Part shown: positions 1-64,000 of the stretch, one piece after another | Layout of the letters: the number at the start of each line of letters is the position of its first letter | How positions within the stretch are numbered: position 1 is the stretch's first letter | Source of the DNA: Alsobacter soli | GTDB taxonomy: Bacteria; Pseudomonadota; Alphaproteobacteria; Rhizobiales; Beijerinckiaceae | Assembly: GCF_003004785.1 (NCBI RefSeq) | Contig: NZ_PVZS01000009.1 | Location: 124,001 to 188,000, forward strand | Direction: 5' to 3' | DNA: 64,000 nucleotides | Position numbers and translations under genes: made by a program | The notes under the pieces: generated by a model | Database searches by the model: none | The model's input: only the letters and a program-made list of their open reading frames with translations | What the model was told of the DNA's origin: nothing

Positions 1-45
1 ACGTTCGTGGAACTGGCGAGGGATTCGCCGGCGGAGGGTTGCGTG

Positions 46-1065
46 ATGGCGCCGCGTGCGAACTGGAAAGGCTATCTCAAGCTGTCCCTCGTCTCCTGCG
101 CGGTGGCGCTTTATCCGGCCTCCACCGCTGCGTCTCGTATCGCGTTCCACACGGTAAACCGGGAAACCGGCAACCGCCTGCGACGCCAGATGTTCGATCC
201 CGATACGGGCGACGTGGTCGAATCCGAGAACCAGGTCCGGGGCTATGAGGTCGCCAAAGGCGACTACGTCATCGTCGAGGACGAGGAGATCGACGCCATC
301 GCCCTGGAGAGCACCCACACGATCGACATTGAGTCCTTCGTGCCCCGCTCGGAAATCGACGAGCTCTACGTCGACGCGCCTTATTATCTAGCGCCCGATG
401 ATCGCGTGGCCCAGGAGGCCTTCGCGGTCATCCGCGAAGCGATGCGGCAGGAGGATGTGGTCGGAATCGCCCGGGTGGTGCTCTACCGGCGCGAACGCAT
501 CCTGATGCTCGAGCCGCGCGGAAAAGGCCTTTTCGCCGCGACGCTGCGCTACCCCTACGAGGTTCGACAGCCGGGCGCCTATTTCGACGATATCCCCGAT
601 GTGACAATCCCGCCCGACATGCTGGACCTGGCGTCCCACATCATCGGGCGCATGAAGAAGTCCTTCGATCCCGCCGCCTTCCAGGACCGGTACGAGGACG
701 CGCTCATCAATCTGGTGAAGGCCAAGCAGTCCGGCCGCGCCGCGCCGGCCGCGACGGCGGCTCCCCGGCCCAGCAACGTCGTCAACCTGATGGATGCTCT
801 TCGGCGCAGCCTTGAATCGGAGCAGGCCCTCGCCCCGGAAGGCCGCGCCAGAAAGGCGCCTGGCGGCAAGGCGCCTTCCTCTCCGAAGGCGCCAGCCAAG
901 GAGAGCGGCGCGCCCGAACAGGCCGGCGCCCGCGGAACGGCCAAACCGCTCGCGGCGAGCAAGCCCGTGAAAAAGGCAGGGAAGGTCGACAAGAGCGCTC
1001 CTGCGACCGCCCGTGGAGGCGCAGGCGGCCCTGCCAAGGGCGGCAGGTCCAAGAAGTCGGCCTGA
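46..1065 (+). CDS. ku: Non-homologous end-joining protein Ku
   Basis: Bacterial Ku forms a ring-shaped homodimer that binds broken DNA ends and recruits the ligase LigD in non-homologous end joining. The 339-residue product opens with MAPRANWKGYLKLSLVSC, the typical Ku start, followed by the Ku beta-barrel core to about residue 235. The remaining 100 or so residues form a Lys/Ala/Pro-rich tail, as in many rhizobial Ku proteins, where such tails bind DNA. The ATG at 46 fits the family start better than the in-frame GTG at 7. A CGTT at 2-5 lies where the -10 element of an EcfG promoter would be, but its -35 would fall outside the window. No ligD gene is visible. A strong hairpin terminator follows. 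Confidence 0.95.
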   Translation: MAPRANWKGYLKLSLVSCAVALYPASTAASRIAFHTVNRETGNRLRRQMFDPDTGDVVESENQVRGYEVAKGDYVIVEDEEIDAIALESTHTIDIESFVPRSEIDELYVDAPYYLAPDDRVAQEAFAVIREAMRQEDVVGIARVVLYRRERILMLEPRGKGLFAATLRYPYEVRQPGAYFDDIPDVTIPPDMLDLASHIIGRMKKSFDPAAFQDRYEDALINLVKAKQSGRAAPAATAAPRPSNVVNLMDALRRSLESEQALAPEGRARKAPGGKAPSSPKAPAKESGAPEQAGARGTAKPLAASKPVKKAGKVDKSAPATARGGAGGPAKGGRSKKSA

Positions 1066-1134
1066 CGTCAGCGGGGCAGGGGGCTTGCGGAGGGGCAAAA
1101 GCGCCTCCGGCATGGGCGCCAAATTCCTTGAATC

Positions 1135-1175
1135 GAAAAGGGCCGGAGCGAGGCTCCGGCCCTTTTCGAGTTCTT
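1135..1175. terminator. Bidirectional terminator between ku and a convergent gene
   Basis: A perfect 15-bp stem (1135-1149 with 1153-1167) with a 3-nt loop ends in a run of T on the plus strand and has a matching T run on the minus strand. It separates the convergent ku gene and the gene ending at 1185. Confidence 0.85.
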
Positions 1176-1184
1176 GCGAGGTCG

Positions 1185-1721
1185 TCACCCCGCCATGGTG
1201 GCTACAACCCGCAGTTCCGGGGCCTTGCCGCCCGCAGGGCGCTGCGGCGCGATCGGGCGCGCCGACCAGTTCGGCCCCAGCATGTTGCGGGATAGGCGCA
1301 AACCGTGAGACGCGAGGCGAGACGCGAACTTGTTCGCCAGCATGAGCAATGCCCGGGACTGCACGATCTCGAGATCGGCCGCGTCCTGACCGGCCAGCTT
1401 GAAGGAGCCGTCCTGAAGGGCGGCGATCATGCGCAGGAGCGTGATCTCGCCGTCGGTCGCGGTGGGAACGCCCTCCGCCATGAATTCGAAATCGCCGGAC
1501 GTGCGAAGCCGCAGCTCGTTATCGAGCAGCAGCGCATCCGACATGAGCCCGTCCACGGCGCCGTCTCCAAGCCGGTCGCGGATGGACGCCGCGGCCGCAT
1601 CCAGGTGCCTCTGGTCGTAGCCGTTGCGGAAGCGCTCGAAACGGCGGAGCACGTCGATGACAAAAAGGGCGTCCGCGGGCAACAGGATCCTGACGCTCGA
1701 AGGAAGGGCGTGGATCGTCAT
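1185..1721 (-). CDS. Conserved hypothetical protein, EcfG-regulated
   Basis: I do not recognise this 178-residue soluble protein. It has no signal peptide or membrane segment and appears mostly helical, with acidic and leucine-rich stretches; the last 30 residues are Pro/Ala-rich. The start at 1721 is preceded by a GAGG ribosome binding site, and a further in-frame upstream start has none. An exact EcfG promoter lies 46-70 bases upstream on the minus strand, back to back with the promoter of the 1882 gene, so it is probably induced in the general stress response. It may be a regulatory or structural stress protein; nothing in the sequence shows which. Confidence 0.75.
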   Translation of the reverse strand: MTIHALPSSVRILLPADALFVIDVLRRFERFRNGYDQRHLDAAAASIRDRLGDGAVDGLMSDALLLDNELRLRTSGDFEFMAEGVPTATDGEITLLRMIAALQDGSFKLAGQDAADLEIVQSRALLMLANKFASRLASHGLRLSRNMLGPNWSARPIAPQRPAGGKAPELRVVATMAG

Positions 1722-1766
1722 CGATACCTCGCTGGTCGGAAGGGGGTGGTGTTTGGTTGCGAGACA

Positions 1767-1791
1767 AACGTCCCGCACGAGCTTTCGTTCC
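1767..1791 (-). promoter_or_regulatory. EcfG promoter for the 1185-1721 gene
   Basis: On the minus strand GGAAC (1791-1787) is followed after 16 bases by CGTT (1770-1767), an exact match to the alphaproteobacterial EcfG consensus. Confidence 0.85.
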
Positions 1792-1822
1792 TGAGTTGAG
1801 GAGCGGCTGACCGCCCCGGGAC

Positions 1823-1848
1823 GGAACCGTCTTCCGGCGGGGCACGTT
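1823..1848 (+). promoter_or_regulatory. EcfG promoter for the small membrane protein at 1882
   Basis: GGAAC (1823-1827), 17 bases, CGTT (1845-1848), 33 bases before the start codon. It forms a divergent pair with the promoter at 1767-1791. Confidence 0.85.
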
Positions 1849-1881
1849 TGCTCCACGACAAGTCGCGAAGGAGCATTGCGG

Positions 1882-2034
1882 ATGGCTCAAGAGCCGGTGG
1901 ATCCCCCGACGGTGCGAAACGAGGTCAGAGCCAAGCAGGGCGTGACAGGACACAATGTGCGCTATGTGCTGACCATCGGGATCGCGTTGGCGATCGTGGC
2001 GGGCATCATCCTGTACTTCACTGTGGGCCGCTGA
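1882..2034 (+). CDS. Small single-pass membrane protein, EcfG-regulated
   Basis: This 50-residue protein has a hydrophilic N-terminal half and one membrane segment at about residues 28-47 (YVLTIGIALAIVAGIILYF), ending two residues later. An AAGGAG ribosome binding site lies at 1868-1873 and an exact EcfG promoter further upstream, so it is a real gene despite its size. Small one-helix membrane proteins are common members of the general stress regulon in Hyphomicrobiales, with unknown roles, perhaps in envelope stability. The topology is probably N-in. Confidence 0.75.
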   Translation: MAQEPVDPPTVRNEVRAKQGVTGHNVRYVLTIGIALAIVAGIILYFTVGR

Positions 2035-2057
2035 GCCGGGAGCCCGCACCCCCAAAG

Positions 2058-2082
2058 GGAACAAACCTCGGAGTCGCGCGTT
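2058..2082 (+). promoter_or_regulatory. EcfG promoter for the HWE kinase
   Basis: GGAAC (2058-2062), 16 bases, CGTT (2079-2082), about 70 bases before the kinase start. Confidence 0.85.
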
Positions 2083-2152
2083 GACCTGCGTTCAGAGTGT
2101 TCGGTAATCACGGGCCGCTCAACGGCCTCTCGGGTCGGGGCGACTTCCGTTC

Positions 2153-4378
2153 ATGGATCAGGCTGCGGATGGCCAGGCGCGGGCTCGGGCGAAAGCTGGC
2201 CCGGCCATGATTGAGCGCGCCCCCACGGACCTCGAGCGCTCCCGCGCCGCCGCTCATTCCACTCCAGAATCCGCTCCTGCTGACCAGGCGTTTCGCCAGG
2301 GCTGGCTCCTGGCCATCCTGAGCGCGGCCTTCCTGGTCGCGGCAGTCGTGGCCGCCGTGCTGGCGGTGCTCAACACGGACCGGATCGTCACGGTCAACAT
2401 GCGCGCGGCCCAGGTGCGCGAGAGCGTGTTTCGGCTGGAATCCGCCTATTCCGACATCCTTGCTGGCGAATATGCGGCGCTGCTGTCGGACGACCCGGCG
2501 GCGGTGGATCGCTTCCGCAACGCCCTCGAGGCGGTCACGCCGCCGCTGGAGCGCCTTCGAGAGCTGGTCATGGACCAAAACCAGCGCGAGCGCCTTGGGC
2601 GGATCGAGCAACTGGTCCACGGCAGGGTGACGGAAATCCGCAGCGTGCTGGCTCTCATCGAGGCGGGCCGGCGCGACGAGGCGCGCGACAGGATCCGTAG
2701 CCTCGGGGATGCGGCGGACCAGGCGGCGATTCGGGCGTCGCTGGCCGATTTTCGCGACAGGAACCGGCTCGTCCTGGCCCAATCCGAGCACGGCTACCGG
2801 AGCGCCGCGCGGATCCAGATGATCGTCGGAGGGGTGGCTGCCTTCGCCATCCTCCTGTTCGGCCTTCAGCAATTGCTGAGCACCTACCGCTTCCTTCGGC
2901 AGGAGGCCGACAGCCGCAGCCGCTTGAGCGCCGCCAACGAGCGCCTGGAGCGGGAAGTTGCGGCGAGGACGGCCGAGCTCGCAGGCGCCGTGCAACGTTT
3001 CGAGGTGGCCCTGCGGGCCGCCAACGTCATCGTGTTCACCCAGGACCGGAACAGGGTCTTCACCTGGATCAGCAGCGACGTGTTCGGCTTGCCGAGCGGC
3101 CGGGTGATCGGGTTCAAGGAGGAGGATCTTCTGCCCCCGGACGTCTGCGCCATCATCATCCCGGCGAAGGAGGCGATCCTGTCCTCGGGGACGGCGCGCG
3201 ACTACCAGTACAGCGTCGAGATCGAGGGCCGCCCGCGCTGGTTCCGGGTCAAGGCGGAGCCGCTCGCGGACGCGAACGGGCGGACGATCGGTCTGATCGG
3301 GGCCATCATCGACCTGACCAGCGAGAAAGCGACCCAGGATCAGCTCGCGCGCGTCACGGACGAGCTGCGAGACACGCTGCAGCGCTTCCAGGTCGCGCTG
3401 AAAGGCGCGGACATCACCGTCTTCGCCCAGGACGCGAAGCTCCTCTATACCTGGGTCAGCCGCGAACTCGATGGCCGCAGCCCAGCCGACTTCGTCGGTC
3501 GGACGGACGCCGAGGTCTTCAAGCCCGAGCTGGCGCGCCGGCTCACCGAAATGAAGACGGCGGTGCTCACGGCCGGCGAGCCGGCCTCCGGCGAGTTCCG
3601 GGTCGAAGGGGTCAGCGGAGAAAATTGGCAGCTGGTCCGCGTCGAGCCGCGCCGGGACAGCAGCGGGGCGATCCTGGGCATCCTGGGCGCCAGCGTGGAC
3701 GTCACCGACCGCCGGACACGGGAAACCCACAATCGCATCCTGCTGCGGGAGCTGACCCATCGCACCAAGAACCTGCTCGCAGTGGTGCAGGCCATGGCGC
3801 GCCAGACGCTCACCACCAGCGTATCGGCGCGGGATTTCGAGTCGCGGTTCTCCGGGCGCCTGCAGGGGCTGGCCAGCTCCCTGGACATTCTGGTCAACGA
3901 GAACTGGCAGGGCGCGGCCGTGGTCGACCTGGTGCAGTCCCAGCTGACCTTCTGGAAGGACATCATCGGGACCCGGATCCGGCTGCATGGCGCGGACGTG
4001 CGGCTTGAGCCGGAGGCGGCGCAGAACATCGGGCTTGCGCTGCACGAGCTTTCGACCAACTCGGCCAAATACGGAGCGCTTTCCGTCCCGGGCGGGTTGA
4101 TCGACATCGCCTGGGGCTTCGAGCAAACCGATCCAGCGCAGCCGGGCGAGGCCCGCTTCTCGTTGAGCTGGCGCGAAAGCAACGGGCCGAGGGTGGAGCC
4201 GCCCCGGCACAAGGGTTTCGGCCACGCCGTGATCGAGCGGCTCGTCCCCCGCGCGCTCAATGCAAGGGCGCAGCTGGACTACGCGCCCGCGGGCTTCTCC
4301 TGGCGGCTGGACATGCCGTCCAGCTACACGCGCGCGCCCGACGCGGAGCCGCGCGAGCCGAAGGTCTGGGCCGGCTAA
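2153..4378 (+). CDS. HWE-family sensor histidine kinase (CHASE3-PAS-PAS)
   Basis: A 741-residue membrane sensor kinase. Two membrane helices (about residues 48-70 and 217-238) flank a periplasmic helical domain of CHASE3 type. A short coiled coil (about 245-275) leads to two PAS domains (about 278-400 and 408-515) that look like an internal duplication: both begin QRF-VAL, then VF-QD and TW-S. The transmitter has the HWE phosphoacceptor block HRTKNLLAVVQ, with His536. It also has the N-box HELSTNSAKYGAL and the W-x-E motif in SWRESNG. HWE kinases of this kind feed the PhyR response in several alphaproteobacteria. The EcfG promoter upstream suggests positive feedback on PhyR; that link is inference. 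The start could also be the ATG at 2207. Confidence 0.9.
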   Translation: MDQAADGQARARAKAGPAMIERAPTDLERSRAAAHSTPESAPADQAFRQGWLLAILSAAFLVAAVVAAVLAVLNTDRIVTVNMRAAQVRESVFRLESAYSDILAGEYAALLSDDPAAVDRFRNALEAVTPPLERLRELVMDQNQRERLGRIEQLVHGRVTEIRSVLALIEAGRRDEARDRIRSLGDAADQAAIRASLADFRDRNRLVLAQSEHGYRSAARIQMIVGGVAAFAILLFGLQQLLSTYRFLRQEADSRSRLSAANERLEREVAARTAELAGAVQRFEVALRAANVIVFTQDRNRVFTWISSDVFGLPSGRVIGFKEEDLLPPDVCAIIIPAKEAILSSGTARDYQYSVEIEGRPRWFRVKAEPLADANGRTIGLIGAIIDLTSEKATQDQLARVTDELRDTLQRFQVALKGADITVFAQDAKLLYTWVSRELDGRSPADFVGRTDAEVFKPELARRLTEMKTAVLTAGEPASGEFRVEGVSGENWQLVRVEPRRDSSGAILGILGASVDVTDRRTRETHNRILLRELTHRTKNLLAVVQAMARQTLTTSVSARDFESRFSGRLQGLASSLDILVNENWQGAAVVDLVQSQLTFWKDIIGTRIRLHGADVRLEPEAAQNIGLALHELSTNSAKYGALSVPGGLIDIAWGFEQTDPAQPGEARFSLSWRESNGPRVEPPRHKGFGHAVIERLVPRALNARAQLDYAPAGFSWRLDMPSSYTRAPDAEPREPKVWAG

Positions 4379-4398
4379 GGGACGCGGGCGCGCCTTCG

Positions 4399-4423
4399 GG
4401 AACGAACGGCCTCGGCCTCCGTT
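4399..4423 (+). promoter_or_regulatory. EcfG promoter for the 4453-5660 unit
   Basis: GGAAC (4399-4403), 16 bases, CGTT (4420-4423), 29 bases before the start at 4453. No other promoter is obvious before the SDR gene. Confidence 0.85.
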
Positions 4424-4452
4424 TGCCTGACCGACAGCAACGGATAATTTTA

Positions 4453-4776
4453 ATGGCGTGCGCCCCTTCCGGCAGGGCCGCTCTTGCGGCTTGGCCTCGC
4501 TTCCTGCTGACCCAATTGGGCGGCGGCCTCCTGTTCGGGGCCCTGATCACCGCCGGCGTGGTCGGCCTGGACACCGGCGGGGTGCGGTCGCTGATCCTGT
4601 CCAGCGACATGCCCGCGCTGGCGACAGTCACCATGGCGCTGCTCTGCGCCTCGCTGGCGTCCTGCGGGATGCTGGCGACGGCGATGGCGCAGTTCGAGAG
4701 CTATCCCACCCCTCAGGACGGCGAGCCCGTCCCGGCCAGGACCTCCAAGAACGCTCGGCGCCCACCGCGCGACTGA
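4453..4776 (+). CDS. Small two-helix membrane protein, unknown function
   Basis: Not recognised. The 107-residue product has two likely membrane helices, about residues 17-39 and 56-78, and a polar, proline-containing C-terminal tail. The ATG at 4453 follows the EcfG promoter by 29 bases, so the leader is very short; an in-frame start at 4423 would overlap the promoter -10 element and is unlikely. It is 32 bases upstream of the dehydrogenase gene and probably co-transcribed with it under stress control. Confidence 0.65.
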   Translation: MACAPSGRAALAAWPRFLLTQLGGGLLFGALITAGVVGLDTGGVRSLILSSDMPALATVTMALLCASLASCGMLATAMAQFESYPTPQDGEPVPARTSKNARRPPRD

Positions 4777-4808
4777 CCCCGACGACATTCCACGAGAGCG
4801 GAGACATC

Positions 4809-5660
4809 ATGTCCGACCAGACCATGCCTCCACAGCGCCAGGGCTCCCAGCCGGGCCATGAGACCGAAATGAATCCCAAGCCCGACTATGCGCCGCGCTT
4901 TGCAGGCGTGGGCCGCCTGAAGGGCAAGGGCGTCATCATCACGGGCGGGGACAGCGGCATCGGGCGTGCGGTCGCGGTCGCCATGGCGCGAGAGGGCGCC
5001 TCCGTGTGCATCGTCTACAAGGAAGAGCACGAGGACGCCCAGAACACCGTGAGGCTCATCGAGGCGGAGGGCGCGCGAGCGCTGGCGCTCGCCGGGGACG
5101 TGGGACAGGAGGCCTTCTGCCGCGAGGCGGTGGCCAAGGCGGCTGATGCGTTCGGCCGGATCAACGTGCTCGTCAATAACGCGGCCGAACAGCACCAGCG
5201 CGAGGACATCACCGAGATTTCCGAGGAGCAGCTCGAGCGGACGTTCCGCACCAACATCTTCAGTTTCTTCTTCATGGCGAAGGCGGTCCGGCCGCTCCTG
5301 AAGGCCGGAGACAGCATCATCAACACGGCGTCGGTCACCGCCTACAAGGGCAGCCCGCAGTTGCTGGACTACAGCTCGACGAAAGGCGCGATCGTGGCGT
5401 TCACGCGCTCTCTGTCCATGTCTCTGGCGAAAGACGGAATCAGGGTGAACGCGGTTGCCCCTGGGCCGATCTGGACTCCGCTGATCCCGGCCACGTTTCC
5501 CCCCGAGAAGGTGAAGACGTTCGGCTCGGACGTGCCTATGAGCCGCCCTGGGCAGCCCCGGGAGGTGGCGCCCGCCTATGTGTTCCTGGCCAGCGACGAC
5601 GCGACCTACATCTCGGGCCAGGTGATCCACCCGAATGGCGGAACCGTGGTGAATGGGTAG
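4809..5660 (+). CDS. Short-chain dehydrogenase/reductase, YghA/GSP39-like
   Basis: A 283-residue NAD(P)-dependent oxidoreductase of the SDR superfamily. The long polar N-terminal extension (about 35 residues with MPPQRQGSQPGHETEM) is typical of the YghA / general stress protein 39 branch. It shows the dinucleotide motif TGGDSGIG (45-52), NNAA (123-126) and the catalytic set Ser175, Tyr188 and Lys192. Members of this branch act on aldehydes or sugars and are often stress-induced; the substrate here is unknown. It probably shares the EcfG promoter at 4399-4423 with the preceding gene. A GGAGA ribosome binding site lies just before the ATG. Confidence 0.9.
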   Translation: MSDQTMPPQRQGSQPGHETEMNPKPDYAPRFAGVGRLKGKGVIITGGDSGIGRAVAVAMAREGASVCIVYKEEHEDAQNTVRLIEAEGARALALAGDVGQEAFCREAVAKAADAFGRINVLVNNAAEQHQREDITEISEEQLERTFRTNIFSFFFMAKAVRPLLKAGDSIINTASVTAYKGSPQLLDYSSTKGAIVAFTRSLSMSLAKDGIRVNAVAPGPIWTPLIPATFPPEKVKTFGSDVPMSRPGQPREVAPAYVFLASDDATYISGQVIHPNGGTVVNG

Positions 5661-5665
5661 GCCGG

Positions 5666-5857
5666 CTAGTGGCGCGCGGCGACGGCTTTCGCCGCCTCCG
5701 CTTCATCTTGCGCCGCCTCTGCCTCGATGTCGTCCGCGACTTTTCGGAGCCAGGCGGCGAAGGACCGGGGCTCGGCGTCCAGCATGAGCCGCGCCAGCCC
5801 GAGCATCAGGGCCGCGCACTCCGCCAAGCGTGACGCCGTCGCATCCTCGTCCGCCAT
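5666..5857 (-). CDS. Small acidic hypothetical protein, EcfG-regulated
   Basis: A 63-residue, alanine- and acid-rich, probably helical protein with no membrane segment; unknown function. The ATG at 5857 is preceded by AGGAGA at a good distance and, further up, by an exact EcfG promoter on the minus strand. An upstream in-frame start at 5890 would fall within the promoter -10 element. It is convergent with the SDR gene, six bases apart, without a visible terminator. Confidence 0.65.
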   Translation of the reverse strand: MADEDATASRLAECAALMLGLARLMLDAEPRSFAAWLRKVADDIEAEAAQDEAEAAKAVAARH

Positions 5858-5888
5858 CGCCGATGTCTCCTGCTGAGAGGCGGCACCC

Positions 5889-5913
5889 AACGCGGGCGAG
5901 GGTCCTCAGTTCC
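5889..5913 (-). promoter_or_regulatory. EcfG promoter for the 5666-5857 gene
   Basis: Minus-strand GGAAC (5913-5909), 16 bases, CGTT (5892-5889). It is one half of a divergent pair with the promoter at 5928-5952. Confidence 0.85.
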
Positions 5914-5927
5914 CGAACGTTCGCCGT

Positions 5928-5952
5928 GGAACCCTGGCAGGGTTTGAACGTT
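5928..5952 (+). promoter_or_regulatory. EcfG promoter for the 6058 gene
   Basis: GGAAC (5928-5932), 16 bases, CGTT (5949-5952). The transcript would have a leader of roughly 100 bases before the ATG at 6058. Confidence 0.85.
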
Positions 5953-6057
5953 TCCCTTGTAGCTCTTGGCTCTCATCAATCTCGACCCCCACACGCCATT
6001 CCTCGTTTCCTGCGGCCTCGCAGGAACGCGGACACGCGTCAGCTTTCGTGGAAGCCC

Positions 6058-6741
6058 ATGACCCTTTCTTCGACCTCCACCGGAAAGCCCCTGCTGCTCT
6101 GCTTTTCGCACCGCCGCTGGCGGGAGCAGGATGCGCGCCTCTGCTCCCTGATGACCCGGGCGGCCGGCGATCATCGGGTGCTCGTGTTCGAGGAGCCCAT
6201 TCTCGACGGATCCGGCTCGGGAGCCATGGAATGCCGGGACGAGGGTTCCGGCGTCGCCGTGGCCACCCCTCATCTGCCGCCCAGGCTGGCTGATCGCACG
6301 GCGAACGCGCTGCTGCGCAAGCTCCTGGACGATCTCATGGCGGAGCGCGGCCAGCCGGCCGTGATCTGGATCGCGTCGCCGGCCGCGATGGCGTTCAGCT
6401 CGCACCTGAACCCGGATCTGCGGATCTATGATTGCGCGGAGGACTTGGCGGCTCGACCGAACGCCCCGGCGACGTTGCCCCTCCTCGAGCGGCGCGTGAT
6501 TGGGCGCGTGGACGTCGTCTTCGCGGCGACCCGGGCGTTGTATGATCGGCAGAAGGCCCGCCACGGGACTGTCCGGCTCGCGCCGAATGCGCCGACCGGG
6601 GATGACGGTGGGTGGGACGCACTCTGGAAGGGGATCCGGTCAGAGATGGAGCGGATGCGCCCTCAAGGAGCGCGGGCTCCAGTGCGGCACACCCGGGAAC
6701 GCGTGCTCGCGATCGACCTCAGCGAGGCGGTGGGGGCTTGA
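6058..6741 (+). CDS. Truncated glycosyltransferase-like protein (N-terminal domain only)
   Basis: The 227-residue product resembles the N-terminal Rossmann half of a group of GT1-type glycosyltransferases common in alphaproteobacteria. It has LLCFSHRRW near the N-terminus, a VFEEP strand, VATPHLP, and YDCAEDL at about residues 127-133. In full-length relatives a second, nucleotide-sugar-binding domain follows. Here the sequence passes from NAPTGDD directly to a short WDALWKGI-type tail, so the donor-binding half is absent. It may be a non-catalytic derivative or a decayed gene. Its intact frame and exact EcfG promoter argue for a retained, stress-related function. Confidence 0.6.
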   Translation: MTLSSTSTGKPLLLCFSHRRWREQDARLCSLMTRAAGDHRVLVFEEPILDGSGSGAMECRDEGSGVAVATPHLPPRLADRTANALLRKLLDDLMAERGQPAVIWIASPAAMAFSSHLNPDLRIYDCAEDLAARPNAPATLPLLERRVIGRVDVVFAATRALYDRQKARHGTVRLAPNAPTGDDGGWDALWKGIRSEMERMRPQGARAPVRHTRERVLAIDLSEAVGA

Positions 6742-6857
6742 GCCCCCACATCGCTCTCGAGACCTGACTTCTGCGCGAACCTTGGCCAACAAGAATAAGG
6801 CGCCGATTCCGCCTTGGCGGATTCGACGCCCATGAGCGTTCCGGCTTTGGCAGCGTC

Positions 6858-7142
6858 TCAGCGCTGGCCGGCTTCCGCGTTCTTCATGCGGCGGCTGTGG
6901 GAGGCCTCCCCGCCCTTTCGGCCCGCTTCGGCGGCCAGCTTGGGATCACGAGAGAAGCTGCGGGATTCGGGCGCCACGCTGCGGCCGCCCTTGCGCCCGG
7001 CCTCTGCGGCCAGCTGGGGATTCCGAGAAAAGCTGCGCTTCTCGTTCGGGACGCTTTCTCCTCCCTTGCGGGCGATGTCCCGCTGCTTGGATTCGTCCAT
7101 CGAAGCGAAGCCCCGGTTCGACCGCTGCTGCTTATCTGGCAT
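6858..7142 (-). CDS. KGG-repeat general stress protein
   Basis: A 94-residue, very hydrophilic protein with three KGG motifs (about residues 26-28, 51-53 and 76-78), each after a basic helix such as AAEAGRKGG, and repeated (R/K)SFSR linkers. This is the KGG (con-10/GsiB-like) family of stress-induced, probably disordered proteins found in desiccation and stationary-phase regulons. A GAGGAG ribosome binding site precedes the ATG at 7142, and an exact EcfG promoter lies about 35-55 bases upstream. Confidence 0.9.
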   Translation of the reverse strand: MPDKQQRSNRGFASMDESKQRDIARKGGESVPNEKRSFSRNPQLAAEAGRKGGRSVAPESRSFSRDPKLAAEAGRKGGEASHSRRMKNAEAGQR

Positions 7143-7174
7143 TCCTGCGCTCCTCTGGTTCGTTCGTGTCCCCC

Positions 7175-7199
7175 AACGCTGGCCCTTTAGGTTGGTTCC
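7175..7199 (-). promoter_or_regulatory. EcfG promoter for the KGG stress gene
   Basis: Minus-strand GGAAC (7199-7195), 16 bases, CGTT (7178-7175). Confidence 0.85.
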
Positions 7200-7386
7200 G
7201 CGTTTCGGTAACCCGGAGCGAAGCCGTGGAAATGCTTGCCGATGATCGAGATTTGACTGCTCAGGCGCGGCTCCCTCTAGCCACGGCGCAACCTTTGTGG
7301 CTTGACTTGCGTTGGCAGCCGCAATGCCGACGAGACGCAGGGTCTTCTGTTGGCCCAGATAAGAAGTCGGTCTGAAGGAGATGACG

Positions 7387-7656
7387 ATGAAGAAGATCCT
7401 GATGATTTCCGCCGTCGCCCTGTCTCTCGGCGCTTGCGCCACCGAAGAAGGCAATCGCGCCGTGACCGGCGCCGCCCTGGGCGGCGCGGCTGGCGCGGTG
7501 ATCGGCGGCGCTGCGACCGGTCGGGCCGGCGGCGCTCTCGCCGGGGCTGCGATCGGCGCCGCGGGCGGCGCCGTGGTCGGCGCTGCCACCACGCCGCGCC
7601 GTGCGGCCGACTGCTACTATGACGCCTACGGCCGTCGCGTTTGCGACTACTACTGA
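7387..7656 (+). CDS. Glycine-zipper lipoprotein
   Basis: An 89-residue envelope protein. A short signal peptide ends in the lipobox LGAC, so Cys is probably lipidated. The mature part is a glycine zipper (repeated GGAAGAVIGGAA-type segments) that can insert in membranes, followed by a Tyr/Arg-rich end with two cysteines (CYYD, VCDYY) that could form a disulfide. The AAGGAG ribosome binding site at 7375-7380 touches the ATG at 7381, so the next in-frame ATG at 7387 is the better start. No EcfG consensus is seen upstream, unlike its neighbours. Confidence 0.8.
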   Translation: MKKILMISAVALSLGACATEEGNRAVTGAALGGAAGAVIGGAATGRAGGALAGAAIGAAGGAVVGAATTPRRAADCYYDAYGRRVCDYY

Positions 7657-7684
7657 CGGTTCAACATCGCCGATCTAACGGCGC

Positions 7685-7716
7685 AGGGCCGGCGAGAGCC
7701 GGCCCTTTTGTTTTTG
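7685..7716 (+). terminator. Terminator after the glycine-zipper lipoprotein
   Basis: A 9-bp GC stem (7685-7693 with 7698-7706) with a GAGA loop is followed by TTTGTTTTT. Confidence 0.85.
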
Positions 7717-7860
7717 GCGCTCGAGGCGACGGGCGGATTTTCGGGATCATGCGGCTTCGTCGTTCCGCTCCTCCCAACGCCGAGCGGCAAATTCTTCCCG
7801 GTTACGATTGCTTGTCCGGCCCCGCTGTTTGCCTCAATCGCGAAGATTACGGGTGGGTGA

Positions 7861-7886
7861 GGAAACGGCGCCTAGGACGGAGCGTT
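7861..7886 (+). promoter_or_regulatory. Near-match EcfG promoter before the 7920 gene
   Basis: GGAAA (7861-7865), 17 bases, CGTT (7883-7886) differs from the EcfG consensus at one -35 base. Its place, 34 bases before the start codon inside the stress island, makes it plausible but unproven. Confidence 0.4.
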
Positions 7887-7919
7887 TGTTGCGACCAACG
7901 CTCCTTCCGGAGGACCTCG

Positions 7920-8495
7920 ATGGGCTCCAAATTCGCCGTCTTCGCATCCAAAACGAGCCGGTTTGCGGGTCACCCGCTTACCTTTGTGGCGTCGTGCCTC
8001 ATCATCGTCGTCTGGGGCGCGATGGGACCCTTCCTGGGCTATTCCGATACTTGGCAGCTCGCCATCAACACGGGAACCACGATCGTCACCTTCCTGATGG
8101 TCTTCCTGATTCAGAACACGCAAAACCGTGAATCGGCGGCAGTCCAGATCAAGCTGGACGAGTTGATCCGCGCGACGCATTCGGCCCGCAACACGCTGCT
8201 CGACCTGGAGGAACTCTCCGAGGATCAGCTCAATACGCTGCTGGAGCGGTATCGCGAAGTCGCCAAGCAGGCCCGCGACCCGAACATCTCGGAGGTGAAG
8301 GAGTTGGGAAAGCCGGAGGTCGTGGCTGCGATCGCCGAGGAGGTCGACGCCGCCGCAGACGCTCCGGCCGACTCGGAGGAGCGAAAGGAGCGCGTGGAAA
8401 CGGCCGCAGCCAAAGCCGTGGGCGTCGCAGCCGAGGATGTGCTCAGTCCCGTGAAGGAGAGGGCTGTCCGCAAGCGGCGCAAGGCGACCGACTAA
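7920..8495 (+). CDS. Low-affinity iron permease family membrane protein
   Basis: A 191-residue protein with two membrane helices at about residues 18-38 and 45-64 and the family block FLMVFLIQNTQNR right after the second helix. A long charged cytoplasmic tail (about 65-191) has an acidic Glu/Asp/Ala-rich middle and a basic end. The family is named after yeast Fet4 but the bacterial members have only two helices, so iron transport is not established. An AGGA ribosome binding site lies 5-10 bases before the ATG. It sits inside the stress island with a near-match EcfG promoter. Confidence 0.8.
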   Translation: MGSKFAVFASKTSRFAGHPLTFVASCLIIVVWGAMGPFLGYSDTWQLAINTGTTIVTFLMVFLIQNTQNRESAAVQIKLDELIRATHSARNTLLDLEELSEDQLNTLLERYREVAKQARDPNISEVKELGKPEVVAAIAEEVDAAADAPADSEERKERVETAAAKAVGVAAEDVLSPVKERAVRKRRKATD

Positions 8496-8541
8496 AACCG
8501 GCATTGAACGCCTTTGTGCGTTTTCACGCACCATGCCCTCG

Positions 8542-8566
8542 GGAACTTGGCCAGAGTGCTGACGTT
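8542..8566 (+). promoter_or_regulatory. EcfG promoter for the 8598 gene
   Basis: GGAAC (8542-8546), 16 bases, CGTT (8563-8566), 31 bases before the start codon. Confidence 0.85.
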
Positions 8567-8597
8567 GTCAAGCTGCATCTACACGGAGAGCTTCCCG

Positions 8598-8876
8598 ATG
8601 AACGCGTCGCGCATTCTCCCCACCGTCGCCTTCTCGGTCGCCGTTTCCTTCTTTTTTATTCCCCCGGTGGTCGCGGTGGTGAAGAGGGCGCCGGAGGCCA
8701 AGCCGTCCGCAACGCCGGCGAGCCTGGTGGTGAAGCGCGAAACGATCGCAGCAGCGCCCAAGGCTCGAACGATTTCCGGAACCTGCGCTCCCGCCGACGC
8801 GGCCGCCTCGTCAAGCGCCGATGGGAAGCGTTCTCCCTGGAATCCCTGGGTCGTCGCCTCACTGACCGCAGAATAG
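8598..8876 (+). CDS. Small secreted or membrane-anchored hypothetical protein, EcfG-regulated
   Basis: Not recognised. The 92-residue product starts with a signal-like or anchor segment (ILPTVAFSVAVSFFFIPP, about residues 5-22), followed by a low-complexity Ala/Ser/Pro/Lys-rich tail with a single cysteine. The ATG at 8598 has an ACGGAGAG ribosome binding site; a longer in-frame start at 8514 would lie upstream of the promoter. The exact EcfG promoter supports it as a real stress gene despite the low complexity. Confidence 0.6.
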   Translation: MNASRILPTVAFSVAVSFFFIPPVVAVVKRAPEAKPSATPASLVVKRETIAAAPKARTISGTCAPADAAASSSADGKRSPWNPWVVASLTAE

Positions 8877-8897
8877 AGCGGAGGGCAGGCGCGGCAT

Positions 8898-8923
8898 GGA
8901 ACCCCAGAGGCGCGCCCGTCGTT
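8898..8923 (+). promoter_or_regulatory. EcfG promoter with no gene directly downstream
   Basis: GGAAC (8898-8902), 17 bases, CGTT (8920-8923). No open reading frame follows; the next start codon is at 9156, behind its own EcfG promoter. It probably drives the small RNA candidate at 8930-9025. Confidence 0.75.
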
Positions 8924-8929
8924 AGGCTA

Positions 8930-9025
8930 GCAAGGCACGGTTCGGGCCAGAACGCCCCCTCCCGCCCGATCGAACCGAGCCAAACGGGATCCGCAGCTGA
9001 CCAGGCTGCGGATCCCGTTCTGCTT
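8930..9025 (+). ncRNA. Candidate general-stress small RNA
   Basis: The segment between an exact EcfG promoter and the next EcfG promoter has no coding frame but clear RNA structure. A 7-bp stem (8938-8944 with 8971-8977) encloses a 26-nt loop containing the C-rich run CGCCCCCTCCCGCCC (8953-8967), complementary to Shine-Dalgarno sequences. A perfect 15-bp hairpin follows (8983-8997 with 9005-9019, 7-nt loop). The expected start is near 8930, giving about 95 nt. The 3' side lacks a proper U-tract (CTGCTTGG follows), so termination is less certain. The plan resembles GsrN of Caulobacter, a sigma-T-dependent sRNA with a C-rich loop; homology is not claimed. Confidence 0.45.
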
Positions 9026-9048
9026 GGGGGGCCGGCAGGCGGCCGCGA

Positions 9049-9074
9049 GGAACCATCCAAAGAACCTGAACGTT
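9049..9074 (+). promoter_or_regulatory. EcfG promoter for the DUF3309-DUF883 operon
   Basis: GGAAC (9049-9053), 17 bases, CGTT (9071-9074), about 80 bases before the start at 9156. Confidence 0.85.
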
Positions 9075-9155
9075 GCCGCAGCATCAGGGTTCTCGACGAA
9101 AGAACCGAGGCAACAGGCGCGGCGCTGGCGCGCCAACCCATTCAGGAGATCGACC

Positions 9156-9314
9156 ATGGGCCTCAGCACCATTCTGCTGATCATCCTCATCCTCTTGCTG
9201 ATCGGCGCCGTGCCGACGTGGCCGTATAGTCGCGGCTGGGGCTATGGCCCGTCCGGCATTCTCGGCGTCGTGGTGCTGATCATCATCGTCCTGCTGCTGA
9301 CAGGCAGGATGTGA
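9156..9314 (+). CDS. DUF3309 small membrane protein
   Basis: A 52-residue protein with two hydrophobic helices (about residues 4-18 and 34-50) joined by the conserved loop PTWPYSRGWGYGPSG, diagnostic of DUF3309. The function is unknown; the family is widespread and small in proteobacteria. AGGAG lies 9-13 bases before the ATG. It is the first gene of a two-gene stress operon with the DUF883 protein, 22 bases downstream. Confidence 0.9.
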   Translation: MGLSTILLIILILLLIGAVPTWPYSRGWGYGPSGILGVVVLIIIVLLLTGRM

Positions 9315-9336
9315 GATCGAAACAGGGAGACATCAC

Positions 9337-9693
9337 GTGACTGATTTCGACAGCGTTTCTGGCGGGGGCAGCGGTCCGGAGGACGTCCGTGACGATCTCA
9401 ACAAGCTTCGCGCCGACCTCGGCAAGCTGAGCGAGGCGGTGGCCCAGTTGGTGCGAGAGCAGGCGGCGGAGCAGGCCGGCCGCGTCCGTGAGGCGGTCGA
9501 CACCGCTCGCGGGCAGGTGACCGACGCCGCAGGCAGTTTCGCGCGGGCCGGAAGCGGCCTTGCGGAAGACGCCCAGGCTCGCCTGCAGACGCTCGGGACC
9601 GAGCTGGAGGATTCCGTGCGGCGTAGTCCCATGACGGCGCTGCTCGTCGCGGGAATAACGGGCATGATCCTGGGTATGATGACGAGCCGCTAA
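9337..9693 (+). CDS. DUF883 (ElaB/YqjD-like) membrane-anchored protein
   Basis: A 118-residue protein starting with GTG at 9337, behind AGGGAGA. A long amphipathic helix (about residues 15-95) ends in a single C-terminal membrane segment (about 97-113, with MTALLVAGITGMILGMM). This matches DUF883; the E. coli relatives ElaB, YqjD and YgaM are stationary-phase proteins of the inner membrane, and YqjD binds ribosomes. A similar role here is inference. It is co-transcribed with the DUF3309 gene under EcfG control. Confidence 0.85.
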   Translation: MTDFDSVSGGGSGPEDVRDDLNKLRADLGKLSEAVAQLVREQAAEQAGRVREAVDTARGQVTDAAGSFARAGSGLAEDAQARLQTLGTELEDSVRRSPMTALLVAGITGMILGMMTSR

Positions 9694-9750
9694 GCTGTTG
9701 AAGGCGCAGCCTTAAGTTGTGTCTTTCTCATCTTCGACCTAAAGCGCAAA

Positions 9751-9800
9751 GAGAAACCCGTTGAAGCCGTTCAGAGGCGGCTTCAACGGGTTCTTGTTTT
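9751..9800. terminator. Bidirectional terminator between the DUF883 gene and phyR
   Basis: A perfect 15-bp stem (9755-9769 with 9778-9792) with an 8-nt loop is followed by CTTGTTTT on the plus strand and TCTCTTTG on the minus strand. It ends both convergent transcripts. Confidence 0.85.
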
Positions 9801-9813
9801 GGTTGAGCGAGCC

Positions 9814-10626
9814 TCAGGCGGACGCGGCGAGCTTGTCCGGGCGCTGGGCGCGGCGCTGGAAGAACAGCGCCTGGCTGATCACCGCCTTCACCGTATCGGT
9901 GAGGAACGGCTTGGTGATCAGGAAGGCGGGCTCCGGCCGGGTGCCCGTGAGGAAGCGCTCTGGATAGGCCGTAATGAAGATCACCGGGACCTCAATGGCG
10001 CCGAGGATCTCGTTGACGGCTTCGAGGCCCGAGGATCCATCCGCGAGCTGGATGTCCGCGAGGATCAGGCCAGGCCGCAGCTTCTGGATGGAGGCGACCG
10101 CCTCCTTGTGAGTGCGCGCCACGTCGACCACCCGGTGACCGAGGTCCTCTACCAGACTCTGGAGATCGAGGGCGATCAGCGGCTCGTCCTCGATGATGAG
10201 CACGTCGGTCTTGATCTGCTCGGCAAGCTCCTTGCCGGCCGCGTCGAGCAGCGCCTGGGCCTCACCGAGCGAACAATCGAGCGTCTGAGCGACCTCGGCG
10301 GTGCTGAAGCCCTCGAGGGAGCGCAACAGGAAGGCGATGCGGGAGCGCGGCGTCATCGCGTCGAGACTGCGCTGGGCGCCCAATTCGACGGGAGGCAGCC
10401 CGGGATCCACTTGGGCGTTGATCGGCACCGAGCGCCAGACCTCAAGCAGCAGGCGATAAAGGGCAATGCGCACATCGCCGTTCAGGTCGATGCGCGAAGG
10501 ATCAGATACAATCGATTCAAGAGTGGCCTGAACATAAACGTCGCCAATGCGTTGATTGCCGGTCAGCGCACGGGCGAAGCGGCGCAGGAACGGCAAATGC
10601 GGTGAGATGGCCTGAGAAATCGGCAT
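9814..10626 (-). CDS. phyR: PhyR, response regulator and anti-anti-sigma factor of the general stress response
   Basis: PhyR (270 residues) joins a sigma-factor-like domain (about 1-130, ECF sigma2/sigma4 fold) to a C-terminal receiver domain (about 140-258). Acidic residues Glu146 and Asp147, the phosphoacceptor Asp191, Thr219 in FITAYPERF and Lys239 are all present, with the family FATGUY-type signature around 218. When phosphorylated, PhyR binds NepR and frees EcfG. The start at 10626 matches the family length. It is divergent from nepR-ecfG, and both transcripts have exact EcfG promoters, so the circuit is autoregulated. Confidence 0.97.
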   Translation of the reverse strand: MPISQAISPHLPFLRRFARALTGNQRIGDVYVQATLESIVSDPSRIDLNGDVRIALYRLLLEVWRSVPINAQVDPGLPPVELGAQRSLDAMTPRSRIAFLLRSLEGFSTAEVAQTLDCSLGEAQALLDAAGKELAEQIKTDVLIIEDEPLIALDLQSLVEDLGHRVVDVARTHKEAVASIQKLRPGLILADIQLADGSSGLEAVNEILGAIEVPVIFITAYPERFLTGTRPEPAFLITKPFLTDTVKAVISQALFFQRRAQRPDKLAASA

Positions 10627-10671
10627 AACGCCCCCAATCGGTGACCGTGCGTGAGCGCGGCATTGGGCCAC

Positions 10672-10696
10672 AACGTACGGCTGAAAAAAAGGTTCC
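10672..10696 (-). promoter_or_regulatory. EcfG promoter for phyR
   Basis: Minus-strand GGAAC (10696-10692), 16 bases, CGTT (10675-10672). It mirrors the nepR-ecfG promoter with only nine bases between the two -35 elements. Confidence 0.9.
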
Positions 10697-10705
10697 CGCC
10701 AGACG

Positions 10706-10730
10706 GGAACCGGGAACGTAGCTGCGCGTT
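10706..10730 (+). promoter_or_regulatory. EcfG promoter for nepR-ecfG
   Basis: GGAAC (10706-10710), 16 bases, CGTT (10727-10730). A second GGAAC at 10713-10717 is too close to the CGTT to work with it. Confidence 0.9.
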
Positions 10731-10788
10731 GAAACTCCGAACTATCGTGCCGCGCGGAGCTGTCTTTCCGCGCCCCCGGAGGGTGGCA

Positions 10789-11004
10789 ATGACGCAGAAG
10801 AAGAGCGCCCGGCGCCCGGATCCAGCCAAGGCGGGTCCGGGTGGAGTCGGTCGTGAAGCGACCCCTGGTCTCGTTCCCCAGATCCAGGACCACATCGGGC
10901 GCCAGTTGAGAGCCGTTTACGAAGACGTCCTCAATCAGCCAGTACCAGACCGCTTCAAGGAGCTCATGGACAAACTCGACGAGAAGCTCGGAGAGACGGA
11001 ATGA
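10789..11004 (+). CDS. nepR: NepR anti-sigma factor
   Basis: This 71-residue protein is the anti-sigma factor that holds EcfG inactive until phosphorylated PhyR takes it away. The conserved core (about residues 31-66) contains IGRQLRAVYEDVLNQPVPDRF and a following amphipathic helix, while the N-terminal 28 residues are basic and disordered, as usual. Its end overlaps the ecfG start by four bases (ATGA), indicating translational coupling. It is transcribed from the EcfG promoter at 10706-10730. Confidence 0.95.
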   Translation: MTQKKSARRPDPAKAGPGGVGREATPGLVPQIQDHIGRQLRAVYEDVLNQPVPDRFKELMDKLDEKLGETE

Positions 11005-11573
11005 ACCCGCAGGGCAGCGCCAGCCTCAAGGCCGAACTGCTCGGCGCCATCCCGAGCCTGCGCGCCTTTGCGATGTCGCTCTCCGGAAATATCGACCGCG
11101 CCGACGACCTCGTGCAGGAAACCCTTGTGAAGGCCTGGAGCAATCTGGGGTCCTTCACCGAAGGCACGAACATGTCCGCCTGGCTGTTCACGATCCTTCG
11201 CAACATCTTCTACTCGGAATACCGCAAGCGCCGCCGCGAAGTGGCCGACCCCGAAGGGCAGATCGCGGCGCGGCTGGCCTCAGCTCCGTCGCAGAATTCG
11301 CACATGGATTTCCTGGACTTCCAGGACGCCCTGCAGCAGCTGTCGCCGGACCAGCGCGAGGCTCTGATCCTCGTGGGCGCCTCCGGGATGTCCTACGAGG
11401 AAGCCGCAGACATCTGCGGCTGCGCGGTCGGCACCATGAAGAGCCGCGTGAACCGGGCTCGCAATCGCCTGGGGCAGCTGCTCGCCATGGCGTCAGAAGA
11501 CGGCGCGGATGGCGACACGGCCTGGAATCCGGCCGAACCCGCCATGGACAAGCTTCTGCGCGCCGGGGAATAA
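11001..11573 (+). CDS. ecfG: EcfG, ECF sigma factor of the general stress response
   Basis: A 190-residue ECF15-type sigma factor that directs RNA polymerase to GGAAC-N16/17-CGTT promoters. Sigma region 2 (about 12-80) includes DDLVQETLVKAW and SAWLFTILRNIFYSEYRK; region 4 (about 108-165) has the SYEEAA helix-turn-helix start and GTMKSRVNRAR. It overlaps nepR by ATGA. The gene follows its own target-type promoter, so it is autoregulated, and a terminator lies 24 bases after its stop codon. Eleven other matching promoters in the window define its likely local regulon. Confidence 0.97.
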   Translation: MNPQGSASLKAELLGAIPSLRAFAMSLSGNIDRADDLVQETLVKAWSNLGSFTEGTNMSAWLFTILRNIFYSEYRKRRREVADPEGQIAARLASAPSQNSHMDFLDFQDALQQLSPDQREALILVGASGMSYEEAADICGCAVGTMKSRVNRARNRLGQLLAMASEDGADGDTAWNPAEPAMDKLLRAGE

Positions 11574-11597
11574 GCCAGCTCGCTTCCGAAATATCCG

Positions 11598-11628
11598 AGC
11601 CCGCGATCCTCGATCGCGGGCTTTTTTG
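11598..11628 (+). terminator. Terminator after ecfG
   Basis: An 11-bp stem (11598-11608 with 11612-11622) with a 3-nt loop is followed by TTTTT. Confidence 0.9.
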
Positions 11629-11749
11629 CGTGATCGCATTCCGTGTTTCGCGCGTTGCTTGATCTTGGCGGAGGGTACCTGCGCCGGTTGCTTGTCCGGA
11701 GCGGCGCAGCCGTGCCCTAGTTCGCTGGATCCAACAGAAGGAGAGAGGG

Positions 11750-12196
11750 ATGGGACTGTTCAAGTTCATCAAGGATGCGGGCGAGAAGCTGTTCGGCGCG
11801 AGCCCGAGCGCTGCGGCCACGCCCGAGGCCCTGCAGCAGGAGGTCGCCAAGCACGGGCTGCAGGCCCAAGGGCTTCAGGTCAGCGTGGAGGGCGACAAGG
11901 TGAAGGTCTCCGGCAACGCCATGTCCACGGCGGACGCGGAGAAGATCATCCTGGCGCTCGGCAACACGCAGGGCGTGGCGGAGGTCCAGAGCGACCTGAT
12001 CGTCAACAAGGAGACGCCGCCGTCCAACATGTACACGGTCGCCAAGGGCGACACGCTGTGGGCGATCGCCGAAAAGGAATACGGCAAGGGCAAGGGCGCC
12101 CACTACACGGAGATCTTCGAGGCCAACAAGCCGATGCTGACGCATCCCGACAAGATCTATCCGGGTCAGGTGTTGCGCATCCCGCCGCTCGCCTAA
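11750..12196 (+). CDS. BON and LysM domain protein (YgaU/Kbp-like)
   Basis: The 148-residue product has an N-terminal block MGLFKFIKDAGEKLFG, a BON domain (about residues 25-85) and a C-terminal LysM domain (about 94-146, with YTVAKGDTLWAIAEKEYG and a closing PGQVLRIPPL). The same layout is seen in E. coli YgaU (Kbp), a cytoplasmic potassium-binding protein of similar length. It has no signal peptide, in line with a cytoplasmic or loosely attached location. GGAGAGAGGG just before the ATG is a strong ribosome binding site. No EcfG consensus lies upstream although it is adjacent to the stress island. Confidence 0.9.
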   Translation: MGLFKFIKDAGEKLFGASPSAAATPEALQQEVAKHGLQAQGLQVSVEGDKVKVSGNAMSTADAEKIILALGNTQGVAEVQSDLIVNKETPPSNMYTVAKGDTLWAIAEKEYGKGKGAHYTEIFEANKPMLTHPDKIYPGQVLRIPPLA

Positions 12197-12314
12197 GGGG
12201 CGAACGGGGCGCACGCGTCCTGCGCGCGCCCCGCATCGCTCGCGCCGTCGCTCCCTCTGGCCAACTTGTTCGGATGGGCTAAAGTCCCGAGCAAACGTCA
12301 GGGAGCGTCGCCGC

Positions 12315-12656
12315 ATGTTTGGTTTTGGCCAAGGGCCCAGAGTCGAGGATCTCTCCGTCGAGGAGGTCAAGGCAGGGCTGGCCGACGGCTCCATTTTGCT
12401 TGTGGACGTGCGCGAGCCCAACGAGTGGGAGGCCGGCCACATCCCCGGCTCCGTGCTCTTTCCCCTGTCCACATTCGATCCGGCCGCGCTGCCCGAGGCG
12501 AACGGCAAGCGCGTCGTGCTTTCGTGCCGATCCGGCAAGCGCTCGCTCCAGGCCGCCGGGATCGCCCAGGCGCATGGCGTGGGCGTCGACGCCCATCTCG
12601 CCGGCGGTTTCCTCGACTGGGTGAACCACGGCGAACCTGTGGAGACCGGCTCCTAG
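12315..12656 (+). CDS. Single-domain rhodanese-like protein
   Basis: A 113-residue single rhodanese domain. It contains VDVREPNEWEAGHIPGS and the active-site loop CRSGKRS (71-77), with Cys71 as the sulfur-carrying nucleophile. Rhodaneses move sulfane sulfur; single-domain forms deliver it to partners such as molybdenum or Fe-S enzymes. It lies 48 bases upstream of the molybdenum hydroxylase gene. Supply of sulfur for the enzyme or its cofactor is possible but is inference from position alone. Confidence 0.9.
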   Translation: MFGFGQGPRVEDLSVEEVKAGLADGSILLVDVREPNEWEAGHIPGSVLFPLSTFDPAALPEANGKRVVLSCRSGKRSLQAAGIAQAHGVGVDAHLAGGFLDWVNHGEPVETGS

Positions 12657-12704
12657 TTCATCCCGCCTTCGTCCCACCTTCCTGCCTCTCCGAGAGACCT
12701 TCCC

Positions 12705-15020
12705 ATGACCGTGAAGAAGTTCGGCATCGGCCAGCCGCTCCGCCGCGTGGAGGACCAGCGCCTCGTCACGGGCGGCGGCCGCTATACCGCGGACTACCAG
12801 CCCGAGAAGCAGCTCGAAGCCGTGCTGCTGCGCAGCCCGCACGCTCATGCTCGGTTCACCTTCACGGACCTGGAGACGGCTCGCGCCATGAAGGGCGTGA
12901 AGCTGATCCTCACCCACGAGGACGTGGCGCATCTGGGCGACGTGCCCTGCCAGGCGGCCATGCCGAATTCCGACGGCACCCAGAACCACGTGGCGCACAT
13001 CCCCGTGCTGGCCAAAGGCGTGGCCAAGCACGTCGGCGACGCGGTCGCGTTCGTGGTGGCCGAGACTGTCAATCAAGCGAAGGACGCCGCCGAGGCGATC
13101 GGCGTCGACTGGGAGCCGCTGCCCGCGTCCGTGGACATGCGCGCGGCGCTGAAGCCTGGCGCACCGGCCGTCTGGACGGAACAGCCGGACAATGTGAGCT
13201 TCGACGCCGCCATGGGGGACAAGACCAAGGTGGACGGCATCTTCGCTTCCGCCGCCAAGGTCGTGAAGATCGAGATCGAGAACAACCGGCTGGTCACCAA
13301 TTACATGGAGACCCGCGGCGTCATCGCCGAGTACGACGCCAAGACGAAGAGCTACACGCTCACCCTGTCGAGCCAGGGCGTGCACGGCATCCGCGACACG
13401 CTCGCGGGGCAGGTTCTGAAGATCAAGCCGGAGAACATCCGCGTCGTCACCGGCGACGTCGGCGGCGGCTTCGGCACCAAGACGTTCTGCTACCGCGAGT
13501 ATCCGCTCGCCGCGGAGGCCGCGAAGCGGCTCAAACGGCCGGTGCGCTGGATCGCCGACCGGGCCGACCACTTCATGGGCGACGCCCAGGGCCGCGCCAA
13601 CATCGCCGTGGGCGAGGTCGCGATGGACAGGTCCGGCCAGTTCCTGGCCATGCGGTTCGACATCCTGGGCGACATCGGCGCGTACGCGTCCCAGTACGGG
13701 CCGTACATCCCGTATCTCGGGGCGACCATGATGACGGGCGTCTACAAGACGCCGGCGATCTATGTCCGCTGCCGCGGCGTCTACACCAACACGGTGCCGG
13801 TGGACGCCTACCGGGGAGCCGGTCGCCCGGAGGCCGCGTACCTCCTGGAGCGCCTCGTCGACAGGGCCGCGCGCGAGACAGGAATGAAGCCCGAGCAGAT
13901 CCGGCGCAAGAACTTCATCCCGTCGAGCGCCATGCCGTATTCCACGCCGATCGGGGACCGGACCTACGACACCGGCGACTTCGACCAGCATATGACCCGC
14001 GCCATGGAAGCGGCCAACTGGGCCGGCTTCAAGGAGCGGGTCCGCGCCGCGCGCAAGCAGAACAAGCTGCGCGGCATCGGCATGGCGACCTACATCGAGT
14101 GCACCGCCTGGGGCGAGGGCGAGGACGTGGAGATCCGGCTGGAGACCGACGGCACCGTGACCGTCTATTCCGGCACGCAGTCGAACGGGCAGGGGCACGC
14201 CACAGCCTATGCGCAGTTCGCCTCGCAGCACCTCGACATTCCGCTGGAGCGGATCAAGGTCGTGCAAGGCGACACCCTGACGGTGAAGACGGGCAACGGC
14301 ACGGGCGGGTCCCGCTCCATTCCGGTGGGCGGCGTGTCCGTGTATGCCGCGTCGCGCAATCTGGCCGAGAAGCTGAAGGACCTCGCCTCGCAGAAGCTCG
14401 AAGCCAGCGTGGCCGATCTCGAGGTGGCGGATGGCGGCGTGCGCGTGGCCGGCACCGACCGGCGCATCGACTTCGTCGACCTCGCCAACCTGCCCGAGGC
14501 CACCAAGGAACTGCGCACCGGCGAGGGCGACTTCACGCCGCCCAACGCCACCTACCCGAACGGGACACATATCGCGGAGGTCGAGATCGACCTCGACACC
14601 GGCGTCACGCAGGTGGTGCGCTACACCATCTGCGACGACTTCGGCATCGCGGTGAACCCGCTGCTGCTGGCCGGCCAGGTGCACGGGGGCGTGGTCCAGG
14701 GCATCGGCCAGGCGCTGCTGGAGAAGACGGTCTACGACGCGGATGGGCAGCTCGTGACGGCGAGCTTCATGGACTACACGCTGCCGCGCGCCGGGGACGT
14801 TCCCTTCCTCCACTTCGAAACCAAGAACGTTCCCTCCACCACGAACCCGCTCGGCATGAAGGGCGCCGGCGAGGCGGGGTCCATCGGGTCCTGCCCGGCC
14901 GTAATGAACGCGGTCGTGGACGCGCTCGACCGCGCCTTCGGCGTGCGCGACATCGACATGCCGGCGACGCCCGACCGCGTGTTCGACGTGATCCGTTCGG
15001 CCTCGACCCAAGCGGCCTGA
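12705..15020 (+). CDS. Molybdopterin-binding large subunit, xanthine dehydrogenase / CoxL family (form II type)
   Basis: The 771-residue product is a molybdenum hydroxylase large subunit. It starts with IGQPLRRVEDQRLVTGGGRY, the usual CoxL-family opening, has GGGFGTKTFCYREY in the molybdopterin region, AYRGAGR at 368-374 and the catalytic Glu723 in MKGAGEAGS. AYRGAGR marks form II (CO dehydrogenase-like, substrate uncertain) and not the AYXCSFR loop of true CO dehydrogenase. Small [2Fe-2S] and medium FAD subunits, normally adjacent, are missing. Two c-type cytochrome genes follow and could act as electron acceptors. Aldehydes or N-heterocycles are likely substrates. Confidence 0.9.
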   Translation: MTVKKFGIGQPLRRVEDQRLVTGGGRYTADYQPEKQLEAVLLRSPHAHARFTFTDLETARAMKGVKLILTHEDVAHLGDVPCQAAMPNSDGTQNHVAHIPVLAKGVAKHVGDAVAFVVAETVNQAKDAAEAIGVDWEPLPASVDMRAALKPGAPAVWTEQPDNVSFDAAMGDKTKVDGIFASAAKVVKIEIENNRLVTNYMETRGVIAEYDAKTKSYTLTLSSQGVHGIRDTLAGQVLKIKPENIRVVTGDVGGGFGTKTFCYREYPLAAEAAKRLKRPVRWIADRADHFMGDAQGRANIAVGEVAMDRSGQFLAMRFDILGDIGAYASQYGPYIPYLGATMMTGVYKTPAIYVRCRGVYTNTVPVDAYRGAGRPEAAYLLERLVDRAARETGMKPEQIRRKNFIPSSAMPYSTPIGDRTYDTGDFDQHMTRAMEAANWAGFKERVRAARKQNKLRGIGMATYIECTAWGEGEDVEIRLETDGTVTVYSGTQSNGQGHATAYAQFASQHLDIPLERIKVVQGDTLTVKTGNGTGGSRSIPVGGVSVYAASRNLAEKLKDLASQKLEASVADLEVADGGVRVAGTDRRIDFVDLANLPEATKELRTGEGDFTPPNATYPNGTHIAEVEIDLDTGVTQVVRYTICDDFGIAVNPLLLAGQVHGGVVQGIGQALLEKTVYDADGQLVTASFMDYTLPRAGDVPFLHFETKNVPSTTNPLGMKGAGEAGSIGSCPAVMNAVVDALDRAFGVRDIDMPATPDRVFDVIRSASTQAA

Positions 15021-15165
15021 TCACGTGTTGCTGACGCAAAGTTGATCTTGCAAGGATGCAAGATCGGCTTTGCGCCTCATTGGCTCGCTTTCCCTCATTC
15101 GCGGGGTCAACCTGCGCTTCCGATCAACCAGAGCTCCGTTGAACGAGCCAGGAGGAACTTCACTT

Positions 15166-15603
15166 ATGCTTCGCATCGCAATCGCCACCATCGCTGTCGC
15201 GCTCGGGGCCACCGCCGTGGTGGCCCAGTCGGACGTCATCGCGCAGCGTCGGGAGATCATGAAGGGCGTGGGCGCGGCCACCAAGGATCCGGGCGGCATG
15301 CTGAAAGGCGAGACGCCCTTCGACCTCGCCAAGGTGCAGAAGGCCCTCGCGACCTACCAGGACGCGGCTCAAAAAATGCCGACGCTCTACCCGGAGAATT
15401 CCAAGACGGGCGGCGAGACCACCGCCGCGCCGAAGATCTGGGAGGACATGGCGGGCTTCAAGGACCACTTCGCCAAGTTCGCCGCCGACGCCCAGAAGGC
15501 GTCCGCCGCCATCAAGGACGAGGCGACCTTCAAGGCGAACTTCCCCGCTGTGCTCAAGAACTGCGGCGGCTGCCACGAGACCTACCGGGTCAAGAAGAGC
15601 TGA
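15166..15603 (+). CDS. Cytochrome c-556 / c-prime type protein
   Basis: A 145-residue periplasmic cytochrome. The signal peptide (about 1-20, cleaved after VVA) is followed by a four-helix bundle with the single haem site CGGCH (133-137) close to the C-terminus, as in cytochrome c-prime. Met32, in REIMKGVG, is placed as in low-spin c-556 proteins where it is the second ligand. GGAGG precedes the ATG at 15166. It lies between the molybdenum hydroxylase and a di-haem cytochrome, and may carry electrons between them. Confidence 0.9.
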   Translation: MLRIAIATIAVALGATAVVAQSDVIAQRREIMKGVGAATKDPGGMLKGETPFDLAKVQKALATYQDAAQKMPTLYPENSKTGGETTAAPKIWEDMAGFKDHFAKFAADAQKASAAIKDEATFKANFPAVLKNCGGCHETYRVKKS

Positions 15604-15704
15604 GCGCCAAGCAGGCGCAACTCTCCCAGCCGGATCTCGTCCCGGAAGCCCCTCCGGCGCTGACTCTTGTCGGGCGACCGGACGGGAACGGCAGTTGTTC
15701 TCCG

Positions 15705-15803
15705 TCATCCTGGCCGGCGTAGCACGGAGGGGAAGGGGGCCAGAGCCCGCAGCCTTGTCCCCCAGGCTCCCGTCCCGGGCTGCTGCGCAGCCGCCAAGTA
15801 TTA
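15705..15803. repeat. Degenerate palindromic intergenic repeat
   Basis: The sequence opens with GTCATCCTGGCCGG, has an AGGGGAAGGGGG inner block and closes with a CCCGTCCCGGGCTGCTGCGCAGCCGCC arm cut short here; it resembles diverged copies of the repeat seen at 16901 and 54484. Confidence 0.45.
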
Positions 15804-15827
15804 CGGCGCTCCTTTTTGCAGGCGGAC

Positions 15828-16769
15828 ATGAAGAAGCTCTTGGTCGCGTTGGTGGTCCTGCTGGCGCTCGGGGCCGCGGGTTTCTGGCTGCTGACGGCGC
15901 CGTCCACCTACGAGCTTGTCCGCGGCGCGCCGGACGTGACGGTCGCGTCGGCGCCGAACCTCGAGAACGGCCGCACGCTGTTCTGGGCCGGGGGCTGCGC
16001 CTCGTGCCACGCCACCCCGGGACAGGACGATCGGACGCGCCTCGGCGGGGGGCTCGCGCTCGAATCGCCGTTCGGCACGTTTCATGCGCCGAACATCTCG
16101 CCGCATCCGCGCGACGGGATCGGCGGATGGGACGTGGCGAGCTTCATCCGGGCCATGCGCGAGGGCGTGTCGCCCGACGGGCGACACTACTATCCGGCGT
16201 TCCCTTACACGTCCTACCAGCGCATGGGCGCTTCGGACCTCGCGGATCTCTTCGGCTTCCTGAAGACGCTTTCGGCGGTGGAGGGGAGGGCGCCCGACCA
16301 CGTTCTGCCGTTCCCCTACAATCTCCGGCGCGGGCTCGGACTGTGGAAGCTCGCCTTCCTGGACGGCAAGCAGGCGCAGTCCGACCCGTCCAAAAGCGCC
16401 GAGTGGAACCGCGGTCGCTATCTCGTCGAAGGGCCCGGCCACTGCGCCGAATGCCATTCGCCGCGCGCCTTCACGGGGGCGATCGTGGCAGACAAGCGCC
16501 TCTCGGGCGGGCCGGACCCGGAGGGCAAGGGCTTCGTGCCGAACATCACCCAGCACGAGGCAGGCCTGAAGTCCTGGTCGAAGGCCGACATCGCCGAACT
16601 GCTCAAGACCGGTTTCACGCCGGAGTACGACGCCGTCGGAGGCTCGATGGGGCCAGTGATCCGCAACACGTCGCAGCTCGGTGACGCCGACCGCGGCGCC
16701 ATGGCGGAGTACCTGAAGAGCCTGCCGCCGGTCGCAAGCCCGCCCCGGCCGGCGAAGAAGGCGGACTAG
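15828..16769 (+). CDS. Di-haem cytochrome c, alcohol/aldehyde dehydrogenase electron-acceptor type
   Basis: A 313-residue protein with an N-terminal membrane anchor or uncleaved signal (about 3-23) and two c-type haem sites, CASCH (57-61) and CAECH (206-210). Motifs such as FGTFHAPNISP and KGFVPNITQ after each haem are typical of the cytochrome c subunits that accept electrons from periplasmic or membrane dehydrogenases. The ATG at 15828 is preferred to a TTG at 15816. With the c-556 gene and the molybdenum hydroxylase it probably forms a short electron chain towards the oxidases. Confidence 0.9.
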   Translation: MKKLLVALVVLLALGAAGFWLLTAPSTYELVRGAPDVTVASAPNLENGRTLFWAGGCASCHATPGQDDRTRLGGGLALESPFGTFHAPNISPHPRDGIGGWDVASFIRAMREGVSPDGRHYYPAFPYTSYQRMGASDLADLFGFLKTLSAVEGRAPDHVLPFPYNLRRGLGLWKLAFLDGKQAQSDPSKSAEWNRGRYLVEGPGHCAECHSPRAFTGAIVADKRLSGGPDPEGKGFVPNITQHEAGLKSWSKADIAELLKTGFTPEYDAVGGSMGPVIRNTSQLGDADRGAMAEYLKSLPPVASPPRPAKKAD

Positions 16770-16787
16770 ACAGGTTCGCGGCGCTTT

Positions 16788-16880
16788 CCGTCTCTGCGAG
16801 GAGCGCAGCGACGAAGCAACCCAGAAGGAGGCGCCCAAGTCGTCACGCCCTGGATTGCTTCGCTTCCTTCGCAATCACGG
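16788..16880. repeat. Palindromic repeat of the GCGAAGCAATCCAG type
   Basis: Outer arms CCGTCTCTGCGAGGAGCG...GAAGCAACCCAG and CTGGATTGCTTCGCTTCC...AATCACGG are imperfect inverted repeats of each other. This design is a common intergenic repeat in alphaproteobacterial genomes. Confidence 0.7.
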
Positions 16881-16900
16881 ACAAAGGGCTCCTTCGCACG

Positions 16901-17052
16901 ACATCCCCGGCCGGAGCAACGCAGCCGCGAAGGGGGAAGGGGAGGAGGCGTGGCGCGAGCCCGGACAAGCTGGCGCAAATCGTGATCGGCGCGAAACGGG
17001 CAAGCCCGGGCAAGTCGCCCTGGATCCCCTTCCCGGCGCGCCGGGGATGACG
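16901..17052. repeat. Palindromic repeat of the CATCCCCGGC...GGGGATGACGG type
   Basis: Starts ACATCCCCGGCCGG and ends CTGGATCCCCTTCCC...CCGGGGATGACGG, with an AAGGGGAGG inner arm. It is the same family as the copies near 54.5 kb. Together with the repeat at 16788-16880 it fills the gap between the cytochrome gene and the regulator at 17080. Confidence 0.7.
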
Positions 17053-17079
17053 GTGGACCTCAATGCCGGGCCTTGGCCC

Positions 17080-17703
17080 TCAATCCATCACGGCGGCCTT
17101 CAGGATGCAGACCATGGTGGCGTGGCCGGGCGTGGACGATACGCAACGGACGCTGTGGGGGCGGTCGCAGCGGTAGCGGAGGGTCTCGCCCGCCTTGGCG
17201 CGCTGGATCTGGCCGCTGACCTCCACCTCGAACTCGCCATCCATGACGGAGAGGCACTCGATGGAGCCGCGCTGGTGCGCGTCGGAGTCGAGCACGCCGC
17301 CGGGCTCGGCGTTGACGTCGTACCACTGCAGCCACTCGACCGTCTTGATCCAGCCGATGATGCCGAGGCGGACCTTGCCGTCGTCCGACACCAGGATGGG
17401 GGTGTCGCCCTTGGTGGTCTTGTCGATGAAGGGCTCGTCGTCGCCGCTCGACAGCACGCGTTCGATGGAGACGTCGAGCGCCTGGGACAGCCGCCAGATG
17501 GTGGCGAGTGTGGGATTGGTCTCGTTGCGCTCGATCTGGCTGATGATCGACTTGGCGACGCCGGACTGCTCGGCGAGCTCAGAGAGCGACAGGTTGTAGG
17601 CCTTGCGCAGGCGCTGGATGGTCTTGCCCAACTGACCCGACAGGGCATGGGCGCCGATGTCCAACACCTTGACCTTTTCACGGCCTTCGACACCCATCGT
17701 CAT
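17080..17703 (-). CDS. XRE-family regulator with C-terminal cupin domain
   Basis: The 207-residue protein has an N-terminal helix-turn-helix of the XRE type (about 22-78, with LSLSELAEQSGVAKSIISQIERNETNPTLAT split over its recognition helix) and a C-terminal cupin barrel (about 110-200) with small-molecule ligand or metal residues such as His143 and Glu148. Such regulators control catabolic or transport genes. AAGGGAG precedes the ATG. Inverted and direct copies of CGTTCGT lie in its upstream region and could be its operator. Its target might be the transporter pair behind it, but these are transcribed in the same direction and end before it. Confidence 0.85.
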   Translation of the reverse strand: MTMGVEGREKVKVLDIGAHALSGQLGKTIQRLRKAYNLSLSELAEQSGVAKSIISQIERNETNPTLATIWRLSQALDVSIERVLSSGDDEPFIDKTTKGDTPILVSDDGKVRLGIIGWIKTVEWLQWYDVNAEPGGVLDSDAHQRGSIECLSVMDGEFEVEVSGQIQRAKAGETLRYRCDRPHSVRCVSSTPGHATMVCILKAAVMD

Positions 17704-17733
17704 GCTCCCTTGCGCGTGCTTCTGTTTTGAAAA

Positions 17734-17848
17734 ACGAACGCGGCTTTGTAAAGGCCCGTTCGTCCCAGGGAGTAGATACTGCCCGCATGCGCTGGAGAAC
17801 TTGGGGTCGGCTTGGGCTTTGCCGCCGAATGCAAGCGCGCCCGTTCGT
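17734..17848. promoter_or_regulatory. Possible operator: three CGTTCGT boxes
   Basis: ACGAACG at 17734-17740 and its inverted copy CGTTCGT at 17757-17763 form a palindrome with a 16-base spacer, and GCCCGTTCGT is repeated at 17839-17848. All lie in the promoter region of the XRE-cupin gene. Autoregulation is inferred. Confidence 0.4.
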
Positions 17849-17857
17849 TACAGCGGA

Positions 17858-19078
17858 CTAGGGCGCCGGGGCTGGACGCTCCCGCCGCAGGGTGGCGAGG
17901 GCCAGCATCGCGGCCGCCGCGAGCAGCGCGAGCGCGCTGCAGAGCATCAGAGCCGGTCCGGCGCGATGGTCCGCCACCACGAGCGCGAAGAGCACGGGCG
18001 CAGAGGCCTTGGCGACGAGCGCCGGTGTGGAGAGCAGGCCCAGGATCTCGCCGTAACGGTCGCGGCGGAAGAGGGCGAAGGGCACCACGCCGCGGGCGAT
18101 CGTGACGAGGCCGTTGGAGGCGCCATAGACGAGGCTGAACGCCACGGCCACGGCTGTTCCTGCCGGGAGCCCGGCCAGCACGGCGAAGGCGACCGGCAGA
18201 AGCACGGTCGCGCAGACGCCCAGGCCCAGGGCGCTGAGACGGGCTCCGAACAACAATTCGAGCAGACGCGCGCCCACCTGCGCCGGGCCAATGAAGGCGC
18301 CCGCCAGGACGGCCTGGGCCTCTGTCATGCCGAGTACATCCAGAAGGCGGACAAGATGAACCGAGAGCGCGCTCGTGACAAAGCCATGGGCGGCGATGAC
18401 CAGGGCGAACAGGCCGAAGGCCGTCCAGTCCATGTCGCGCAGCAGGGACGGGCGGGGCAAGGCCGTTTCGGTGGTCCTGGCCACCACGGAGCCGGCGCTA
18501 GCGGCCGGGAGAGCGAAGGCGAGCAAGGGCGCGCACAGAAGGGCCTGGCCTGCCGCATGGACCAACAACACGCTGCGCCAGTCCATCTGGCCCAGCAGCC
18601 AGAGCGTGACAGGCCATGAAACCGTGGAGGCGAAGCCGCCCGCCAGAGTCAGCAACGAGATGGCGCGGCGGGTCTGCGGACCGGCGATCTGCGCGAGGGT
18701 GGCGAAAGCGGGATCATAGAGCGTGCCCGCCATGGCGACGCCGATCGCGGCCCAGCCAAGGAGATAGCCAAGCGGTCCGTGGCTGACGGCGAGAACAGCG
18801 AGTCCGGCGGCGCCGAGCAGGGAGGCGCTGGCCATCACGGGCCGGCCGCCGTGCCGGTCGATAAGGCGGCCGGCGGCCGGGGCGGAAAGGCCGGAGGCGA
18901 CGAGCGCCAGGCTGAATCCGCCATAGACGAGCGCCTGCGACCAGCCGGTCTCGGCCGCGATGCGCGGTCCAACCAGCGCCATGCTGTAGAACAGGGAGCC
19001 CCAGGCGGCGATCTCCGTCACGCCGAGGGTGAGCAGCGCACGCCCCAGAGGGCCGGAGAGGGAGGCGCGCTCCTTCAT
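17858..19078 (-). CDS. Major facilitator superfamily transporter
   Basis: A 406-residue membrane protein with about twelve hydrophobic helices and the MFS loop motif after helix 2, GRLIDRHGGRP, which corresponds to the G-x-x-x-D-R-x-G-R-R/P signature. It resembles the YbfB/NarK-like MFS group, but the substrate cannot be named. Its start overlaps the end of the EamA gene by four bases (ATGA), so the two transporters are translationally coupled in one operon. An AAGGAG-like block lies after the ATG and gives no help for the start choice. Confidence 0.85.
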   Translation of the reverse strand: MKERASLSGPLGRALLTLGVTEIAAWGSLFYSMALVGPRIAAETGWSQALVYGGFSLALVASGLSAPAAGRLIDRHGGRPVMASASLLGAAGLAVLAVSHGPLGYLLGWAAIGVAMAGTLYDPAFATLAQIAGPQTRRAISLLTLAGGFASTVSWPVTLWLLGQMDWRSVLLVHAAGQALLCAPLLAFALPAASAGSVVARTTETALPRPSLLRDMDWTAFGLFALVIAAHGFVTSALSVHLVRLLDVLGMTEAQAVLAGAFIGPAQVGARLLELLFGARLSALGLGVCATVLLPVAFAVLAGLPAGTAVAVAFSLVYGASNGLVTIARGVVPFALFRRDRYGEILGLLSTPALVAKASAPVLFALVVADHRAGPALMLCSALALLAAAAMLALATLRRERPAPAP

Positions 19079-20004
19079 GTGGAGCGCTGCGCGCCAGCTT
19101 CGCGCTCGCGCCGGCGCCGGTCCTCCAGGCCAAGCTGGCGTTCGCGCCAGATCACGAAAAGGCCTGCGGCGATCACCAGCGCGGCGCCGGTCAGCACGAG
19201 CGGCTCGGGGATGTTGGAGAACACCACGAAGCCGACGATCAAAGCCCAGATCAGGGTGGTGTAGTCGAAGGGCGCGATCACGGAAGCGGGCGCGAAGCGG
19301 TAGCTGGACGTAAGCAGGATCTGGCCGACGCCGCCGGCGATCCCGGCCATCACGAGCAGCGCGCCGTCATGCCAGCCCGGCATACGCCAGCCGAGGACGA
19401 TCGTGCTGAGGCCGATCACCGAGGCAGTGCTGGAGAAGTAGAACACGATCGCGCCGGTCTTCTCGATCTGCGCCAGCTTGCGGATCTCGATGGAGGAGAT
19501 GCCGCTGAAGAAGGCTCCTCCCAGGCCGAACAGCGCGCCAATGGCCTCGCGCCGCCCATAGGCGCCCCCCGGCTGCATGTAGGGAATCATCATGATGAGC
19601 ATGCCGCAGAAGCCGACGCCGAGCGCGCTCCAGCGGTAGACGCGCACGACCTCCTTGAGCACCAGCGCGGCCAGCAGCGTCGTCATCAGCGGGGTCGCGT
19701 AGCCGATGGCGGTCGCGTCCGGCAGGGGAAGAAGCGAGAGCGCTGTGAAGCCGCAGAACATCGCCATTGTGCCGGCGATGCTGCGCTTGAGATGTCCGAA
19801 GAGCCGGGTCGTGCGCACCGCGTCCACCAGTTCGCCGCGCGAGGCGAGCCACGCAAGCAGGGGGATCAGGGCGAAAAACGAGCGAAAGAAGACCGTCTGG
19901 CCCGTAGGATAGCCAGCGTCGCCGGCGAGCTTGATCAGCGTCGACATCGCCGTGAAAGCGAGGGTTGAGATGATCTTGAGGCTGATGCCGAGAAGCGCGT
20001 TCAC
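19075..20004 (-). CDS. EamA/DMT-family transporter
   Basis: A 309-residue drug/metabolite transporter with ten membrane helices in two EamA repeats (about 5-140 and 150-285). The end is a charged Arg/Glu-rich cytoplasmic tail. The GTG start at 20004 gives NALLGISLKIISTLAF, the usual family beginning; a longer frame starting with GTG at 20085 adds 27 residues that look non-coding. Neither has a clear ribosome binding site, so the start is uncertain. The stop overlaps the MFS gene start. The transported compound is unknown; exporters of amino acids or nucleosides are frequent in this family. Confidence 0.8.
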   Translation of the reverse strand: MNALLGISLKIISTLAFTAMSTLIKLAGDAGYPTGQTVFFRSFFALIPLLAWLASRGELVDAVRTTRLFGHLKRSIAGTMAMFCGFTALSLLPLPDATAIGYATPLMTTLLAALVLKEVVRVYRWSALGVGFCGMLIMMIPYMQPGGAYGRREAIGALFGLGGAFFSGISSIEIRKLAQIEKTGAIVFYFSSTASVIGLSTIVLGWRMPGWHDGALLVMAGIAGGVGQILLTSSYRFAPASVIAPFDYTTLIWALIVGFVVFSNIPEPLVLTGAALVIAAGLFVIWRERQLGLEDRRRREREAGAQRST

Positions 20005-20104
20005 GGGGTCGATCTGCGGACGGGGCGCCCAAGGGAACACGTTTGCATCCCTGCGGCAAACGGCCCTCGCGCGCGTCCGCGTCACGGAGAGCGCATGGCT
20101 GCGC

Positions 20105-20956
20105 TCAAGCGAACAGGGCGAGCTTCTGCTCCTGGGACAGGGCGTCGATGGCCGCGAAAGCGGCCGCGCGCGAACCCTCGGCCGGCGACGCGGGGGCCAG
20201 GGGCTGCTGCGCCGGTGGGGCCTTGGGCTTCTCCAGGACGGGAGGCGGGCTCGGCCGCTGGGCTATGCGCGCGCCTAATGGATGCTGCTCGGCGAAGGCG
20301 ATGTCGGCCCGGGCGGCGGTCGACGCCGGCGGCAAGGCGGGCGCCGGCGGGCGAGAGGCCCTCTGGTCGGCCCCGAGCATCGCCTGGATCCGCGCCTCAA
20401 TGCCGCGCAGGACGGTGAGAATCGAGCGCACGCGCGTGGTCGCCACGGTGTGGCGGTTGGTTGCGCGGTAGACATCGAGCGCGTGACGATCGAGGTCGTC
20501 GAGGACGCCCGCGACTTCCGGGTTTTCGGCGCTTTCGCGCAGGGACCAGGCGATCTCCTGGATCTGTTCGGCCGCCTCGAACGCATCCGTGTCGGCCTGC
20601 TCGGCCATGGCGACGAGTTCGTCGAAGGCCTTTTCCGGCGGCGGCGCCTTGCCGGAGCCGACCGCTTCCGCCACCGACTGGGCTATGTCCTGCCTCGTCC
20701 GGGCGATCTTGTCGGCGATATCGGCCAGGTCGCGTTGCACGCCCAGGACAGCGGCGGCGTCCGGCGCCTGCGCGTCGCGGGACGAAACGGCGCGTTCGAT
20801 CCGGTTCAGGGATTGCAGCAGCCGCTCGGTCTCGGCGTGCCTGTTGCGCCGGGCGTATTCGGCCAGGAACCAGCGGCCGCGGGAGGTCTCCATCACGGCG
20901 GCCTCGATGGCCTCGTAGTCGTCGGAGCTGAGCGGCGTTTGCGGGGTGTCGGCCAT
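20105..20956 (-). CDS. Conserved alphaproteobacterial protein of unknown function
   Basis: A 283-residue, mostly helical, cytoplasmic protein. The N-terminal block AVMETSRGRWFLAEYARRNR (about residues 20-39) is well conserved in Hyphomicrobiales as far as I recall. A central helical region (about 45-200) is followed by a Pro/Ala-rich linker (about 200-255) and a short terminal helix, AFAAIDALSQEQKLALF. The long helices and a short C-terminal peptide faintly recall CheZ phosphatases, but I see no catalytic motif that would prove this. No close neighbour gives functional context. Confidence 0.7.
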   Translation of the reverse strand: MADTPQTPLSSDDYEAIEAAVMETSRGRWFLAEYARRNRHAETERLLQSLNRIERAVSSRDAQAPDAAAVLGVQRDLADIADKIARTRQDIAQSVAEAVGSGKAPPPEKAFDELVAMAEQADTDAFEAAEQIQEIAWSLRESAENPEVAGVLDDLDRHALDVYRATNRHTVATTRVRSILTVLRGIEARIQAMLGADQRASRPPAPALPPASTAARADIAFAEQHPLGARIAQRPSPPPVLEKPKAPPAQQPLAPASPAEGSRAAAFAAIDALSQEQKLALFA

Positions 20957-21066
20957 GGCGCTTGATCCGGGCGCGAATCATTCCGCAGCCCTGCAACCCA
21001 ACACCACCATTCCGGCAGCCGGCCCTCAAGGGGCCAGCCGCGGTTTCGCCCAGAAATGGCGGAACG

Positions 21067-22053
21067 TCAGCCCCAGAGAGCAGGGGAGGGCGGGAAGACT
21101 AGGCCGCCCTCGTAGCGGAGCCCGTGCTCGCGATCCCTGGCGAGCAGCAGGGGGCCGTCCAGGTCGACATAGCGGGCGAACGGCGTCAGCAGCGTGGCGG
21201 GGGCCATGGCGAGGGACGTTCCCACCATGCAGCCGACCATGATGTCGAGGCCGGCCGCGCGCGCCGCCCTGGCCAGTTCCAGCGCCGCGGTGAGGCCGCC
21301 CGTCTTGTCGAGCTTGATGTTGATGGCGTCATAGCGCTCGGCCACGGCGGCGAGATGGTCGATGCCGTGGGCGCTTTCGTCGGCGCAAAGTGGGATCGGG
21401 CTGTCGAAGGCGGTAAGGGCGGCGTCGTCTGCGGCGGGCAGCGGCTGCTCGATTAGGGCGACGCCCTCGTGATGGCAGGCGGCGAGCTGCCGGGCCAGGT
21501 CGTCCTCGCGCCAGCCCTCGTTGGCGTCCACCACGAGCAGCGCCTCGGGGGCGCCTTGGCGCACGGCGGCGATGCGGGCGGGGTCGTCCGCCCCGCCGCC
21601 GAGCTTGACCTTCAGGATCGGCCGATCGGCCGCCTTCACGGCGGCCTCCCGCATGGCCTCGGGCGCGCCCAGGCTGATGGTGAAGCAGGTAGTCGCGGGG
21701 GCGATGCGGTCCAAGCCGGCCAGGACATGGGCGGGAACCCCTGCGATCTTGGATTCAAGGTCCCACAGCGCGCAGTCGATCGCGTTGCGGGCCGCGCCGG
21801 CCGGCATATGGGCGAGCAGGGCATGGCGGTCCCCACCCTCTTCGACAAAGGCCCGGGCGGCCTCGATCTGCGCCACGACGCTGTCGACGCTCTCGCCATA
21901 GCGGGCGTAGGGCACGCACTCGCCGCGGCCGCGCGCGGGGCCATCCTCGATCGTCGCGGTGACCACCACAGCCTCCGTGCGCGACCCGCGCGCGATGGTG
22001 AAGGTCCCCGCGATCGGGAAGCTTTCGACAGCGACGGCGAGGGTGCGTGACAT
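21067..22053 (-). CDS. Dipeptide epimerase, enolase superfamily (L-Ala-D/L-Glu epimerase type)
   Basis: A 328-residue enolase-superfamily enzyme that epimerises dipeptides, most often L-Ala-D-Glu from peptidoglycan recycling. The catalytic Lys-x-Lys pair (148 and 150, KVKLGG), the metal ligands Asp176, Glu202 and Asp225 (VDANEGW, IEQPL, CADES) and the second catalytic Lys247 (NIKLDKTGG) are all present. A GAGG ribosome binding site precedes the ATG at 22053. Exact substrate specificity cannot be read from sequence. Confidence 0.9.
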   Translation of the reverse strand: MSRTLAVAVESFPIAGTFTIARGSRTEAVVVTATIEDGPARGRGECVPYARYGESVDSVVAQIEAARAFVEEGGDRHALLAHMPAGAARNAIDCALWDLESKIAGVPAHVLAGLDRIAPATTCFTISLGAPEAMREAAVKAADRPILKVKLGGGADDPARIAAVRQGAPEALLVVDANEGWREDDLARQLAACHHEGVALIEQPLPAADDAALTAFDSPIPLCADESAHGIDHLAAVAERYDAINIKLDKTGGLTAALELARAARAAGLDIMVGCMVGTSLAMAPATLLTPFARYVDLDGPLLLARDREHGLRYEGGLVFPPSPALWG

Positions 22054-22238
22054 CGTGACCTCAGCGTTGATCCGTCCGGAGTAGCGCGCCCGGCGTCCGG
22101 GGGCAATCGGACGCCGCCTGGGCATACACGCGGAAGATGCTGCAACCGGCTGGCGCCTGCGGGTCACACCTCAGGGAAAACGCTTAGAAGCCGCCGCGCA
22201 TCCATTCCCGTGAGGTTGTATCATCGTTAGAACCAAGC

Positions 22239-23408
22239 ATGCGCCTGAATCAGGCGCGCATGAACCGGGCGGTTATGGATCCTGTCGCGAACGTGGTGGT
22301 CGAGCGCAACGGCGCAGAGGCGCGCATGCGCTTCATCGGGCGCTGGACGTCCGACCAGGCCGCCGCGGTCGAGGCGGGCGCGTCGAAGCTGACAGCCGAG
22401 GCGCAGGGCGCCGAACGCGTGCTGCTCGATCTTTCGGCCGTGGAGAGACTCGACACGCTCGGCGCCTGGGTGCTGGACAGGGCGCGATCCGAGATCGTGG
22501 CTCGCGGGCAGGAGGCCGGCTTCGTGGGGCTCGACGAGCCCAAGCGGATCCTGCTGCATGAGGTCGCCTACCACGAGTTTGGGCTGAAAGCCCCGGTGCA
22601 GCATTCCGCCGTCGTGGACATTCTGTCCGACGTGGGCGGCACCGTCGTGGGCGCCGGGCGGGACCTGGTCGGGGGCGTGAGCTTCCTGGGCTCGCTGGTC
22701 GCGGCGTTCGGGCGGATGCTCGTGAATCCCCGCCGATTCCGAATCACCTCGATGGTGTTCCACCTCGAGGCGGTGGGCTTCCGCAGCGTGCCCATCATCA
22801 CGCTGATCTCCTTTCTCGTGGGCTGCATCGTCGCCCAGCAGGGCATCTTCCAGCTTCGGCGCTTCGGCGCGACGCCCTTCGTGGTGGACCTGATCGGAAT
22901 CCTGACCCTTCGCGAACTGGGCGTGCTGCTCACGTCCATCATGATCGCCGGCCGCTCCGGGTCCGCCTTCACGGCCGAGATCGGCTCCATGAAGATGCGG
23001 GAAGAGATCGACGCCCTGCGCGTGATGGGGTTGGACCCCATCGAAGTGCTGGTGGCGCCCCGCATCCTGGCGCTCATCGTCGCGCTGCCCATCCTGACGT
23101 TCCTGTCCAACCTCGCGGGCCTGTTCGGCGGCGGGGTGGTGTCCTGGATCTACGGGGGGATCAGCCAGGAGGTGTTCCTGGGACGGCTTCGCAGCGCGAT
23201 CGCGTTCAACACCTTCATGGTGGGCATCATCAAGGCGCCGTTCATGGCGCTGGTGATCGGGATGATCGCCTGCATCGAGGGCATGGCGGTGAAGGGCAGC
23301 GCCGAGTCCCTGGGACGTCAGGTCACCTCGTCAGTGGTGAAAGCCATCTTCATGGTGATCGTGGTGGACGGCCTCTTCGCCATGTTCTTTGCGTCCATCA
23401 ACTATTGA
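22239..23408 (+). CDS. mlaE: MlaE-type ABC permease with fused N-terminal STAS domain
   Basis: A 389-residue inner-membrane permease of a retrograde or anterograde phospholipid transporter. The first ~110 residues form a STAS domain (like MlaB, with LLDLSAVERLDTLGAW), and the rest is the MlaE permease with about five to six helices and the family block IMIAGRSGSAFTAEIGSM plus EEIDALRVMG. In E. coli MlaB is a separate protein; here both are one chain. Start codons at 22239, 22260 and 22275 are all possible. It heads a four-gene operon with mlaF, mlaD and a lipoprotein. Confidence 0.9.
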   Translation: MRLNQARMNRAVMDPVANVVVERNGAEARMRFIGRWTSDQAAAVEAGASKLTAEAQGAERVLLDLSAVERLDTLGAWVLDRARSEIVARGQEAGFVGLDEPKRILLHEVAYHEFGLKAPVQHSAVVDILSDVGGTVVGAGRDLVGGVSFLGSLVAAFGRMLVNPRRFRITSMVFHLEAVGFRSVPIITLISFLVGCIVAQQGIFQLRRFGATPFVVDLIGILTLRELGVLLTSIMIAGRSGSAFTAEIGSMKMREEIDALRVMGLDPIEVLVAPRILALIVALPILTFLSNLAGLFGGGVVSWIYGGISQEVFLGRLRSAIAFNTFMVGIIKAPFMALVIGMIACIEGMAVKGSAESLGRQVTSSVVKAIFMVIVVDGLFAMFFASINY

Positions 23409-24250
23409 GCGAGCCCGTGGACGCCCCCGTTCCCCCCGTCGCCGCGCCGACCGGACGCCCCAACGGCGCGCCCGACCGGGAAGTCGTGATCGAGGTCCGC
23501 GATCTCGTCGTGGGCTTCGGCGACAAGGTGATCATGAACGGGCTCAGCCTGGACGTGTATCGCGGCGAGATCCTGGGCTTCGTGGGTGCGTCGGGCACGG
23601 GCAAGTCGGTTCTCACCCGCACCATCCTCGGCCTGGTGCCGAAGCGCCGCGGGACCATCAAGGTCTTCGGCCAGGACGTGGACAATCTGACTCCCGAGGC
23701 GCGCAAGGCGATGGAACGCCGCTGGGGCGTGCTGTTCCAGCAGGGCGCGCTGTTCTCGTCGCTCACCGTGCGCCAGAACGTCCAGGTGCCCATGCGCGAG
23801 CACCTCAAGCTGTCGCAGGAGCTGATGGACGAGCTCGCGCTGCTCAAGCTCGAGCTGGTGGGTCTGAAGCCTGAAGTGGCGGACCGCTATCCGTCGGAGC
23901 TGTCGGGCGGCATGATCAAGAGAGTGGCGCTGGCGCGCGCCCTCTCGCTTGATCCCGAGATCGTCTTTCTCGACGAACCGACGTCGGGTCTCGACCCCAT
24001 CGGCGCGCAAGACTTTGACCAACTGATCGCAACCCTACAGAAGACTTTGGGACTCACGGTCTTCATGGTAACCCACGATCTCGGCAGCCTTTATTCGGCT
24101 TGCGACCGCATCGCGGCGCTCGCGGACGGGCGGGTCATTGCGGCGGGGCCCATCGAGACGATGTTGAAGTCCGACCACCCCTGGTTGCGTTCTTATTTCC
24201 ACGGCGAGCGGGCCCGTCACCTGACGGCCGAAGCCGGGGCAGGAAGGTAA
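23405..24250 (+). CDS. mlaF: MlaF-type ABC ATPase
   Basis: The 281-residue ATPase drives the lipid transporter. Walker A is GASGTGKS (61-68), the signature LSGGMIKR and Walker B IVFLDEPTSGLD follow at about 160-190, and the switch His is in VTHDLGS. The Met of LSGGMIKR, in place of the usual Gln, is typical for MlaF. The start is either TTG at 23405, overlapping the mlaE stop, or GTG at 23417. The next gene begins seven bases after its stop, indicating one transcript. Confidence 0.93.
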   Translation: MSEPVDAPVPPVAAPTGRPNGAPDREVVIEVRDLVVGFGDKVIMNGLSLDVYRGEILGFVGASGTGKSVLTRTILGLVPKRRGTIKVFGQDVDNLTPEARKAMERRWGVLFQQGALFSSLTVRQNVQVPMREHLKLSQELMDELALLKLELVGLKPEVADRYPSELSGGMIKRVALARALSLDPEIVFLDEPTSGLDPIGAQDFDQLIATLQKTLGLTVFMVTHDLGSLYSACDRIAALADGRVIAAGPIETMLKSDHPWLRSYFHGERARHLTAEAGAGR

Positions 24251-24257
24251 GCCGGGC

Positions 24258-25577
24258 ATGGAAACGCGCGCCAACTACGCGCTCATCGGGTTGTTCACGC
24301 TGGCGGTGCTCACCGCCGCGTTCGGCTTCGTGTTCTGGTTCTCGGGCAAGGACGCGGGGACCAAGCTCGCCACCTATCGCATCGTGTTCAGCGGCTCCGT
24401 GTCCGGCCTCTCGCGCGGCGGGCAGGTGCTCTACAACGGCCTGCGGGTGGGCGAGGTGACGTCGATCCAGTTGCAGCCGAACGACCCCAGCAAGGTGGTG
24501 GCGCGCGTGGAGATCGACGCCAACACGCCCGTGAACGTGGACACGCGCGCGCGACTGGAGTTCCAGGGCCTCACCGGCGTGGCTTCCATCCAGCTGTCGG
24601 GCGGCGGGCCGAACAGCGCCAAGCTGGAGAGCAGGGAGCCCGGGCAGCCGCCGGTGATCTACGCCGACCGGTCCGACTTCCAGGATCTGCTGGAGAGCGC
24701 TCAGCGGCTGGCAAAGAAGGCGGACGACGTGCTCGGCCGCGCCGACCAGATCCTGTCCGAGAACCAGGGCTCCATCAACGCGACCGTCAAGAACGTCGAG
24801 AAGTTCTCCGGCGCGCTTGCGTCGAATTCCGACGGGGTGAACAAGTTCCTGTCCTCCACGGGCGCGGCGGCCGACCGGATCGCGGCGCTCTCCGTGGACC
24901 TGCAGCGGCTCACCGGCACCGTCGAGAACGTCGTCAAGGCGGTGAACCCGGACGACGTGAACAAGGTCGTCTCCAACCTGCAGCAGATCACCGCGACGGT
25001 GGCGGGCGAGAAGGAGCACATCGCCACCTTCCTGCGCGACGCCGCCACGCTGGCGGGCCGCCTGAACGACAGTTCCGTGAAGCTCGACGGCGTGCTCGCC
25101 GACGCGAGCCGGACCCTGCGCGCCGTGGATCCGGACAAGATCCAGCGCTCGGTCGACAGCGTCGAGAAATTCACGGCCTCGCTCGGCAACAACAGCAAGC
25201 AGGTCGACGAGATCATCAAGAACGCGCGGGAGCTCACGGCCAAGCTCAACAAGTCCGCCGACCAGGTGGACAGCGTGCTCGCCAGCGTCCGGACGTTCCT
25301 GGGCTCCGACGACACCAAGGCGGCGCTCGGCAGCATCGGAGACATGGCGCGGTCGGTGCGCGTGCTCGCCGACAACCTGGACAAGCGCACGGCCGAGATC
25401 ACGGCCGGCATCAACCGGGTGACCGGACCGGCGCTGCGCGACTACCAGTCGCTCGCGACGGAAGGCCGGCAGACCCTGGGCGAGCTCAACCGCACCCTGC
25501 GCAATTTCCAGCAGAACCCGCAGCAGCTGATCTTCGGTAGCAAGCCGTCCCTTCCCGAATACCGGGGCCGTCCGTGA
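24258..25577 (+). CDS. mlaD: MCE-domain protein MlaD
   Basis: A 439-residue MCE protein, anchored by one N-terminal helix (about 7-28), with a single MCE domain (about 35-125, including YNGLRVGEVTSI and LTGVASIQLSGG). A very long helical tail (about 140-420) with heptad-like Val/Leu/Ala spacing may form a periplasmic tube or stalk. It is longer than E. coli MlaD (about 180 residues) and closer to the YebT/PqiB style in reach. It presumably forms the hexameric lipid shuttle on top of MlaEF. The lipoprotein gene starts inside or just after its stop. Confidence 0.92.
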   Translation: METRANYALIGLFTLAVLTAAFGFVFWFSGKDAGTKLATYRIVFSGSVSGLSRGGQVLYNGLRVGEVTSIQLQPNDPSKVVARVEIDANTPVNVDTRARLEFQGLTGVASIQLSGGGPNSAKLESREPGQPPVIYADRSDFQDLLESAQRLAKKADDVLGRADQILSENQGSINATVKNVEKFSGALASNSDGVNKFLSSTGAAADRIAALSVDLQRLTGTVENVVKAVNPDDVNKVVSNLQQITATVAGEKEHIATFLRDAATLAGRLNDSSVKLDGVLADASRTLRAVDPDKIQRSVDSVEKFTASLGNNSKQVDEIIKNARELTAKLNKSADQVDSVLASVRTFLGSDDTKAALGSIGDMARSVRVLADNLDKRTAEITAGINRVTGPALRDYQSLATEGRQTLGELNRTLRNFQQNPQQLIFGSKPSLPEYRGRP

Positions 25578-25609
25578 GGACGCCCACTTGCCTGAGGCGA
25601 CCCCGTTCC

Positions 25610-26221
25610 ATGCCTTCCCGTGACTGTCCTTCCCCCGCGCGATCGCGTCGCGCGCCTCTGTTCGCCGCGGCCCTGGCGGTGGGGGCCGGGTGCCTCGGGC
25701 TTGCCGGATGCGGCAGCTCGACGCCCTCGCAGGTCTATGACCTGACCGCCCCGGTTGGCGCAGCGCGGCAGACGCCCGGGCGCACGCAACTGGTGGTGGC
25801 CGAGCCCACAGCGCTGCAGCCGCTCGAGTCAGACCGCATCATCGTTCGCGCGAATGATGGTTCAGTAAGCAATATCGGCGGGGTCCAATGGTCGGATCGG
25901 CTGCCCCGGCTTCTGCAGACCCGGCTGGTCGAGGCGTTCGAAAACCATGGGCGCGCCGTTGCCCGGACGGGCGTTGGCGTCAACCCGGACACGCTGCTGC
26001 AGACCGAGATCCGCTTCTTTGGCGTGCGCGTGGATGGCGGCGCCCAGGCGGTGGTCGAGCTCTCCGTCAAGACGATCAACAACAACTCCGGCAAGATCGT
26101 CGCCTCGCGGGTGTTCAAGGGCGCTGTCCCGCTTGCGGAAGTGTCGGGCAAGTCAGCCGCCCTCGCGCTTGACCAGGCGGCCACCAAGGTGTTCGCGGAC
26201 GTGGTGCGCTGGGCGCACTGA
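25610..26221 (+). CDS. ABC-type transport auxiliary lipoprotein (PqiC/ABC_trans_aux type)
   Basis: A 203-residue outer-membrane-type lipoprotein with signal and lipobox LAGC, then the auxiliary-domain features VYDLTAP, an LVVAEP strand, SDRI and the WSDRLPRLLQ helix. Such proteins (PqiC) anchor MCE assemblies to the outer membrane. A GTG at 25574 overlapping the mlaD stop is an alternative start that lengthens the signal region. A terminator follows the stop by 28 bases and ends the mla operon. Confidence 0.88.
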   Translation: MPSRDCPSPARSRRAPLFAAALAVGAGCLGLAGCGSSTPSQVYDLTAPVGAARQTPGRTQLVVAEPTALQPLESDRIIVRANDGSVSNIGGVQWSDRLPRLLQTRLVEAFENHGRAVARTGVGVNPDTLLQTEIRFFGVRVDGGAQAVVELSVKTINNNSGKIVASRVFKGAVPLAEVSGKSAALALDQAATKVFADVVRWAH

Positions 26222-26248
26222 GGCGTAGCCATTCGTTCTGAAAGCGAA

Positions 26249-26281
26249 AAAGGCCCGGGAGCGATCCCGGGCCTTTCGTTT
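26249..26281 (+). terminator. Terminator of the mla operon
   Basis: A 12-bp stem (26249-26260 with 26265-26276) and GCGA loop, followed by CGTTTC. The A run on the opposite side would allow function in both directions. Confidence 0.85.
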
Positions 26282-26293
26282 CTCATCGGCGCC

Positions 26294-26425
26294 ATCCCCC
26301 GCCGAAGGGGCGAAGCCGCTGAGGGGAGGGGATCCAGCGGGCACGCGCGCCGTGTTCGCCGGTTGGAACTGAGCTCATTCGCTGGATCGGCTTCCCGGCG
26401 CTTGGCGCGCCGGGAAGGCGGAGCG
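26294..26425. repeat. Degenerate copy of the palindromic intergenic repeat
   Basis: CCATCCCCCGCCG, an AGGGGATCCAG block and a GGATCGGCTTCCCGGCGC arm with CGCGCCGGGAAGGCGG resemble the repeat at 54484-54618, but the match is worn. Nothing else is seen between the terminator and the end of the GPR-like gene. Confidence 0.45.
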
Positions 26426-26435
26426 GGTGCGCTCG

Positions 26436-29400
26436 TCAGTCGAACTTGCCGGCGGCGTGGGCGAGGATCGTGTACACCTTGCCCTCGTCCGACGTCAGCA
26501 CCGAGCGCGTCAGGGCCTGGTTGCGGTCGCCCGGGGCCACTTCCCGCAGCAGTTCCTCGAACTTCTGGACGTAGGCGTCCACCGTCTCGCGGAACTCCGA
26601 GTCACGACGGTAGCGGCGCCGGAACTCGTCGAAGCGCTCCTGGCCCTGCGGCGTGTAGATGCGCCGGCTGAACACGTTGCGTTCGCCCTTGGTGTAGCGG
26701 TCCCAGAGGTCCACGGCCTCGTCATGGTCGATCATGCGGGCGATGTCGGTGGACAGGGCGCCCAGCGAGTCCGCCGCTCCCGACTGGCCGCGCGACCCAC
26801 CGGAGCGAGGCTCCGGCTTGCGGGCCGGCTCCGGCTCGTCATCGACCGAGGCGCGCGCCAGGAGCTCTGACAGCCAGCCGGCGCTGGCCCGGCTCGACAG
26901 GGCCTCGCGCGGCAGCTCCGCCGCCTTGGCGGCCGGCTGCGCGGCGCGCGGCTGCGGGGCCGTCTCCTCGCGGCGGGGCGGGGGGGTCACCAGCACACTC
27001 GGACGTGCGGCCGCGGGCGGCGGCTCAGGAGCCCGACGCGGCGCCTCGGGCGCGCGGAGCGGCAGCGGGGGCGCCTCGGGCGCTGCGGCGCCATTGACGC
27101 GGCGGGCCGCCGGCTCCTCCTCGGCGCGCGCGCCGGGGCGGGACACGTCCATTCCACGATCCGAACGGGCCACCAAGGCGGTGAGCTCGTTGAGCGCGCG
27201 GATCTGGTCGCTGACGACGCGCCGCATGGCGGCGGCGGACTCCTGCGTCTCCTTCGGCAACTCCAGCACGCCGCGGCGGACTTCGGCGCGGGTGGACTCG
27301 AGCTCTTGCTGAACGGAGGCGCTGAGGGTGCGCATGTCCTCCGCGGCCTCGCGGAACCGTTCCGTGGCGGCCGTGAGGGCGCCACCTAGGTCGGACATGA
27401 CCTGCTCGTAGGTGGCGCGCAGCGCGGCGGCTGTGCGCTCGCGCTCCTTGGCGGTGGCCATGCGGAGCGTCTCGAACTGCTCGCCGACCGCAGCGGCCGC
27501 GTTCTGGCTGGAGTCGTTCAGCACCTGCCCGACCTGGCGGGCGCGATCCTCGGCCGCCTTGAGCGAGTCCTCCACCAGCGCCCTGAAGGTGCGGGTGACG
27601 TATTCGACCTCCTCCGAGCGGCCCGTGATGGCCCCGACCGCCTCCTCGAGGGCGGCGCGGCGAGCGTCGATGGCCGAGCTCACGCGACCCTCCACGTCCT
27701 CCAGCATGACGGCCACGTTGGCGAGCGCGCGGGCGTGCTCCTGGGTGGAGGAGGCGACCGTGCGGCTCTGCTCGTCCAGGCGCTGGAACAGGCCGGCGGC
27801 CTCACGCAGGGCGCCGGAGGCGAGGCCGCGCAGGGCCTCGACCTGTTCGGCCGCCTTGTCGGACACCGCGCTGGTTTCCGAGGTGATGGCGTTCAGCGTG
27901 TCGCGAAGCGCGATCATGCGGGCGCCGAGATCGGATTCCAGGTTGCCCAGGTTCTCGCCCGCGCCGGTGATGGCGGATCCGAGCAGCGCGTTGGTTTCCG
28001 CAAGGCGCGCCAGGCTGCCGTTGATCTCGGACTGGAGGCGCTGATGCACGCCGGACAGTTCCGCCACAGAGCGCGAGGCGCTCTCGCCGAGAACCGTCTC
28101 GAGGGCGCTCGTGGACTCCGCCAGGGCGTTGGCCAGGGCGTCGCCACGCTCGCGCAGCAGGTCGACCATGGCCGAGCTGCGGCTTTCCAGCGTGCGAAGC
28201 ACGGCGTCGCCGACCTGGGCCAAGCCGCGGGTCGTCTCGTCGCCGACGCGGGACAGGCGGGTCGAGGCCTCGTCCGCCTGCGAGCCGATCTGCTCGACGA
28301 GTTCGCGACCGCGCTCGTCGAAGAGCCGCGACAGCTCGGCCGTGCGATCGCCGAAGGAGGCGGAGACGGCGTCCGATCCGGTGGCGAGCACCTGCTCCAG
28401 GCGATTGGCGGAGGTTTCGATGACGCCGACGATCTCGCCGGAGCGGCCGTCCACGGCCTGGGCGATCCGGTCGGCGCCGGAGGCCAGGGCGCCGTCGAGC
28501 GAGCGCGCCGCGCCGGCGATGACCGAGGCGATCTCCGACGTCCGGGAGCCCAGGGCGGCGTTCACGGCCGTGACGCCGGTGGTCATGATCTCGCCCAGCT
28601 GGCGGGTCGAGTTGGCGAAGAGCGCCGTAAGCTCCTCCGTGCGGTCGCCAAGCGCGGCCGTGACGGAGGTGGCGCCGCCGGTAAGCGTCTCGCCGAAGGT
28701 GCGGGCGCGCTCGTCCAGCATGGCGCTCACGCTGTCGAGACGGTTGACGACGCGCTCCTCGAAGCGGGCCACGCGGCCGTCCAGCGTCTCCGCGATGGCG
28801 GAGGCCTGCTGGCCGAGCGTCGCGTTGATAAGCTCGGCCTTGGCGGTGAGAGTCTGCGTGAGAGCCTCCGAGCGAGCCACGAAGGCGCCTTCGATGGTCT
28901 CGATCTTGGAATCGATGGCCCGGGCGATGTCCTTGCCGCCGACGCCGAGCAGCTGGGCGATCTCCAGCGTGCGGGCGGCGAGCGTCTCGGTGAGCGCCTT
29001 GGCGCGGGCGTCCAGTCCCTGGTCGATGCGGGCGAAGATGCTGTCGAGGGTGCGGGCGACGTTGACGCCCGAGGCGGCCGTCTTGACCTCGTAGGCCTCG
29101 ATCTGCTGCTGCAACTCGCGGGCGGCTTGCTCGGCGCGGACGGAGACACGGTTGGCGAGGGTCTCCCCCTGCTCGCCGAAGAGCGACTCCACCTGGCCCA
29201 GGCGGGCCTCGACGGCCTGCGTGAAGGCGCGGGCGTCGGAGCCGATGCGCTCGGCGATCTCCCCGCCACGTCCAAGGACGGCCTGCTCGAAGCCTTCCAG
29301 GCGCGTGGTGAGGGTGGTGGCGAGGCTGGAGCCGCGCTCCAGCACCGAGCCCTCGAAGCCGGCGAAGGCGGAGTCGAGCGCCTGCTGCAGCGCCGCAGCG

Positions 29401-31940
29401 CGGTCCTGCATGGCGCCCTCGAAGGCGCCGACGCGGGCGGTGAACACCTCGTCGAGCTTGGCTTCGACCTCCCCCAGGATCGTCTGGAAGGCGCCGATCC
29501 GCTCGCCGAGCGTCTGCTCCAGGGCCTGGCCGCGGCGCGCGACCGTGTCCTCGAAGGATGACAGATGGCCGGCCAGACGGTCGTTGAGGCTGCCGCCGCG
29601 GATGATGACTGTTTCCTCGAAGGCGCTGAGCGTCCCGGCCATGGCGCGGGACACCTCGCCGCCACGCTCGGTGATGGCCTGGAGCAGCTGGTCGGCGTTG
29701 CGCGCCAGGGCGTCGTTGATGCGCGAGCTCTGGGTGGCGACGGCCATGACGGCGTCGCGGGCGATCCCGGCGATGCGCGCCTGCAGGGCCTCGCCATGCT
29801 CGGCGAAGGCCGTCTGGGTCTCGGCGGCGCGGGCGGCGAGAACGCCCAGAACTGCTTCGGTGGTCTGCTCAAACACCTCCCGGGTCTCGCCCGTGCGGCT
29901 CGCCAGCATGTCGGCGATCTCGCGAGCGCGGGCGGCCAGGACAGAGTCGGCCTCGCCGGCGTGCTCGCTGATGGCGCGGCCGATGCGGTCGGCGCTCGAG
30001 GCAAGGGCCTGCTGGGTGGCGCTGGCGCGCTCGTCCAGCGCGCGGCCCAGGCCCTCGGCGGCCTCGGAGAAGACGCGCTCGGCCTCCGCCGTGCGGCTCG
30101 CCAGGGTGCGGGCGACCGCCTCGGAGCTGGACGCCATACCGGCCTGGGCCTCCGCGGCGTGGGCCGCGAGGGTTTCGGCGATGGCCTGGGCGCGCTCCGC
30201 AAAGGAGGCTTCCGTCTGCTCCGCGCGGGACGCGAGGGCGAGCACGGCAGACTCGGCGCTGCTCGTGAACACGCGCTCGGATTCCGCCGTCCGCTCGGCA
30301 AGGGTGGTCTGCAGTTTCTCGGCGCTGGTCTCGAAAGCCTCGCGGGTGGCCGCGACGCGCTCGGCGATCAGGGCGGCGATCGCCTCGCCGGTCTTCGCGA
30401 GCGACTGCTCGAGGGCCTGGCCGTTGACGTTGACCGCCTCGTGGATGCGGTCGCCGGTCGCGGCGAGCTGGCCGGCGAGGGCGTCGCCACGGGTCGTGAT
30501 CGTCTCGGCGATGCGGGCCCCGGTGCTCTCGATGCGCTCGGCCACGGCGTCGCCGCGGGAGCCGAGGTCGGCCACGAGCGTCTCGCCGGTGTTGCGCAGG
30601 GTCTCGTTGACCTCCAGCGCGCGGGCGGCGATGGCGTCCGTCACGCCGGCGCCGGTCTCGGCGATGATGCGGGTGACCTTCTCGGATCCCTCGGACAGGG
30701 TAGCCCGCAGAGTCTCGCTGGTGTCCTCCAGCGACCGGGACACGAGCGCGGCGCGCTCGGCGATCTGGCCGGTGAGCTGCTCACCCGTGGCGGCGAGGCC
30801 GTCCGTGATCTCGCGGGCCTTGGCGCCCAGCGTCTCGGTGACAGAGGCGGTCGCCTCCGAGAGGCGGCCGCTGACGTCGTCCGTGGTGGAGGACAGGCGG
30901 GTGATAAGGCTCTCGCCCTTGGTGGCGATCTCCTCCACCATCCGCTCGCCCGTGCGGGAGAGGATGGCGCTGATTTCCTCGGCCTTGCTTCCGAAGGACT
31001 GGGTGACCCGGGCGCCGGCCTCGCCGACCTCCTCGGAGATGCGGGCCGCCGTCGCGACCAGCTCGTCGCGCAGGGACTCGTGCGAGCTCGTGATGGAGGA
31101 GCGCACACGCTCGGCGTTGGACAGGATGGCCTCGCGCTGGACGACCAGCTCGTCGATCAGCGAACGGATGCGGATCTCGTTCTCGCCATAGGCGCGCTCG
31201 AGGGTGGCGATCTCCGAGTGCACCAGGGTCTCGAGCTCGCCGGCGCGGGCGAGCGCCCGTTCAATGCCGTCGCCCATGGCGGCGACCTCGCGGCGGATCG
31301 CCTGGGACAGGCTCACCACGCCCTCAGCCGACACCGTCTCGGGCTCGGCCAATCGAATGGCGACCTGGGTCATGGAGCGCGCGACGAGGCGCATCTCCTG
31401 GGCGCGAGCCGCCAGCGAGGCCAGGACGAAGAACACGATCACCGGCGCGAGCGCGGCGAAGGCGCCCAGGCCGGCCTCCGGGGTCATGAGCCGCTGCGAG
31501 AAGGTCGCGTCGGCGCCGCCGAGCGCAGCCCATCGGCTGGCCGCGTAGGCGCCGAACACGCCGAGCCACGCCAGGGAGGCGAGCGTGGCGAACACAAAGG
31601 CGCTGCGCGACGGCCGAACTTGCAGGGCCTGCAGGATCTCGCCGACGGCGCGGCGGTCGTCATTGGCCGGGCGGCCGGGCTCGGGCCGGCGGGCGTCCGC
31701 CTGCTCGCGGGAGGGCCGGGCCCGGTCGCGAGGCTTCTCGATCTTCACCTCGGGGAAGATCTCCGCGTCGTTGACGGCGGGCAGCTTGGGGCCGATCGGA
31801 TCGGTGGCGTCCGTCGTGGTCCTGCCCTCCTCGGGCTCGCGAGGCTTCCCGGCGGGGGGCGAACCCGTGAGGTTCAGCGCCTCTTCGATCGCCGAAAGGG
31901 CCGCCTCGGTGGGGTCGTTGACCTTGGGTTGGGTAGCCAT
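26436..31940 (-). CDS. Giant membrane-anchored coiled-coil repeat protein, growth pole ring (GPR)-like
   Basis: A 1834-residue protein. The cytoplasmic N-terminus (1-110) is charged; two membrane helices follow at about 113-134 and 157-179. Residues about 190-1560 are continuous apolipoprotein-like helical repeats of roughly 30-40 residues with recurring units such as TLASRTAEAERVF or LAERTAESERVF, and almost no prolines. After a Pro/Ala/Arg-rich stretch (about 1620-1720) comes a conserved C-terminal domain of about 95 residues with DLWDRYTKGERNVFSRR. Size, anchor and repeats match Agrobacterium GPR, which forms a ring at the growing pole and organises polar growth in Rhizobiales. The identification rests on architecture, not alignment. 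Confidence 0.8.
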   Translation of the reverse strand: MATQPKVNDPTEAALSAIEEALNLTGSPPAGKPREPEEGRTTTDATDPIGPKLPAVNDAEIFPEVKIEKPRDRARPSREQADARRPEPGRPANDDRRAVGEILQALQVRPSRSAFVFATLASLAWLGVFGAYAASRWAALGGADATFSQRLMTPEAGLGAFAALAPVIVFFVLASLAARAQEMRLVARSMTQVAIRLAEPETVSAEGVVSLSQAIRREVAAMGDGIERALARAGELETLVHSEIATLERAYGENEIRIRSLIDELVVQREAILSNAERVRSSITSSHESLRDELVATAARISEEVGEAGARVTQSFGSKAEEISAILSRTGERMVEEIATKGESLITRLSSTTDDVSGRLSEATASVTETLGAKAREITDGLAATGEQLTGQIAERAALVSRSLEDTSETLRATLSEGSEKVTRIIAETGAGVTDAIAARALEVNETLRNTGETLVADLGSRGDAVAERIESTGARIAETITTRGDALAGQLAATGDRIHEAVNVNGQALEQSLAKTGEAIAALIAERVAATREAFETSAEKLQTTLAERTAESERVFTSSAESAVLALASRAEQTEASFAERAQAIAETLAAHAAEAQAGMASSSEAVARTLASRTAEAERVFSEAAEGLGRALDERASATQQALASSADRIGRAISEHAGEADSVLAARAREIADMLASRTGETREVFEQTTEAVLGVLAARAAETQTAFAEHGEALQARIAGIARDAVMAVATQSSRINDALARNADQLLQAITERGGEVSRAMAGTLSAFEETVIIRGGSLNDRLAGHLSSFEDTVARRGQALEQTLGERIGAFQTILGEVEAKLDEVFTARVGAFEGAMQDRAAALQQALDSAFAGFEGSVLERGSSLATTLTTRLEGFEQAVLGRGGEIAERIGSDARAFTQAVEARLGQVESLFGEQGETLANRVSVRAEQAARELQQQIEAYEVKTAASGVNVARTLDSIFARIDQGLDARAKALTETLAARTLEIAQLLGVGGKDIARAIDSKIETIEGAFVARSEALTQTLTAKAELINATLGQQASAIAETLDGRVARFEERVVNRLDSVSAMLDERARTFGETLTGGATSVTAALGDRTEELTALFANSTRQLGEIMTTGVTAVNAALGSRTSEIASVIAGAARSLDGALASGADRIAQAVDGRSGEIVGVIETSANRLEQVLATGSDAVSASFGDRTAELSRLFDERGRELVEQIGSQADEASTRLSRVGDETTRGLAQVGDAVLRTLESRSSAMVDLLRERGDALANALAESTSALETVLGESASRSVAELSGVHQRLQSEINGSLARLAETNALLGSAITGAGENLGNLESDLGARMIALRDTLNAITSETSAVSDKAAEQVEALRGLASGALREAAGLFQRLDEQSRTVASSTQEHARALANVAVMLEDVEGRVSSAIDARRAALEEAVGAITGRSEEVEYVTRTFRALVEDSLKAAEDRARQVGQVLNDSSQNAAAAVGEQFETLRMATAKERERTAAALRATYEQVMSDLGGALTAATERFREAAEDMRTLSASVQQELESTRAEVRRGVLELPKETQESAAAMRRVVSDQIRALNELTALVARSDRGMDVSRPGARAEEEPAARRVNGAAAPEAPPLPLRAPEAPRRAPEPPPAAARPSVLVTPPPRREETAPQPRAAQPAAKAAELPREALSSRASAGWLSELLARASVDDEPEPARKPEPRSGGSRGQSGAADSLGALSTDIARMIDHDEAVDLWDRYTKGERNVFSRRIYTPQGQERFDEFRRRYRRDSEFRETVDAYVQKFEELLREVAPGDRNQALTRSVLTSDEGKVYTILAHAAGKFD

Positions 31941-32374
31941 CAGGAGCCTCGCATCCGGTACGCGTCACGCAGCCGCTTCCATGCCAACCGGCGCAGGCCG
32001 TCGCGCACGCGGCCTGCGCGAGTTGCGCATGGCGCCTCTCGCGGCGGTCAGCCAGCCCATTTCTTCGGGGTCGGTTAACCAAGCCGCACTCTAATGGGAG
32101 GCCTTGCCCATGGAAACCCAGCCTCGACGTCTCTCACCAAACGTCGTTAACGGCTGATTCACCATGAAGCGTGACAAGGCGCAAGGCGAGAGTTACAGAA
32201 CGTCTATTCAGCCGCAGTTGGGGCCCCTCTACAACCATTGGGTAGTCGACCCGGCGAAAACTTGGACACCTTGGCGCCAAAATCCTCCTCACGATGAAGC
32301 TTGTGGAAAGCTTCCGGCGCCACACACTTTTCTCCGCGCTCCCGATTGGGCGCCCTCACCAGAAGGGAAACGGC
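31941..32374. other. Intergenic region between the GPR-like gene and the Hpt gene
   Basis: This 434-base divergent region should hold promoters for both flanking genes. It is richer in A and T than its surroundings and has GTTAAC at 32066-32090 and 32153, which might be CtrA half-sites, but no full TTAA-N7-TTAA box. I see no credible gene, EcfG or sigma54 consensus here. Confidence 0.5.
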
Positions 32375-32776
32375 ATGTTCGGCGCAGGCACGGCGTTGCG
32401 GCAGGATGCGGGCCCGGACGCGGAAGCTCCGGCCATCCTGGATCTGCGCCATCTGTCAGCCCAGACCATGGGCGACGATGACCTGGCGCGCGAGGTGCTC
32501 GGGATGTTCTTCGAGCAATCGAATGACGTGCTGCGCGCGGTTCGGGAGGCTGCGGACGCACAGACGCGCACGGACGCAGCGCACCTCCTGAAGGGGGCGG
32601 CCCGGGCGGTCGGCGCCTTCGCGGTGGCGGCGCAGGCGCACCGGGTCGAGATGCTCGCAGCGGAAGCCGACGAGGACTCCGTGCTGGAGGCCCTGGCCGG
32701 CCTGCATGCGGCCGTCGCCGAGGCCCGCGCCGTGATCGCAGCCCGGCTGCAGGTGTCCCGGGCCGGCGGCCTGTAG
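32375..32776 (+). CDS. Histidine phosphotransfer (Hpt) domain protein
   Basis: A 133-residue stand-alone Hpt protein. The motif [14 protein letters not shown] carries the phosphoacceptor His70 and the following Lys and Gly in the standard HxxKG context. The helices on both sides fit a four-helix Hpt bundle, and there is no kinase domain. It would pass phosphoryl groups between a hybrid kinase and a response regulator; neither partner is in the neighbourhood. AAGGGA lies before the ATG. The following ferredoxin gene is 89 bases downstream and need not be co-regulated. Confidence 0.85.
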
Positions 32777-32865
32777 GCGCCGGATCTCGCCAAAGCCACC
32801 CGACTGTCCTAAGTAGGCGCGTGTCCGCCTTAGGCGGCGCTCCCGCATGTGGACCCGAGATCCGG

Positions 32866-33186
32866 ATGACCAAGATCACCTTTGTCGATTACGAAGGCGC
32901 CTCGCGCACGGTTGACGCCCAGGACGGCTCGACGGTGATGGAGAACGCCGTGCGCAACGGCGTTCCCGGCATCGAGGCCGAGTGCGGCGGCGCCTGCGCC
33001 TGCGCGACCTGCCATGTCTATGTGGACGAGGCCTGGACCGAAAAGGTCGGCGCCCCATCCTCCATGGAGGAGGACATGCTGGATTTCGCCTACGACGTCC
33101 GGCCGAATTCCCGCCTCTCGTGCCAGATCAAGGTGAGGCCGGAGCTGGACGGCCTGGTGGTGCGAACCCCGGAGCGGCAGGCGTAG
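32866..33186 (+). CDS. [2Fe-2S] ferredoxin, adrenodoxin type
   Basis: A 106-residue ferredoxin with the four cluster cysteines Cys40, Cys46, Cys49 and Cys86 in the C-x5-C-x2-C-x36-C spacing of vertebrate-type (adrenodoxin/FdxB/FdVI) ferredoxins. These donate electrons to P450s or to Fe-S cluster assembly. The reductase gene starts 18 bases after the stop, so both form an electron-supply pair. The ATG at 32866 is the family start; an upstream in-frame GTG at 32821 is not supported. Confidence 0.93.
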
Positions 33187-34254
<1,068 letters not shown>

Positions 34255-34359
34255 AGGGCGCCGGGATCACTGCAGCGCGGCGACATCGCAGTTCAGGACG
34301 ACGACATTCGACCCCTGCCTGCGACGCCGCGCTGCTTGTGGCGCGGGAGAGGCCGGCTC

Positions 34360-35343
34360 TCAATCCGCCTTGATGTTCGCCTCCTTGATCACCGCGCCCC
34401 AGGTCTTCACTTCGCTCGCCATGAAGGCCTCCAGTTCCTCGGGCGCGCCACCGACCGGGATGGCGCCCGTCGCCTTCAGACGCTCCTGCACGCCCGGATC
34501 CGCGACGGCCGCGCGGGTGGCAGCGGCGACCTTGTCCAGAATGGCGGGCGGCGTCTTCCGATGCATGAAGAAGGCGAACCAGGAGGACACGTCGAAGCCT
34601 GGCACGGTCGCCGACACGGTCTCGTATTCGGGCGTCACCGGCGAGCGCTTGCCGGTGGTGATGGCCAGCGCCTTGGTGGACCCCGCCTTGGCGTGCGGCA
34701 AGGCTTGGGAAATGTTGTCGAACATCAGGTCGAGCCGCCCGGCGATCAGGTCCTGGGTGGCCTGGGCGCTGCCGCGATAGGGCACATGCACCATCTTCGT
34801 GCCGGTCATGCGCTGGAACAGCTCGCCCGACAGGTGGATCGAGGTGCCGACGCCGGACGAGCCGTAATTCAGCTTCCCGGGATTGGCCTTGGCGTAGGCG
34901 ATGAGTTCCTGGACCGAGTTCACCGGAAGGCCCTTCGACACGACCAGCAGGTTGGGCACCATCGCCAGAAGGCTGATCGGGGCGAAGTCGCCCACCGGAT
35001 CATAGTTGAGCTTGGGGTAGAGGAACTGGTTCGTGGCCATGCCCACGGTGCCGACGAGCAGGGTGTCGCCGTTCGGCTCCGCCTTGGCGACGACCTCGTT
35101 GCCGATGTTGCCGCCCGCGCCAGCGCGGTTCTCGACGACGATCGTCTGTCCCCAGATCTGGCCGAGCTTGTCAGCCACAATGCGTCCCACCACGTCGGTA
35201 GCCCCGCCAGGCGGGAAAGGCACCACGAGGCGCAGTTGCCGGCCCTTCGGCCAGCCTTCCTCAGCAAAAGCCGGCGCGGAAGCGCCGGCCGCCAGGGCGG
35301 CCGCCGCAAGCAGCAGCGCCCGACGGTCCATGTTCGTCGTCAT
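34360..35343 (-). CDS. Bug-family (TctC) tripartite tricarboxylate transporter substrate-binding protein
   Basis: A 327-residue periplasmic binding protein. The signal peptide has an RR pair before its hydrophobic core (MDRRALLLAAAALAAG) and is cleaved near AFA. The mature start carries LRLVVPFPPGGATDVVGR, the Bug-family ligand-loop signature. Bug proteins bind carboxylates or other small acids and often exist in large numbers without neighbouring TctAB genes, as here. The ATG at 35343 has GGGAGG nine bases upstream; the ATG at 35352 is too close to it. Confidence 0.9.
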   Translation of the reverse strand: MTTNMDRRALLLAAAALAAGASAPAFAEEGWPKGRQLRLVVPFPPGGATDVVGRIVADKLGQIWGQTIVVENRAGAGGNIGNEVVAKAEPNGDTLLVGTVGMATNQFLYPKLNYDPVGDFAPISLLAMVPNLLVVSKGLPVNSVQELIAYAKANPGKLNYGSSGVGTSIHLSGELFQRMTGTKMVHVPYRGSAQATQDLIAGRLDLMFDNISQALPHAKAGSTKALAITTGKRSPVTPEYETVSATVPGFDVSSWFAFFMHRKTPPAILDKVAAATRAAVADPGVQERLKATGAIPVGGAPEELEAFMASEVKTWGAVIKEANIKAD

Positions 35344-35512
35344 GAAGGTCATCCTCCCGGCGGCCTCTTCGCGGGCCGATGCGGAATGGTAGGCGGCGCC
35401 GGGCCGGGATGTCCATGCGCCCTTGAACAAGGCACACGGGCTTGACCTCTCGCAATGAAACGGATGCGATCCCGCTTAAACTGACGCAAGTCGTTCGAAG
35501 AGGAGCCCCCCG

Positions 35513-35956
35513 ATGTTCAAGACGATTCTGGTCCCCGTCGATCTTGCGGAAGTCGACATCGCCCGCCCAGCGCTCGACAAGGCGGTGGCGCTGGCCAACG
35601 TCACCGGCGGCACGCTGGCGCTCGTCTATGTGCGCTCCATCCTGCCCGTCACCTTCATGGAGTACGTGCCGCCGTCCTTCGACGAGGAGCAGCAGTCCGA
35701 CGCCGAGAAAAAGCTGGCCGAACTGGCAGCCACCATCCGCCTGACCGAGGGCAAGGTGACCACGGCGGTTCGCATGGGCGCGGTGTACAACGAGGTGCTC
35801 GCCGAGGCGAAGAAGATCGGGGCGGACCTGATCGTGGTCGGCTCGCACCGGCCCGGGATGGCGACCTACCTGCTGGGATCCAACGCCTCCACCATCGTCC
35901 GCCACGCGGAGTCCTCGGTGCTGGTCGTCCGCGAGCCGCAGCCGGCCAAGGCCTGA
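35513..35956 (+). CDS. Universal stress protein (UspA family)
   Basis: A 147-residue single-domain Usp protein. It begins FKTILVPVDL and has the ATP-binding type motif GSHRPGMATYLLGSNASTIV near the C-terminus (G-2x-G-9x-G-(S/T)). Proteins with this motif bind ATP. GAGGAG lies 7-12 bases before the ATG. No EcfG consensus is seen upstream, so it seems to be outside the general stress regulon. Confidence 0.92.
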   Translation: MFKTILVPVDLAEVDIARPALDKAVALANVTGGTLALVYVRSILPVTFMEYVPPSFDEEQQSDAEKKLAELAATIRLTEGKVTTAVRMGAVYNEVLAEAKKIGADLIVVGSHRPGMATYLLGSNASTIVRHAESSVLVVREPQPAKA

Positions 35957-35960
35957 GAGT

Positions 35961-36536
35961 TCAGCCCGGCAGAACCCGCTCCGGCGGCGCGTCGGGGCGG
36001 AAGTCGCCCGGCCAGTTTCGGGTCACCATGGCGTGGACCTGCCAGCCGAGCGGGGCCACGAAGAGCACCAGCAGCGCAGCGGCCGTGAGGCCGTTGCGCT
36101 GGATCGCCAGGACGCCCATCGCGATCAGGCCGGCGACAATCAACGCCCCGGCGGCGGCGCTCAGGCCCCACAGGAAGGGCGGGGTCCCCACGCGGCAGGC
36201 GAGGCGGGGGTTGGCGGCCGCCGCGCGCTTCAGGAGCGCGCGAACGAAGGGCGTGTAGCGCCCGTCCTGCCGGTCGTACTCAAAGAACGTCTTCCAGGAC
36301 AGGTTGCCGACCTTGAGCGTGCGGCCGTCCTTGAGACCCAGCGTGAGACGGTACCCCTTGGTCGTGAAGTTCGTGGGCGCGTAGGCGAGCCGGGCGGAGG
36401 CGATCGCCGCGTAGGGGATGTTCTCCTGCTTGCGGCCCGTGTCGACGAAGAGCGCGTCGGGATCCAACCGATAGCTCACCTCGAAGCCGAACGGCTTGGG
36501 TCGGTGAGCGTAGCCGAGGGGAGCGTCGTCGCGCAT
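35961..36536 (-). CDS. Hypothetical membrane protein
   Basis: The 191-residue product has a soluble N-terminal domain of about 120 residues rich in beta strands (with DALFVDTGRKQENIPYAAI and GLKDGRTLKVGNL), which could be a PH-like domain. Two membrane helices follow at about 123-143 and 149-168, with a short tail. I do not recognise the family beyond its resemblance to other uncharacterised alphaproteobacterial membrane proteins. It is convergent with the usp gene, four bases apart, and has no obvious ribosome binding site. Confidence 0.65.
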   Translation of the reverse strand: MRDDAPLGYAHRPKPFGFEVSYRLDPDALFVDTGRKQENIPYAAIASARLAYAPTNFTTKGYRLTLGLKDGRTLKVGNLSWKTFFEYDRQDGRYTPFVRALLKRAAAANPRLACRVGTPPFLWGLSAAAGALIVAGLIAMGVLAIQRNGLTAAALLVLFVAPLGWQVHAMVTRNWPGDFRPDAPPERVLPG

Positions 36537-36613
36537 GGGGCCGTTCCGGTTGCCGCCGCCGTTCTCGGGCCCCGGCGGCTCGATTGCAAGAGGCGAACCG
36601 TCAGCCGTCCCGC

Positions 36614-36638
36614 GGAACCCTTCCGGGAGGTCACCGTT
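36614..36638 (+). promoter_or_regulatory. EcfG promoter for the copper-binding protein
   Basis: GGAAC (36614-36618), 16 bases, CGTT (36635-36638), 32 bases before the start codon and 25 kb away from the stress island. Confidence 0.85.
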
Positions 36639-36670
36639 GGCCGGTCATCCCCCGAGCCAAGGAGACCGCC

Positions 36671-37003
36671 ATGCACCACCTTACGGGCGAGATGCGCGAA
36701 TGTGTCGACAACTGCGTGCGCTGCCATGAATCATGCCTCGGCATGCTGATGACCCACTGCCTAGAGGCCGGCGGGAAGCACCTCGCGCCTGAGCACGTGA
36801 AGATCATGATGGCCTGCGCCACCATCTGCCAGACGGCCGCGGACTTCATGATCATGAACTCGAGCCACCATCCGCATGTCTGCCGCGAATGCGCTGAGAT
36901 TTGCCGCGAGTGCGCGAAGAGCTGCGAGGACGTCGGCGACATGCAGGACTGCGTGGACGCCTGCCGAAGGTGCGCCGAAAGCTGCGGTCGCATGGCCGCG
37001 TGA
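36671..37003 (+). CDS. Four-helix bundle copper-binding protein, EcfG-regulated
   Basis: A 110-residue protein with 16 cysteines, mostly as C-x3-C and C-x2-C pairs along four helices (for example 11, 15, 18, 22 and 94, 98, 101, 105). This matches the DUF326 / Csp (copper storage protein) family, whose helical bundle binds many Cu(I) ions through inward-facing cysteines. No signal peptide is present, so it would be a cytosolic form (Csp3-like). The exact EcfG promoter upstream suggests it is induced in the general stress response, where copper sequestration would limit oxidative damage. Confidence 0.88.
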   Translation: MHHLTGEMRECVDNCVRCHESCLGMLMTHCLEAGGKHLAPEHVKIMMACATICQTAADFMIMNSSHHPHVCRECAEICRECAKSCEDVGDMQDCVDACRRCAESCGRMAA

Positions 37004-37036
37004 GCCGCCGGGCTCGCGCCTGAAGCTATTCGGCGT

Positions 37037-38212
37037 TCACCGCGCCAGTTCCCGCATGGCGCCGTCGAGGCCTTCAAGGGTCAGCGGAAACATGCGCTGG
37101 CCCATCAGGTCCTTGATCATCTGGATGGAGTGGGTGTAGCCCCAGTGGTTCTTGGGCACGGGGTTCAGCCAGATCGTGCGGGGGAAGTGGTCCAGCACGC
37201 GCTGGAGCCACACCTGGCCGGCTTCCTCGTTCCAGTGCTCCACGGCGCCGCCCGGCATGGCGACCTCGTAGGGACTCATGGACGCGTCGCCGACGAACAC
37301 CACGCGGTAGTCCGACGGGTAGGTGCGGATGACGTCCCAGGTGGGCGTCTGCTCCTCGCGCCGGCGACGGTTCGTTTTCCAAACGCCCTCGTACAGGCAG
37401 TTGTGGAAGTAGAAGTAGTCCATGTGCTTGAACTCGGTCTTGGCGGCCGAGAACAGCTGCTCCACCTGCTCGACGTGCCAGTCCATCGAGCCGCCCACGT
37501 CGAAGAACAGCAGCACCTTCACGGCGTTGCGGCGCTCGGGGCGCATCTGGACGTCCAGATAGCCGTGGGAGGCCGTCTCCTTGATGGTGGCGTCGAGGTC
37601 CAGCTCCTCCGCCGCGCCGGTGCGGGCGAACTTGCGCAGGCGGCGCAGCGCGACCTTGATGTTGCGGGCGCCGAGTTCGACCGTGTCGTCCAGGTCCTTG
37701 TACTCGCGGCGATCCCAGACCTTCACCGCCCGGAAATTGCGGTTCTTGTCCTGGCCGATGCGGATGCCCTCCGGGTTGTACCCGTAGGCGCCAAAGGGCG
37801 AGGTTCCGGCGGTTCCGATCCACTTGTTCCCACCCTGGTGGCGGCCCTTCTGCTCCTTGAGCCGCTCCTGGAGGGCCTCCCACAGCTTGTCCCAGCCGAG
37901 CGCCTGGATCTGGGCTTTCTCCTCGTCGGTCAGATATTTCTCGGCGAGCTTGCGAAGCCACTCTTCGGGAATTCCGGTCTCCTCGACCGCTTCGCCCAGG
38001 GTGACGACGCCCTTGAAGGTCTGGCCGAAGACCCGGTCGAACTTGTCGAGATTGCGCTCGTCCTTCACCAGGCAGGCGCGGGACAGGTAGTAGAAGTCCT
38101 CCACCGACTTGTCGGCGAGATCCGCCTCCAGCGCCTCAAGGAGCAGCAGGTATTCCCGGAGCGTGCACGGGACCTTGGCGGCGCGGAGATTGGTGAAGAA
38201 CGTCAGGAGCAT
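37037..38212 (-). CDS. VWA domain protein, CoxE-like
   Basis: A 391-residue protein with a helical N-terminal part (1-225) and a C-terminal von Willebrand A domain. The MIDAS motif is D-V-G-G-S (Asp238, Gly240, Ser242), with Gly in place of the middle Ser; later strands contain VVFVGDASMSPYE. CoxE proteins work with MoxR-type AAA ATPases such as CoxD as chaperone pairs that insert metal cofactors. A MoxR gene is located at 40162 on the other strand, and a CoxL-like enzyme at 12705. A functional link among them is possible but unproven. Confidence 0.85.
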   Translation of the reverse strand: MLLTFFTNLRAAKVPCTLREYLLLLEALEADLADKSVEDFYYLSRACLVKDERNLDKFDRVFGQTFKGVVTLGEAVEETGIPEEWLRKLAEKYLTDEEKAQIQALGWDKLWEALQERLKEQKGRHQGGNKWIGTAGTSPFGAYGYNPEGIRIGQDKNRNFRAVKVWDRREYKDLDDTVELGARNIKVALRRLRKFARTGAAEELDLDATIKETASHGYLDVQMRPERRNAVKVLLFFDVGGSMDWHVEQVEQLFSAAKTEFKHMDYFYFHNCLYEGVWKTNRRRREEQTPTWDVIRTYPSDYRVVFVGDASMSPYEVAMPGGAVEHWNEEAGQVWLQRVLDHFPRTIWLNPVPKNHWGYTHSIQMIKDLMGQRMFPLTLEGLDGAMRELAR

Positions 38213-38243
38213 GGGAGGAGCATAGGGCGGCGCCCGCCCGGCG

Positions 38244-38564
38244 TCACCGGGGTCCGGCGCGCGGCTCCTCGATCACCCGGTACTCGCCTTCGATCACGTC
38301 GCGCGGAGGCGGCGGGCGGCGGTCGAAGGCGGATGCGGCGGAGGCCTGAGCGGCCTCCATTTCGCGGAAGACCTTGCGAAGGGGCCAGCGTGCGATCGCC
38401 CCGGCGGCCAGCACCACGGGGGCGAGCAGCAGAACTAGGCTGAAGCCGATCACGGCGATGAGCAGGCCGAGGCCGGCGAGCGCAGCCAGGCCGAGCCCAA
38501 CAGCCCAGCGCGGAAGCTGTCCCACGCGGGTTCCTGAACGGTCGCTGATCAGCAAGCGGATCAC
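38244..38564 (-). CDS. Small membrane protein, unknown function
   Basis: A 106-residue product with one long hydrophobic stretch (about residues 21-58) that can make two membrane helices, and a Pro/Arg/Glu-rich cytoplasmic tail containing DVIEGEYRVIEEP. The tail motif GEYRVIEE recurs in other alphaproteobacterial membrane proteins, as far as I recall. It lies 31 bases upstream of the VWA gene on the same strand and may be co-transcribed with it. Confidence 0.6.
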   Translation of the reverse strand: MIRLLISDRSGTRVGQLPRWAVGLGLAALAGLGLLIAVIGFSLVLLLAPVVLAAGAIARWPLRKVFREMEAAQASAASAFDRRPPPPRDVIEGEYRVIEEPRAGPR

Positions 38565-38663
38565 GATGGGCTCCTCTCCGCCGCAAGGTGGGCCGGGGAG
38601 GCGGGCTTTTCAAGGCGGCGGGGCCGGAAGCGGATCGCACGCCGATCCCGTGCGCCTTGTTCG

Positions 38664-38742
38664 CCGTCATCCCCGGGCTTGGCCCGGGCATCTGCGCGGG
38701 CGGCTGAGGCGTGGACGGCCGGGACAAGCCCGGCCATGACGG
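38664..38742. repeat. Palindromic repeat: GTCATCCCCGGGCTTG ... AAGCCCGGCCATGACGG
   Basis: Two arms with CCCGGGCTTGGCCCGGG and GGCCGGGACAAGCCCGGCC, each a hairpin, lie head to tail between flanking GTCAT and ATGAC. This design is frequent between genes in Hyphomicrobiales. Confidence 0.7.
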
Positions 38743-38784
38743 AGAGAGCTTGTCGAGGCCGTCCTGGGTCACTACGCAGGGCGC

Positions 38785-40041
38785 ATGACACGCGATCTTT
38801 CGTCGACCCCGAGCCGATCTAGCCGCACCGTCGCCATCATCGGCGGGGGGCCGGCGGGGCTGATGGCGGCCGAGACAATCGCGTCCGCGGCTGGCGGGGG
38901 CGTCGCCGTGACGGTCTACGACCGCATGCCGTCGCTCGGGCGCAAGTTTCTGATGGCGGGGCGGGGCGGCCTCAACCTGACGCACAGCGAGCCGCTGGAG
39001 GGCTTCCTGGCCCGCTACGGCGAGGCCGCGCCGCGGCTGCGGCCGATCGTCGAGGTGTTTCCGCCCGAGGCGTTGCGGGCCTGGGCGGAGGGGCTGGGGC
39101 AGGATATGTTCGTGGGCTCGAGCGGACGCGTGTTTCCACGCGTTCTCAAGGCCTCGCCCTTGCTGCGGGCTTGGCTGCGGCGGCTTGAAGGACGCGGCGT
39201 GCGCGTCGCCCTCCGGCGCCGGTGGCTGGGGTGGGATGGGGAGGGCCAACTGCTGTTCGACGGCCCCGAAGGCCGCGAAGCCGTCGCGGCGGACGCGACG
39301 GTGCTGGCGCTGGGCGGCGCGAGCTGGCCGCGCCTGGGCTCGGACGGAGGCTGGGCCGGGATCCTGCAGGGGCGAGGCGTCGCCGTCGCGCCGCTTCGGC
39401 CTGCGAATAGCGGCTTCACGGTTGCGTGGTCCGACGTGTTCCGGGACCGCTTCGCGGGGGAGCCGGTCAAGGGCGCGGCCTTCACCTTCGCGCGCCGCCG
39501 TATTCGCGGCGAGGCGGTGGTGAGCCGGACCGGGATCGAAGGCGGAGCTGTCTATGCCTTGTCCGCGGCCCTGCGGGACTCGCTGGACAAGGGCGGGCCC
39601 ACGACGCTGTGGCTCGACCTCAAGCCCGATGCGAAGGACACCGAGCTCGCCGCGCGCATAGGCGCATCGAAGCCGGGGCAGTCCCTCGCCAACGTGCTGC
39701 GCAAGGCGGCCGGGCTCTCGCCGGTTGCGGCGGGGCTGGTTCGAGAAGCGCATGGCGTGAGCCTTTCGCGAGAGCCATTGTCGCTCGCGCGGGCGATCAA
39801 GGGCGTTCCGCTGCGGCTCACGGGCGTGGCCGGCCTGGAGCGCGCCATCTCGACGGCGGGCGGCATCGCGCTCGACGAACTGGACGAGGCCCTGATGATC
39901 AAGCGCCTGCCGGGGATCTTCGCGGCCGGCGAGATGCTGGACTGGGAGGCTCCGACGGGCGGCTACCTGCTGCAGGCCTGCTTCGCGACCGGCGTGGCGG
40001 CGGGGCAGGGCGCTTTGCGGCGATTGGGCCTTGGAGGCTGA
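38785..40041 (+). CDS. HI0933-type flavoprotein (TIGR03862 family)
   Basis: A 418-residue FAD-dependent oxidoreductase of the HI0933/YhiN group. The dinucleotide motif IIGGGPAGLMAAE spans 18-30, followed by GRKFLMAGRGGLNLTHSE and a C-terminal FAGEMLDWEAPTGGYLLQACFATG, which closes the FAD site. The family is widespread but its reaction is unknown. Its stop lies 120 bases before the moxR start; a promoter for moxR may lie in that gap. Confidence 0.88.
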   Translation: MTRDLSSTPSRSSRTVAIIGGGPAGLMAAETIASAAGGGVAVTVYDRMPSLGRKFLMAGRGGLNLTHSEPLEGFLARYGEAAPRLRPIVEVFPPEALRAWAEGLGQDMFVGSSGRVFPRVLKASPLLRAWLRRLEGRGVRVALRRRWLGWDGEGQLLFDGPEGREAVAADATVLALGGASWPRLGSDGGWAGILQGRGVAVAPLRPANSGFTVAWSDVFRDRFAGEPVKGAAFTFARRRIRGEAVVSRTGIEGGAVYALSAALRDSLDKGGPTTLWLDLKPDAKDTELAARIGASKPGQSLANVLRKAAGLSPVAAGLVREAHGVSLSREPLSLARAIKGVPLRLTGVAGLERAISTAGGIALDELDEALMIKRLPGIFAAGEMLDWEAPTGGYLLQACFATGVAAGQGALRRLGLGG

Positions 40042-40161
40042 GGCGGTATCGCCAGGGTCAGAGCGGAGAAAGCTCGCGCCCATCTCCCCATGCCGCGCAA
40101 ATGCGCTAAGTTCGCCCGCAACGCGTCCGGGCAGCCGGACCTCCAGCCCGAGCGGACCCGC

Positions 40162-41007
40162 ATGCGCTTTTCCGGAACCGAGAACTACGTCGCCACCGAG
40201 GACCTGAAGGTCGCCGTCAACGCCGCCATCACGCTGCAGCGGCCGCTGCTTGTGAAGGGCGAGCCCGGCACGGGCAAGACCGTGCTGGCCGAGGAGATCG
40301 CCCGCGCGCTCGGCGCTCCGATGATCACCTGGCACGTGAAGTCCACCACCAAGGCGCACCAGGGGCTCTACGAGTATGACGCGGTCTCCCGCCTGCGCGA
40401 TAGCCAGCTCGGCGACCCGCGGGTCAGCGACATCAAGAACTACATCCGCAAGGGCAAGCTCTGGGAGGCGTTCGAGAGCGACCAGCGGCCGGTGCTGCTG
40501 ATCGACGAGATCGACAAGGCGGATATCGAGTTTCCGAACGATCTTCTGCTCGAACTCGACCGCATGGAGTTCCACGTCTACGAGACGGGCGAGACCATCC
40601 GGGCGGCCAAGCGGCCGATCGTGGTGATCACCTCGAACAACGAGAAGGAGCTGCCGGACGCCTTCCTGCGCCGCTGCTTCTTCCACTATATCAAGTTCCC
40701 GGACGCCGAGACGATGGAGCAGATCGTCGACGTGCATTTTCCCGGCATCAAGAAGCGGCTCGTGGCCGAGGCGCTGCGCGTGTTCTTCGAGGTGCGGGAG
40801 GTTCCCGGCATCAAGAAAAAGCCGTCCACGTCCGAGCTGCTGGACTGGCTGAAGCTGCTGCTGTCGGAGGACATCGGGCCGGAGACCCTGCTGGAGCGGG
40901 ATCCCAAGAAGCTCATCCCCCCACTGCACGGCGCGCTTCTCAAGAACGAGCAGGACGTCCACCTCTTCGAGCGCATCGCCTTCATGGCGCGGCGCGAGGG
41001 GCGGTGA
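40162..41007 (+). CDS. MoxR-family AAA ATPase
   Basis: A 281-residue AAA+ ATPase with Walker A GEPGTGKT (33-40), Walker B LLIDEIDKAD and sensor-type segment VITSNNEKELPDAFLRRCF. It belongs to the MoxR group (CoxD-like), molecular chaperones that act with VWA-domain partners. The CoxE-like gene at 37037-38212 is a plausible partner, although the flavoprotein gene lies between. The ATG at 40162 starts the conserved part; an upstream ATG at 40090 adds 24 unconserved residues. Confidence 0.92.
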   Translation: MRFSGTENYVATEDLKVAVNAAITLQRPLLVKGEPGTGKTVLAEEIARALGAPMITWHVKSTTKAHQGLYEYDAVSRLRDSQLGDPRVSDIKNYIRKGKLWEAFESDQRPVLLIDEIDKADIEFPNDLLLELDRMEFHVYETGETIRAAKRPIVVITSNNEKELPDAFLRRCFFHYIKFPDAETMEQIVDVHFPGIKKRLVAEALRVFFEVREVPGIKKKPSTSELLDWLKLLLSEDIGPETLLERDPKKLIPPLHGALLKNEQDVHLFERIAFMARREGR

Positions 41008-41052
41008 GAGCAAGAGACAACAACAAGAGAACAAGAAACAGGGGAGGGCGCC

Positions 41053-41565
41053 TTGCGCCGTCTGATCATCTTCCGCCACGCCAAGGCCGTGCCGCACCAT
41101 GCGGCGCCGGATTTCGACCGGGCTCTGAACGAGCGCGGGTTCGGGGACGCCGCGGCGTCGGGCCGCTACATGGCCGAGGAGCACCTGCTGCCCGACGTGG
41201 CGCTGGTGTCGCCTTCGCTGCGCACCCGGCAGACCTGGGAGCAGGCGGCCAAGGCGCTCGGCGACACGCCGGTCAAGCAGGACCCGCGCATCTACGAGGC
41301 GGAGGCGGAAGACCTGCTGGCGGTGGTTCGTGACACCGACCCGAAGGTGCGCACGGCGGCCATCGTGGGGCACAATCCGGGGATGGCCGAGTTCGCCCGT
41401 CGCCTGGTGGGCCACGGCGACCGCTACGCCTTCTCCCGCATGCGGGCGGGCTTTCCAACTTCGGCGATGGCCGTGGTGGATTTCCCCGTAGACGACTGGC
41501 GAGAGGTGGACTTCGGACAGGGGCGGCTGGACCGCTTCGTCGCGCCCGGGTCGGCGGGGGATTGA
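41053..41565 (+). CDS. SixA-like phosphohistidine phosphatase
   Basis: A 170-residue histidine phosphatase of the SixA branch. The active-site motif is RHAKA at residues 8-12 (catalytic His9), a second Arg lies in SLRTRQTW and the second His107 in VGHNPG. SixA removes phosphate from Hpt histidines. The start codon is TTG at 41053, with GGGGAGGG eight bases upstream. It might act on the Hpt protein at 32375, but this is only a guess. Confidence 0.88.
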   Translation: MRRLIIFRHAKAVPHHAAPDFDRALNERGFGDAAASGRYMAEEHLLPDVALVSPSLRTRQTWEQAAKALGDTPVKQDPRIYEAEAEDLLAVVRDTDPKVRTAAIVGHNPGMAEFARRLVGHGDRYAFSRMRAGFPTSAMAVVDFPVDDWREVDFGQGRLDRFVAPGSAGD

Positions 41566-41636
41566 GCGCGCGCTCGACATCGGGGCGGGTCGGCCCCACA
41601 TAAGCGGTCGCCCGCCATTCCGGACCCGCCTGCCAC

Positions 41637-43094
41637 GTGCCTCCCTCCTTTTCCGATTTCGCCTTCGAGGCGCGCATTGCGGCGCAGTCGCTGGTGGACA
41701 GCCTGGGGGGCCTGGCGCGGCCGACGCTGCGGCTCGGCGTCACCGGGCTGTCGCGCTCGGGCAAGACCGTGTTCATCACAGCCCTGGTGCATGCGCTGCT
41801 GCGCGGGGCGCGGCTGCCGGTTTTCCGGGCCTACGCCCAGGGGCGCATCCGCAAGGTCACCCTGGAGCACCAGCCCGACGACGCGGTGCCGCGCTTCGCC
41901 TATGAGGACCATCTGGCGGCCCTGTCGGGCGCGGACCGGCGCTGGCCAGAATCCACCAGCCGTATCGCCGAGCTGCGGCTCGTCATCGAATACGAGAGCG
42001 CCGCGGGCTGGGTGTCCGGGCCGCGCACGCTGACGCTCGACATCGTGGATTACCCGGGCGAGTGGCTGCTCGACCTGTCGTTGCTCTCCAAGACTTACGC
42101 CGAGTGGTCCGCCGAGGCGGTGGCGGCGTGCCGCCATCCGGCGCGGCGGGAGGGCTCTCAAGCGTTCATCGAGGCGCTGGGGGCCCTCGACCCGGGCCAG
42201 CCCGCGGACGAAACGACGGCGCGAAAACTCTCCGACCTGTTCAAGGGGGCGCTGGCGGCGGCGCGGATCGAGCCGCTGTCCTTCTCGGCCCTGCCGCCCG
42301 GGCGCTTTCTGATGCCGGGCGACCTCGCCGGATCCCCGGCGCTCACCTTCGCGCCGCTGGACCTTCCGGGAGGCAAGGAGCCGCCGGCGGGCTCGCTCGC
42401 CGCCGTGATGGCGCGACGCTACGAGGCCTATCGCTCGCACGTGGTGCGGCCGTTCTTCCGTGACCATTTCGCCCGGCTGGACCGGCAGATCGTGCTGGTG
42501 GACGCCATGGCGGCGCTGAACGCCGGGCCGGCTGCGGTGGCCGACCTGGAGAAGGCGCTTGACGACGTGCTGCTGTCGTTCCGGACGGGGCGCAACACCA
42601 TCCTGTCGAGCCTGGTCAGCCCGCGGATCGACCGCGTCCTGTTCGCGGCCACCAAGGCGGACCATCTGCACCACACCAGCCATGACCGCCTGGAGGCTGT
42701 GCTGGCTCTGCTGGTGGACCGCGCCAAGCGGCGCGCCGAGGGGCTCGGCGCCAGGGTCGACGTGGCCGCCATCGCGAGCATCCGCGCGACGCGCGAGGCG
42801 CAGGTGCGGCAGGGCCGGGAGGAGTTGGCCGCCATCGTGGGCACGCCGCTCGCCGGCGAGGTGATCGGCGGCGAGCGCTTTGACGGGGAAACGGAAGCGG
42901 CGGTGTTCCCGGGCGAGCTGCCGGAGGATCCCGCGAAGGCGCTCGCCCGGGCCGGGGAGGCCGACTATGGCCTGCGCTTCGTGCGGTTCCGGCCGCCGGC
43001 GGCGGCCACGGGGGCGGACGGACGGGCCGGCGTGCTGCCGCATATCCGGCTGGACCGGGCCCTCGAATTCCTGCTCGGGGATCGCCTCGCATGA
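41637..43094 (+). CDS. ycjX: YcjX-family P-loop protein
   Basis: A 485-residue cytoplasmic or membrane-associated nucleotide-binding protein. The P-loop is GLSRSGKT (37-44), followed by the family block VFITALVHALLRGARLPVF; DIVDYPGEWLLDL is the switch-like strand. YcjX is a GTPase-like protein of the sigma32/phage-shock stress regulon in enterobacteria; its cellular job is unknown. The start is GTG at 41637. The gene overlaps ycjF by four bases (ATGA). Confidence 0.93.
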   Translation: MPPSFSDFAFEARIAAQSLVDSLGGLARPTLRLGVTGLSRSGKTVFITALVHALLRGARLPVFRAYAQGRIRKVTLEHQPDDAVPRFAYEDHLAALSGADRRWPESTSRIAELRLVIEYESAAGWVSGPRTLTLDIVDYPGEWLLDLSLLSKTYAEWSAEAVAACRHPARREGSQAFIEALGALDPGQPADETTARKLSDLFKGALAAARIEPLSFSALPPGRFLMPGDLAGSPALTFAPLDLPGGKEPPAGSLAAVMARRYEAYRSHVVRPFFRDHFARLDRQIVLVDAMAALNAGPAAVADLEKALDDVLLSFRTGRNTILSSLVSPRIDRVLFAATKADHLHHTSHDRLEAVLALLVDRAKRRAEGLGARVDVAAIASIRATREAQVRQGREELAAIVGTPLAGEVIGGERFDGETEAAVFPGELPEDPAKALARAGEADYGLRFVRFRPPAAATGADGRAGVLPHIRLDRALEFLLGDRLA

Positions 43095-44137
43095 CCAAGA
43101 CGCCCCGCGCCTTCCGGCTCGACGACCCCAATGTGCGGCTCGGCCCGGCCCCCGCCGGCGAGGAGCCGCCGCCCACGGCGGTGGCGATCCGCGACACGGA
43201 TGACGAGGCCGTATTCGAGGAAGCTGTGGTCGAGGAGGCCATCGAGGAGCATGAGGCCGAGCTCGGCCTCGGCCGGCGGGTGTTCGGCTGGGGCGGTCTC
43301 TTCGCCAGCGCGGCTGGAGGCCTGCTGACGCTCTGGATCGGCGTCGCTGTGGAGCGGTTCGTGGCCGGCCTCCTGGCGGACAACCCGACCCTGGGCGCCC
43401 TGGCGCTCGGCCTGGCCGTCCTGGCCGGCGTGGCGCTGCTCGCGCTGGTGCTGCGGGAGGTCCGTTCCATCTGGCGCGGGCGCTCCATCGGGAAGCTGAA
43501 GATGCGGGCTGAGGCGGCGCTCGCCTCGGACGACGCCCGCGAGGGCAGGGCGGTGATCGCCGCTCTCAAGGCGCTCTACGCTGCGCGGCCGGAGACGGCG
43601 CGTGGCCGGGCGCGGATCGAGGAGACCGCGACCGACATCATCGATGGCGCCGACCTGATCCGGGTGGCGGAGCGCGAACTTCTCGGCGCGCTCGACACGG
43701 AGGCGCGTGCGGCCGTGGCCGCGGCGGCGCGGCGGGTGTCGATCGTCACCGCCGTGTCGCCAAAGGCGCTGGTGGACGTGCTGTTCGTCGCCGCCCAGGC
43801 GCTGCGGCTGGTGCGCCGGGTGTCGGAGATCTACGGCGGCCGGCCGGGGTTCCTGGGCTCCATCCGGCTGGTGAGGGCCGTGGCGGGTCACCTGGCGGTG
43901 ACAGGAGGCATAGCCATGGGCGACAGCCTCGTCCAGCAGGTGCTGGGGCACGGCATCGCGGCCCGGCTCTCGGCCAAGCTGGGGGAGGGCGTCCTCAACG
44001 GGTTGCTGACGGCGCGCGTGGGCCTGTCGGCCATCGCCGTGTGTCGGCCGCTGCCCTTCGCGGACCGGCCTGCCCCGACCATCCGGGACGTGGCCGGCTT
44101 CCTGTTGGAGCGCGCCCCGGCAAAAGCTGCCGATTAG
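43091..44137 (+). CDS. ycjF: YcjF family membrane protein (TIGR01620, DUF697)
   Basis: A 348-residue inner-membrane protein. An acidic N-terminal region of about 65 residues is followed by two membrane helices (about 70-92 and 95-117) and a DUF697 domain (about 200-345) with further hydrophobic helices. The FRLDDPNV motif near the N-terminus is typical of the family. YcjF always accompanies YcjX; the coupled ATGA overlap shows the same here. A sigma54 promoter for the flagellar genes begins about 80 bases after its stop. Confidence 0.9.
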   Translation: MTKTPRAFRLDDPNVRLGPAPAGEEPPPTAVAIRDTDDEAVFEEAVVEEAIEEHEAELGLGRRVFGWGGLFASAAGGLLTLWIGVAVERFVAGLLADNPTLGALALGLAVLAGVALLALVLREVRSIWRGRSIGKLKMRAEAALASDDAREGRAVIAALKALYAARPETARGRARIEETATDIIDGADLIRVAERELLGALDTEARAAVAAAARRVSIVTAVSPKALVDVLFVAAQALRLVRRVSEIYGGRPGFLGSIRLVRAVAGHLAVTGGIAMGDSLVQQVLGHGIAARLSAKLGEGVLNGLLTARVGLSAIAVCRPLPFADRPAPTIRDVAGFLLERAPAKAAD

Positions 44138-44217
44138 CGGAGTCGGCCACGCGCCGGTTCTGCCCGGTTGAAAGCGGCCCTATCCCGTAAGTTCTTGATT
44201 TGATTATTGCCATGTTT

Positions 44218-44232
44218 TGGCATGGCGGTTGC
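44218..44232 (+). promoter_or_regulatory. Sigma54 promoter for the first flgE
   Basis: TGGCATGGCGGTTGC has the -24 GG and -12 GC ten bases apart, a near-consensus sigma54 element (TGGCAC-N5-TTGC), about 50 bases before the start codon. Flagellar hook genes are known sigma54 targets in alphaproteobacteria. Confidence 0.75.
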
Positions 44233-44280
44233 GATGCTGGTTGCACGACAGAAGGTCGCGTCAACCAGAAGGTTCGCAGT

Positions 44281-45636
44281 ATGAGTCTCTTCGGCGCCAT
44301 GACCAGTTCGGTCACCGGATTGCGCGCGCAGTCCTACGCCCTGGAAAACATCTCCGACAACATCGCGAACTCGCAGACCACCGGCTACAAGCGGGTGGAC
44401 ACGAGCTTCCAGGACATGGTGCCCGATTTTCCCGTGGCCCAGCAGGTCGGCGGCTCGGTGATGGCGAAGTCGCGGGGAACCACGACGCTCTCGGGCAGCT
44501 ACTCGACCACCGGAGTCGCCACCAACATGTCGCTTACGGGCGACTCGTTCTTCGTGGTGCGCAATCCGACAGGCAGCGCCGGCGGAACGCCCACCTTCTC
44601 CCAGGAAGATCTCTATACCCGACGGGGCGACTTCAGCCTGGACAAGGACGGCTACCTGGTGAACGGCGCCGGCCGCTACCTGCTGGGGACGGCCATTGAT
44701 CCCGCTACGGGCGCCGCCAGCGGAACGGCGGACGTGATCAAGCTGAGCGCCGGGCTTGTTCCCGCGAAGCCGACCACGACCATCCAGTTCAACGGGAACC
44801 TGCCGTCCGTGCCCCGCACGCCCGCGTTCAACGCCACCGTGCCGGGCAGCGACACCTACGCCGCGCCATCCACGGGCGTGACGGCCGCGGAAGAAAACAA
44901 CTTCCTGAACCACACCGTCGCGGCCGGCAGCGTTCAGATCCATGACGGCGTGGGCACGCCGACGACTGTTCAGCTTCAGTGGGCCAAAACCGGCTCCAAC
45001 ACCTGGAACCTCTACTACACGAACCCGAACTACGACCCGACCTCGACCTCCTCTCTGAAATGGATCGCGGCGGGCCAGGGGACATCCCTGGCCGCGCCTC
45101 CGACGACGTTCAAGTTCAGCGCGTCGGGCGCATTGACGTCGCCGACCACGCCGACGGTCGCGCTGACGGACCTGAAGGTGGACGGCGCCACCCTCAACCT
45201 CGATGTCAGCAAGGGCCTGACCCAGTACAACGACACCAGCAACGCTGGGAGCGTGAACGTCCGCCTCCTCAAGCAGGACGGCTACGCCGCCGGCACGGTC
45301 AGCGATGTCTCTGTCACCTCGGACGGTCAGATCGTGGCGAGTTACACGAACGGCGTCGTCACGCCGCTGGCCAAGGTCGCCTTCGCTCATTTCAACGCGC
45401 CGAACGCGCTGAAGCGGGAGGACGGGTCGACGTTCAGCCAGACCATGGAGTCGGGCCTGCCCCTGTCGGGGCTGAACGGCGGCGCTGTCTCGGGCGGCCA
45501 ACTGGAGGGCTCCAACACGGATATCGCCGAGGAGTTCTCCAAGATGATTGTGACGCAGCAGGCCTATTCGGCGAACACCCGGGTCATCACCACCGCGCAG
45601 CAGATGCTGCAGGACACCATCAACATCGTGCGCTGA
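44281..45636 (+). CDS. flgE: Flagellar hook protein FlgE, first copy
   Basis: A 451-residue hook protein. The N-terminal polymerisation region (MSLFGAMTSSVTGLRAQS, then ISDNIANSQTTGYKR) and the C-terminal helix (VTQQAYSANTRVITTAQQM) are the conserved axial family ends; the middle is the variable surface domain. FlgE subunits form the flexible hook outside the outer membrane. A second, closely related copy follows at 45870. The gene has its own sigma54 promoter. Confidence 0.95.
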   Translation: MSLFGAMTSSVTGLRAQSYALENISDNIANSQTTGYKRVDTSFQDMVPDFPVAQQVGGSVMAKSRGTTTLSGSYSTTGVATNMSLTGDSFFVVRNPTGSAGGTPTFSQEDLYTRRGDFSLDKDGYLVNGAGRYLLGTAIDPATGAASGTADVIKLSAGLVPAKPTTTIQFNGNLPSVPRTPAFNATVPGSDTYAAPSTGVTAAEENNFLNHTVAAGSVQIHDGVGTPTTVQLQWAKTGSNTWNLYYTNPNYDPTSTSSLKWIAAGQGTSLAAPPTTFKFSASGALTSPTTPTVALTDLKVDGATLNLDVSKGLTQYNDTSNAGSVNVRLLKQDGYAAGTVSDVSVTSDGQIVASYTNGVVTPLAKVAFAHFNAPNALKREDGSTFSQTMESGLPLSGLNGGAVSGGQLEGSNTDIAEEFSKMIVTQQAYSANTRVITTAQQMLQDTINIVR

Positions 45637-45793
45637 CCATGGCGTGCTCCGTCCATCCTCGCCCGCGCCGCGTTTTTCCAACGGTCAGCGCCTCGGCAAT
45701 TCTTGCCGGCGCCGCAGCGCGCGTGGGTGTAAATCTGCGCTGCACAACCATTTGTTTAGAAGGCAAGTCCTTGAAAAGACGGGAAAAGGCGCG

Positions 45794-45808
45794 TGGCACA
45801 CGCGTTGC
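45794..45808 (+). promoter_or_regulatory. Sigma54 promoter for the second flgE
   Basis: TGGCACACGCGTTGC has GG and GC ten bases apart and matches the sigma54 consensus very well. It lies 61 bases before the second flgE start, so flgE2-flgK-flgL can be expressed independently of the first copy. Confidence 0.8.
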
Positions 45809-45869
45809 GTGTTTGACCCTCGATCGAGCGCTGCGCCGTGGGCGGCGCGCATCCAGAGGGCTGTGCCAC

Positions 45870-47222
45870 ATGAGTATCTTCGGGGCGATGACCAACGCGG
45901 TGACGGGCCTGCGGGCTCAGTCCTACGCGCTGGAAAACATTTCAGACAATATCGCGAACTCCCAGACCACCGGCTACAAGCGGGTCGACACGAGCTTCCA
46001 GGACCTGGTGCCCGACTACCCGCTCACCCAGCAGGTGGGCGGCTCCGTGCTGGCCTTTTCGCGCGGGACCAACACGATCGCGGGGAGCTACACCTCCACT
46101 GGCGTCTCCACAAACGTTGCGCTGAACGGCGACGGCTTCTTCGTGGTCCGCGACCGCGCCGACACCCAGGCCGGCCTGCCCGTGTTCTCCCAACGAGACC
46201 TCTACACGCGCCGCGGCGACTTCGGCGTCGACAAGAACGGCTTCTTGGTGAACGGCGCCGGGCGCTACCTCGTGGGGACCAATCTCGACCCGGTCACCGG
46301 CAACCCGACCGGCAGCCCGGGCGTGATGCGCATCACCTCCGACCTGGTCAGCGCGAAGGCCTCAACCACTGTCGAATACCGGGCCAACATCCCGAGTACG
46401 CCACAGACGCCCAGCTACGACCCTAAAACGCCGGGCAGCGAGCTCTACGCGGTTCCGGCCACTGGCGTTACATCCGCGGAGGAAAGCAACTTCACCAATC
46501 ACACGATCAGCGGCGGCACGGTGACCGTCTACGACGGCCAGGGCACGCCCACGACGGTGGAGCTGCGCTGGGCCAAGACTGCGAGCACGCCGACAGACAC
46601 CTGGAACGTTTACTACGCCAACCCCGCCTATGATGGCACGAGCACCTCGCTCAAGTGGATCGCGGCGGGGCAGGGGACGAACCTCTCCAACGCCAAGACC
46701 AACTTCACCTTCGACTCTTCCGGCAAGCTGACCGCCCCCGTCGGAACCACGACCCTCACCGGACTTCCGATCGACGGCACGGATCTGACGCTGGACGTCA
46801 GCTCCGGGGTGACCCAGTTCGCGGACGTTTCCGGCCAGGTGAAGACCACTTCCATCCGGCAGGACGGCTACCCGGCGGGCAAGCTCAACGACGTGTCGAT
46901 CGCGGACGACGGCCGCGTGGTGGCGAGCTACTCGAACGGCCAGACCGTCGCGCTGGCGCAGCTGTCGGTGGCCCGCTTCAACGCGCCGAACTCGCTCAAA
47001 CGCAGGGACGGCTCCACCTTCGAGGAGACGCTCGAATCCGGGCAGCCGCTCTACGGCCTGAACGGCGCGACCATCATGGGCGCCCAGCTCGAGGCCTCCA
47101 ACACCGACATCGCCGACGAATTCTCCAAGATGATCGTGACCCAGCAGGCCTACTCGGCCAACACGCGCGTGGTCACCACCGCGCAGCAGATGCTGCAGGA
47201 CGCGATCAACATCATCCGGTGA
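45870..47222 (+). CDS. flgE: Flagellar hook protein FlgE, second copy
   Basis: A 450-residue paralogue of the preceding gene. The first 50 and last 60 residues are almost identical in both (for example SDNIANSQTTGYKRVDTSFQD), while the central surface domain has drifted by substitutions and a few short insertions, with the same overall length. It heads the unit flgE2-flgK-flgL: flgK starts 25 bases after its stop. It may be the standard hook subunit, with the first copy as a variant, or both may mix in one hook. Confidence 0.95.
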   Translation: MSIFGAMTNAVTGLRAQSYALENISDNIANSQTTGYKRVDTSFQDLVPDYPLTQQVGGSVLAFSRGTNTIAGSYTSTGVSTNVALNGDGFFVVRDRADTQAGLPVFSQRDLYTRRGDFGVDKNGFLVNGAGRYLVGTNLDPVTGNPTGSPGVMRITSDLVSAKASTTVEYRANIPSTPQTPSYDPKTPGSELYAVPATGVTSAEESNFTNHTISGGTVTVYDGQGTPTTVELRWAKTASTPTDTWNVYYANPAYDGTSTSLKWIAAGQGTNLSNAKTNFTFDSSGKLTAPVGTTTLTGLPIDGTDLTLDVSSGVTQFADVSGQVKTTSIRQDGYPAGKLNDVSIADDGRVVASYSNGQTVALAQLSVARFNAPNSLKRRDGSTFEETLESGQPLYGLNGATIMGAQLEASNTDIADEFSKMIVTQQAYSANTRVVTTAQQMLQDAINIIR

Positions 47223-47247
47223 CGCCGGATGACCCACGGGTGACGCC

Positions 47248-49089
47248 ATGAGCCTCTATTCCGCCCTCGGCAACTCCCTCAGCGGCCTGCGCGCCACGCA
47301 GGCCCAGATGGAGGTCATCTCGGGCAACGTCTCCAACGCCGGCACGGCGGGTTATTCCCGCCGGTCCGCCGTGTCCGTGGAGACGGTGAACGGGAGCGGC
47401 ACGGGCGGAGTCCGGATCGAGGGCATCGTCCGGCTCTTCGACAGCGTCCTCCAGAAGGAGCTTCGCACCGAAACGAGCGGCTCCGGCTATGCGGCCGTGA
47501 AGGCCGACTACACGGCCCAGCTCAGCGGCGTTTTCGGAGCCCCCGGCTCCTCCACGGCCCTGACCACCATGATGGGCTCTTTCAGCACGGCCCTGCAGGC
47601 GCTGCAGAACGACCCCTCGAACCCCGCCGCCCGCTCGCAGGTTCTTTCGGCGGCGGGCGACCTGGCCAAGCGCATCAACAAGGCCTCGGCCGACATCCAG
47701 TCCGTGCGCTCCAACGCGGAAAGCGCGCTGGCGGCGGATGTCGCGCAGGTGAACACGCTGCTCAAGGGCATCGCGGCGGCCGACCAGCGGGTGATCGCCA
47801 CGCAGGGCTCGGACCCGGCGCTTCTGGATCAGCGCGACCAGCAGATCAATGAGCTGGCGAAGCTGGTGGACGTGAAGGTCACGGAGGGGCCCAACGGCTC
47901 GATCTCCCTGTCCACCACGGGCGGCATGCGGCTCTACGATACCGGCAGCCCGGCGCAGTTCTCGTTCGACCAGCGCCCGATCAGCGCTACGTCGCTCTAC
48001 GACACCGATCCCACGAAGCGCGGGGTCGGCACGATCACGATGACCGACGCCTCCGGGCGCAGCATCGACGTGATCGGGGCGGGCATGATCCGCTCCGGCG
48101 AGATCGCCGGGCTCATCGAGATGCGCGACAAGGCGACGGTGGACGCGCAGTCGCAGCTTGACAACCTCGCGGCTTCGCTGGCCACGGCGATGTCGAACCG
48201 GACGCAAGCGGGAACCGCGGGCGGCGCTTCCGGCTACGACATCGATACCTCTGGCATCCAGCCTGGCAACATCATCACCGTCAACGCGACGGTCGGGGGA
48301 ACGCCGCGGACCATCTCGATCGTCGCACTCACGTCGGGCTCGCTGCCGGCCAATGCGACGCCCGATCCGAATGACGTGGAGATCGGAGCGTCCTTCGCCA
48401 GCGGCGCTTCGGGCGCGGTCTCGTCCATCCAGTCGCAGCTCGACGCGGCCTTCGGCGTCGGCAAGTTCAGCGTCAGCAGCACGGGATCGACGCTGCGCAT
48501 CGAGGACGCCGGTTCGGCCGCCGTCAGGGTCACCGGCGCGAGCGCCTCCATCACGGCCACGGCCGCCCAGGGCGCGCCGGCGGACCCTGCCTTGCCGCTG
48601 TTCAAGGACTCCGCCCCCGGGCTCCTGTACACGGGCTCGCTGGACGCCGGCGTGTCGCAGAAGCGCGGCTTCGCGGCACGCATCAGCCTCAACCCGGCGA
48701 TCACGGCGAAGGACCTCGTGGCCATGTCGTCCACGACCCCGGCCGGCGACCAGACGCGACCCACGGCCTTGCTGAACGCGCTGGGGGCGGCCACGACCTT
48801 CGCCCCCGTCGGCGGGATCGGGGCCTCGAGCGCCCCCTACTCGGGAAGCGTGGCCGATTACCTCAACCGCATCGTGGACGTGCAGGGCTCGAACGCCGAA
48901 TCGGCCCAGCGGCTCAACGAGGGCCAGCAGGTGGTGCAGTCGTCCATCGAGAGCCGCTACGCCGACGCGAGCGGGGTCAGCGTGGACCAGGAGCTCGCCA
49001 ACCTGGTGCAGATCCAGAACGCCTATTCGGCGAACGCCCGCATCATGAGCGCCGTCAAGGAGATGATGGATCTCCTGATGCGGATGTGA
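47248..49089 (+). CDS. flgK: Hook-associated protein FlgK (HAP1)
   Basis: A 613-residue protein at the hook-filament junction. It starts MSLYSALGNSLSGLRATQ and has ISGNVSNAGTAGYSRR, both diagnostic for FlgK; the C-terminal end has LANLVQIQNAYSANARIM and a Leu/Met-rich helix. The long middle is the variable domain. FlgK caps the hook and receives the filament. It is 25 bases behind the second flgE and 15 bases ahead of flgL, one operon. Confidence 0.95.
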   Translation: MSLYSALGNSLSGLRATQAQMEVISGNVSNAGTAGYSRRSAVSVETVNGSGTGGVRIEGIVRLFDSVLQKELRTETSGSGYAAVKADYTAQLSGVFGAPGSSTALTTMMGSFSTALQALQNDPSNPAARSQVLSAAGDLAKRINKASADIQSVRSNAESALAADVAQVNTLLKGIAAADQRVIATQGSDPALLDQRDQQINELAKLVDVKVTEGPNGSISLSTTGGMRLYDTGSPAQFSFDQRPISATSLYDTDPTKRGVGTITMTDASGRSIDVIGAGMIRSGEIAGLIEMRDKATVDAQSQLDNLAASLATAMSNRTQAGTAGGASGYDIDTSGIQPGNIITVNATVGGTPRTISIVALTSGSLPANATPDPNDVEIGASFASGASGAVSSIQSQLDAAFGVGKFSVSSTGSTLRIEDAGSAAVRVTGASASITATAAQGAPADPALPLFKDSAPGLLYTGSLDAGVSQKRGFAARISLNPAITAKDLVAMSSTTPAGDQTRPTALLNALGAATTFAPVGGIGASSAPYSGSVADYLNRIVDVQGSNAESAQRLNEGQQVVQSSIESRYADASGVSVDQELANLVQIQNAYSANARIMSAVKEMMDLLMRM

Positions 49090-49104
49090 CGAAGGACCCG
49101 ACCC

Positions 49105-50523
49105 ATGACCATTACGTCCACGTCCCTCGGCGCCTATTCGCTCGACGTGACCCGCACGCGCCAGAACGCCGCGCGCCTGACGGACATGAAGAGCCAGCTG
49201 ACCGACCTCCAGCGGCAGCTCTCGACGGGCAAACTTGCAGACAGCTACGCCGCGATGGGCGCGGGGCGCGGGACGAGCCTCAGCGTGCGGCAGACGCTCA
49301 CGACCCTCGACGGGTATTCGGCGGCCGTGACGGACGCGACCAACCGGGCCGCCGTGCTGGACAAGACTCTGACCCGCATGCAGGCGATCAGCACGACCAC
49401 GGCGAACGGGCTCGCGCTGTCGTCGTTTTCGCCCAACGCCAACGGCCTGACGACCGAGCAGGTGAGCGCCAAGGCGAGCCTGACGGAGATGATCAGCCTG
49501 CTGAACCAGGACTACGCCGGGCGCTCCTTGTTCGCCGGGCGCAGCGCGGACCAGCCCGCCGTGACCGTCGACGCGAATGCGATGATCAGCGGCGTCCAGT
49601 CGGCGATCGCGACGCGGCGGGCCAATGACGCGGGGGCGCCTGGGAACATCGGCAACCTTACCATCAGCAGCACGGCCGCGGGCCAGGTCAGCATCTCGCC
49701 AACGGCGGCGACCCCGGCCTATGGCTTCGGCATGAACCCGGCGCAGAGCTTCGACTTCGGGGCGGCCCCCCCGACCGACGGGCAGAGCTTCCAGGTCAAC
49801 CTGCTGATGCCGGACGGCGCGGCCAGGACGGTCACGCTGGTGGCGCGGACCTCCGTGCCGGCCCCCAACGCGCCGGCCGGGGAGATCTCCTTCGCCATCG
49901 GAGGAAGCGGCGGGGCGACGGCGACCAACTTCGTGAACGCCCTCACGCCCGCCGTGCAGGCGGTGACCGCCTCCAGCGAATTCTGGGCGTCCTCTGCGGT
50001 GGCGGGGGCGAAGGACTACTTCGCCAACCTGTCCAACTGGTATGGCGGCTCCGCGAGTTCGGATCCGCGGGCCGGCGCCTCCTCCTATGTGGACGATGGC
50101 CAGACGGTGGGGCTGGGGATGGAGGCGTCGGAGCCCGCCTTCCAGAACATGCTCGCGCAGCTTGGGGTGCTGGCGGCCCAGACCTTCCCGACAGCCACCG
50201 CGACGGACCAGGCCAACTACGCGGCGCTGACCCAGCGGGTGCAGGGACAGCTGAACGCCCCGGTCGTCCCGGCGACGCCCGCTCCGGGCGCGTACACCAT
50301 CAAGCAGGCCCAGACGGACGTGGGTCTCGCGTCCGCCACGCTCAAGAACGCGCAGCAGTGGCACACGGACACGAAGGCCCAGCTGGAGAACGCCCTGTCC
50401 GGGGTCGAGGACGCCACGCCGGAGGCTGTGGCGGCGCAGCTCCTGTCGCTTCAGACGCAGCTTCAGGCGAGCTACCAGACCACGTCGATGCTCTCGAAGA
50501 TGTCGCTGGTGAACTACCTGTAG
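49105..50523 (+). CDS. flgL: Hook-associated protein FlgL (HAP3)
   Basis: A 472-residue flagellin-like junction protein. The N-terminal helix has DLQRQLSTGKLADSY, and the C-terminal end has LLSLQTQLQASYQTTSMLSKMSLVNYL, both matching the FlgL termini that resemble flagellin. It joins FlgK to the filament. A strong terminator follows its stop by 27 bases and separates it from the minus-strand flagellin genes. Confidence 0.93.
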   Translation: MTITSTSLGAYSLDVTRTRQNAARLTDMKSQLTDLQRQLSTGKLADSYAAMGAGRGTSLSVRQTLTTLDGYSAAVTDATNRAAVLDKTLTRMQAISTTTANGLALSSFSPNANGLTTEQVSAKASLTEMISLLNQDYAGRSLFAGRSADQPAVTVDANAMISGVQSAIATRRANDAGAPGNIGNLTISSTAAGQVSISPTAATPAYGFGMNPAQSFDFGAAPPTDGQSFQVNLLMPDGAARTVTLVARTSVPAPNAPAGEISFAIGGSGGATATNFVNALTPAVQAVTASSEFWASSAVAGAKDYFANLSNWYGGSASSDPRAGASSYVDDGQTVGLGMEASEPAFQNMLAQLGVLAAQTFPTATATDQANYAALTQRVQGQLNAPVVPATPAPGAYTIKQAQTDVGLASATLKNAQQWHTDTKAQLENALSGVEDATPEAVAAQLLSLQTQLQASYQTTSMLSKMSLVNYL

Positions 50524-50550
50524 GGGCGTCTTCGCCCCCGTCTTGAACGC

Positions 50551-50588
50551 AAAAAGCGCGGCCTTCGAGCCGCGCTTTTTTCTTTTTG
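50551..50588. terminator. Terminator between flgL and flaF
   Basis: A 12-bp stem (50551-50562 with 50569-50580) and 6-nt loop with A and T runs on the two sides, followed by TTTCTTTTTG. It can end flgL and the convergent flaF transcript. Confidence 0.9.
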
Positions 50589-50606
50589 TTTGAGAGCGGG
50601 ACCGGC

Positions 50607-50981
50607 TCAGGCCGCCTGGGGGCGGGCGCGCAGGCCGGCGGCGATCTCGCGGTTGATGTTCACGAGCGGGGCGATTTTGTCCGGCGCCGGCGCGATCTGG
50701 ATGTCCAGGCTGCGGTTGAAGACGAAGAAGGCCAGGCGGCCGAAATTCTGCTTGATGGCCACCGGAAGCGGGTTGGAGTCCTCCGTCGCCGAGGTGGCCA
50801 GGATGGTCCAGAGCTTGCGGTTGTAGGTGATCGCCGCGTCGACGTCGTCCTGCTTGCCGGCCCAGTCGTCGATCAGCGCCTGCAGGCGGGCGGCGGCTTT
50901 CAGGAGAAGGCTGGCTTCGAGGTCGCGAGGGGGGAGGGCGGCCTTCTCGGTCCTGGCGTAGGCGCTAGCCCCGTAGTGCAT
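50607..50981 (-). CDS. flaF: Flagellin regulator/chaperone FlaF, first copy
   Basis: A 124-residue helical protein with the FlaF pattern: a Tyr/Ala-rich start, PPRDLEASLLLKAAARLQ, NRKLWTIL, then FFVFNRSLDI and a C-terminal LVNINREIAAGLRA. In Caulobacter FlaF is needed for flagellin secretion and opposes FlbT. Its start lies within flbT (17-base overlap), so both are coupled, behind the first flagellin gene. A second flaF is at 56511. Confidence 0.93.
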   Translation of the reverse strand: MHYGASAYARTEKAALPPRDLEASLLLKAAARLQALIDDWAGKQDDVDAAITYNRKLWTILATSATEDSNPLPVAIKQNFGRLAFFVFNRSLDIQIAPAPDKIAPLVNINREIAAGLRARPQAA

Positions 50982-51357
50982 TGGAAATCAACTCCGCCTC
51001 GTAGTCCGCGAGCTTCTTCGCGGCCTTCAAGGCTTTGTAGAGATCCCCGCTTAAGATGAGGTTATTGATGTCCGCTACCAAAGGTAGAGCGCTCGGCGCC
51101 GCGGCCAGGAAGTCGCGGACCAGCTCGAAATAGGTCTCGTGGTAGCGAGCCGTGTCCTGGTCCAGGTACATGAGCTGCACGGACAGGTAGATCTTCTTCG
51201 CAGGGCTGTCGGCCGTTTCCGCGGTGAGGATGTCCTTCTCGCGCAGGATCGGGGCGTGGCCCTCGATGAAGAAGCGGATCCGCGCGTCGGCGTTGCGGAG
51301 CACCACGTTGCCGATGATGATCCGCTCGTTCGGCTTGAGTTCGACCTTGAGAGCCAT
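50965..51357 (-). CDS. flbT: Flagellin mRNA regulator FlbT
   Basis: A 130-residue FlbT with the hallmark starts LKVELKPNERIIIGN and GHAPILREKDIL. In Caulobacter FlbT binds the leader of a flagellin mRNA and represses its translation until the hook is complete. It is transcribed with flagellin 1 upstream and flaF downstream. Its leader carries CCAGAAGGGG, a variant of the sequence shared by the flagellin leaders. One flbT for six flagellin-type genes suggests it serves all of them. Confidence 0.95.
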   Translation of the reverse strand: MALKVELKPNERIIIGNVVLRNADARIRFFIEGHAPILREKDILTAETADSPAKKIYLSVQLMYLDQDTARYHETYFELVRDFLAAAPSALPLVADINNLILSGDLYKALKAAKKLADYEAELISNALRG

Positions 51358-51410
51358 TTCCGCCCCTTCTGGACCTTGACCTGAGGATGGGTTCGCGGCG
51401 CGCCCCGGCG

Positions 51411-52787
51411 TCAGCCGAAGAGGCGCAGCACGCCCTGGTCCGCCTGGTTGGAGAGGGACAGCGCCGTCTGGGACAGCTGCTGGCGCGTCTGCAGGGCCAG
51501 CAGGTTGGCGGCCTCGGCGTTCTGGTCGGCGTTGACCAGGTTGTCCGCGCCAGTCTGGAGGGTCGTCACCATGTTCTTGGTGAAGTCCTGGCGGGTCTGC
51601 ACCACCGAAAGGTTGGAGCCGAAAGTGGACGCCATGGAGCGCAGGGACGCCAGGGCGTTCGTCAGCGCGTCGGACGCCGCGTCGAGCGAAGCGTCGTCCT
51701 GGAAATTGGTCGTGGAGGCGCCCGCTCCGCTGGAAGCCTGTTGGATCCCCAGGTTCGCGGCGGTGACCGTCTGGCCGACGACGTCCAGCTTGTTGCGGTT
51801 TGAGCCGGTCTTCTCGTTGAAGACCACGGAGAGGGTGTTGCCGTCGAGGAGGTTGGTGCCGTTGTAGCCCGCGTCCTTGGCCAACTGATCGATCTGGGTC
51901 AGGAGGCTGTTGAACTGGCTGACCAAGCTGGCGCGAACGGTCGAGTTCGCGGTGGAGGTGAGCCCAGCGCCGCCGGCCCCAACCGTAGCCACCGTCAATC
52001 CGAGGGAGCCGATCAGATTTGTCGCGCCGGAATTGGTCTGCGCGTTTGCGAGCGCGCTGTTGTAGGCGGTCGCCATCTGCGCGGGGGTGCTGCCGGCAGG
52101 CGTGGCGGTGCCGATGCCGATCGTCAGGGTGCTGCTGCCCGTGCCAGTGACGGTCAGCTTCCCGTTCTCGTCAACGCTGGCCGTGGCGATGCCGGACTTG
52201 TTGATCTCGTCCACGACGTCGCGGACGGTCGAGGTCGCGCTCAGGTTGCTTGTGGTGTAGGTCGTGCTGCCGGCTGTGATCGTCAACACGTTGACGTTGC
52301 CGGCCGTAAGCCCCATGCCGAGGTCGCCGGCCGTGTTGTTTCCGGACGAATAGTCAGTCGTGGTGGGCGTCGTCGTGGCGCCGAGCGTCTTGTTGAGGGC
52401 CACGTCCTTCTTGGTCATGGCGCCGACCTTGTCGGCCAGCGCGACCAGGGAGGTTCCGGTCGCCGAAGGATGGCTGGTGAGCGCGTCGGCCTGAGCCTGC
52501 TTGATGGTCGACTGGGCCTGCTGCACCAGCTTGGTGATGGCGTCGATGCCCTTCGAGGCGGCCTGGATCGTCTGGATGCCATTGGAAATGCCGTCCAGCA
52601 GCCCTGTCAGCTGGTTGGCGCGGTCGTTCAGGCCCAGGTTCGCGAAATAGTTCACGGCGTTATCGACAGCGGAGTTCACCTTCCGGCCTGTCGCAAGCCG
52701 CTGCTGAACCGTCGTCGATTGCGCGGCGACATCTTGCAGCGACAAAAGGTTGTTCCGAACTCCCTGCGACAGGACGATGTTGGCCAT
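51411..52787 (-). CDS. Flagellin 1 (class A)
   Basis: A 458-residue flagellin. The D0/D1 termini are standard: VRNNLLSLQDVAAQS and LATGRKVNSAVDNAVNYF at the N-terminus, LSQTALSLSNQADQGVLRLFG at the C-terminus. The middle is a Thr/Ser/Ala-rich variable domain. Flagellins 1-3 share this end (LSNQADQG-LRLF) and form one class. It is followed after 53 bases by flbT and flaF, without a clear terminator. Its leader has a nested stem-loop up to the start codon. Confidence 0.95.
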   Translation of the reverse strand: MANIVLSQGVRNNLLSLQDVAAQSTTVQQRLATGRKVNSAVDNAVNYFANLGLNDRANQLTGLLDGISNGIQTIQAASKGIDAITKLVQQAQSTIKQAQADALTSHPSATGTSLVALADKVGAMTKKDVALNKTLGATTTPTTTDYSSGNNTAGDLGMGLTAGNVNVLTITAGSTTYTTSNLSATSTVRDVVDEINKSGIATASVDENGKLTVTGTGSSTLTIGIGTATPAGSTPAQMATAYNSALANAQTNSGATNLIGSLGLTVATVGAGGAGLTSTANSTVRASLVSQFNSLLTQIDQLAKDAGYNGTNLLDGNTLSVVFNEKTGSNRNKLDVVGQTVTAANLGIQQASSGAGASTTNFQDDASLDAASDALTNALASLRSMASTFGSNLSVVQTRQDFTKNMVTTLQTGADNLVNADQNAEAANLLALQTRQQLSQTALSLSNQADQGVLRLFG

Positions 52788-52842
52788 GGGCGTCGATCCG
52801 TTTCATTCTGGACGGAGCGGGTTGCAGCCCGCCGATCGACGC
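52785..52842 (-). promoter_or_regulatory. Structured leader of flagellin 1
   Basis: A perfect 9-bp long-range stem (52790-52798 with 52834-52842) encloses a 5-bp hairpin (52817-52821 with 52828-52832) and a TCCAGAA block. The outer stem ends two bases before the start codon, so folding would control access to the ribosome binding site. Confidence 0.5.
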
Positions 52843-52860
52843 AATCATTGATTGTTAACC

Positions 52861-52875
52861 CTAACCAAAGGTTAA
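52861..52875 (-). promoter_or_regulatory. CtrA-like box upstream of flagellin 1
   Basis: CTAA, seven bases, TTAA, a one-mismatch form of the CtrA site TTAA-N7-TTAA, 75 bases before the start codon. Another TTAA lies 13 bases away. Confidence 0.35.
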
Positions 52876-52936
52876 CCACGGAATCATTTTTCAACCGAGA
52901 CGGGCATTTGCATGAAGCGGCTCCCCCGAAATGCGA

Positions 52937-52962
52937 AAGGCGGGGGCGCGGCCCCCGCCTTC
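52937..52962 (-). terminator. Terminator after flagellin 2
   Basis: An 11-bp stem, AAGGCGGGGGC (52937-52947) with GCCCCCGCCTT (52951-52961), followed on the minus strand by TCGCATTTC. It ends the flagellin 2 transcript. Confidence 0.75.
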
Positions 52963-52988
52963 CGGATGTCTCCGGGACGTCCTCGGGA

Positions 52989-54293
52989 TCAGAAAAGGCG
53001 CAGAATGCCCTGGTCCGCCTGATTCGAGAGGGACAGCGCGGTCTGGGACAGCTGCTGGCGGGTCTGCAGGCTGAGAAGGGTGGCCGCCTCCTCGTTGCCG
53101 TCGGCGTTGACCAGGTTGTCCGCGCCGGTGGTCAGCGTCTGCACCATGGACTTGGTGAAGTCCTGGCGGGCCTGAACCACGGCGAGGTTCGCGCCCAGGC
53201 TCGACGACATGGATCGCAGCGCGCTCAGCGCGTTTGTCAGGGTGTCGGCCGCCGTGTTCAGGGCCGTGTCGTCCTGGATGTTGAACTGCCCGGCGCCGGC
53301 GCTGTTGGCCGCCTGGAGGATGCCCAGGTTGGCGGCGTTCACCTTGCCCTGCTGGACATCGAGCTTGGACTGGTTCGTGCCGGTCTTCTCGTTGAAGACG
53401 ATGGACAGCTTGTCCCCGTTCAGCAGATTCGTGCCAGCGAAGGAGGAGTCCTTCGCAACCTGGTCGATCTGCTGCGTGAGGCTGTTGAACTGCGAGATCA
53501 GGCTGGCGCGGACGGCGGAGTTGGCGGTCGATGCCGCCGTGATGCCGGCGCCCGGGGTGGCGGTGTCGCCCATCGCGGCGGTCAAGCCGATGAGGGTGTT
53601 CTTGTTGGTCGCGCTGCTGGCGTTTGTCACGGCCGCCGAGGCGCTCGCGCCGTCGCCGACGCCGACATAGACCTTATTTGAGCCGTTGCCCGTGATCGAG
53701 AGCTTGCCGTTTTCGTCGATCGCGGCCGTCGCGAGGCCGGACTTGTTGATCTCGTTCACCAGGTCGCGGACCGTTGCGCCGGTGGCGAAGGACACCTGAT
53801 ACGTCGAGCCGTTCGAGCTGATGCTCAGTGCGGCGTTGGTGGAGAGGCCAAGCACGCCGTCCGTGGTGGCCGTCGCAGCGGCCGCCGTGCCGACAAGCAC
53901 AGTGTCGAGCGCCACGTCCTTGGCCGTCTTGTTGCCGACGGCGCCGCCGCCGATGGCGACCGTGCCGAGTGTATAGGGGCGGTTCGACGCAGCCTCGTTC
54001 TGGGCCTGCTTGATGGTGGACTGCAGCGACTTCACCAGGGTCGTGATGGAGTCGATGCCCTTGGACGCGGCGTTGATGGTCTGCACGCCGTTGGACATGC
54101 CGTCGAGCAACGCGGAGAGCTGGCTGGAACGGTCGTTCAGCGCGCTCGCCGAGAAAAAGTTCACGGCATTGTCGGTGGCGGTGTTCACCTTCTTGCCCGT
54201 CGCGAGGCGGTTCTGCGCCACCTGCGACTGATGGGCGACGGTAGACAAGGAGGCGAGGGCGTTCCGAACGCCGGAGGAAATGGCTACGGCCAT
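52989..54293 (-). CDS. Flagellin 2 (class A)
   Basis: A 434-residue flagellin. It begins MAVAISSGVRNALASL and has NRLATGKKVNTATDNAVNFF, then a variable Ala/Thr/Gly-rich centre and the C-terminal LSNQADQGILRLF. The ATG at 54293 is preceded by AAAGGTGACA; the GTG nine bases upstream would lie inside that binding site. It is monocistronic, with a hairpin leader and its own terminator. It is closer to flagellin 3 than to flagellin 1. Confidence 0.95.
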   Translation of the reverse strand: MAVAISSGVRNALASLSTVAHQSQVAQNRLATGKKVNTATDNAVNFFSASALNDRSSQLSALLDGMSNGVQTINAASKGIDSITTLVKSLQSTIKQAQNEAASNRPYTLGTVAIGGGAVGNKTAKDVALDTVLVGTAAAATATTDGVLGLSTNAALSISSNGSTYQVSFATGATVRDLVNEINKSGLATAAIDENGKLSITGNGSNKVYVGVGDGASASAAVTNASSATNKNTLIGLTAAMGDTATPGAGITAASTANSAVRASLISQFNSLTQQIDQVAKDSSFAGTNLLNGDKLSIVFNEKTGTNQSKLDVQQGKVNAANLGILQAANSAGAGQFNIQDDTALNTAADTLTNALSALRSMSSSLGANLAVVQARQDFTKSMVQTLTTGADNLVNADGNEEAATLLSLQTRQQLSQTALSLSNQADQGILRLF

Positions 54294-54331
54294 GAGTGTC
54301 ACCTTTCTGGTTGAAACCGGCTTTCTGCCGG
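54291..54331 (-). promoter_or_regulatory. Structured leader of flagellin 2
   Basis: The hairpin CCGGC-AGAAA-GCCGG (54331-54317 read on the minus strand) precedes ACCAGAAAGGTGACA (54310-54301 region) and the start codon. The same hairpin and block occur in flagellin 3. Confidence 0.5.
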
Positions 54332-54483
54332 CCCGGTTGTTCCGCCGGGTGATGACACGCTAAGGCTGCAATTATGAACCGCTGCTTACATTATTGATTG
54401 AAATCATTTATTTGACTATCGGGGGTTGTGTAACTGCCGTTTATGGTGAATCGCGGGTTAATGACGTCCTTTGAAGACGAGCG

Positions 54484-54715
54484 CCGTCATCCCCGGCCAA
54501 AGCCGCGCAGCGGCGGAAGGGAAGGGGATCCAGGGGCAGCGCGAGGTCCTCTCTGGACTGGGCGCGCGCCGGCCTGGATCCCCTTCCCGGCGCTTCGCGC
54601 CGCCGGGGATGACGGCCCGACCCGGTGCGGGAACTCCCTGGTCCAAACGCAAAGAGGCGGGGCCGGGGCCCCGCCTCTTCGGCGTGTGGAGATCCGTTCT
54701 GGACCAGAACAGGCG
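54484..54715. repeat. Duplicated block, copy A (repeat, terminator, flagellin-tail relic)
   Basis: The block has the palindromic repeat GTCATCCCCGGCC...GGGGATGACGG (54486-54618), then TCCAAACGCAAAGAGGCGGGGCC hairpin (54648-54674) and a TCCGTTCTGGACCAGAACAGG segment. Copy B 283 bases further repeats the same order; there the last segment is the true 3' end of flagellin 3. In copy A the stop codon and most of the coding sequence are gone. Confidence 0.75.
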
Positions 54716-54766
54716 GGGCGCCCTCGCCAGCTTCGTCGATTCGTTCGCGCAGCCAGGCAGAAAGGG

Positions 54767-54985
54767 CCGTCATCCCCGGCCGGAGCCGCGCAGCGGCGGA
54801 GGCTAGGGGATCCAAGGGCAGCGCGAGGTCCCCTCTGGAATTGGCGCGCGCCGGCCTGGATCCCCTTCCCGCGCTTCGCGCCGCCGGGGATGCCGGCCCG
54901 ATCCAAAGCGTGACCTCCCTGGCCCAAACGCAAAAAGGCGGGGCCGGGGCCCCGCCTCTTCGGCATGTGGAAGATCCGTTCTGGA
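54767..54985. repeat. Duplicated block, copy B
   Basis: It repeats copy A with about 85-90% identity by eye: palindromic repeat (54767-54897), terminator hairpin (54932-54960) and the flagellin 3 tail. The block pair fills the 690-base gap between flagellins 2 and 3. It has no coding sequence of its own. Confidence 0.75.
54932..54960 (-). terminator. Terminator after flagellin 3
   Basis: A GC hairpin (GAGGCGGGGCC with GGCCCCGCCT) followed on the minus strand by TTTTTG. A second copy of the hairpin lies at 54648-54674. Confidence 0.8.
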
Positions 54986-56296
54986 TCAGAACAGGCGCAG
55001 GACGCCCTGGTCGGCCTGGTTCGACAGCGACAGAGCCGTCTGGGACAGCTGCTGGCGGGTCTGCAGGGCGAGCAGGGTGGCGGCCTCCTGGTTCTGGTCG
55101 GCGTTGACCAGGTTGTCGGCCCCCGTGTTCAGGGTGTCGATCATGGACTTGGTGAAGTCCTGACGCGCCTGCACCACGGCGAGGTTGGAGCCCAGCGTCG
55201 ACGAGAACGAGCGCAGGGACGAGAGGGCGTTGGTGAGGGAATCCGCGGCGCCCGACAGCTCGGAGTCGCTCTGGAAGTTCACCTGGCCTGCGCCAGTCGC
55301 GCCCGCCGCCTTGCTCAGCCCGAGGCCCGACGAGTCGATGGTCTGGCCCTGCACCGAAAGCTTGCTCTGGGAGGAGCCGGTCTTCTCGTTGAAGACGACC
55401 GACATCTTGTCGCCGGCGAGCAGGTTCGTGCCGTTGAACCCGGCATCCTTGGCGAGCTGGTCGATCTGATCGCGCAGGTCGTTGTACTGCTTGATCAGGT
55501 TGGTGCGCACGGCCGACGACGTCGGGGACGCACCGGTGGTGGCGTCCGCGGCGATGAGGCCGACTGCTGTATTCTGACCGCCGGCGACAGCGTCCGTATG
55601 GGCGAGAGCCGCAGTCGTGCCGGCGCCGAGGCCGACCGTGACCTTGTCGCCGGAGCTCGCCGTCACCACCAGCTTGCCGGTGTCGTCGACGCTAGCCGAG
55701 GCGATGCCCGAGCTGTTGATGGAGTCAACGAGGTCGCTCAGTGTGGACGTGGCGCTCAGGCTCGTGTCCGTGTAGGTCTGATTGCCCACCGTGACGTTGA
55801 GTTCGAGGCTGGTCTTCGTCGGATCGATGCCGAGGTTACCCGCATACGACGAGGTGGCGGTGTTCGCGGTCGCGGTCGTGTTGTCGTCCAGCAGGTTTTT
55901 GGCGAGGGCCGTGGCCTTGATGGACTGGCCGGTCGCGGTCGCTTCCGCCGACGTGGCCAGCGCAGTGGCGCCGGTGATCGCCGGCTTGGTCAGCGACTCC
56001 GCCTGAGCCTGCTTGATCGTGGACTGGGCCGACTGGACCAGCTTGGTGATCGAATCGAGGCCCTTGGAGGCGGCGTTGATGGTCTGCACCGCGTTGGACA
56101 TGCCGTCGAGCAGGCCCGAGAGCTGGCTCGAGCGGTCGTTCAGGCCGGCGGCGGTGAAGAAGTTGACGGCGTTGTCGACCGCCGAGTTCACCTTCTTGCC
56201 AGTGGCCAGTCGGGACTGCGACGTCTGCATCGCGGACTGGACGGTCTGAAGGGCGGAGAGGGCGTTGCGGACGCCCGTCGAGATGGCTACGGCCAT
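54986..56296 (-). CDS. Flagellin 3 (class A)
   Basis: A 436-residue flagellin with MAVAISTGVRNALSALQ and SRLATGKKVNSAVDNAVNFF at the start and LSNQADQGVLRLF at the end. The variable region is rich in Ala/Thr with few lysines. The ATG follows AAAGGTGACA. The gene has the same leader design as flagellin 2, which suggests that they arose by duplication, and it is followed by its own terminator. Confidence 0.95.
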   Translation of the reverse strand: MAVAISTGVRNALSALQTVQSAMQTSQSRLATGKKVNSAVDNAVNFFTAAGLNDRSSQLSGLLDGMSNAVQTINAASKGLDSITKLVQSAQSTIKQAQAESLTKPAITGATALATSAEATATGQSIKATALAKNLLDDNTTATANTATSSYAGNLGIDPTKTSLELNVTVGNQTYTDTSLSATSTLSDLVDSINSSGIASASVDDTGKLVVTASSGDKVTVGLGAGTTAALAHTDAVAGGQNTAVGLIAADATTGASPTSSAVRTNLIKQYNDLRDQIDQLAKDAGFNGTNLLAGDKMSVVFNEKTGSSQSKLSVQGQTIDSSGLGLSKAAGATGAGQVNFQSDSELSGAADSLTNALSSLRSFSSTLGSNLAVVQARQDFTKSMIDTLNTGADNLVNADQNQEAATLLALQTRQQLSQTALSLSNQADQGVLRLF

Positions 56297-56335
56297 GGAA
56301 TGTCACCTTTCTGGTCAGATCCGGCGTTCTGCCGG
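56294..56335 (-). promoter_or_regulatory. Structured leader of flagellin 3
   Basis: Hairpin CCGGC-AGAAC-GCCGG (56335-56321 on the minus strand) followed by ACCAGAAAGGTGACA and the start codon. Confidence 0.5.
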
Positions 56336-56510
56336 GTCGCTCTACTCGCGACAGGTGACAACCTAAGATTGCAGATCTTTCCGAGTGCTTACTCGTGATG
56401 GTTGTGTTCCGGGGTTGTGGCGGTTGTGGAGCGGAGGGCGCTCGGCTTGGTGAATAAAGGGTGAAAGGAACGGGCGCGGGCCGTGCGGGCGCCCCTTGCG
56501 CCTCACGAGA

Positions 56511-56891
56511 TCAGGCGGCGCCGGGCCGGGTCCGCAGGCCCGCGGCGATGTTGCGGTTGATGTCGACGAGAGGCTGAACGCCCTCCGGCGTCGGCTTCAC
56601 CAGCAGGTCCAGCGACCGGTTGAAGACGAACAGGGCCAGGCGAGCGATGTTGGCCTTGACCTCCTGGGGGAGGGGGTTCGTGGGCTCCGTGGCCTCCGCA
56701 GCCAGGATGCTCCACAATTTGCGGTTCCTGGCCAACGCCTCGTCAAGCGACTTAGGATCCGTTTCGAGGGACATGGCGGCCCGCTGGAGATCGGCCGCGC
56801 ATTGAATCAAGACGGCGGCTTCGAGATCGCGGCCCGACAGGCCAGCCTTGGCCGCCTGGCCATAGGCCTGGACCGGCTTCGCATAACTCAT
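56511..56891 (-). CDS. flaF: FlaF, second copy
   Basis: A 126-residue FlaF paralogue: GRDLEAAVLIQCAADLQRAA, NRKLWSILAAEA, FVFNRSLDL and LVDINRNIAAGLRT keep the FlaF pattern, with little identity elsewhere to the copy at 50607. It follows flagellin-type gene 4 by 62 bases and precedes no flbT. It may be the dedicated chaperone of the class B flagellins. CCAGAAAGGAG precedes its ATG. Confidence 0.9.
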   Translation of the reverse strand: MSYAKPVQAYGQAAKAGLSGRDLEAAVLIQCAADLQRAAMSLETDPKSLDEALARNRKLWSILAAEATEPTNPLPQEVKANIARLALFVFNRSLDLLVKPTPEGVQPLVDINRNIAAGLRTRPGAA

Positions 56892-56935
56892 GCGAGACAG
56901 GCTCCTTTCTGGAGACGTTGCGGCCGCTTCTGCGG
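56889..56935 (-). promoter_or_regulatory. Structured leader of the second flaF
   Basis: A short hairpin CCGC-AGAA-GCGG (56935-56924 on the minus strand) precedes CCAGAAAGGAG and the start codon. It resembles the flagellin leaders, but here it is inside an operon after flagellin 4. Confidence 0.35.
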
Positions 56936-56953
56936 TCGATCAGCGGCGCTGGA

Positions 56954-58318
56954 TCAGCGCAGGAACTGGAGCAGGCTTTGTTCGGCCGCCTTGGTGATCG
57001 ACAGGTTGTTGCTGGCGAAGGATTGCAGCGTCTGCTGGGAGGCCAGCGCGGCGGCCTCTGCGGTCATGTCCGCCGCCGTGATGAGATCGGAGCCCGCGTT
57101 GAGGGCCGACACCATGTCCTTGTTGAAGCCAAGCCGCGTGTTCAGCATGGCGGACTGGCTGCCGAGCGATTGCTGCTGGTTGCCGACCGACTGGATCGCG
57201 GACTTGATCTTGCCGATCGCGGCCGAAAGCTCGGCGTCCGTGGCGAAGTCCCCGGCGACGTCGGCGGATGTCTTGGCCACGTCGTCCCAATCGAAACCAA
57301 GGGTCGGCAAGTCGAGCTTCTGGGCCAGGGCGACGCTCTCGGCCGAGGTGCTCTGCTCGTTGAGATCGACCTTCATCACCCCGCCGGTCAGCAGGTTCGG
57401 GAAGCCAGGGTAGGCGCCGTCCCTGGCGAGCTTGTCGATCTGGTTGAGCATGGTGCGGAACGAGACCGCCGCGGCCTTGCGCTGGGCGAGCGAGGCGTCG
57501 TTGGTCGTCGCCGGCTTGGGCTGATAGGTCACGGCCTGGCCTGCTGTCCCGTAGGTCATGCTCGAGCCGGGGCCAAAGATCTGCGAGAGGTCCGCGGTGA
57601 CGCCAGCGCCCGCGCCGCCGGCGTCCGTGATCTGCTGGATGCTCAGGGACGACGTCGGGTCGGTGAGTTGCACGTTCAGCTTGTTGCCGGCCGTAACCTT
57701 CAGGTCGATGCTGGCCAGGCCCAGCACGTTCTGGAGGCCGGCCTTGAGGTCGGCGACCGTGTTGAACTGGTAGAAGGAGGGCGTGGGCGGCGTGCCCGTG
57801 GCCAGGCCCGAACCGTTCGGGGAGGCGGGGGTGGTCGCCGCCTGAAAATAGCCGGTCCGGGTCGTGCCGTCTGCGGCCGTGATGGTGAAGGTGATCTGGT
57901 CGCCGTTCTGGAAGCGCAGGCCGTCCGTCGCCGTGGCGGTGACAAGCGATGCGGCGGTTCCGCCCGCATACACGGCGACGCCGGTTGGGCTGGCGGCGGA
58001 AGCCGGGGCGCCGGGGCTGGCGGACAGGGCGTCCGTCATGAGCGACAGCTGCGCGTTCAGGTTCTTGGTCATCACCGACATCGCCTTGTCGGCGGTCGAG
58101 ATGTTGCTCATGGCGAGCGAGAGGTTCTGGTTGACGTTTTCCAGCCGGGTCGCCCGGTCGCCGAGCCCCTGGGCGCGGTAGTAGGCGGCCGGGTCATCCG
58201 CCGCGGAGGACACCTTCTTGCCGGTCGAGACGCGCTGCTGGGTCGCGCCCATCTCGTCGGTGACCTTGAGCAGATTGGCCAAGTTGGTCCGCATCTGGGA
58301 CGAGATGATCGCCGACAT
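56954..58318 (-). CDS. Flagellin 4 (class B)
   Basis: A 454-residue flagellin-type protein with SQMRTNLANLLKVTDEMGATQQRVSTGKKVSSAADD at the N-terminus in two parts and LSITKAAEQSLLQFLR at the C-terminus. That end, shared with genes 5 and 6, lacks the SLSNQADQG motif of class A. The middle is longer and rich in Ala/Thr. It is followed by the second flaF. Class B members may be minor filament proteins or a second filament type. Confidence 0.9.
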   Translation of the reverse strand: MSAIISSQMRTNLANLLKVTDEMGATQQRVSTGKKVSSAADDPAAYYRAQGLGDRATRLENVNQNLSLAMSNISTADKAMSVMTKNLNAQLSLMTDALSASPGAPASAASPTGVAVYAGGTAASLVTATATDGLRFQNGDQITFTITAADGTTRTGYFQAATTPASPNGSGLATGTPPTPSFYQFNTVADLKAGLQNVLGLASIDLKVTAGNKLNVQLTDPTSSLSIQQITDAGGAGAGVTADLSQIFGPGSSMTYGTAGQAVTYQPKPATTNDASLAQRKAAAVSFRTMLNQIDKLARDGAYPGFPNLLTGGVMKVDLNEQSTSAESVALAQKLDLPTLGFDWDDVAKTSADVAGDFATDAELSAAIGKIKSAIQSVGNQQQSLGSQSAMLNTRLGFNKDMVSALNAGSDLITAADMTAEAAALASQQTLQSFASNNLSITKAAEQSLLQFLR

Positions 58319-58345
58319 GAATTCAGCTCCGTGAAACGTTCACGG
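58316..58345 (-). promoter_or_regulatory. Structured leader of flagellin 4
   Basis: A 7-bp hairpin, CCGTGAA-CGT-TTCACGG (58345-58329 on the minus strand), with the GGAG of the ribosome binding site starting at its 3' base. Confidence 0.45.
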
Positions 58346-58444
58346 AAAATGGAATAATATGGATAATATTTGGTTAAACGGAAAATGATACTTTAAGTGG
58401 CCGCAGTATAGTTCCGCAAGCCTGGGTTGTTTTCAAGGAAAGCA

Positions 58445-58471
58445 AAACGGCGGGCCAGCGCCCGCCGTTTC
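58445..58471 (-). terminator. Terminator after flagellin 5
   Basis: An 11-bp stem (58445-58455 with 58460-58470), loop CAGC, followed on the minus strand by TTTGCTTTCC. Confidence 0.85.
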
Positions 58472-58493
58472 GCCTTCTCGGAAATGCTTGAAA

Positions 58494-59852
58494 TCAGCGG
58501 AGCAGCTGGATGAGGCCGGACTCGGCTTGCTTAGTGCTCGCCATGTTGTTGGTCGCGAACGACTGGCGCGTCTGCAGCGCGGCCAGGTTGGCGGCCTCCG
58601 CGGTGGCGTCCGCCGCGGTGAGCAGGTCGGCGCCGCCGTTCAGGTTGGCGACCAGCGCCTTGTTGAACTCGGTGCGGTTGTTGAGCATCGAGCTCTGGTT
58701 GGCGAGCGACTTCTGCAGGCGGGTGACGGCCTGGATGGCGGTGGTCATTTTCCCAATCGCCGCGTCCATGACGCCGTCGTTGTTGAAGTTCGCGCCGATG
58801 TCCGTGGAGGTCGTGCCGTTCCAGTTGAAGCCCAGGGACGCCGGGTCGAGCTTCTGCGACAGGACGATCTTCTGCTTGGTGGAGCCGTCGGGCGACAAGT
58901 TGACGATGTTGCCGTTGGTGTTGTCAGTGAGAAGGTTGGTCAGGCCGGGAACGAAGGCGTCCTTCACCAGCGCGTCGAGCTGGTTGAGCATGGTGATATA
59001 TCCGTCTGCCAACGAACGGCGTGTATCCAGAGCATCCTGATTCGCCGTGGCGGGGGTAGGGGCATACATATTGCTGTTGCCGGTGCCCAGGACCGAAGTC
59101 GTCATCGGCGCGCCGAAAATGGACGTCAGATCGGCGAACACGTTGTTCGCCGCTGCGCCGGCGTTGCCGGTCTGCTCGATCTTCAGGGTCTTGGTGGGAT
59201 CGACGAGCTGGAGCTTGAAGCCGCCGCCCGCAGCCATGCCGTTCGTGGTGATCGTGGCCGTGCCGAAGGCGGCCTTCAACTGGTCGCGCAGATCCTGAAC
59301 GGTGTTGAACTGGAACGCATTGGCGGCCGACGAGCCGTCCGTGGTCGTGTTGACCGGCGCTGCCGAGACGGCCTTGAAGTAGCGGGTCTGGGCCACGCCG
59401 CTGCTGTCGGTGATCGTGAAGGAGAGGACGTCCTGGTCCTGGAACTTGTTCGCGTTCGAGATATTCGCCGCCGTGTCGACCATGGAGTCGGTCAGGCTTG
59501 CCCAGATGACCTTGCCCGTGACGTTGACGGCGGCCGCATTAGCGCCGACGGGGACCGAGCGGGCGTCCTTCATGGCTGACAGCTGGGCGTTCATGTTCTT
59601 CAACATGGTGCTCATCGCGCTGTCGGCGGTCTTCACGTTCGACATCGTGAGCGCGATGTTCTGGTTCACCAGATCGAGCGCGGAGGCGCGGCTGGTCAAG
59701 TTCTGCGCCTTGAAATAGGTGGCCGGGTCGTCCAGCGCCGTGTTGACCTTGCGGCCCGTGTTCAGGCGGGTCTGGGCGGTGGTGATATCATCGTTCAGCG
59801 AGGTGACGGCGAGCAGGCTCGCGCGCATCTGGCCGGAAATCGGGGTCGGCAT
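58494..59852 (-). CDS. Flagellin 5 (class B)
   Basis: A 452-residue flagellin-type protein. MPTPISGQMRASLLAVTSL and TRLNTGRKVNTALDDPATYF at the start, then a variable centre and FATNNMASTKQAESGLIQLLR at the end. The ATG at 59852 is preceded by TAGGAGT. Its own terminator follows. It resembles flagellin 4 and 6 at the ends and differs from both in the centre. Confidence 0.9.
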   Translation of the reverse strand: MPTPISGQMRASLLAVTSLNDDITTAQTRLNTGRKVNTALDDPATYFKAQNLTSRASALDLVNQNIALTMSNVKTADSAMSTMLKNMNAQLSAMKDARSVPVGANAAAVNVTGKVIWASLTDSMVDTAANISNANKFQDQDVLSFTITDSSGVAQTRYFKAVSAAPVNTTTDGSSAANAFQFNTVQDLRDQLKAAFGTATITTNGMAAGGGFKLQLVDPTKTLKIEQTGNAGAAANNVFADLTSIFGAPMTTSVLGTGNSNMYAPTPATANQDALDTRRSLADGYITMLNQLDALVKDAFVPGLTNLLTDNTNGNIVNLSPDGSTKQKIVLSQKLDPASLGFNWNGTTSTDIGANFNNDGVMDAAIGKMTTAIQAVTRLQKSLANQSSMLNNRTEFNKALVANLNGGADLLTAADATAEAANLAALQTRQSFATNNMASTKQAESGLIQLLR

Positions 59853-59887
59853 CACAAGTACTCCTACCAAGGCGAGCAGGCTGCTCG
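59850..59887 (-). promoter_or_regulatory. Structured leader of flagellin 5
   Basis: A hairpin CGAGC-AGCCT-GCTCG (59887-59873 on the minus strand) stands before TAGGAGT and the start codon. Confidence 0.4.
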
Positions 59888-60005
59888 ACCAACTTGAAAG
59901 CAAGCCTGGCAGGATCTTGGGTCCTGAACTCACAACATCCAGTAAACTCTTGATAATTGCGCAATTGCGATTTGCAACTCTAAGTTCAGGCGTCCCCGGG
60001 GCGAA

Positions 60006-60026
60006 GGGCGGGATGTGATCCCGCCC
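60006..60026 (-). terminator. Weak terminator after flagellin 6
   Basis: An 8-bp stem GGGCGGGA (60006-60013) with TCCCGCCC (60019-60026), loop of five. There is no real T run, so termination is uncertain. Confidence 0.4.
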
Positions 60027-60047
60027 GTCCCGGCGCCGCGCGCTGGG

Positions 60048-60884
60048 TCAGCGCATCAGCTGCAGCAGGCTCTGCTCCGACTGCCTGGTGATGCTGAGCC
60101 CATTCAGGACGAAGCTCTGGCGGGTCTGGGCGGCCCCGACCTTGGCGGCTTCCTCGTTGACGTCGGCGGCGGTCAGCGTGTCCGCCCCGTCCTTCAGAAC
60201 CGAGAGCATGCTCTTGTTGAAGTCGGCGCGCGCGCTCACCACGGAGTTCTGGTAGCTGAGGGACATCGAGGCCGTGTTCACCGCGTCCAGGGCCGCCGTC
60301 ATCTTGGTTATCGCTGCGTTGAGCTCGACGTCTGTGGCGAAATTCCCTGACGCGTCGGTCGACTTTCCGGTCGCGTCGAAGCCGAAGCCCAGCGACTTGG
60401 CGTCCATGGCGCTGGAGAGCTTGATGTCCTGCGTGCTGGACCCGTCCTCGTTCAGCTTGAACGTGATCGCGGCGCCCTTGAGGATGTTGCCCTGGCCGAG
60501 CACGTTGGCGTCGTTGACGTAGCTGTTGACCTGGCTGAGCACCGTGCGGAACGCGTCGGCGGCCGCCTTGCGCTGCGCCGTCGAGCCCGTCAGGGCGTTC
60601 TTCATCGAGTCCAGCTGGACATCCATCACCTTCTTCATGCTGGACAGGGCTTCCACGCCCGCCGAGATCGACTTCAGGCCGAGCGCCATCTGGCTGTTGG
60701 TCTTGTCCAGGCTCGCAGCCCGATCCGTCATAGACTGGGCCTGGAAGTAGACGGCGGCGCCGTCGGCGGCAGAGTTCACCTTCTTGCCGGTCGCGAGACG
60801 GCTCTGCGACACGGTCAGGTCCGTATTGACCGTGGCGAGCGCGACGAGCGAGGAGCGCATGGTGTCGGATATCGAGATCGTCAT
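60048..60884 (-). CDS. Flagellin 6, short form (class B)
   Basis: A 278-residue flagellin-type protein. SLVALATVNTDLTVSQSRLATGKKVNSAAD and SLDKTNSQMALGLKSISAGVEALSS form the N-terminal part, and LSITRQSEQSLLQLMR the C-terminal end. The D2/D3 surface domain is almost absent, so only the D0/D1 spoke remains. It can still polymerise in principle. The ATG at 60884 follows CAGAAGGGA; the AAGGG is the ribosome binding site. Confidence 0.9.
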   Translation of the reverse strand: MTISISDTMRSSLVALATVNTDLTVSQSRLATGKKVNSAADGAAVYFQAQSMTDRAASLDKTNSQMALGLKSISAGVEALSSMKKVMDVQLDSMKNALTGSTAQRKAAADAFRTVLSQVNSYVNDANVLGQGNILKGAAITFKLNEDGSSTQDIKLSSAMDAKSLGFGFDATGKSTDASGNFATDVELNAAITKMTAALDAVNTASMSLSYQNSVVSARADFNKSMLSVLKDGADTLTAADVNEEAAKVGAAQTRQSFVLNGLSITRQSEQSLLQLMR

Positions 60885-60927
60885 CGGTGCAGTTCCCTTC
60901 TGGAGATGAAACAATCGTTCTTGATTG
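60882..60927 (-). promoter_or_regulatory. Structured leader of flagellin 6
   Basis: A hairpin CAATC-AAGAAC-GATTG (60927-60912 on the minus strand) precedes TCCAGAAGGGA and the start codon. Confidence 0.45.
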
Positions 60928-61093
60928 CTGGATCTGTTCTTGACAGGTTAGGTGCTAACAAACGTCAAATCGAAAGGGTTTACGGCCGTTATTGCTAACG
61001 AGATCTCATGATGAACGAGCGTATACTTTCACGATTCGGAAACCGCGTTCCGGTCTGCTTTACAGAGCGGTAAGATTGACGGGGCCTGAATCG

Positions 61094-61120
61094 AAAAGGC
61101 CGCCCTGCGGCGGCCCTTTC
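61094..61120 (-). terminator. Terminator after the FlaG-like gene
   Basis: An almost perfect stem AAGGCCGCC with GGCGGCCCTTT and, on the minus strand, a following TTTTC. Confidence 0.7.
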
Positions 61121-61147
61121 AGAATTCCCATGCTGGCTCAATCGGCC

Positions 61148-61531
61148 TCAGGCCGTCTTCTCCGCCACGTGCGGCCCTTCGGTTGTCGCGCCGTTGGCCC
61201 GCACATAGGCGCGCAGCTTCAGCAGGGCTTCGTCCGGAAGCTGCTGGACGATCTGGCCCGAGCGCGTGTCCACGGCCTTGTAGATCACCTGCTTGGTGTC
61301 GGGATCGATCACCAGGTTGCGGCGGATCGCTTCCTTGGCGGCTTCCTCCGCCTGCTGGAGGCGCACGGCCGCGCCGGAAACCTCCAGGCGCGCAGGAGGG
61401 GTCTCGGTGGGGGCCGTCACGACGGCCGCGGGGGGCAACTCAGTACGTACGGCGCCTGGCGACGGCAACGGCTCCGTGGGGACGGTCGCGCCGACGCTGG
61501 CGACCGGCCTGACGGTTTGGCCGATGTCCAT
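61148..61531 (-). CDS. FlaG-like flagellar protein
   Basis: A 127-residue protein with a disordered Pro/Thr-rich N-terminal half and a conserved C-terminal half (about 70-115) containing NLVIDPDTKQVIYKAVD and QLPDEALLKLRAYV. This is the pattern of FlaG-family proteins, which influence filament length. Its role here is inferred from family and location. The gene lies alone, with a leader of about 160 bases before the next gene; nothing else is visible in this gap. Confidence 0.7.
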   Translation of the reverse strand: MDIGQTVRPVASVGATVPTEPLPSPGAVRTELPPAAVVTAPTETPPARLEVSGAAVRLQQAEEAAKEAIRRNLVIDPDTKQVIYKAVDTRSGQIVQQLPDEALLKLRAYVRANGATTEGPHVAEKTA

Positions 61532-61693
61532 GTCGAAGTCCTCTCGACGCGTGCGGCCGTGTTCTGGGCCGCCTTAACACAACCCTAGCGCGAGAGTCTG
61601 AATGGCCTGTAATCAAAGATGGTAAAAAGCAATGTTTCGGTCCCCGGAGGTCGAACTACGCTCTTCGATCTAGTCCGCCTGGCCTGCCGAAGC

Positions 61694-62164
61694 TTAGAGG
61701 GAGCGCGACACAAGCAACGGGGTGGCGGCAGGGCGCGCCGGCGCGGCTGCGCGCCCCGCCGCTCCGTAGGTCGTTAGGGTCCTGGGGGCGGCCACTTCCT
61801 TGGCGAGGCTGCGCACGATGCCTTCCGAGACCGACTTGGCCGTCGCGATCACCGCCATGTTGATCTGCAGCGCGTCCGCCAGGCGGGACTGGGCGGCCTT
61901 CACCCGCGGCACCGCCGCGGGGGCCCAGCGGGCAAGCGCGATCGCGTTGGCGCGCAGCGCCTCCAGGGCGTGCACATAGTGCTTGGACGCGTCCGTCTTG
62001 GCCTGGGCGAGGCTTGCGGCGTCCCGCAGGCGCGAAGCCTTCAGGAACGAGGTCTCCTGGCCGATCACGACCTCGAGGGCCTGCATCACATCGATCACCT
62101 GCGCGGCGAAGCGCTCGGCGTCGGCGGAGGAGGCGAGGCTTGACTGGGGGCGTTCAGAGGCCAT
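61694..62164 (-). CDS. Putative flagellar export chaperone (FlgN-like)
   Basis: A 156-residue helical protein with a long N-terminal helix (QVIDVMQALEVVIGQETSF) and a helix with ALEALRANAIALARWAPAA, the type of coiled structure of FlgN chaperones, plus an Ala/Arg-rich tail. FlgN binds FlgK and FlgL for export. The overlap with flgJ by 11 bases shows it is translated together with that gene. The assignment is from layout and position and not from strong motifs. Confidence 0.5.
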   Translation of the reverse strand: MASERPQSSLASSADAERFAAQVIDVMQALEVVIGQETSFLKASRLRDAASLAQAKTDASKHYVHALEALRANAIALARWAPAAVPRVKAAQSRLADALQINMAVIATAKSVSEGIVRSLAKEVAAPRTLTTYGAAGRAAAPARPAATPLLVSRSL

Positions 62165-62582
62165 GGGGGCGAGTGTCCTGCGCGAGGGATGCCGCGCCCT
62201 GGGCGCGGCCCTGGACGAGCGCGGCTTGCGCGCCCGCAACGGCGTCGGTCTTGGCGGCCTTGGCGCCGCGGCCTTCCTGCATGCGCAGCAACTCGCGATA
62301 AACGGCATCCGCCACGCCGACGCCGCCGGCCTTCGCGACCGTCTTGGCGTATTCCTGGGTGAGCATGCCGCGCCAGGCGTCCGCGCCGGGGCCGTTGTCG
62401 CCCAGGGGGCCTTCGCCCTTCAGCCCCGAGAACATCTGGCCGAACGCGTTCTCCAGGAACATGGCCTCGAAGTCCTGCGCGGTCTTGCGCAGCTTGGCGT
62501 CGTTCCTGTCGGAAAGCTTGTTGGCGACGGCGGCGTAGGCCGTGGCGCCGATCGCGGCGGGGGCGAGGGCTGACGCGGCCAT
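62154..62582 (-). CDS. flgJ: Rod-binding domain protein FlgJ (no muramidase)
   Basis: A 142-residue protein with the Rod-binding domain: KLRKTAQDFEAMFLENAFGQMF and ADAWRGMLTQEYAKTVAKAGGVGVADAVYR. Alphaproteobacterial FlgJ carries only this N-terminal part; the glucosaminidase domain of enterobacterial FlgJ is missing, as here. Its start overlaps the stop codon of flgI by one base. It caps the rod for assembly. Confidence 0.9.
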   Translation of the reverse strand: MAASALAPAAIGATAYAAVANKLSDRNDAKLRKTAQDFEAMFLENAFGQMFSGLKGEGPLGDNGPGADAWRGMLTQEYAKTVAKAGGVGVADAVYRELLRMQEGRGAKAAKTDAVAGAQAALVQGRAQGAASLAQDTRPHGL

Positions 62583-63706
62583 CACATCACCTCGATATCG
62601 GCCTGGAGGGCGCCGGCGGCCTTGATGGCCTGCAGGATGGCGATGAGGTCGCGCGGGCCGATGCCCAGTGCGTTCAGCCCGTCGACCAGCTCGCGCAGAG
62701 TCACGCCTTCCTTCACCAGAGCCAGCTTGTTGCCCTCGCCGGTGGACACCGACACGCCCGTGCGCGGCGCCACCACCGTCTGGCCCTGCGAGAGCGGGTT
62801 GGGCTGGCTGACGACCGGCTGCTCGGTCACCGTCACGGTGAGATTGCCCTGGGCCACCGCGACGGTGGACACGCGCACGTCCTTGCCCATCACGATGATG
62901 CCGGAGCGCTCGTCGATCACCACGCGGGCGCCCTGGTCCGGGTCGACGCGCAACTGCTCGATCTCGGTGATCAGCTGCACCATGTTGCCGCGGAAATTGG
63001 GCGGCACCTGCAGGGTGACCGTGGAGGGGTCGGTGGGCTCGGCCGTGTCGGCGCCCATGAAGTCGTTGATCACCGCCGCCATTCGGCGCGCGGTGGTGAA
63101 GTCCGGGTTGCGCAGGGCCAGCCGCACGCTCTTCTGCGCGCGCAGCGCGAACTCGATCTCGCGCTCGATCAGCGCGCCGCCGGCGACGCGGCCCACCGTG
63201 GGCACGCCGCGCGTGATCTTCGAGGCCTCGCCCTCGGCCGAGAAGCCGGAGATGGCGACCGAGCCCTGGGCCACGGCGTAGACCTCGCCGTCGGCGCCCA
63301 GCAAGGGCGTGGCCAGCAGGGTGCCGCCCTGGAGGCTCTTGGCGTCGCCCAGCGACGACACCGTGATGTCGATGCGCGTGCCCTGGGCGCTGAAGGGCGG
63401 CAGGTTCGCGGTCACGATCACGGCGGCCATGTTGGCCGTGCGCATGTTGGCGCCGCGGATGTTGACGCCGAGCCGCTCCAGCATGGCGGTGCCCGACTGC
63501 TTGGTGAAGGGCGAGTTGTTGAGCGTGTCGCCGGTGCCGTTCAGCCCCACCACGATGCCGTAGCCCACCAGCTGGTTCTGGCGCACGCCCTCGATGGAGG
63601 CGATGTCCTTGATGCGCGAGGCGGCCGCCTGCGCGGGCAGCGCGGTCGTCAGCGCGCCCGCAAGCGCGGCGGCGAGGCAGGCGAGGCGAGGGAGGATGCG
63701 GATCAT
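62582..63706 (-). CDS. flgI: Flagellar P-ring protein FlgI
   Basis: A 374-residue periplasmic protein that forms the P ring around the rod. A signal peptide (about 1-28, ending in AQA) is followed by SRIKDIASIEGVRQNQLVGYGIVVGLNGTGD and later GVSVSTGEGNKLALV, all typical. It is followed by flgJ in one operon. A sigma54 element lies 32-46 bases upstream on the minus strand. The start was set at 63706, where the signal peptide begins MIRILPRLAC. Confidence 0.95.
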   Translation of the reverse strand: MIRILPRLACLAAALAGALTTALPAQAAASRIKDIASIEGVRQNQLVGYGIVVGLNGTGDTLNNSPFTKQSGTAMLERLGVNIRGANMRTANMAAVIVTANLPPFSAQGTRIDITVSSLGDAKSLQGGTLLATPLLGADGEVYAVAQGSVAISGFSAEGEASKITRGVPTVGRVAGGALIEREIEFALRAQKSVRLALRNPDFTTARRMAAVINDFMGADTAEPTDPSTVTLQVPPNFRGNMVQLITEIEQLRVDPDQGARVVIDERSGIIVMGKDVRVSTVAVAQGNLTVTVTEQPVVSQPNPLSQGQTVVAPRTGVSVSTGEGNKLALVKEGVTLRELVDGLNALGIGPRDLIAILQAIKAAGALQADIEVM

Positions 63707-63737
63707 GGACGCCCACGGGGTTGACAGCATCCGTCCT

Positions 63738-63752
63738 GCCAAAGCCGTGCCA
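63738..63752 (-). promoter_or_regulatory. Sigma54 promoter for flgI-flgJ
   Basis: On the minus strand TGGCACGGCTTTGGC has the -24 GG and -12 GC ten bases apart. The -12 element reads TTTGGC, one step from TTGC. Confidence 0.6.
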
Positions 63753-63869
63753 CGCGCAGCGGGCCGCGCAAGATGCTGAAAATGCGAGCGATCCGGGAAA
63801 GGCTCGGGAACCGGCGGGGCGGTATCGTCTGGGCCGGGGACGACCCGGCCGGCAGGTTTTGCCGCCCTG

Positions 63870-63884
63870 TTAACGGGGGCTTAA
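63870..63884. promoter_or_regulatory. CtrA box (TTAA-N7-TTAA) between flgI and fliX
   Basis: TTAA (63870-63873), seven bases, TTAA (63881-63884): a full match to the CtrA consensus, 42 bases before the fliX start. In Caulobacter fliX and flgI are divergent and under CtrA; the same arrangement is seen here. Confidence 0.75.
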
Positions 63885-63925
63885 CCATAACGGGCCAGCA
63901 TCCGCAGTCAGTTCGAGAGGGCCCT

Positions 63926-64000
63926 ATGCGCATCGATGGGAAATCGCCGATCGGCACGCCGGCCAGCTACGCCCCGCGACGCAGCGCAGGGGGCGCTTTC
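63926..64000 (+). CDS. fliX: FliX, flagellar assembly regulator (partial, cut by the window end)
   Basis: Only 25 residues are visible, starting MRIDGKSPIGTPASYAPRRS. The start MRID-G- and the following Arg/Ser/Gly-rich stretch fit FliX, the trans-acting factor that links class II assembly with FlbD activity and sigma54 genes in Caulobacter. The location next to flgI with a CtrA box between them supports the call. The 3' part is outside the window. Confidence 0.75.
   Translation, partial: MRIDGKSPIGTPASYAPRRSAGGAF

Follow-up and report, generated by a model that had tools for sequence, protein, structure and literature searches.

A segment of the general-stress-response (GSR) locus of Alsobacter (Beijerinckiaceae; genome of 5.19 Mb) very probably specifies a regulatory RNA of ~95 bases that is made under the general stress sigma factor and exposes a cytosine-rich loop. 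Judging from its sequence, we regard the segment as a trans-acting sRNA gene of the general stress response, of the GsrN type, whose C-rich loop would pair with mRNAs, and we hold this reading with high confidence. Since GsrN, predicted GsrN-like RNAs and ReC64 are already known, the RNA represents a further case of a known type. It lies in a 64,000-nucleotide stretch of DNA, the whole of which we call the window, where it is convergent to phyR at a distance of 0.9 kb and adjoins nepR-ecfG, with the DUF3309 and DUF883-like genes sitting between it and phyR. The features are as follows:

8898-8923, plus strand: EcfG-type promoter of the sRNA in the sequence, GGAAC-N17-CGTT (GGAAC 8898-8902, CGTT 8920-8923)
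8929-9024, plus strand: putative small RNA, ends approximate (start placed from the -10 element, end from the hairpin)
8938-8977, plus strand: 5' stem-loop of 7 bp, arms CGGTTCG (8938-8944) and CGAACCG (8971-8977), the pairs covarying in relatives
8951-8963, plus strand: exposed C-rich loop segment AACGCCCCCUCCC, predicted unpaired, the proposed seed; contains CCCCUC
8983-9019, plus strand: perfect 15-bp 3' hairpin, AACGGGATCCGCAGC (8983-8997) pairing with 9005-9019 around the loop 8998-9004
9049-9074, plus strand: EcfG-type promoter belonging to the DUF3309 gene and distinct from that of the sRNA; both Alsobacter relatives retain it
9156-9314, plus strand: gene for a DUF3309 small membrane protein (Pfam PF11752), a neighbor outside the sRNA
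9337-9693, plus strand: DUF883-like gene, a neighbor named by resemblance, without a confident Pfam match
9814-10626, minus strand: phyR (NF006623 at 349 bits, PF22029, PF22233), convergent to the sRNA
10627-10635, minus strand: GGGGGCGUU, a candidate target immediately ahead of the phyR AUG and a perfect 9-bp complement of the loop sequence AACGCCCCC (8951-8959)
10792-11004, plus strand: nepR (PF18557)
11001-11573, plus strand: ecfG (Sigma70 regions 2 and 4, NCBIfam NF009199 above cut-off, adjacency to nepR and phyR)

Two further EcfG-type promoter matches on the plus strand, at 8542-8566 ahead of a small protein gene (8598-8876) and at 10706-10730 ahead of nepR-ecfG, give much of the GSR locus the look of being EcfG-driven.

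What sets the sRNA promoter apart from a fortuitous match? The original prediction described an exact EcfG promoter with no gene behind it, and both statements stand: the motif is present, and no ATG, GTG or TTG start codon occurs within 8924-9023, which rules out a small protein encoded by the RNA. The motif alone is at chance level, with 211 occurrences of GGAAC-N15-19-CGTT in the whole 5.19-Mb genome versus 254 in the reversed control, and genome-wide counts were therefore dropped as evidence for the promoter. The above-chance signal is its conserved position across relatives; conservation carries the case. The nearest genomes to the host are those of A. metallidurans and an uncultured Alsobacter metagenome-assembled genome (MAG), to which the 5' domain (8936-8978) is 98% and 74% identical, respectively; over the 24 bases that precede the promoter, identity is 42% in both.

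The 7-bp stem of the original prediction encloses the C-rich 15-mer CGCCCCCTCCCGCCC (8953-8967) as proposed, but the exposure of the whole 15-mer did not hold up: UCGGGC pairs with GCCCGA in the minimum-energy fold, so that the exposed part is mainly GAACGCCCCCUCCC. The mean unpaired probability of CCCCCUCCC in the predicted fold is 0.79, and an alternative inner pairing joins 8942-8947 with 8964-8969. Some relatives have a longer 5' stem, and taken by itself the 5' domain exceeds shuffles in stability only modestly (z = -1.2). The folding energy of 8928-9030 is -56.9 kcal/mol versus a shuffled value of -38.7 (z = -5.3), a gap to which the 3' hairpin contributes most; its 15 perfect pairs were correctly described from the start. 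This hairpin is terminator-like, but only a weak T-tract (CTGCTT) follows it in the window, which leaves the 3' end of the sRNA uncertain. A good T-run is lacking in the window and in A. metallidurans; relatives have a full one.

The original prediction would have been refuted had relatives lacked the structure, but it is conserved: Alsobacter and other Beijerinckiaceae keep the 5' stem, the C-rich loop, the hairpin downstream of it and the EcfG promoter, nearly always beside phyR. The covariation search that it proposed shows compensatory changes among relatives in both helices, including most pairs of the 3' hairpin. When ten members are aligned with MAFFT, both sides are changed in 14 of 25 pairs, and the covariation amounts to 25 cells versus 10.9 in shuffles, a value that none of 500 shuffles reached; slid controls on the same alignment gave 4-9 pairs. 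A model-fitted alignment of 13 members, of a kind that is biased towards structure, has 18 of 24 pairs covarying. The stems came out misaligned in a further MAFFT alignment (A2), made from divergent members, and it was left out of the pair counts. The loop motif CCCCUC is invariant in all 18 family members.

A covariance model, R1, was built without the promoter and matches the window at 8929-9018 with 81.5 bits. Searched against 248 genomes of the GTDB family, R1 matches the host genome exactly twice, each match adjoining a different one of the two phyR loci. The second copy, overlooked by the original prediction, lies outside the window (C89:117445-117531, equal to L103:7446-7532, minus strand) and adjoins a second phyR-nepR-ecfG locus ~18 kb away, whose phyR is 59% identical to the first. 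Its loop core reads GAACGCCCCCTC, and it ends in a strong terminator. A. metallidurans and the Alsobacter MAG likewise have two phyR genes, each accompanied by one copy, and genome G003 has one copy confirmed beside phyR plus a weaker second match. R1 also matched seven genomes outside its training set (L147, L150-L154 and L160), every one of which has phyR nearby and an EcfG promoter at the right distance. Other matches with E above ~8e-4 are mostly plain terminators, and outside the family nothing fell below E = 7e-4 in 297 genomes of the order; R1 is thus specific, and its reach is limited to the family. Because it finds only chance terminators farther out, we make no claim of common descent across the order. 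A BLASTN search of the segment against plasmids gave no match, and among the families of Rfam 15 there were chance matches only.

Is the arrangement of EcfG promoter and C-run a property of phyR loci more widely? Across 80 phyR loci, a C-run follows the EcfG promoter in 18 of 53 cases where the promoter is convergent to phyR and within 2.5 kb of its 3' end, versus 1/155 elsewhere near phyR, 1/120 farther off and 0/89 in reversed sequence. The comparison of 18/53 with 2/275 elsewhere gives a Fisher p of 5e-14, and a replication on 40 further loci, mostly from other families, gives 4/19 versus 1/131 (p = 9e-4), both values being optimistic because the loci are phylogenetically non-independent. 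Most phyR loci had no promoter plus C-run element under these strict criteria, and in many genomes it may be absent or divergent. Members from Xanthobacteraceae and Hyphomicrobiaceae have the layout in common and differ in sequence. Two genomes of another genus of the host's family (L241 and L243) carry a candidate of like layout, with an EcfG promoter, a stem with a C-rich loop and a terminator, ~240 bp past the phyR 3' end in convergent orientation. In a record titled Alphaproteobacteria bacterium (L080:2451, minus strand), an EcfG promoter lies 2.8 kb upstream of phyR, and behind it a long stem that looks perfect encloses a C-rich loop.

How else might these observations be explained? A random promoter-like match ahead of a stable GC-rich hairpin, with no gene at all, might be proposed given that promoter matches are common and the genome is GC-rich; the conservation footprint, the covariation, the positional test and the finding of further copies beside phyR in new genomes by a model that lacks the promoter make this extremely improbable. 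We also think it quite unlikely that the segment, instead of giving a free sRNA, forms a long 5' leader to DUF3309-DUF883 in which the hairpin would serve as attenuator or leaky terminator. The segment does lie on the same strand ~130 bp upstream of DUF3309, and some read-through is likely given the weak T-tract, but between the hairpin and DUF3309 lies a conserved EcfG promoter that belongs to this gene. In relatives, moreover, the RNA carries a full terminator and stands ahead of other genes, and the footprint covers the RNA and falls in the DUF3309 leader (62% and 44%).

A real RNA could instead act mainly as a sponge or protein-binding RNA through its C-run, for example by titrating another RNA, a ribosomal protein or an RNA-binding protein. 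A low-complexity C-run could bind many partners, and no one target is conspicuous, yet the loop core is conserved as sequence and not merely as composition, and GsrN, whose loop is of like type, works through base pairing to the katG leader (PMC5869019); we deem this role unlikely. A GsrN-type sRNA that pairs with mRNAs is the reading that we retain. From the features above we infer its transcription, its EcfG dependence and the pairing of its loop with mRNAs. Under stress, PhyR would remove NepR, allowing RNA polymerase bearing EcfG to start at the 8898-8923 promoter and make a noncoding RNA of ~95 nt that would end at the 15-bp hairpin. The 5' stem would present the AACGCCCCCUCCC loop single-stranded, and this loop would pair with G-rich sites located in the leaders and ribosome-binding regions of mRNAs and so alter their translation or stability, as shown for GsrN in Caulobacter.

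The original prediction named GsrN of Caulobacter as its one parallel of this type and regulation. The comparison is apt; GsrN is not alone, as both the GsrN-like RNAs and ReC64 had been overlooked (PMC5869019; PMC3892343). GsrN of Caulobacter crescentus is EcfG (SigT)-dependent, is cleaved to a 5' isoform, is stabilized by Hfq and activates katG through base pairing of its C-rich 5' loop with the leader (Tien et al. 2018, PMC5869019). It shares with the window RNA an EcfG/SigT-type promoter, a length of ~100 nt (predicted for the window RNA), a 5' stem-loop with a C-rich loop and a 3' hairpin, which in GsrN is a terminator. The sequence comparison covers the loop, which in GsrN reads GACGCCCCCCGAC as deduced from published target sites (PMC5869019), ACGCCCCC being common to both. 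According to that paper, homologs of GsrN are usually beside the GSR locus, as is the window RNA, whereas C. crescentus GsrN lies away from it. A search for Caulobacter GsrN by its deduced loop gave one chance match, without promoter or phyR. The GsrN-like RNAs of Rhizobiaceae, Rhodopseudomonas palustris and Bradyrhizobium diazoefficiens were predicted by promoter and position (PMC5869019, Fig. 9), by like criteria, an EcfG site and proximity to the GSR locus; these predictions do not extend to Beijerinckiaceae, and neither a covariance model nor a covariation test is reported in the available text. In Rhizobium etli, the noncoding RNA ReC64 (88 nt) is encoded downstream of the phyR locus behind an EcfG promoter; Jans et al. 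(2013, PMC3892343) showed that it requires EcfG1 and determined its start by RACE. Compared by position and promoter only, it resembles the window RNA in having an EcfG promoter in the phyR/ecfG region; in R. etli, unlike here, a histidine kinase gene stands between the phyR locus and the RNA.

Cuckoo (CUCCUCCC-loop) RNAs have unpaired CU-rich motifs complementary to ribosome-binding sites, and AbcR and cuckoo RNAs are controlled by LysR-type or RpoH-type regulators, not by EcfG. The cuckoo motif CUCCUCCC is absent from the window loop, which reads CGCCCCCUCCCGCCC. Such unpaired CU-rich motifs complementary to ribosome-binding sites are described for AbcR-type alphaproteobacterial sRNAs (PMC7143759).

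Through covariation and a structural model that is made explicit, these results support the proposal of an sRNA arm built into the alphaproteobacterial GSR and encoded beside phyR. They extend it to Beijerinckiaceae, beyond the coverage of PMC5869019, PMC3892343 and Rfam 15, and R1 provides a searchable model where Rfam has none. In Alsobacter, one copy accompanies each of the two GSR loci.

Which mRNAs might the loop pair with? GsrN pairs with the katG leader; for the window RNA, sequence comparison revealed no katG-type target. The host genome contains katG, and its start region pairs with the loop no better than random sequence from the window does (fraction 0.52); katG was dropped as a target, its start region having no special complementarity to the loop. 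With modest confidence, we name the phyR mRNA of the same locus as the best candidate by sequence, and it offers one directly testable target. The sequence GGGGGCGTTATG occurs only once in the genome, at the site before the phyR AUG, and a 9-bp match of this kind is found in 0.17% of 31-base stretches of the window, although the match is post hoc, as ~10 start regions had been inspected before it was noticed. Compared across members, a loop binds its own phyR better than the phyR of another member (p = 5e-5, and p = 0.0015 with one per clade, the discovery case included in both); without the Alsobacter locus-1 members, p is only ~0.03, and many members have no loop-phyR match. The complementarity suggests feedback and is a lead, not a finding. 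An EcfG-made RNA that pairs with the phyR start would exert negative feedback on the GSR; in some of the Hyphomicrobiales, loop and site would co-evolve, and each of the two Alsobacter GSR loci would have its own loop-target pair. We put this scheme forward tentatively and think it doubtful as it stands. The phyR leader (window 10624-10696, minus strand) starts from its own EcfG-type promoter at 10672-10696. In one possible fold of this leader, CAAUGCCG is paired close to the G-rich start region, and the fold is similar in A. metallidurans.
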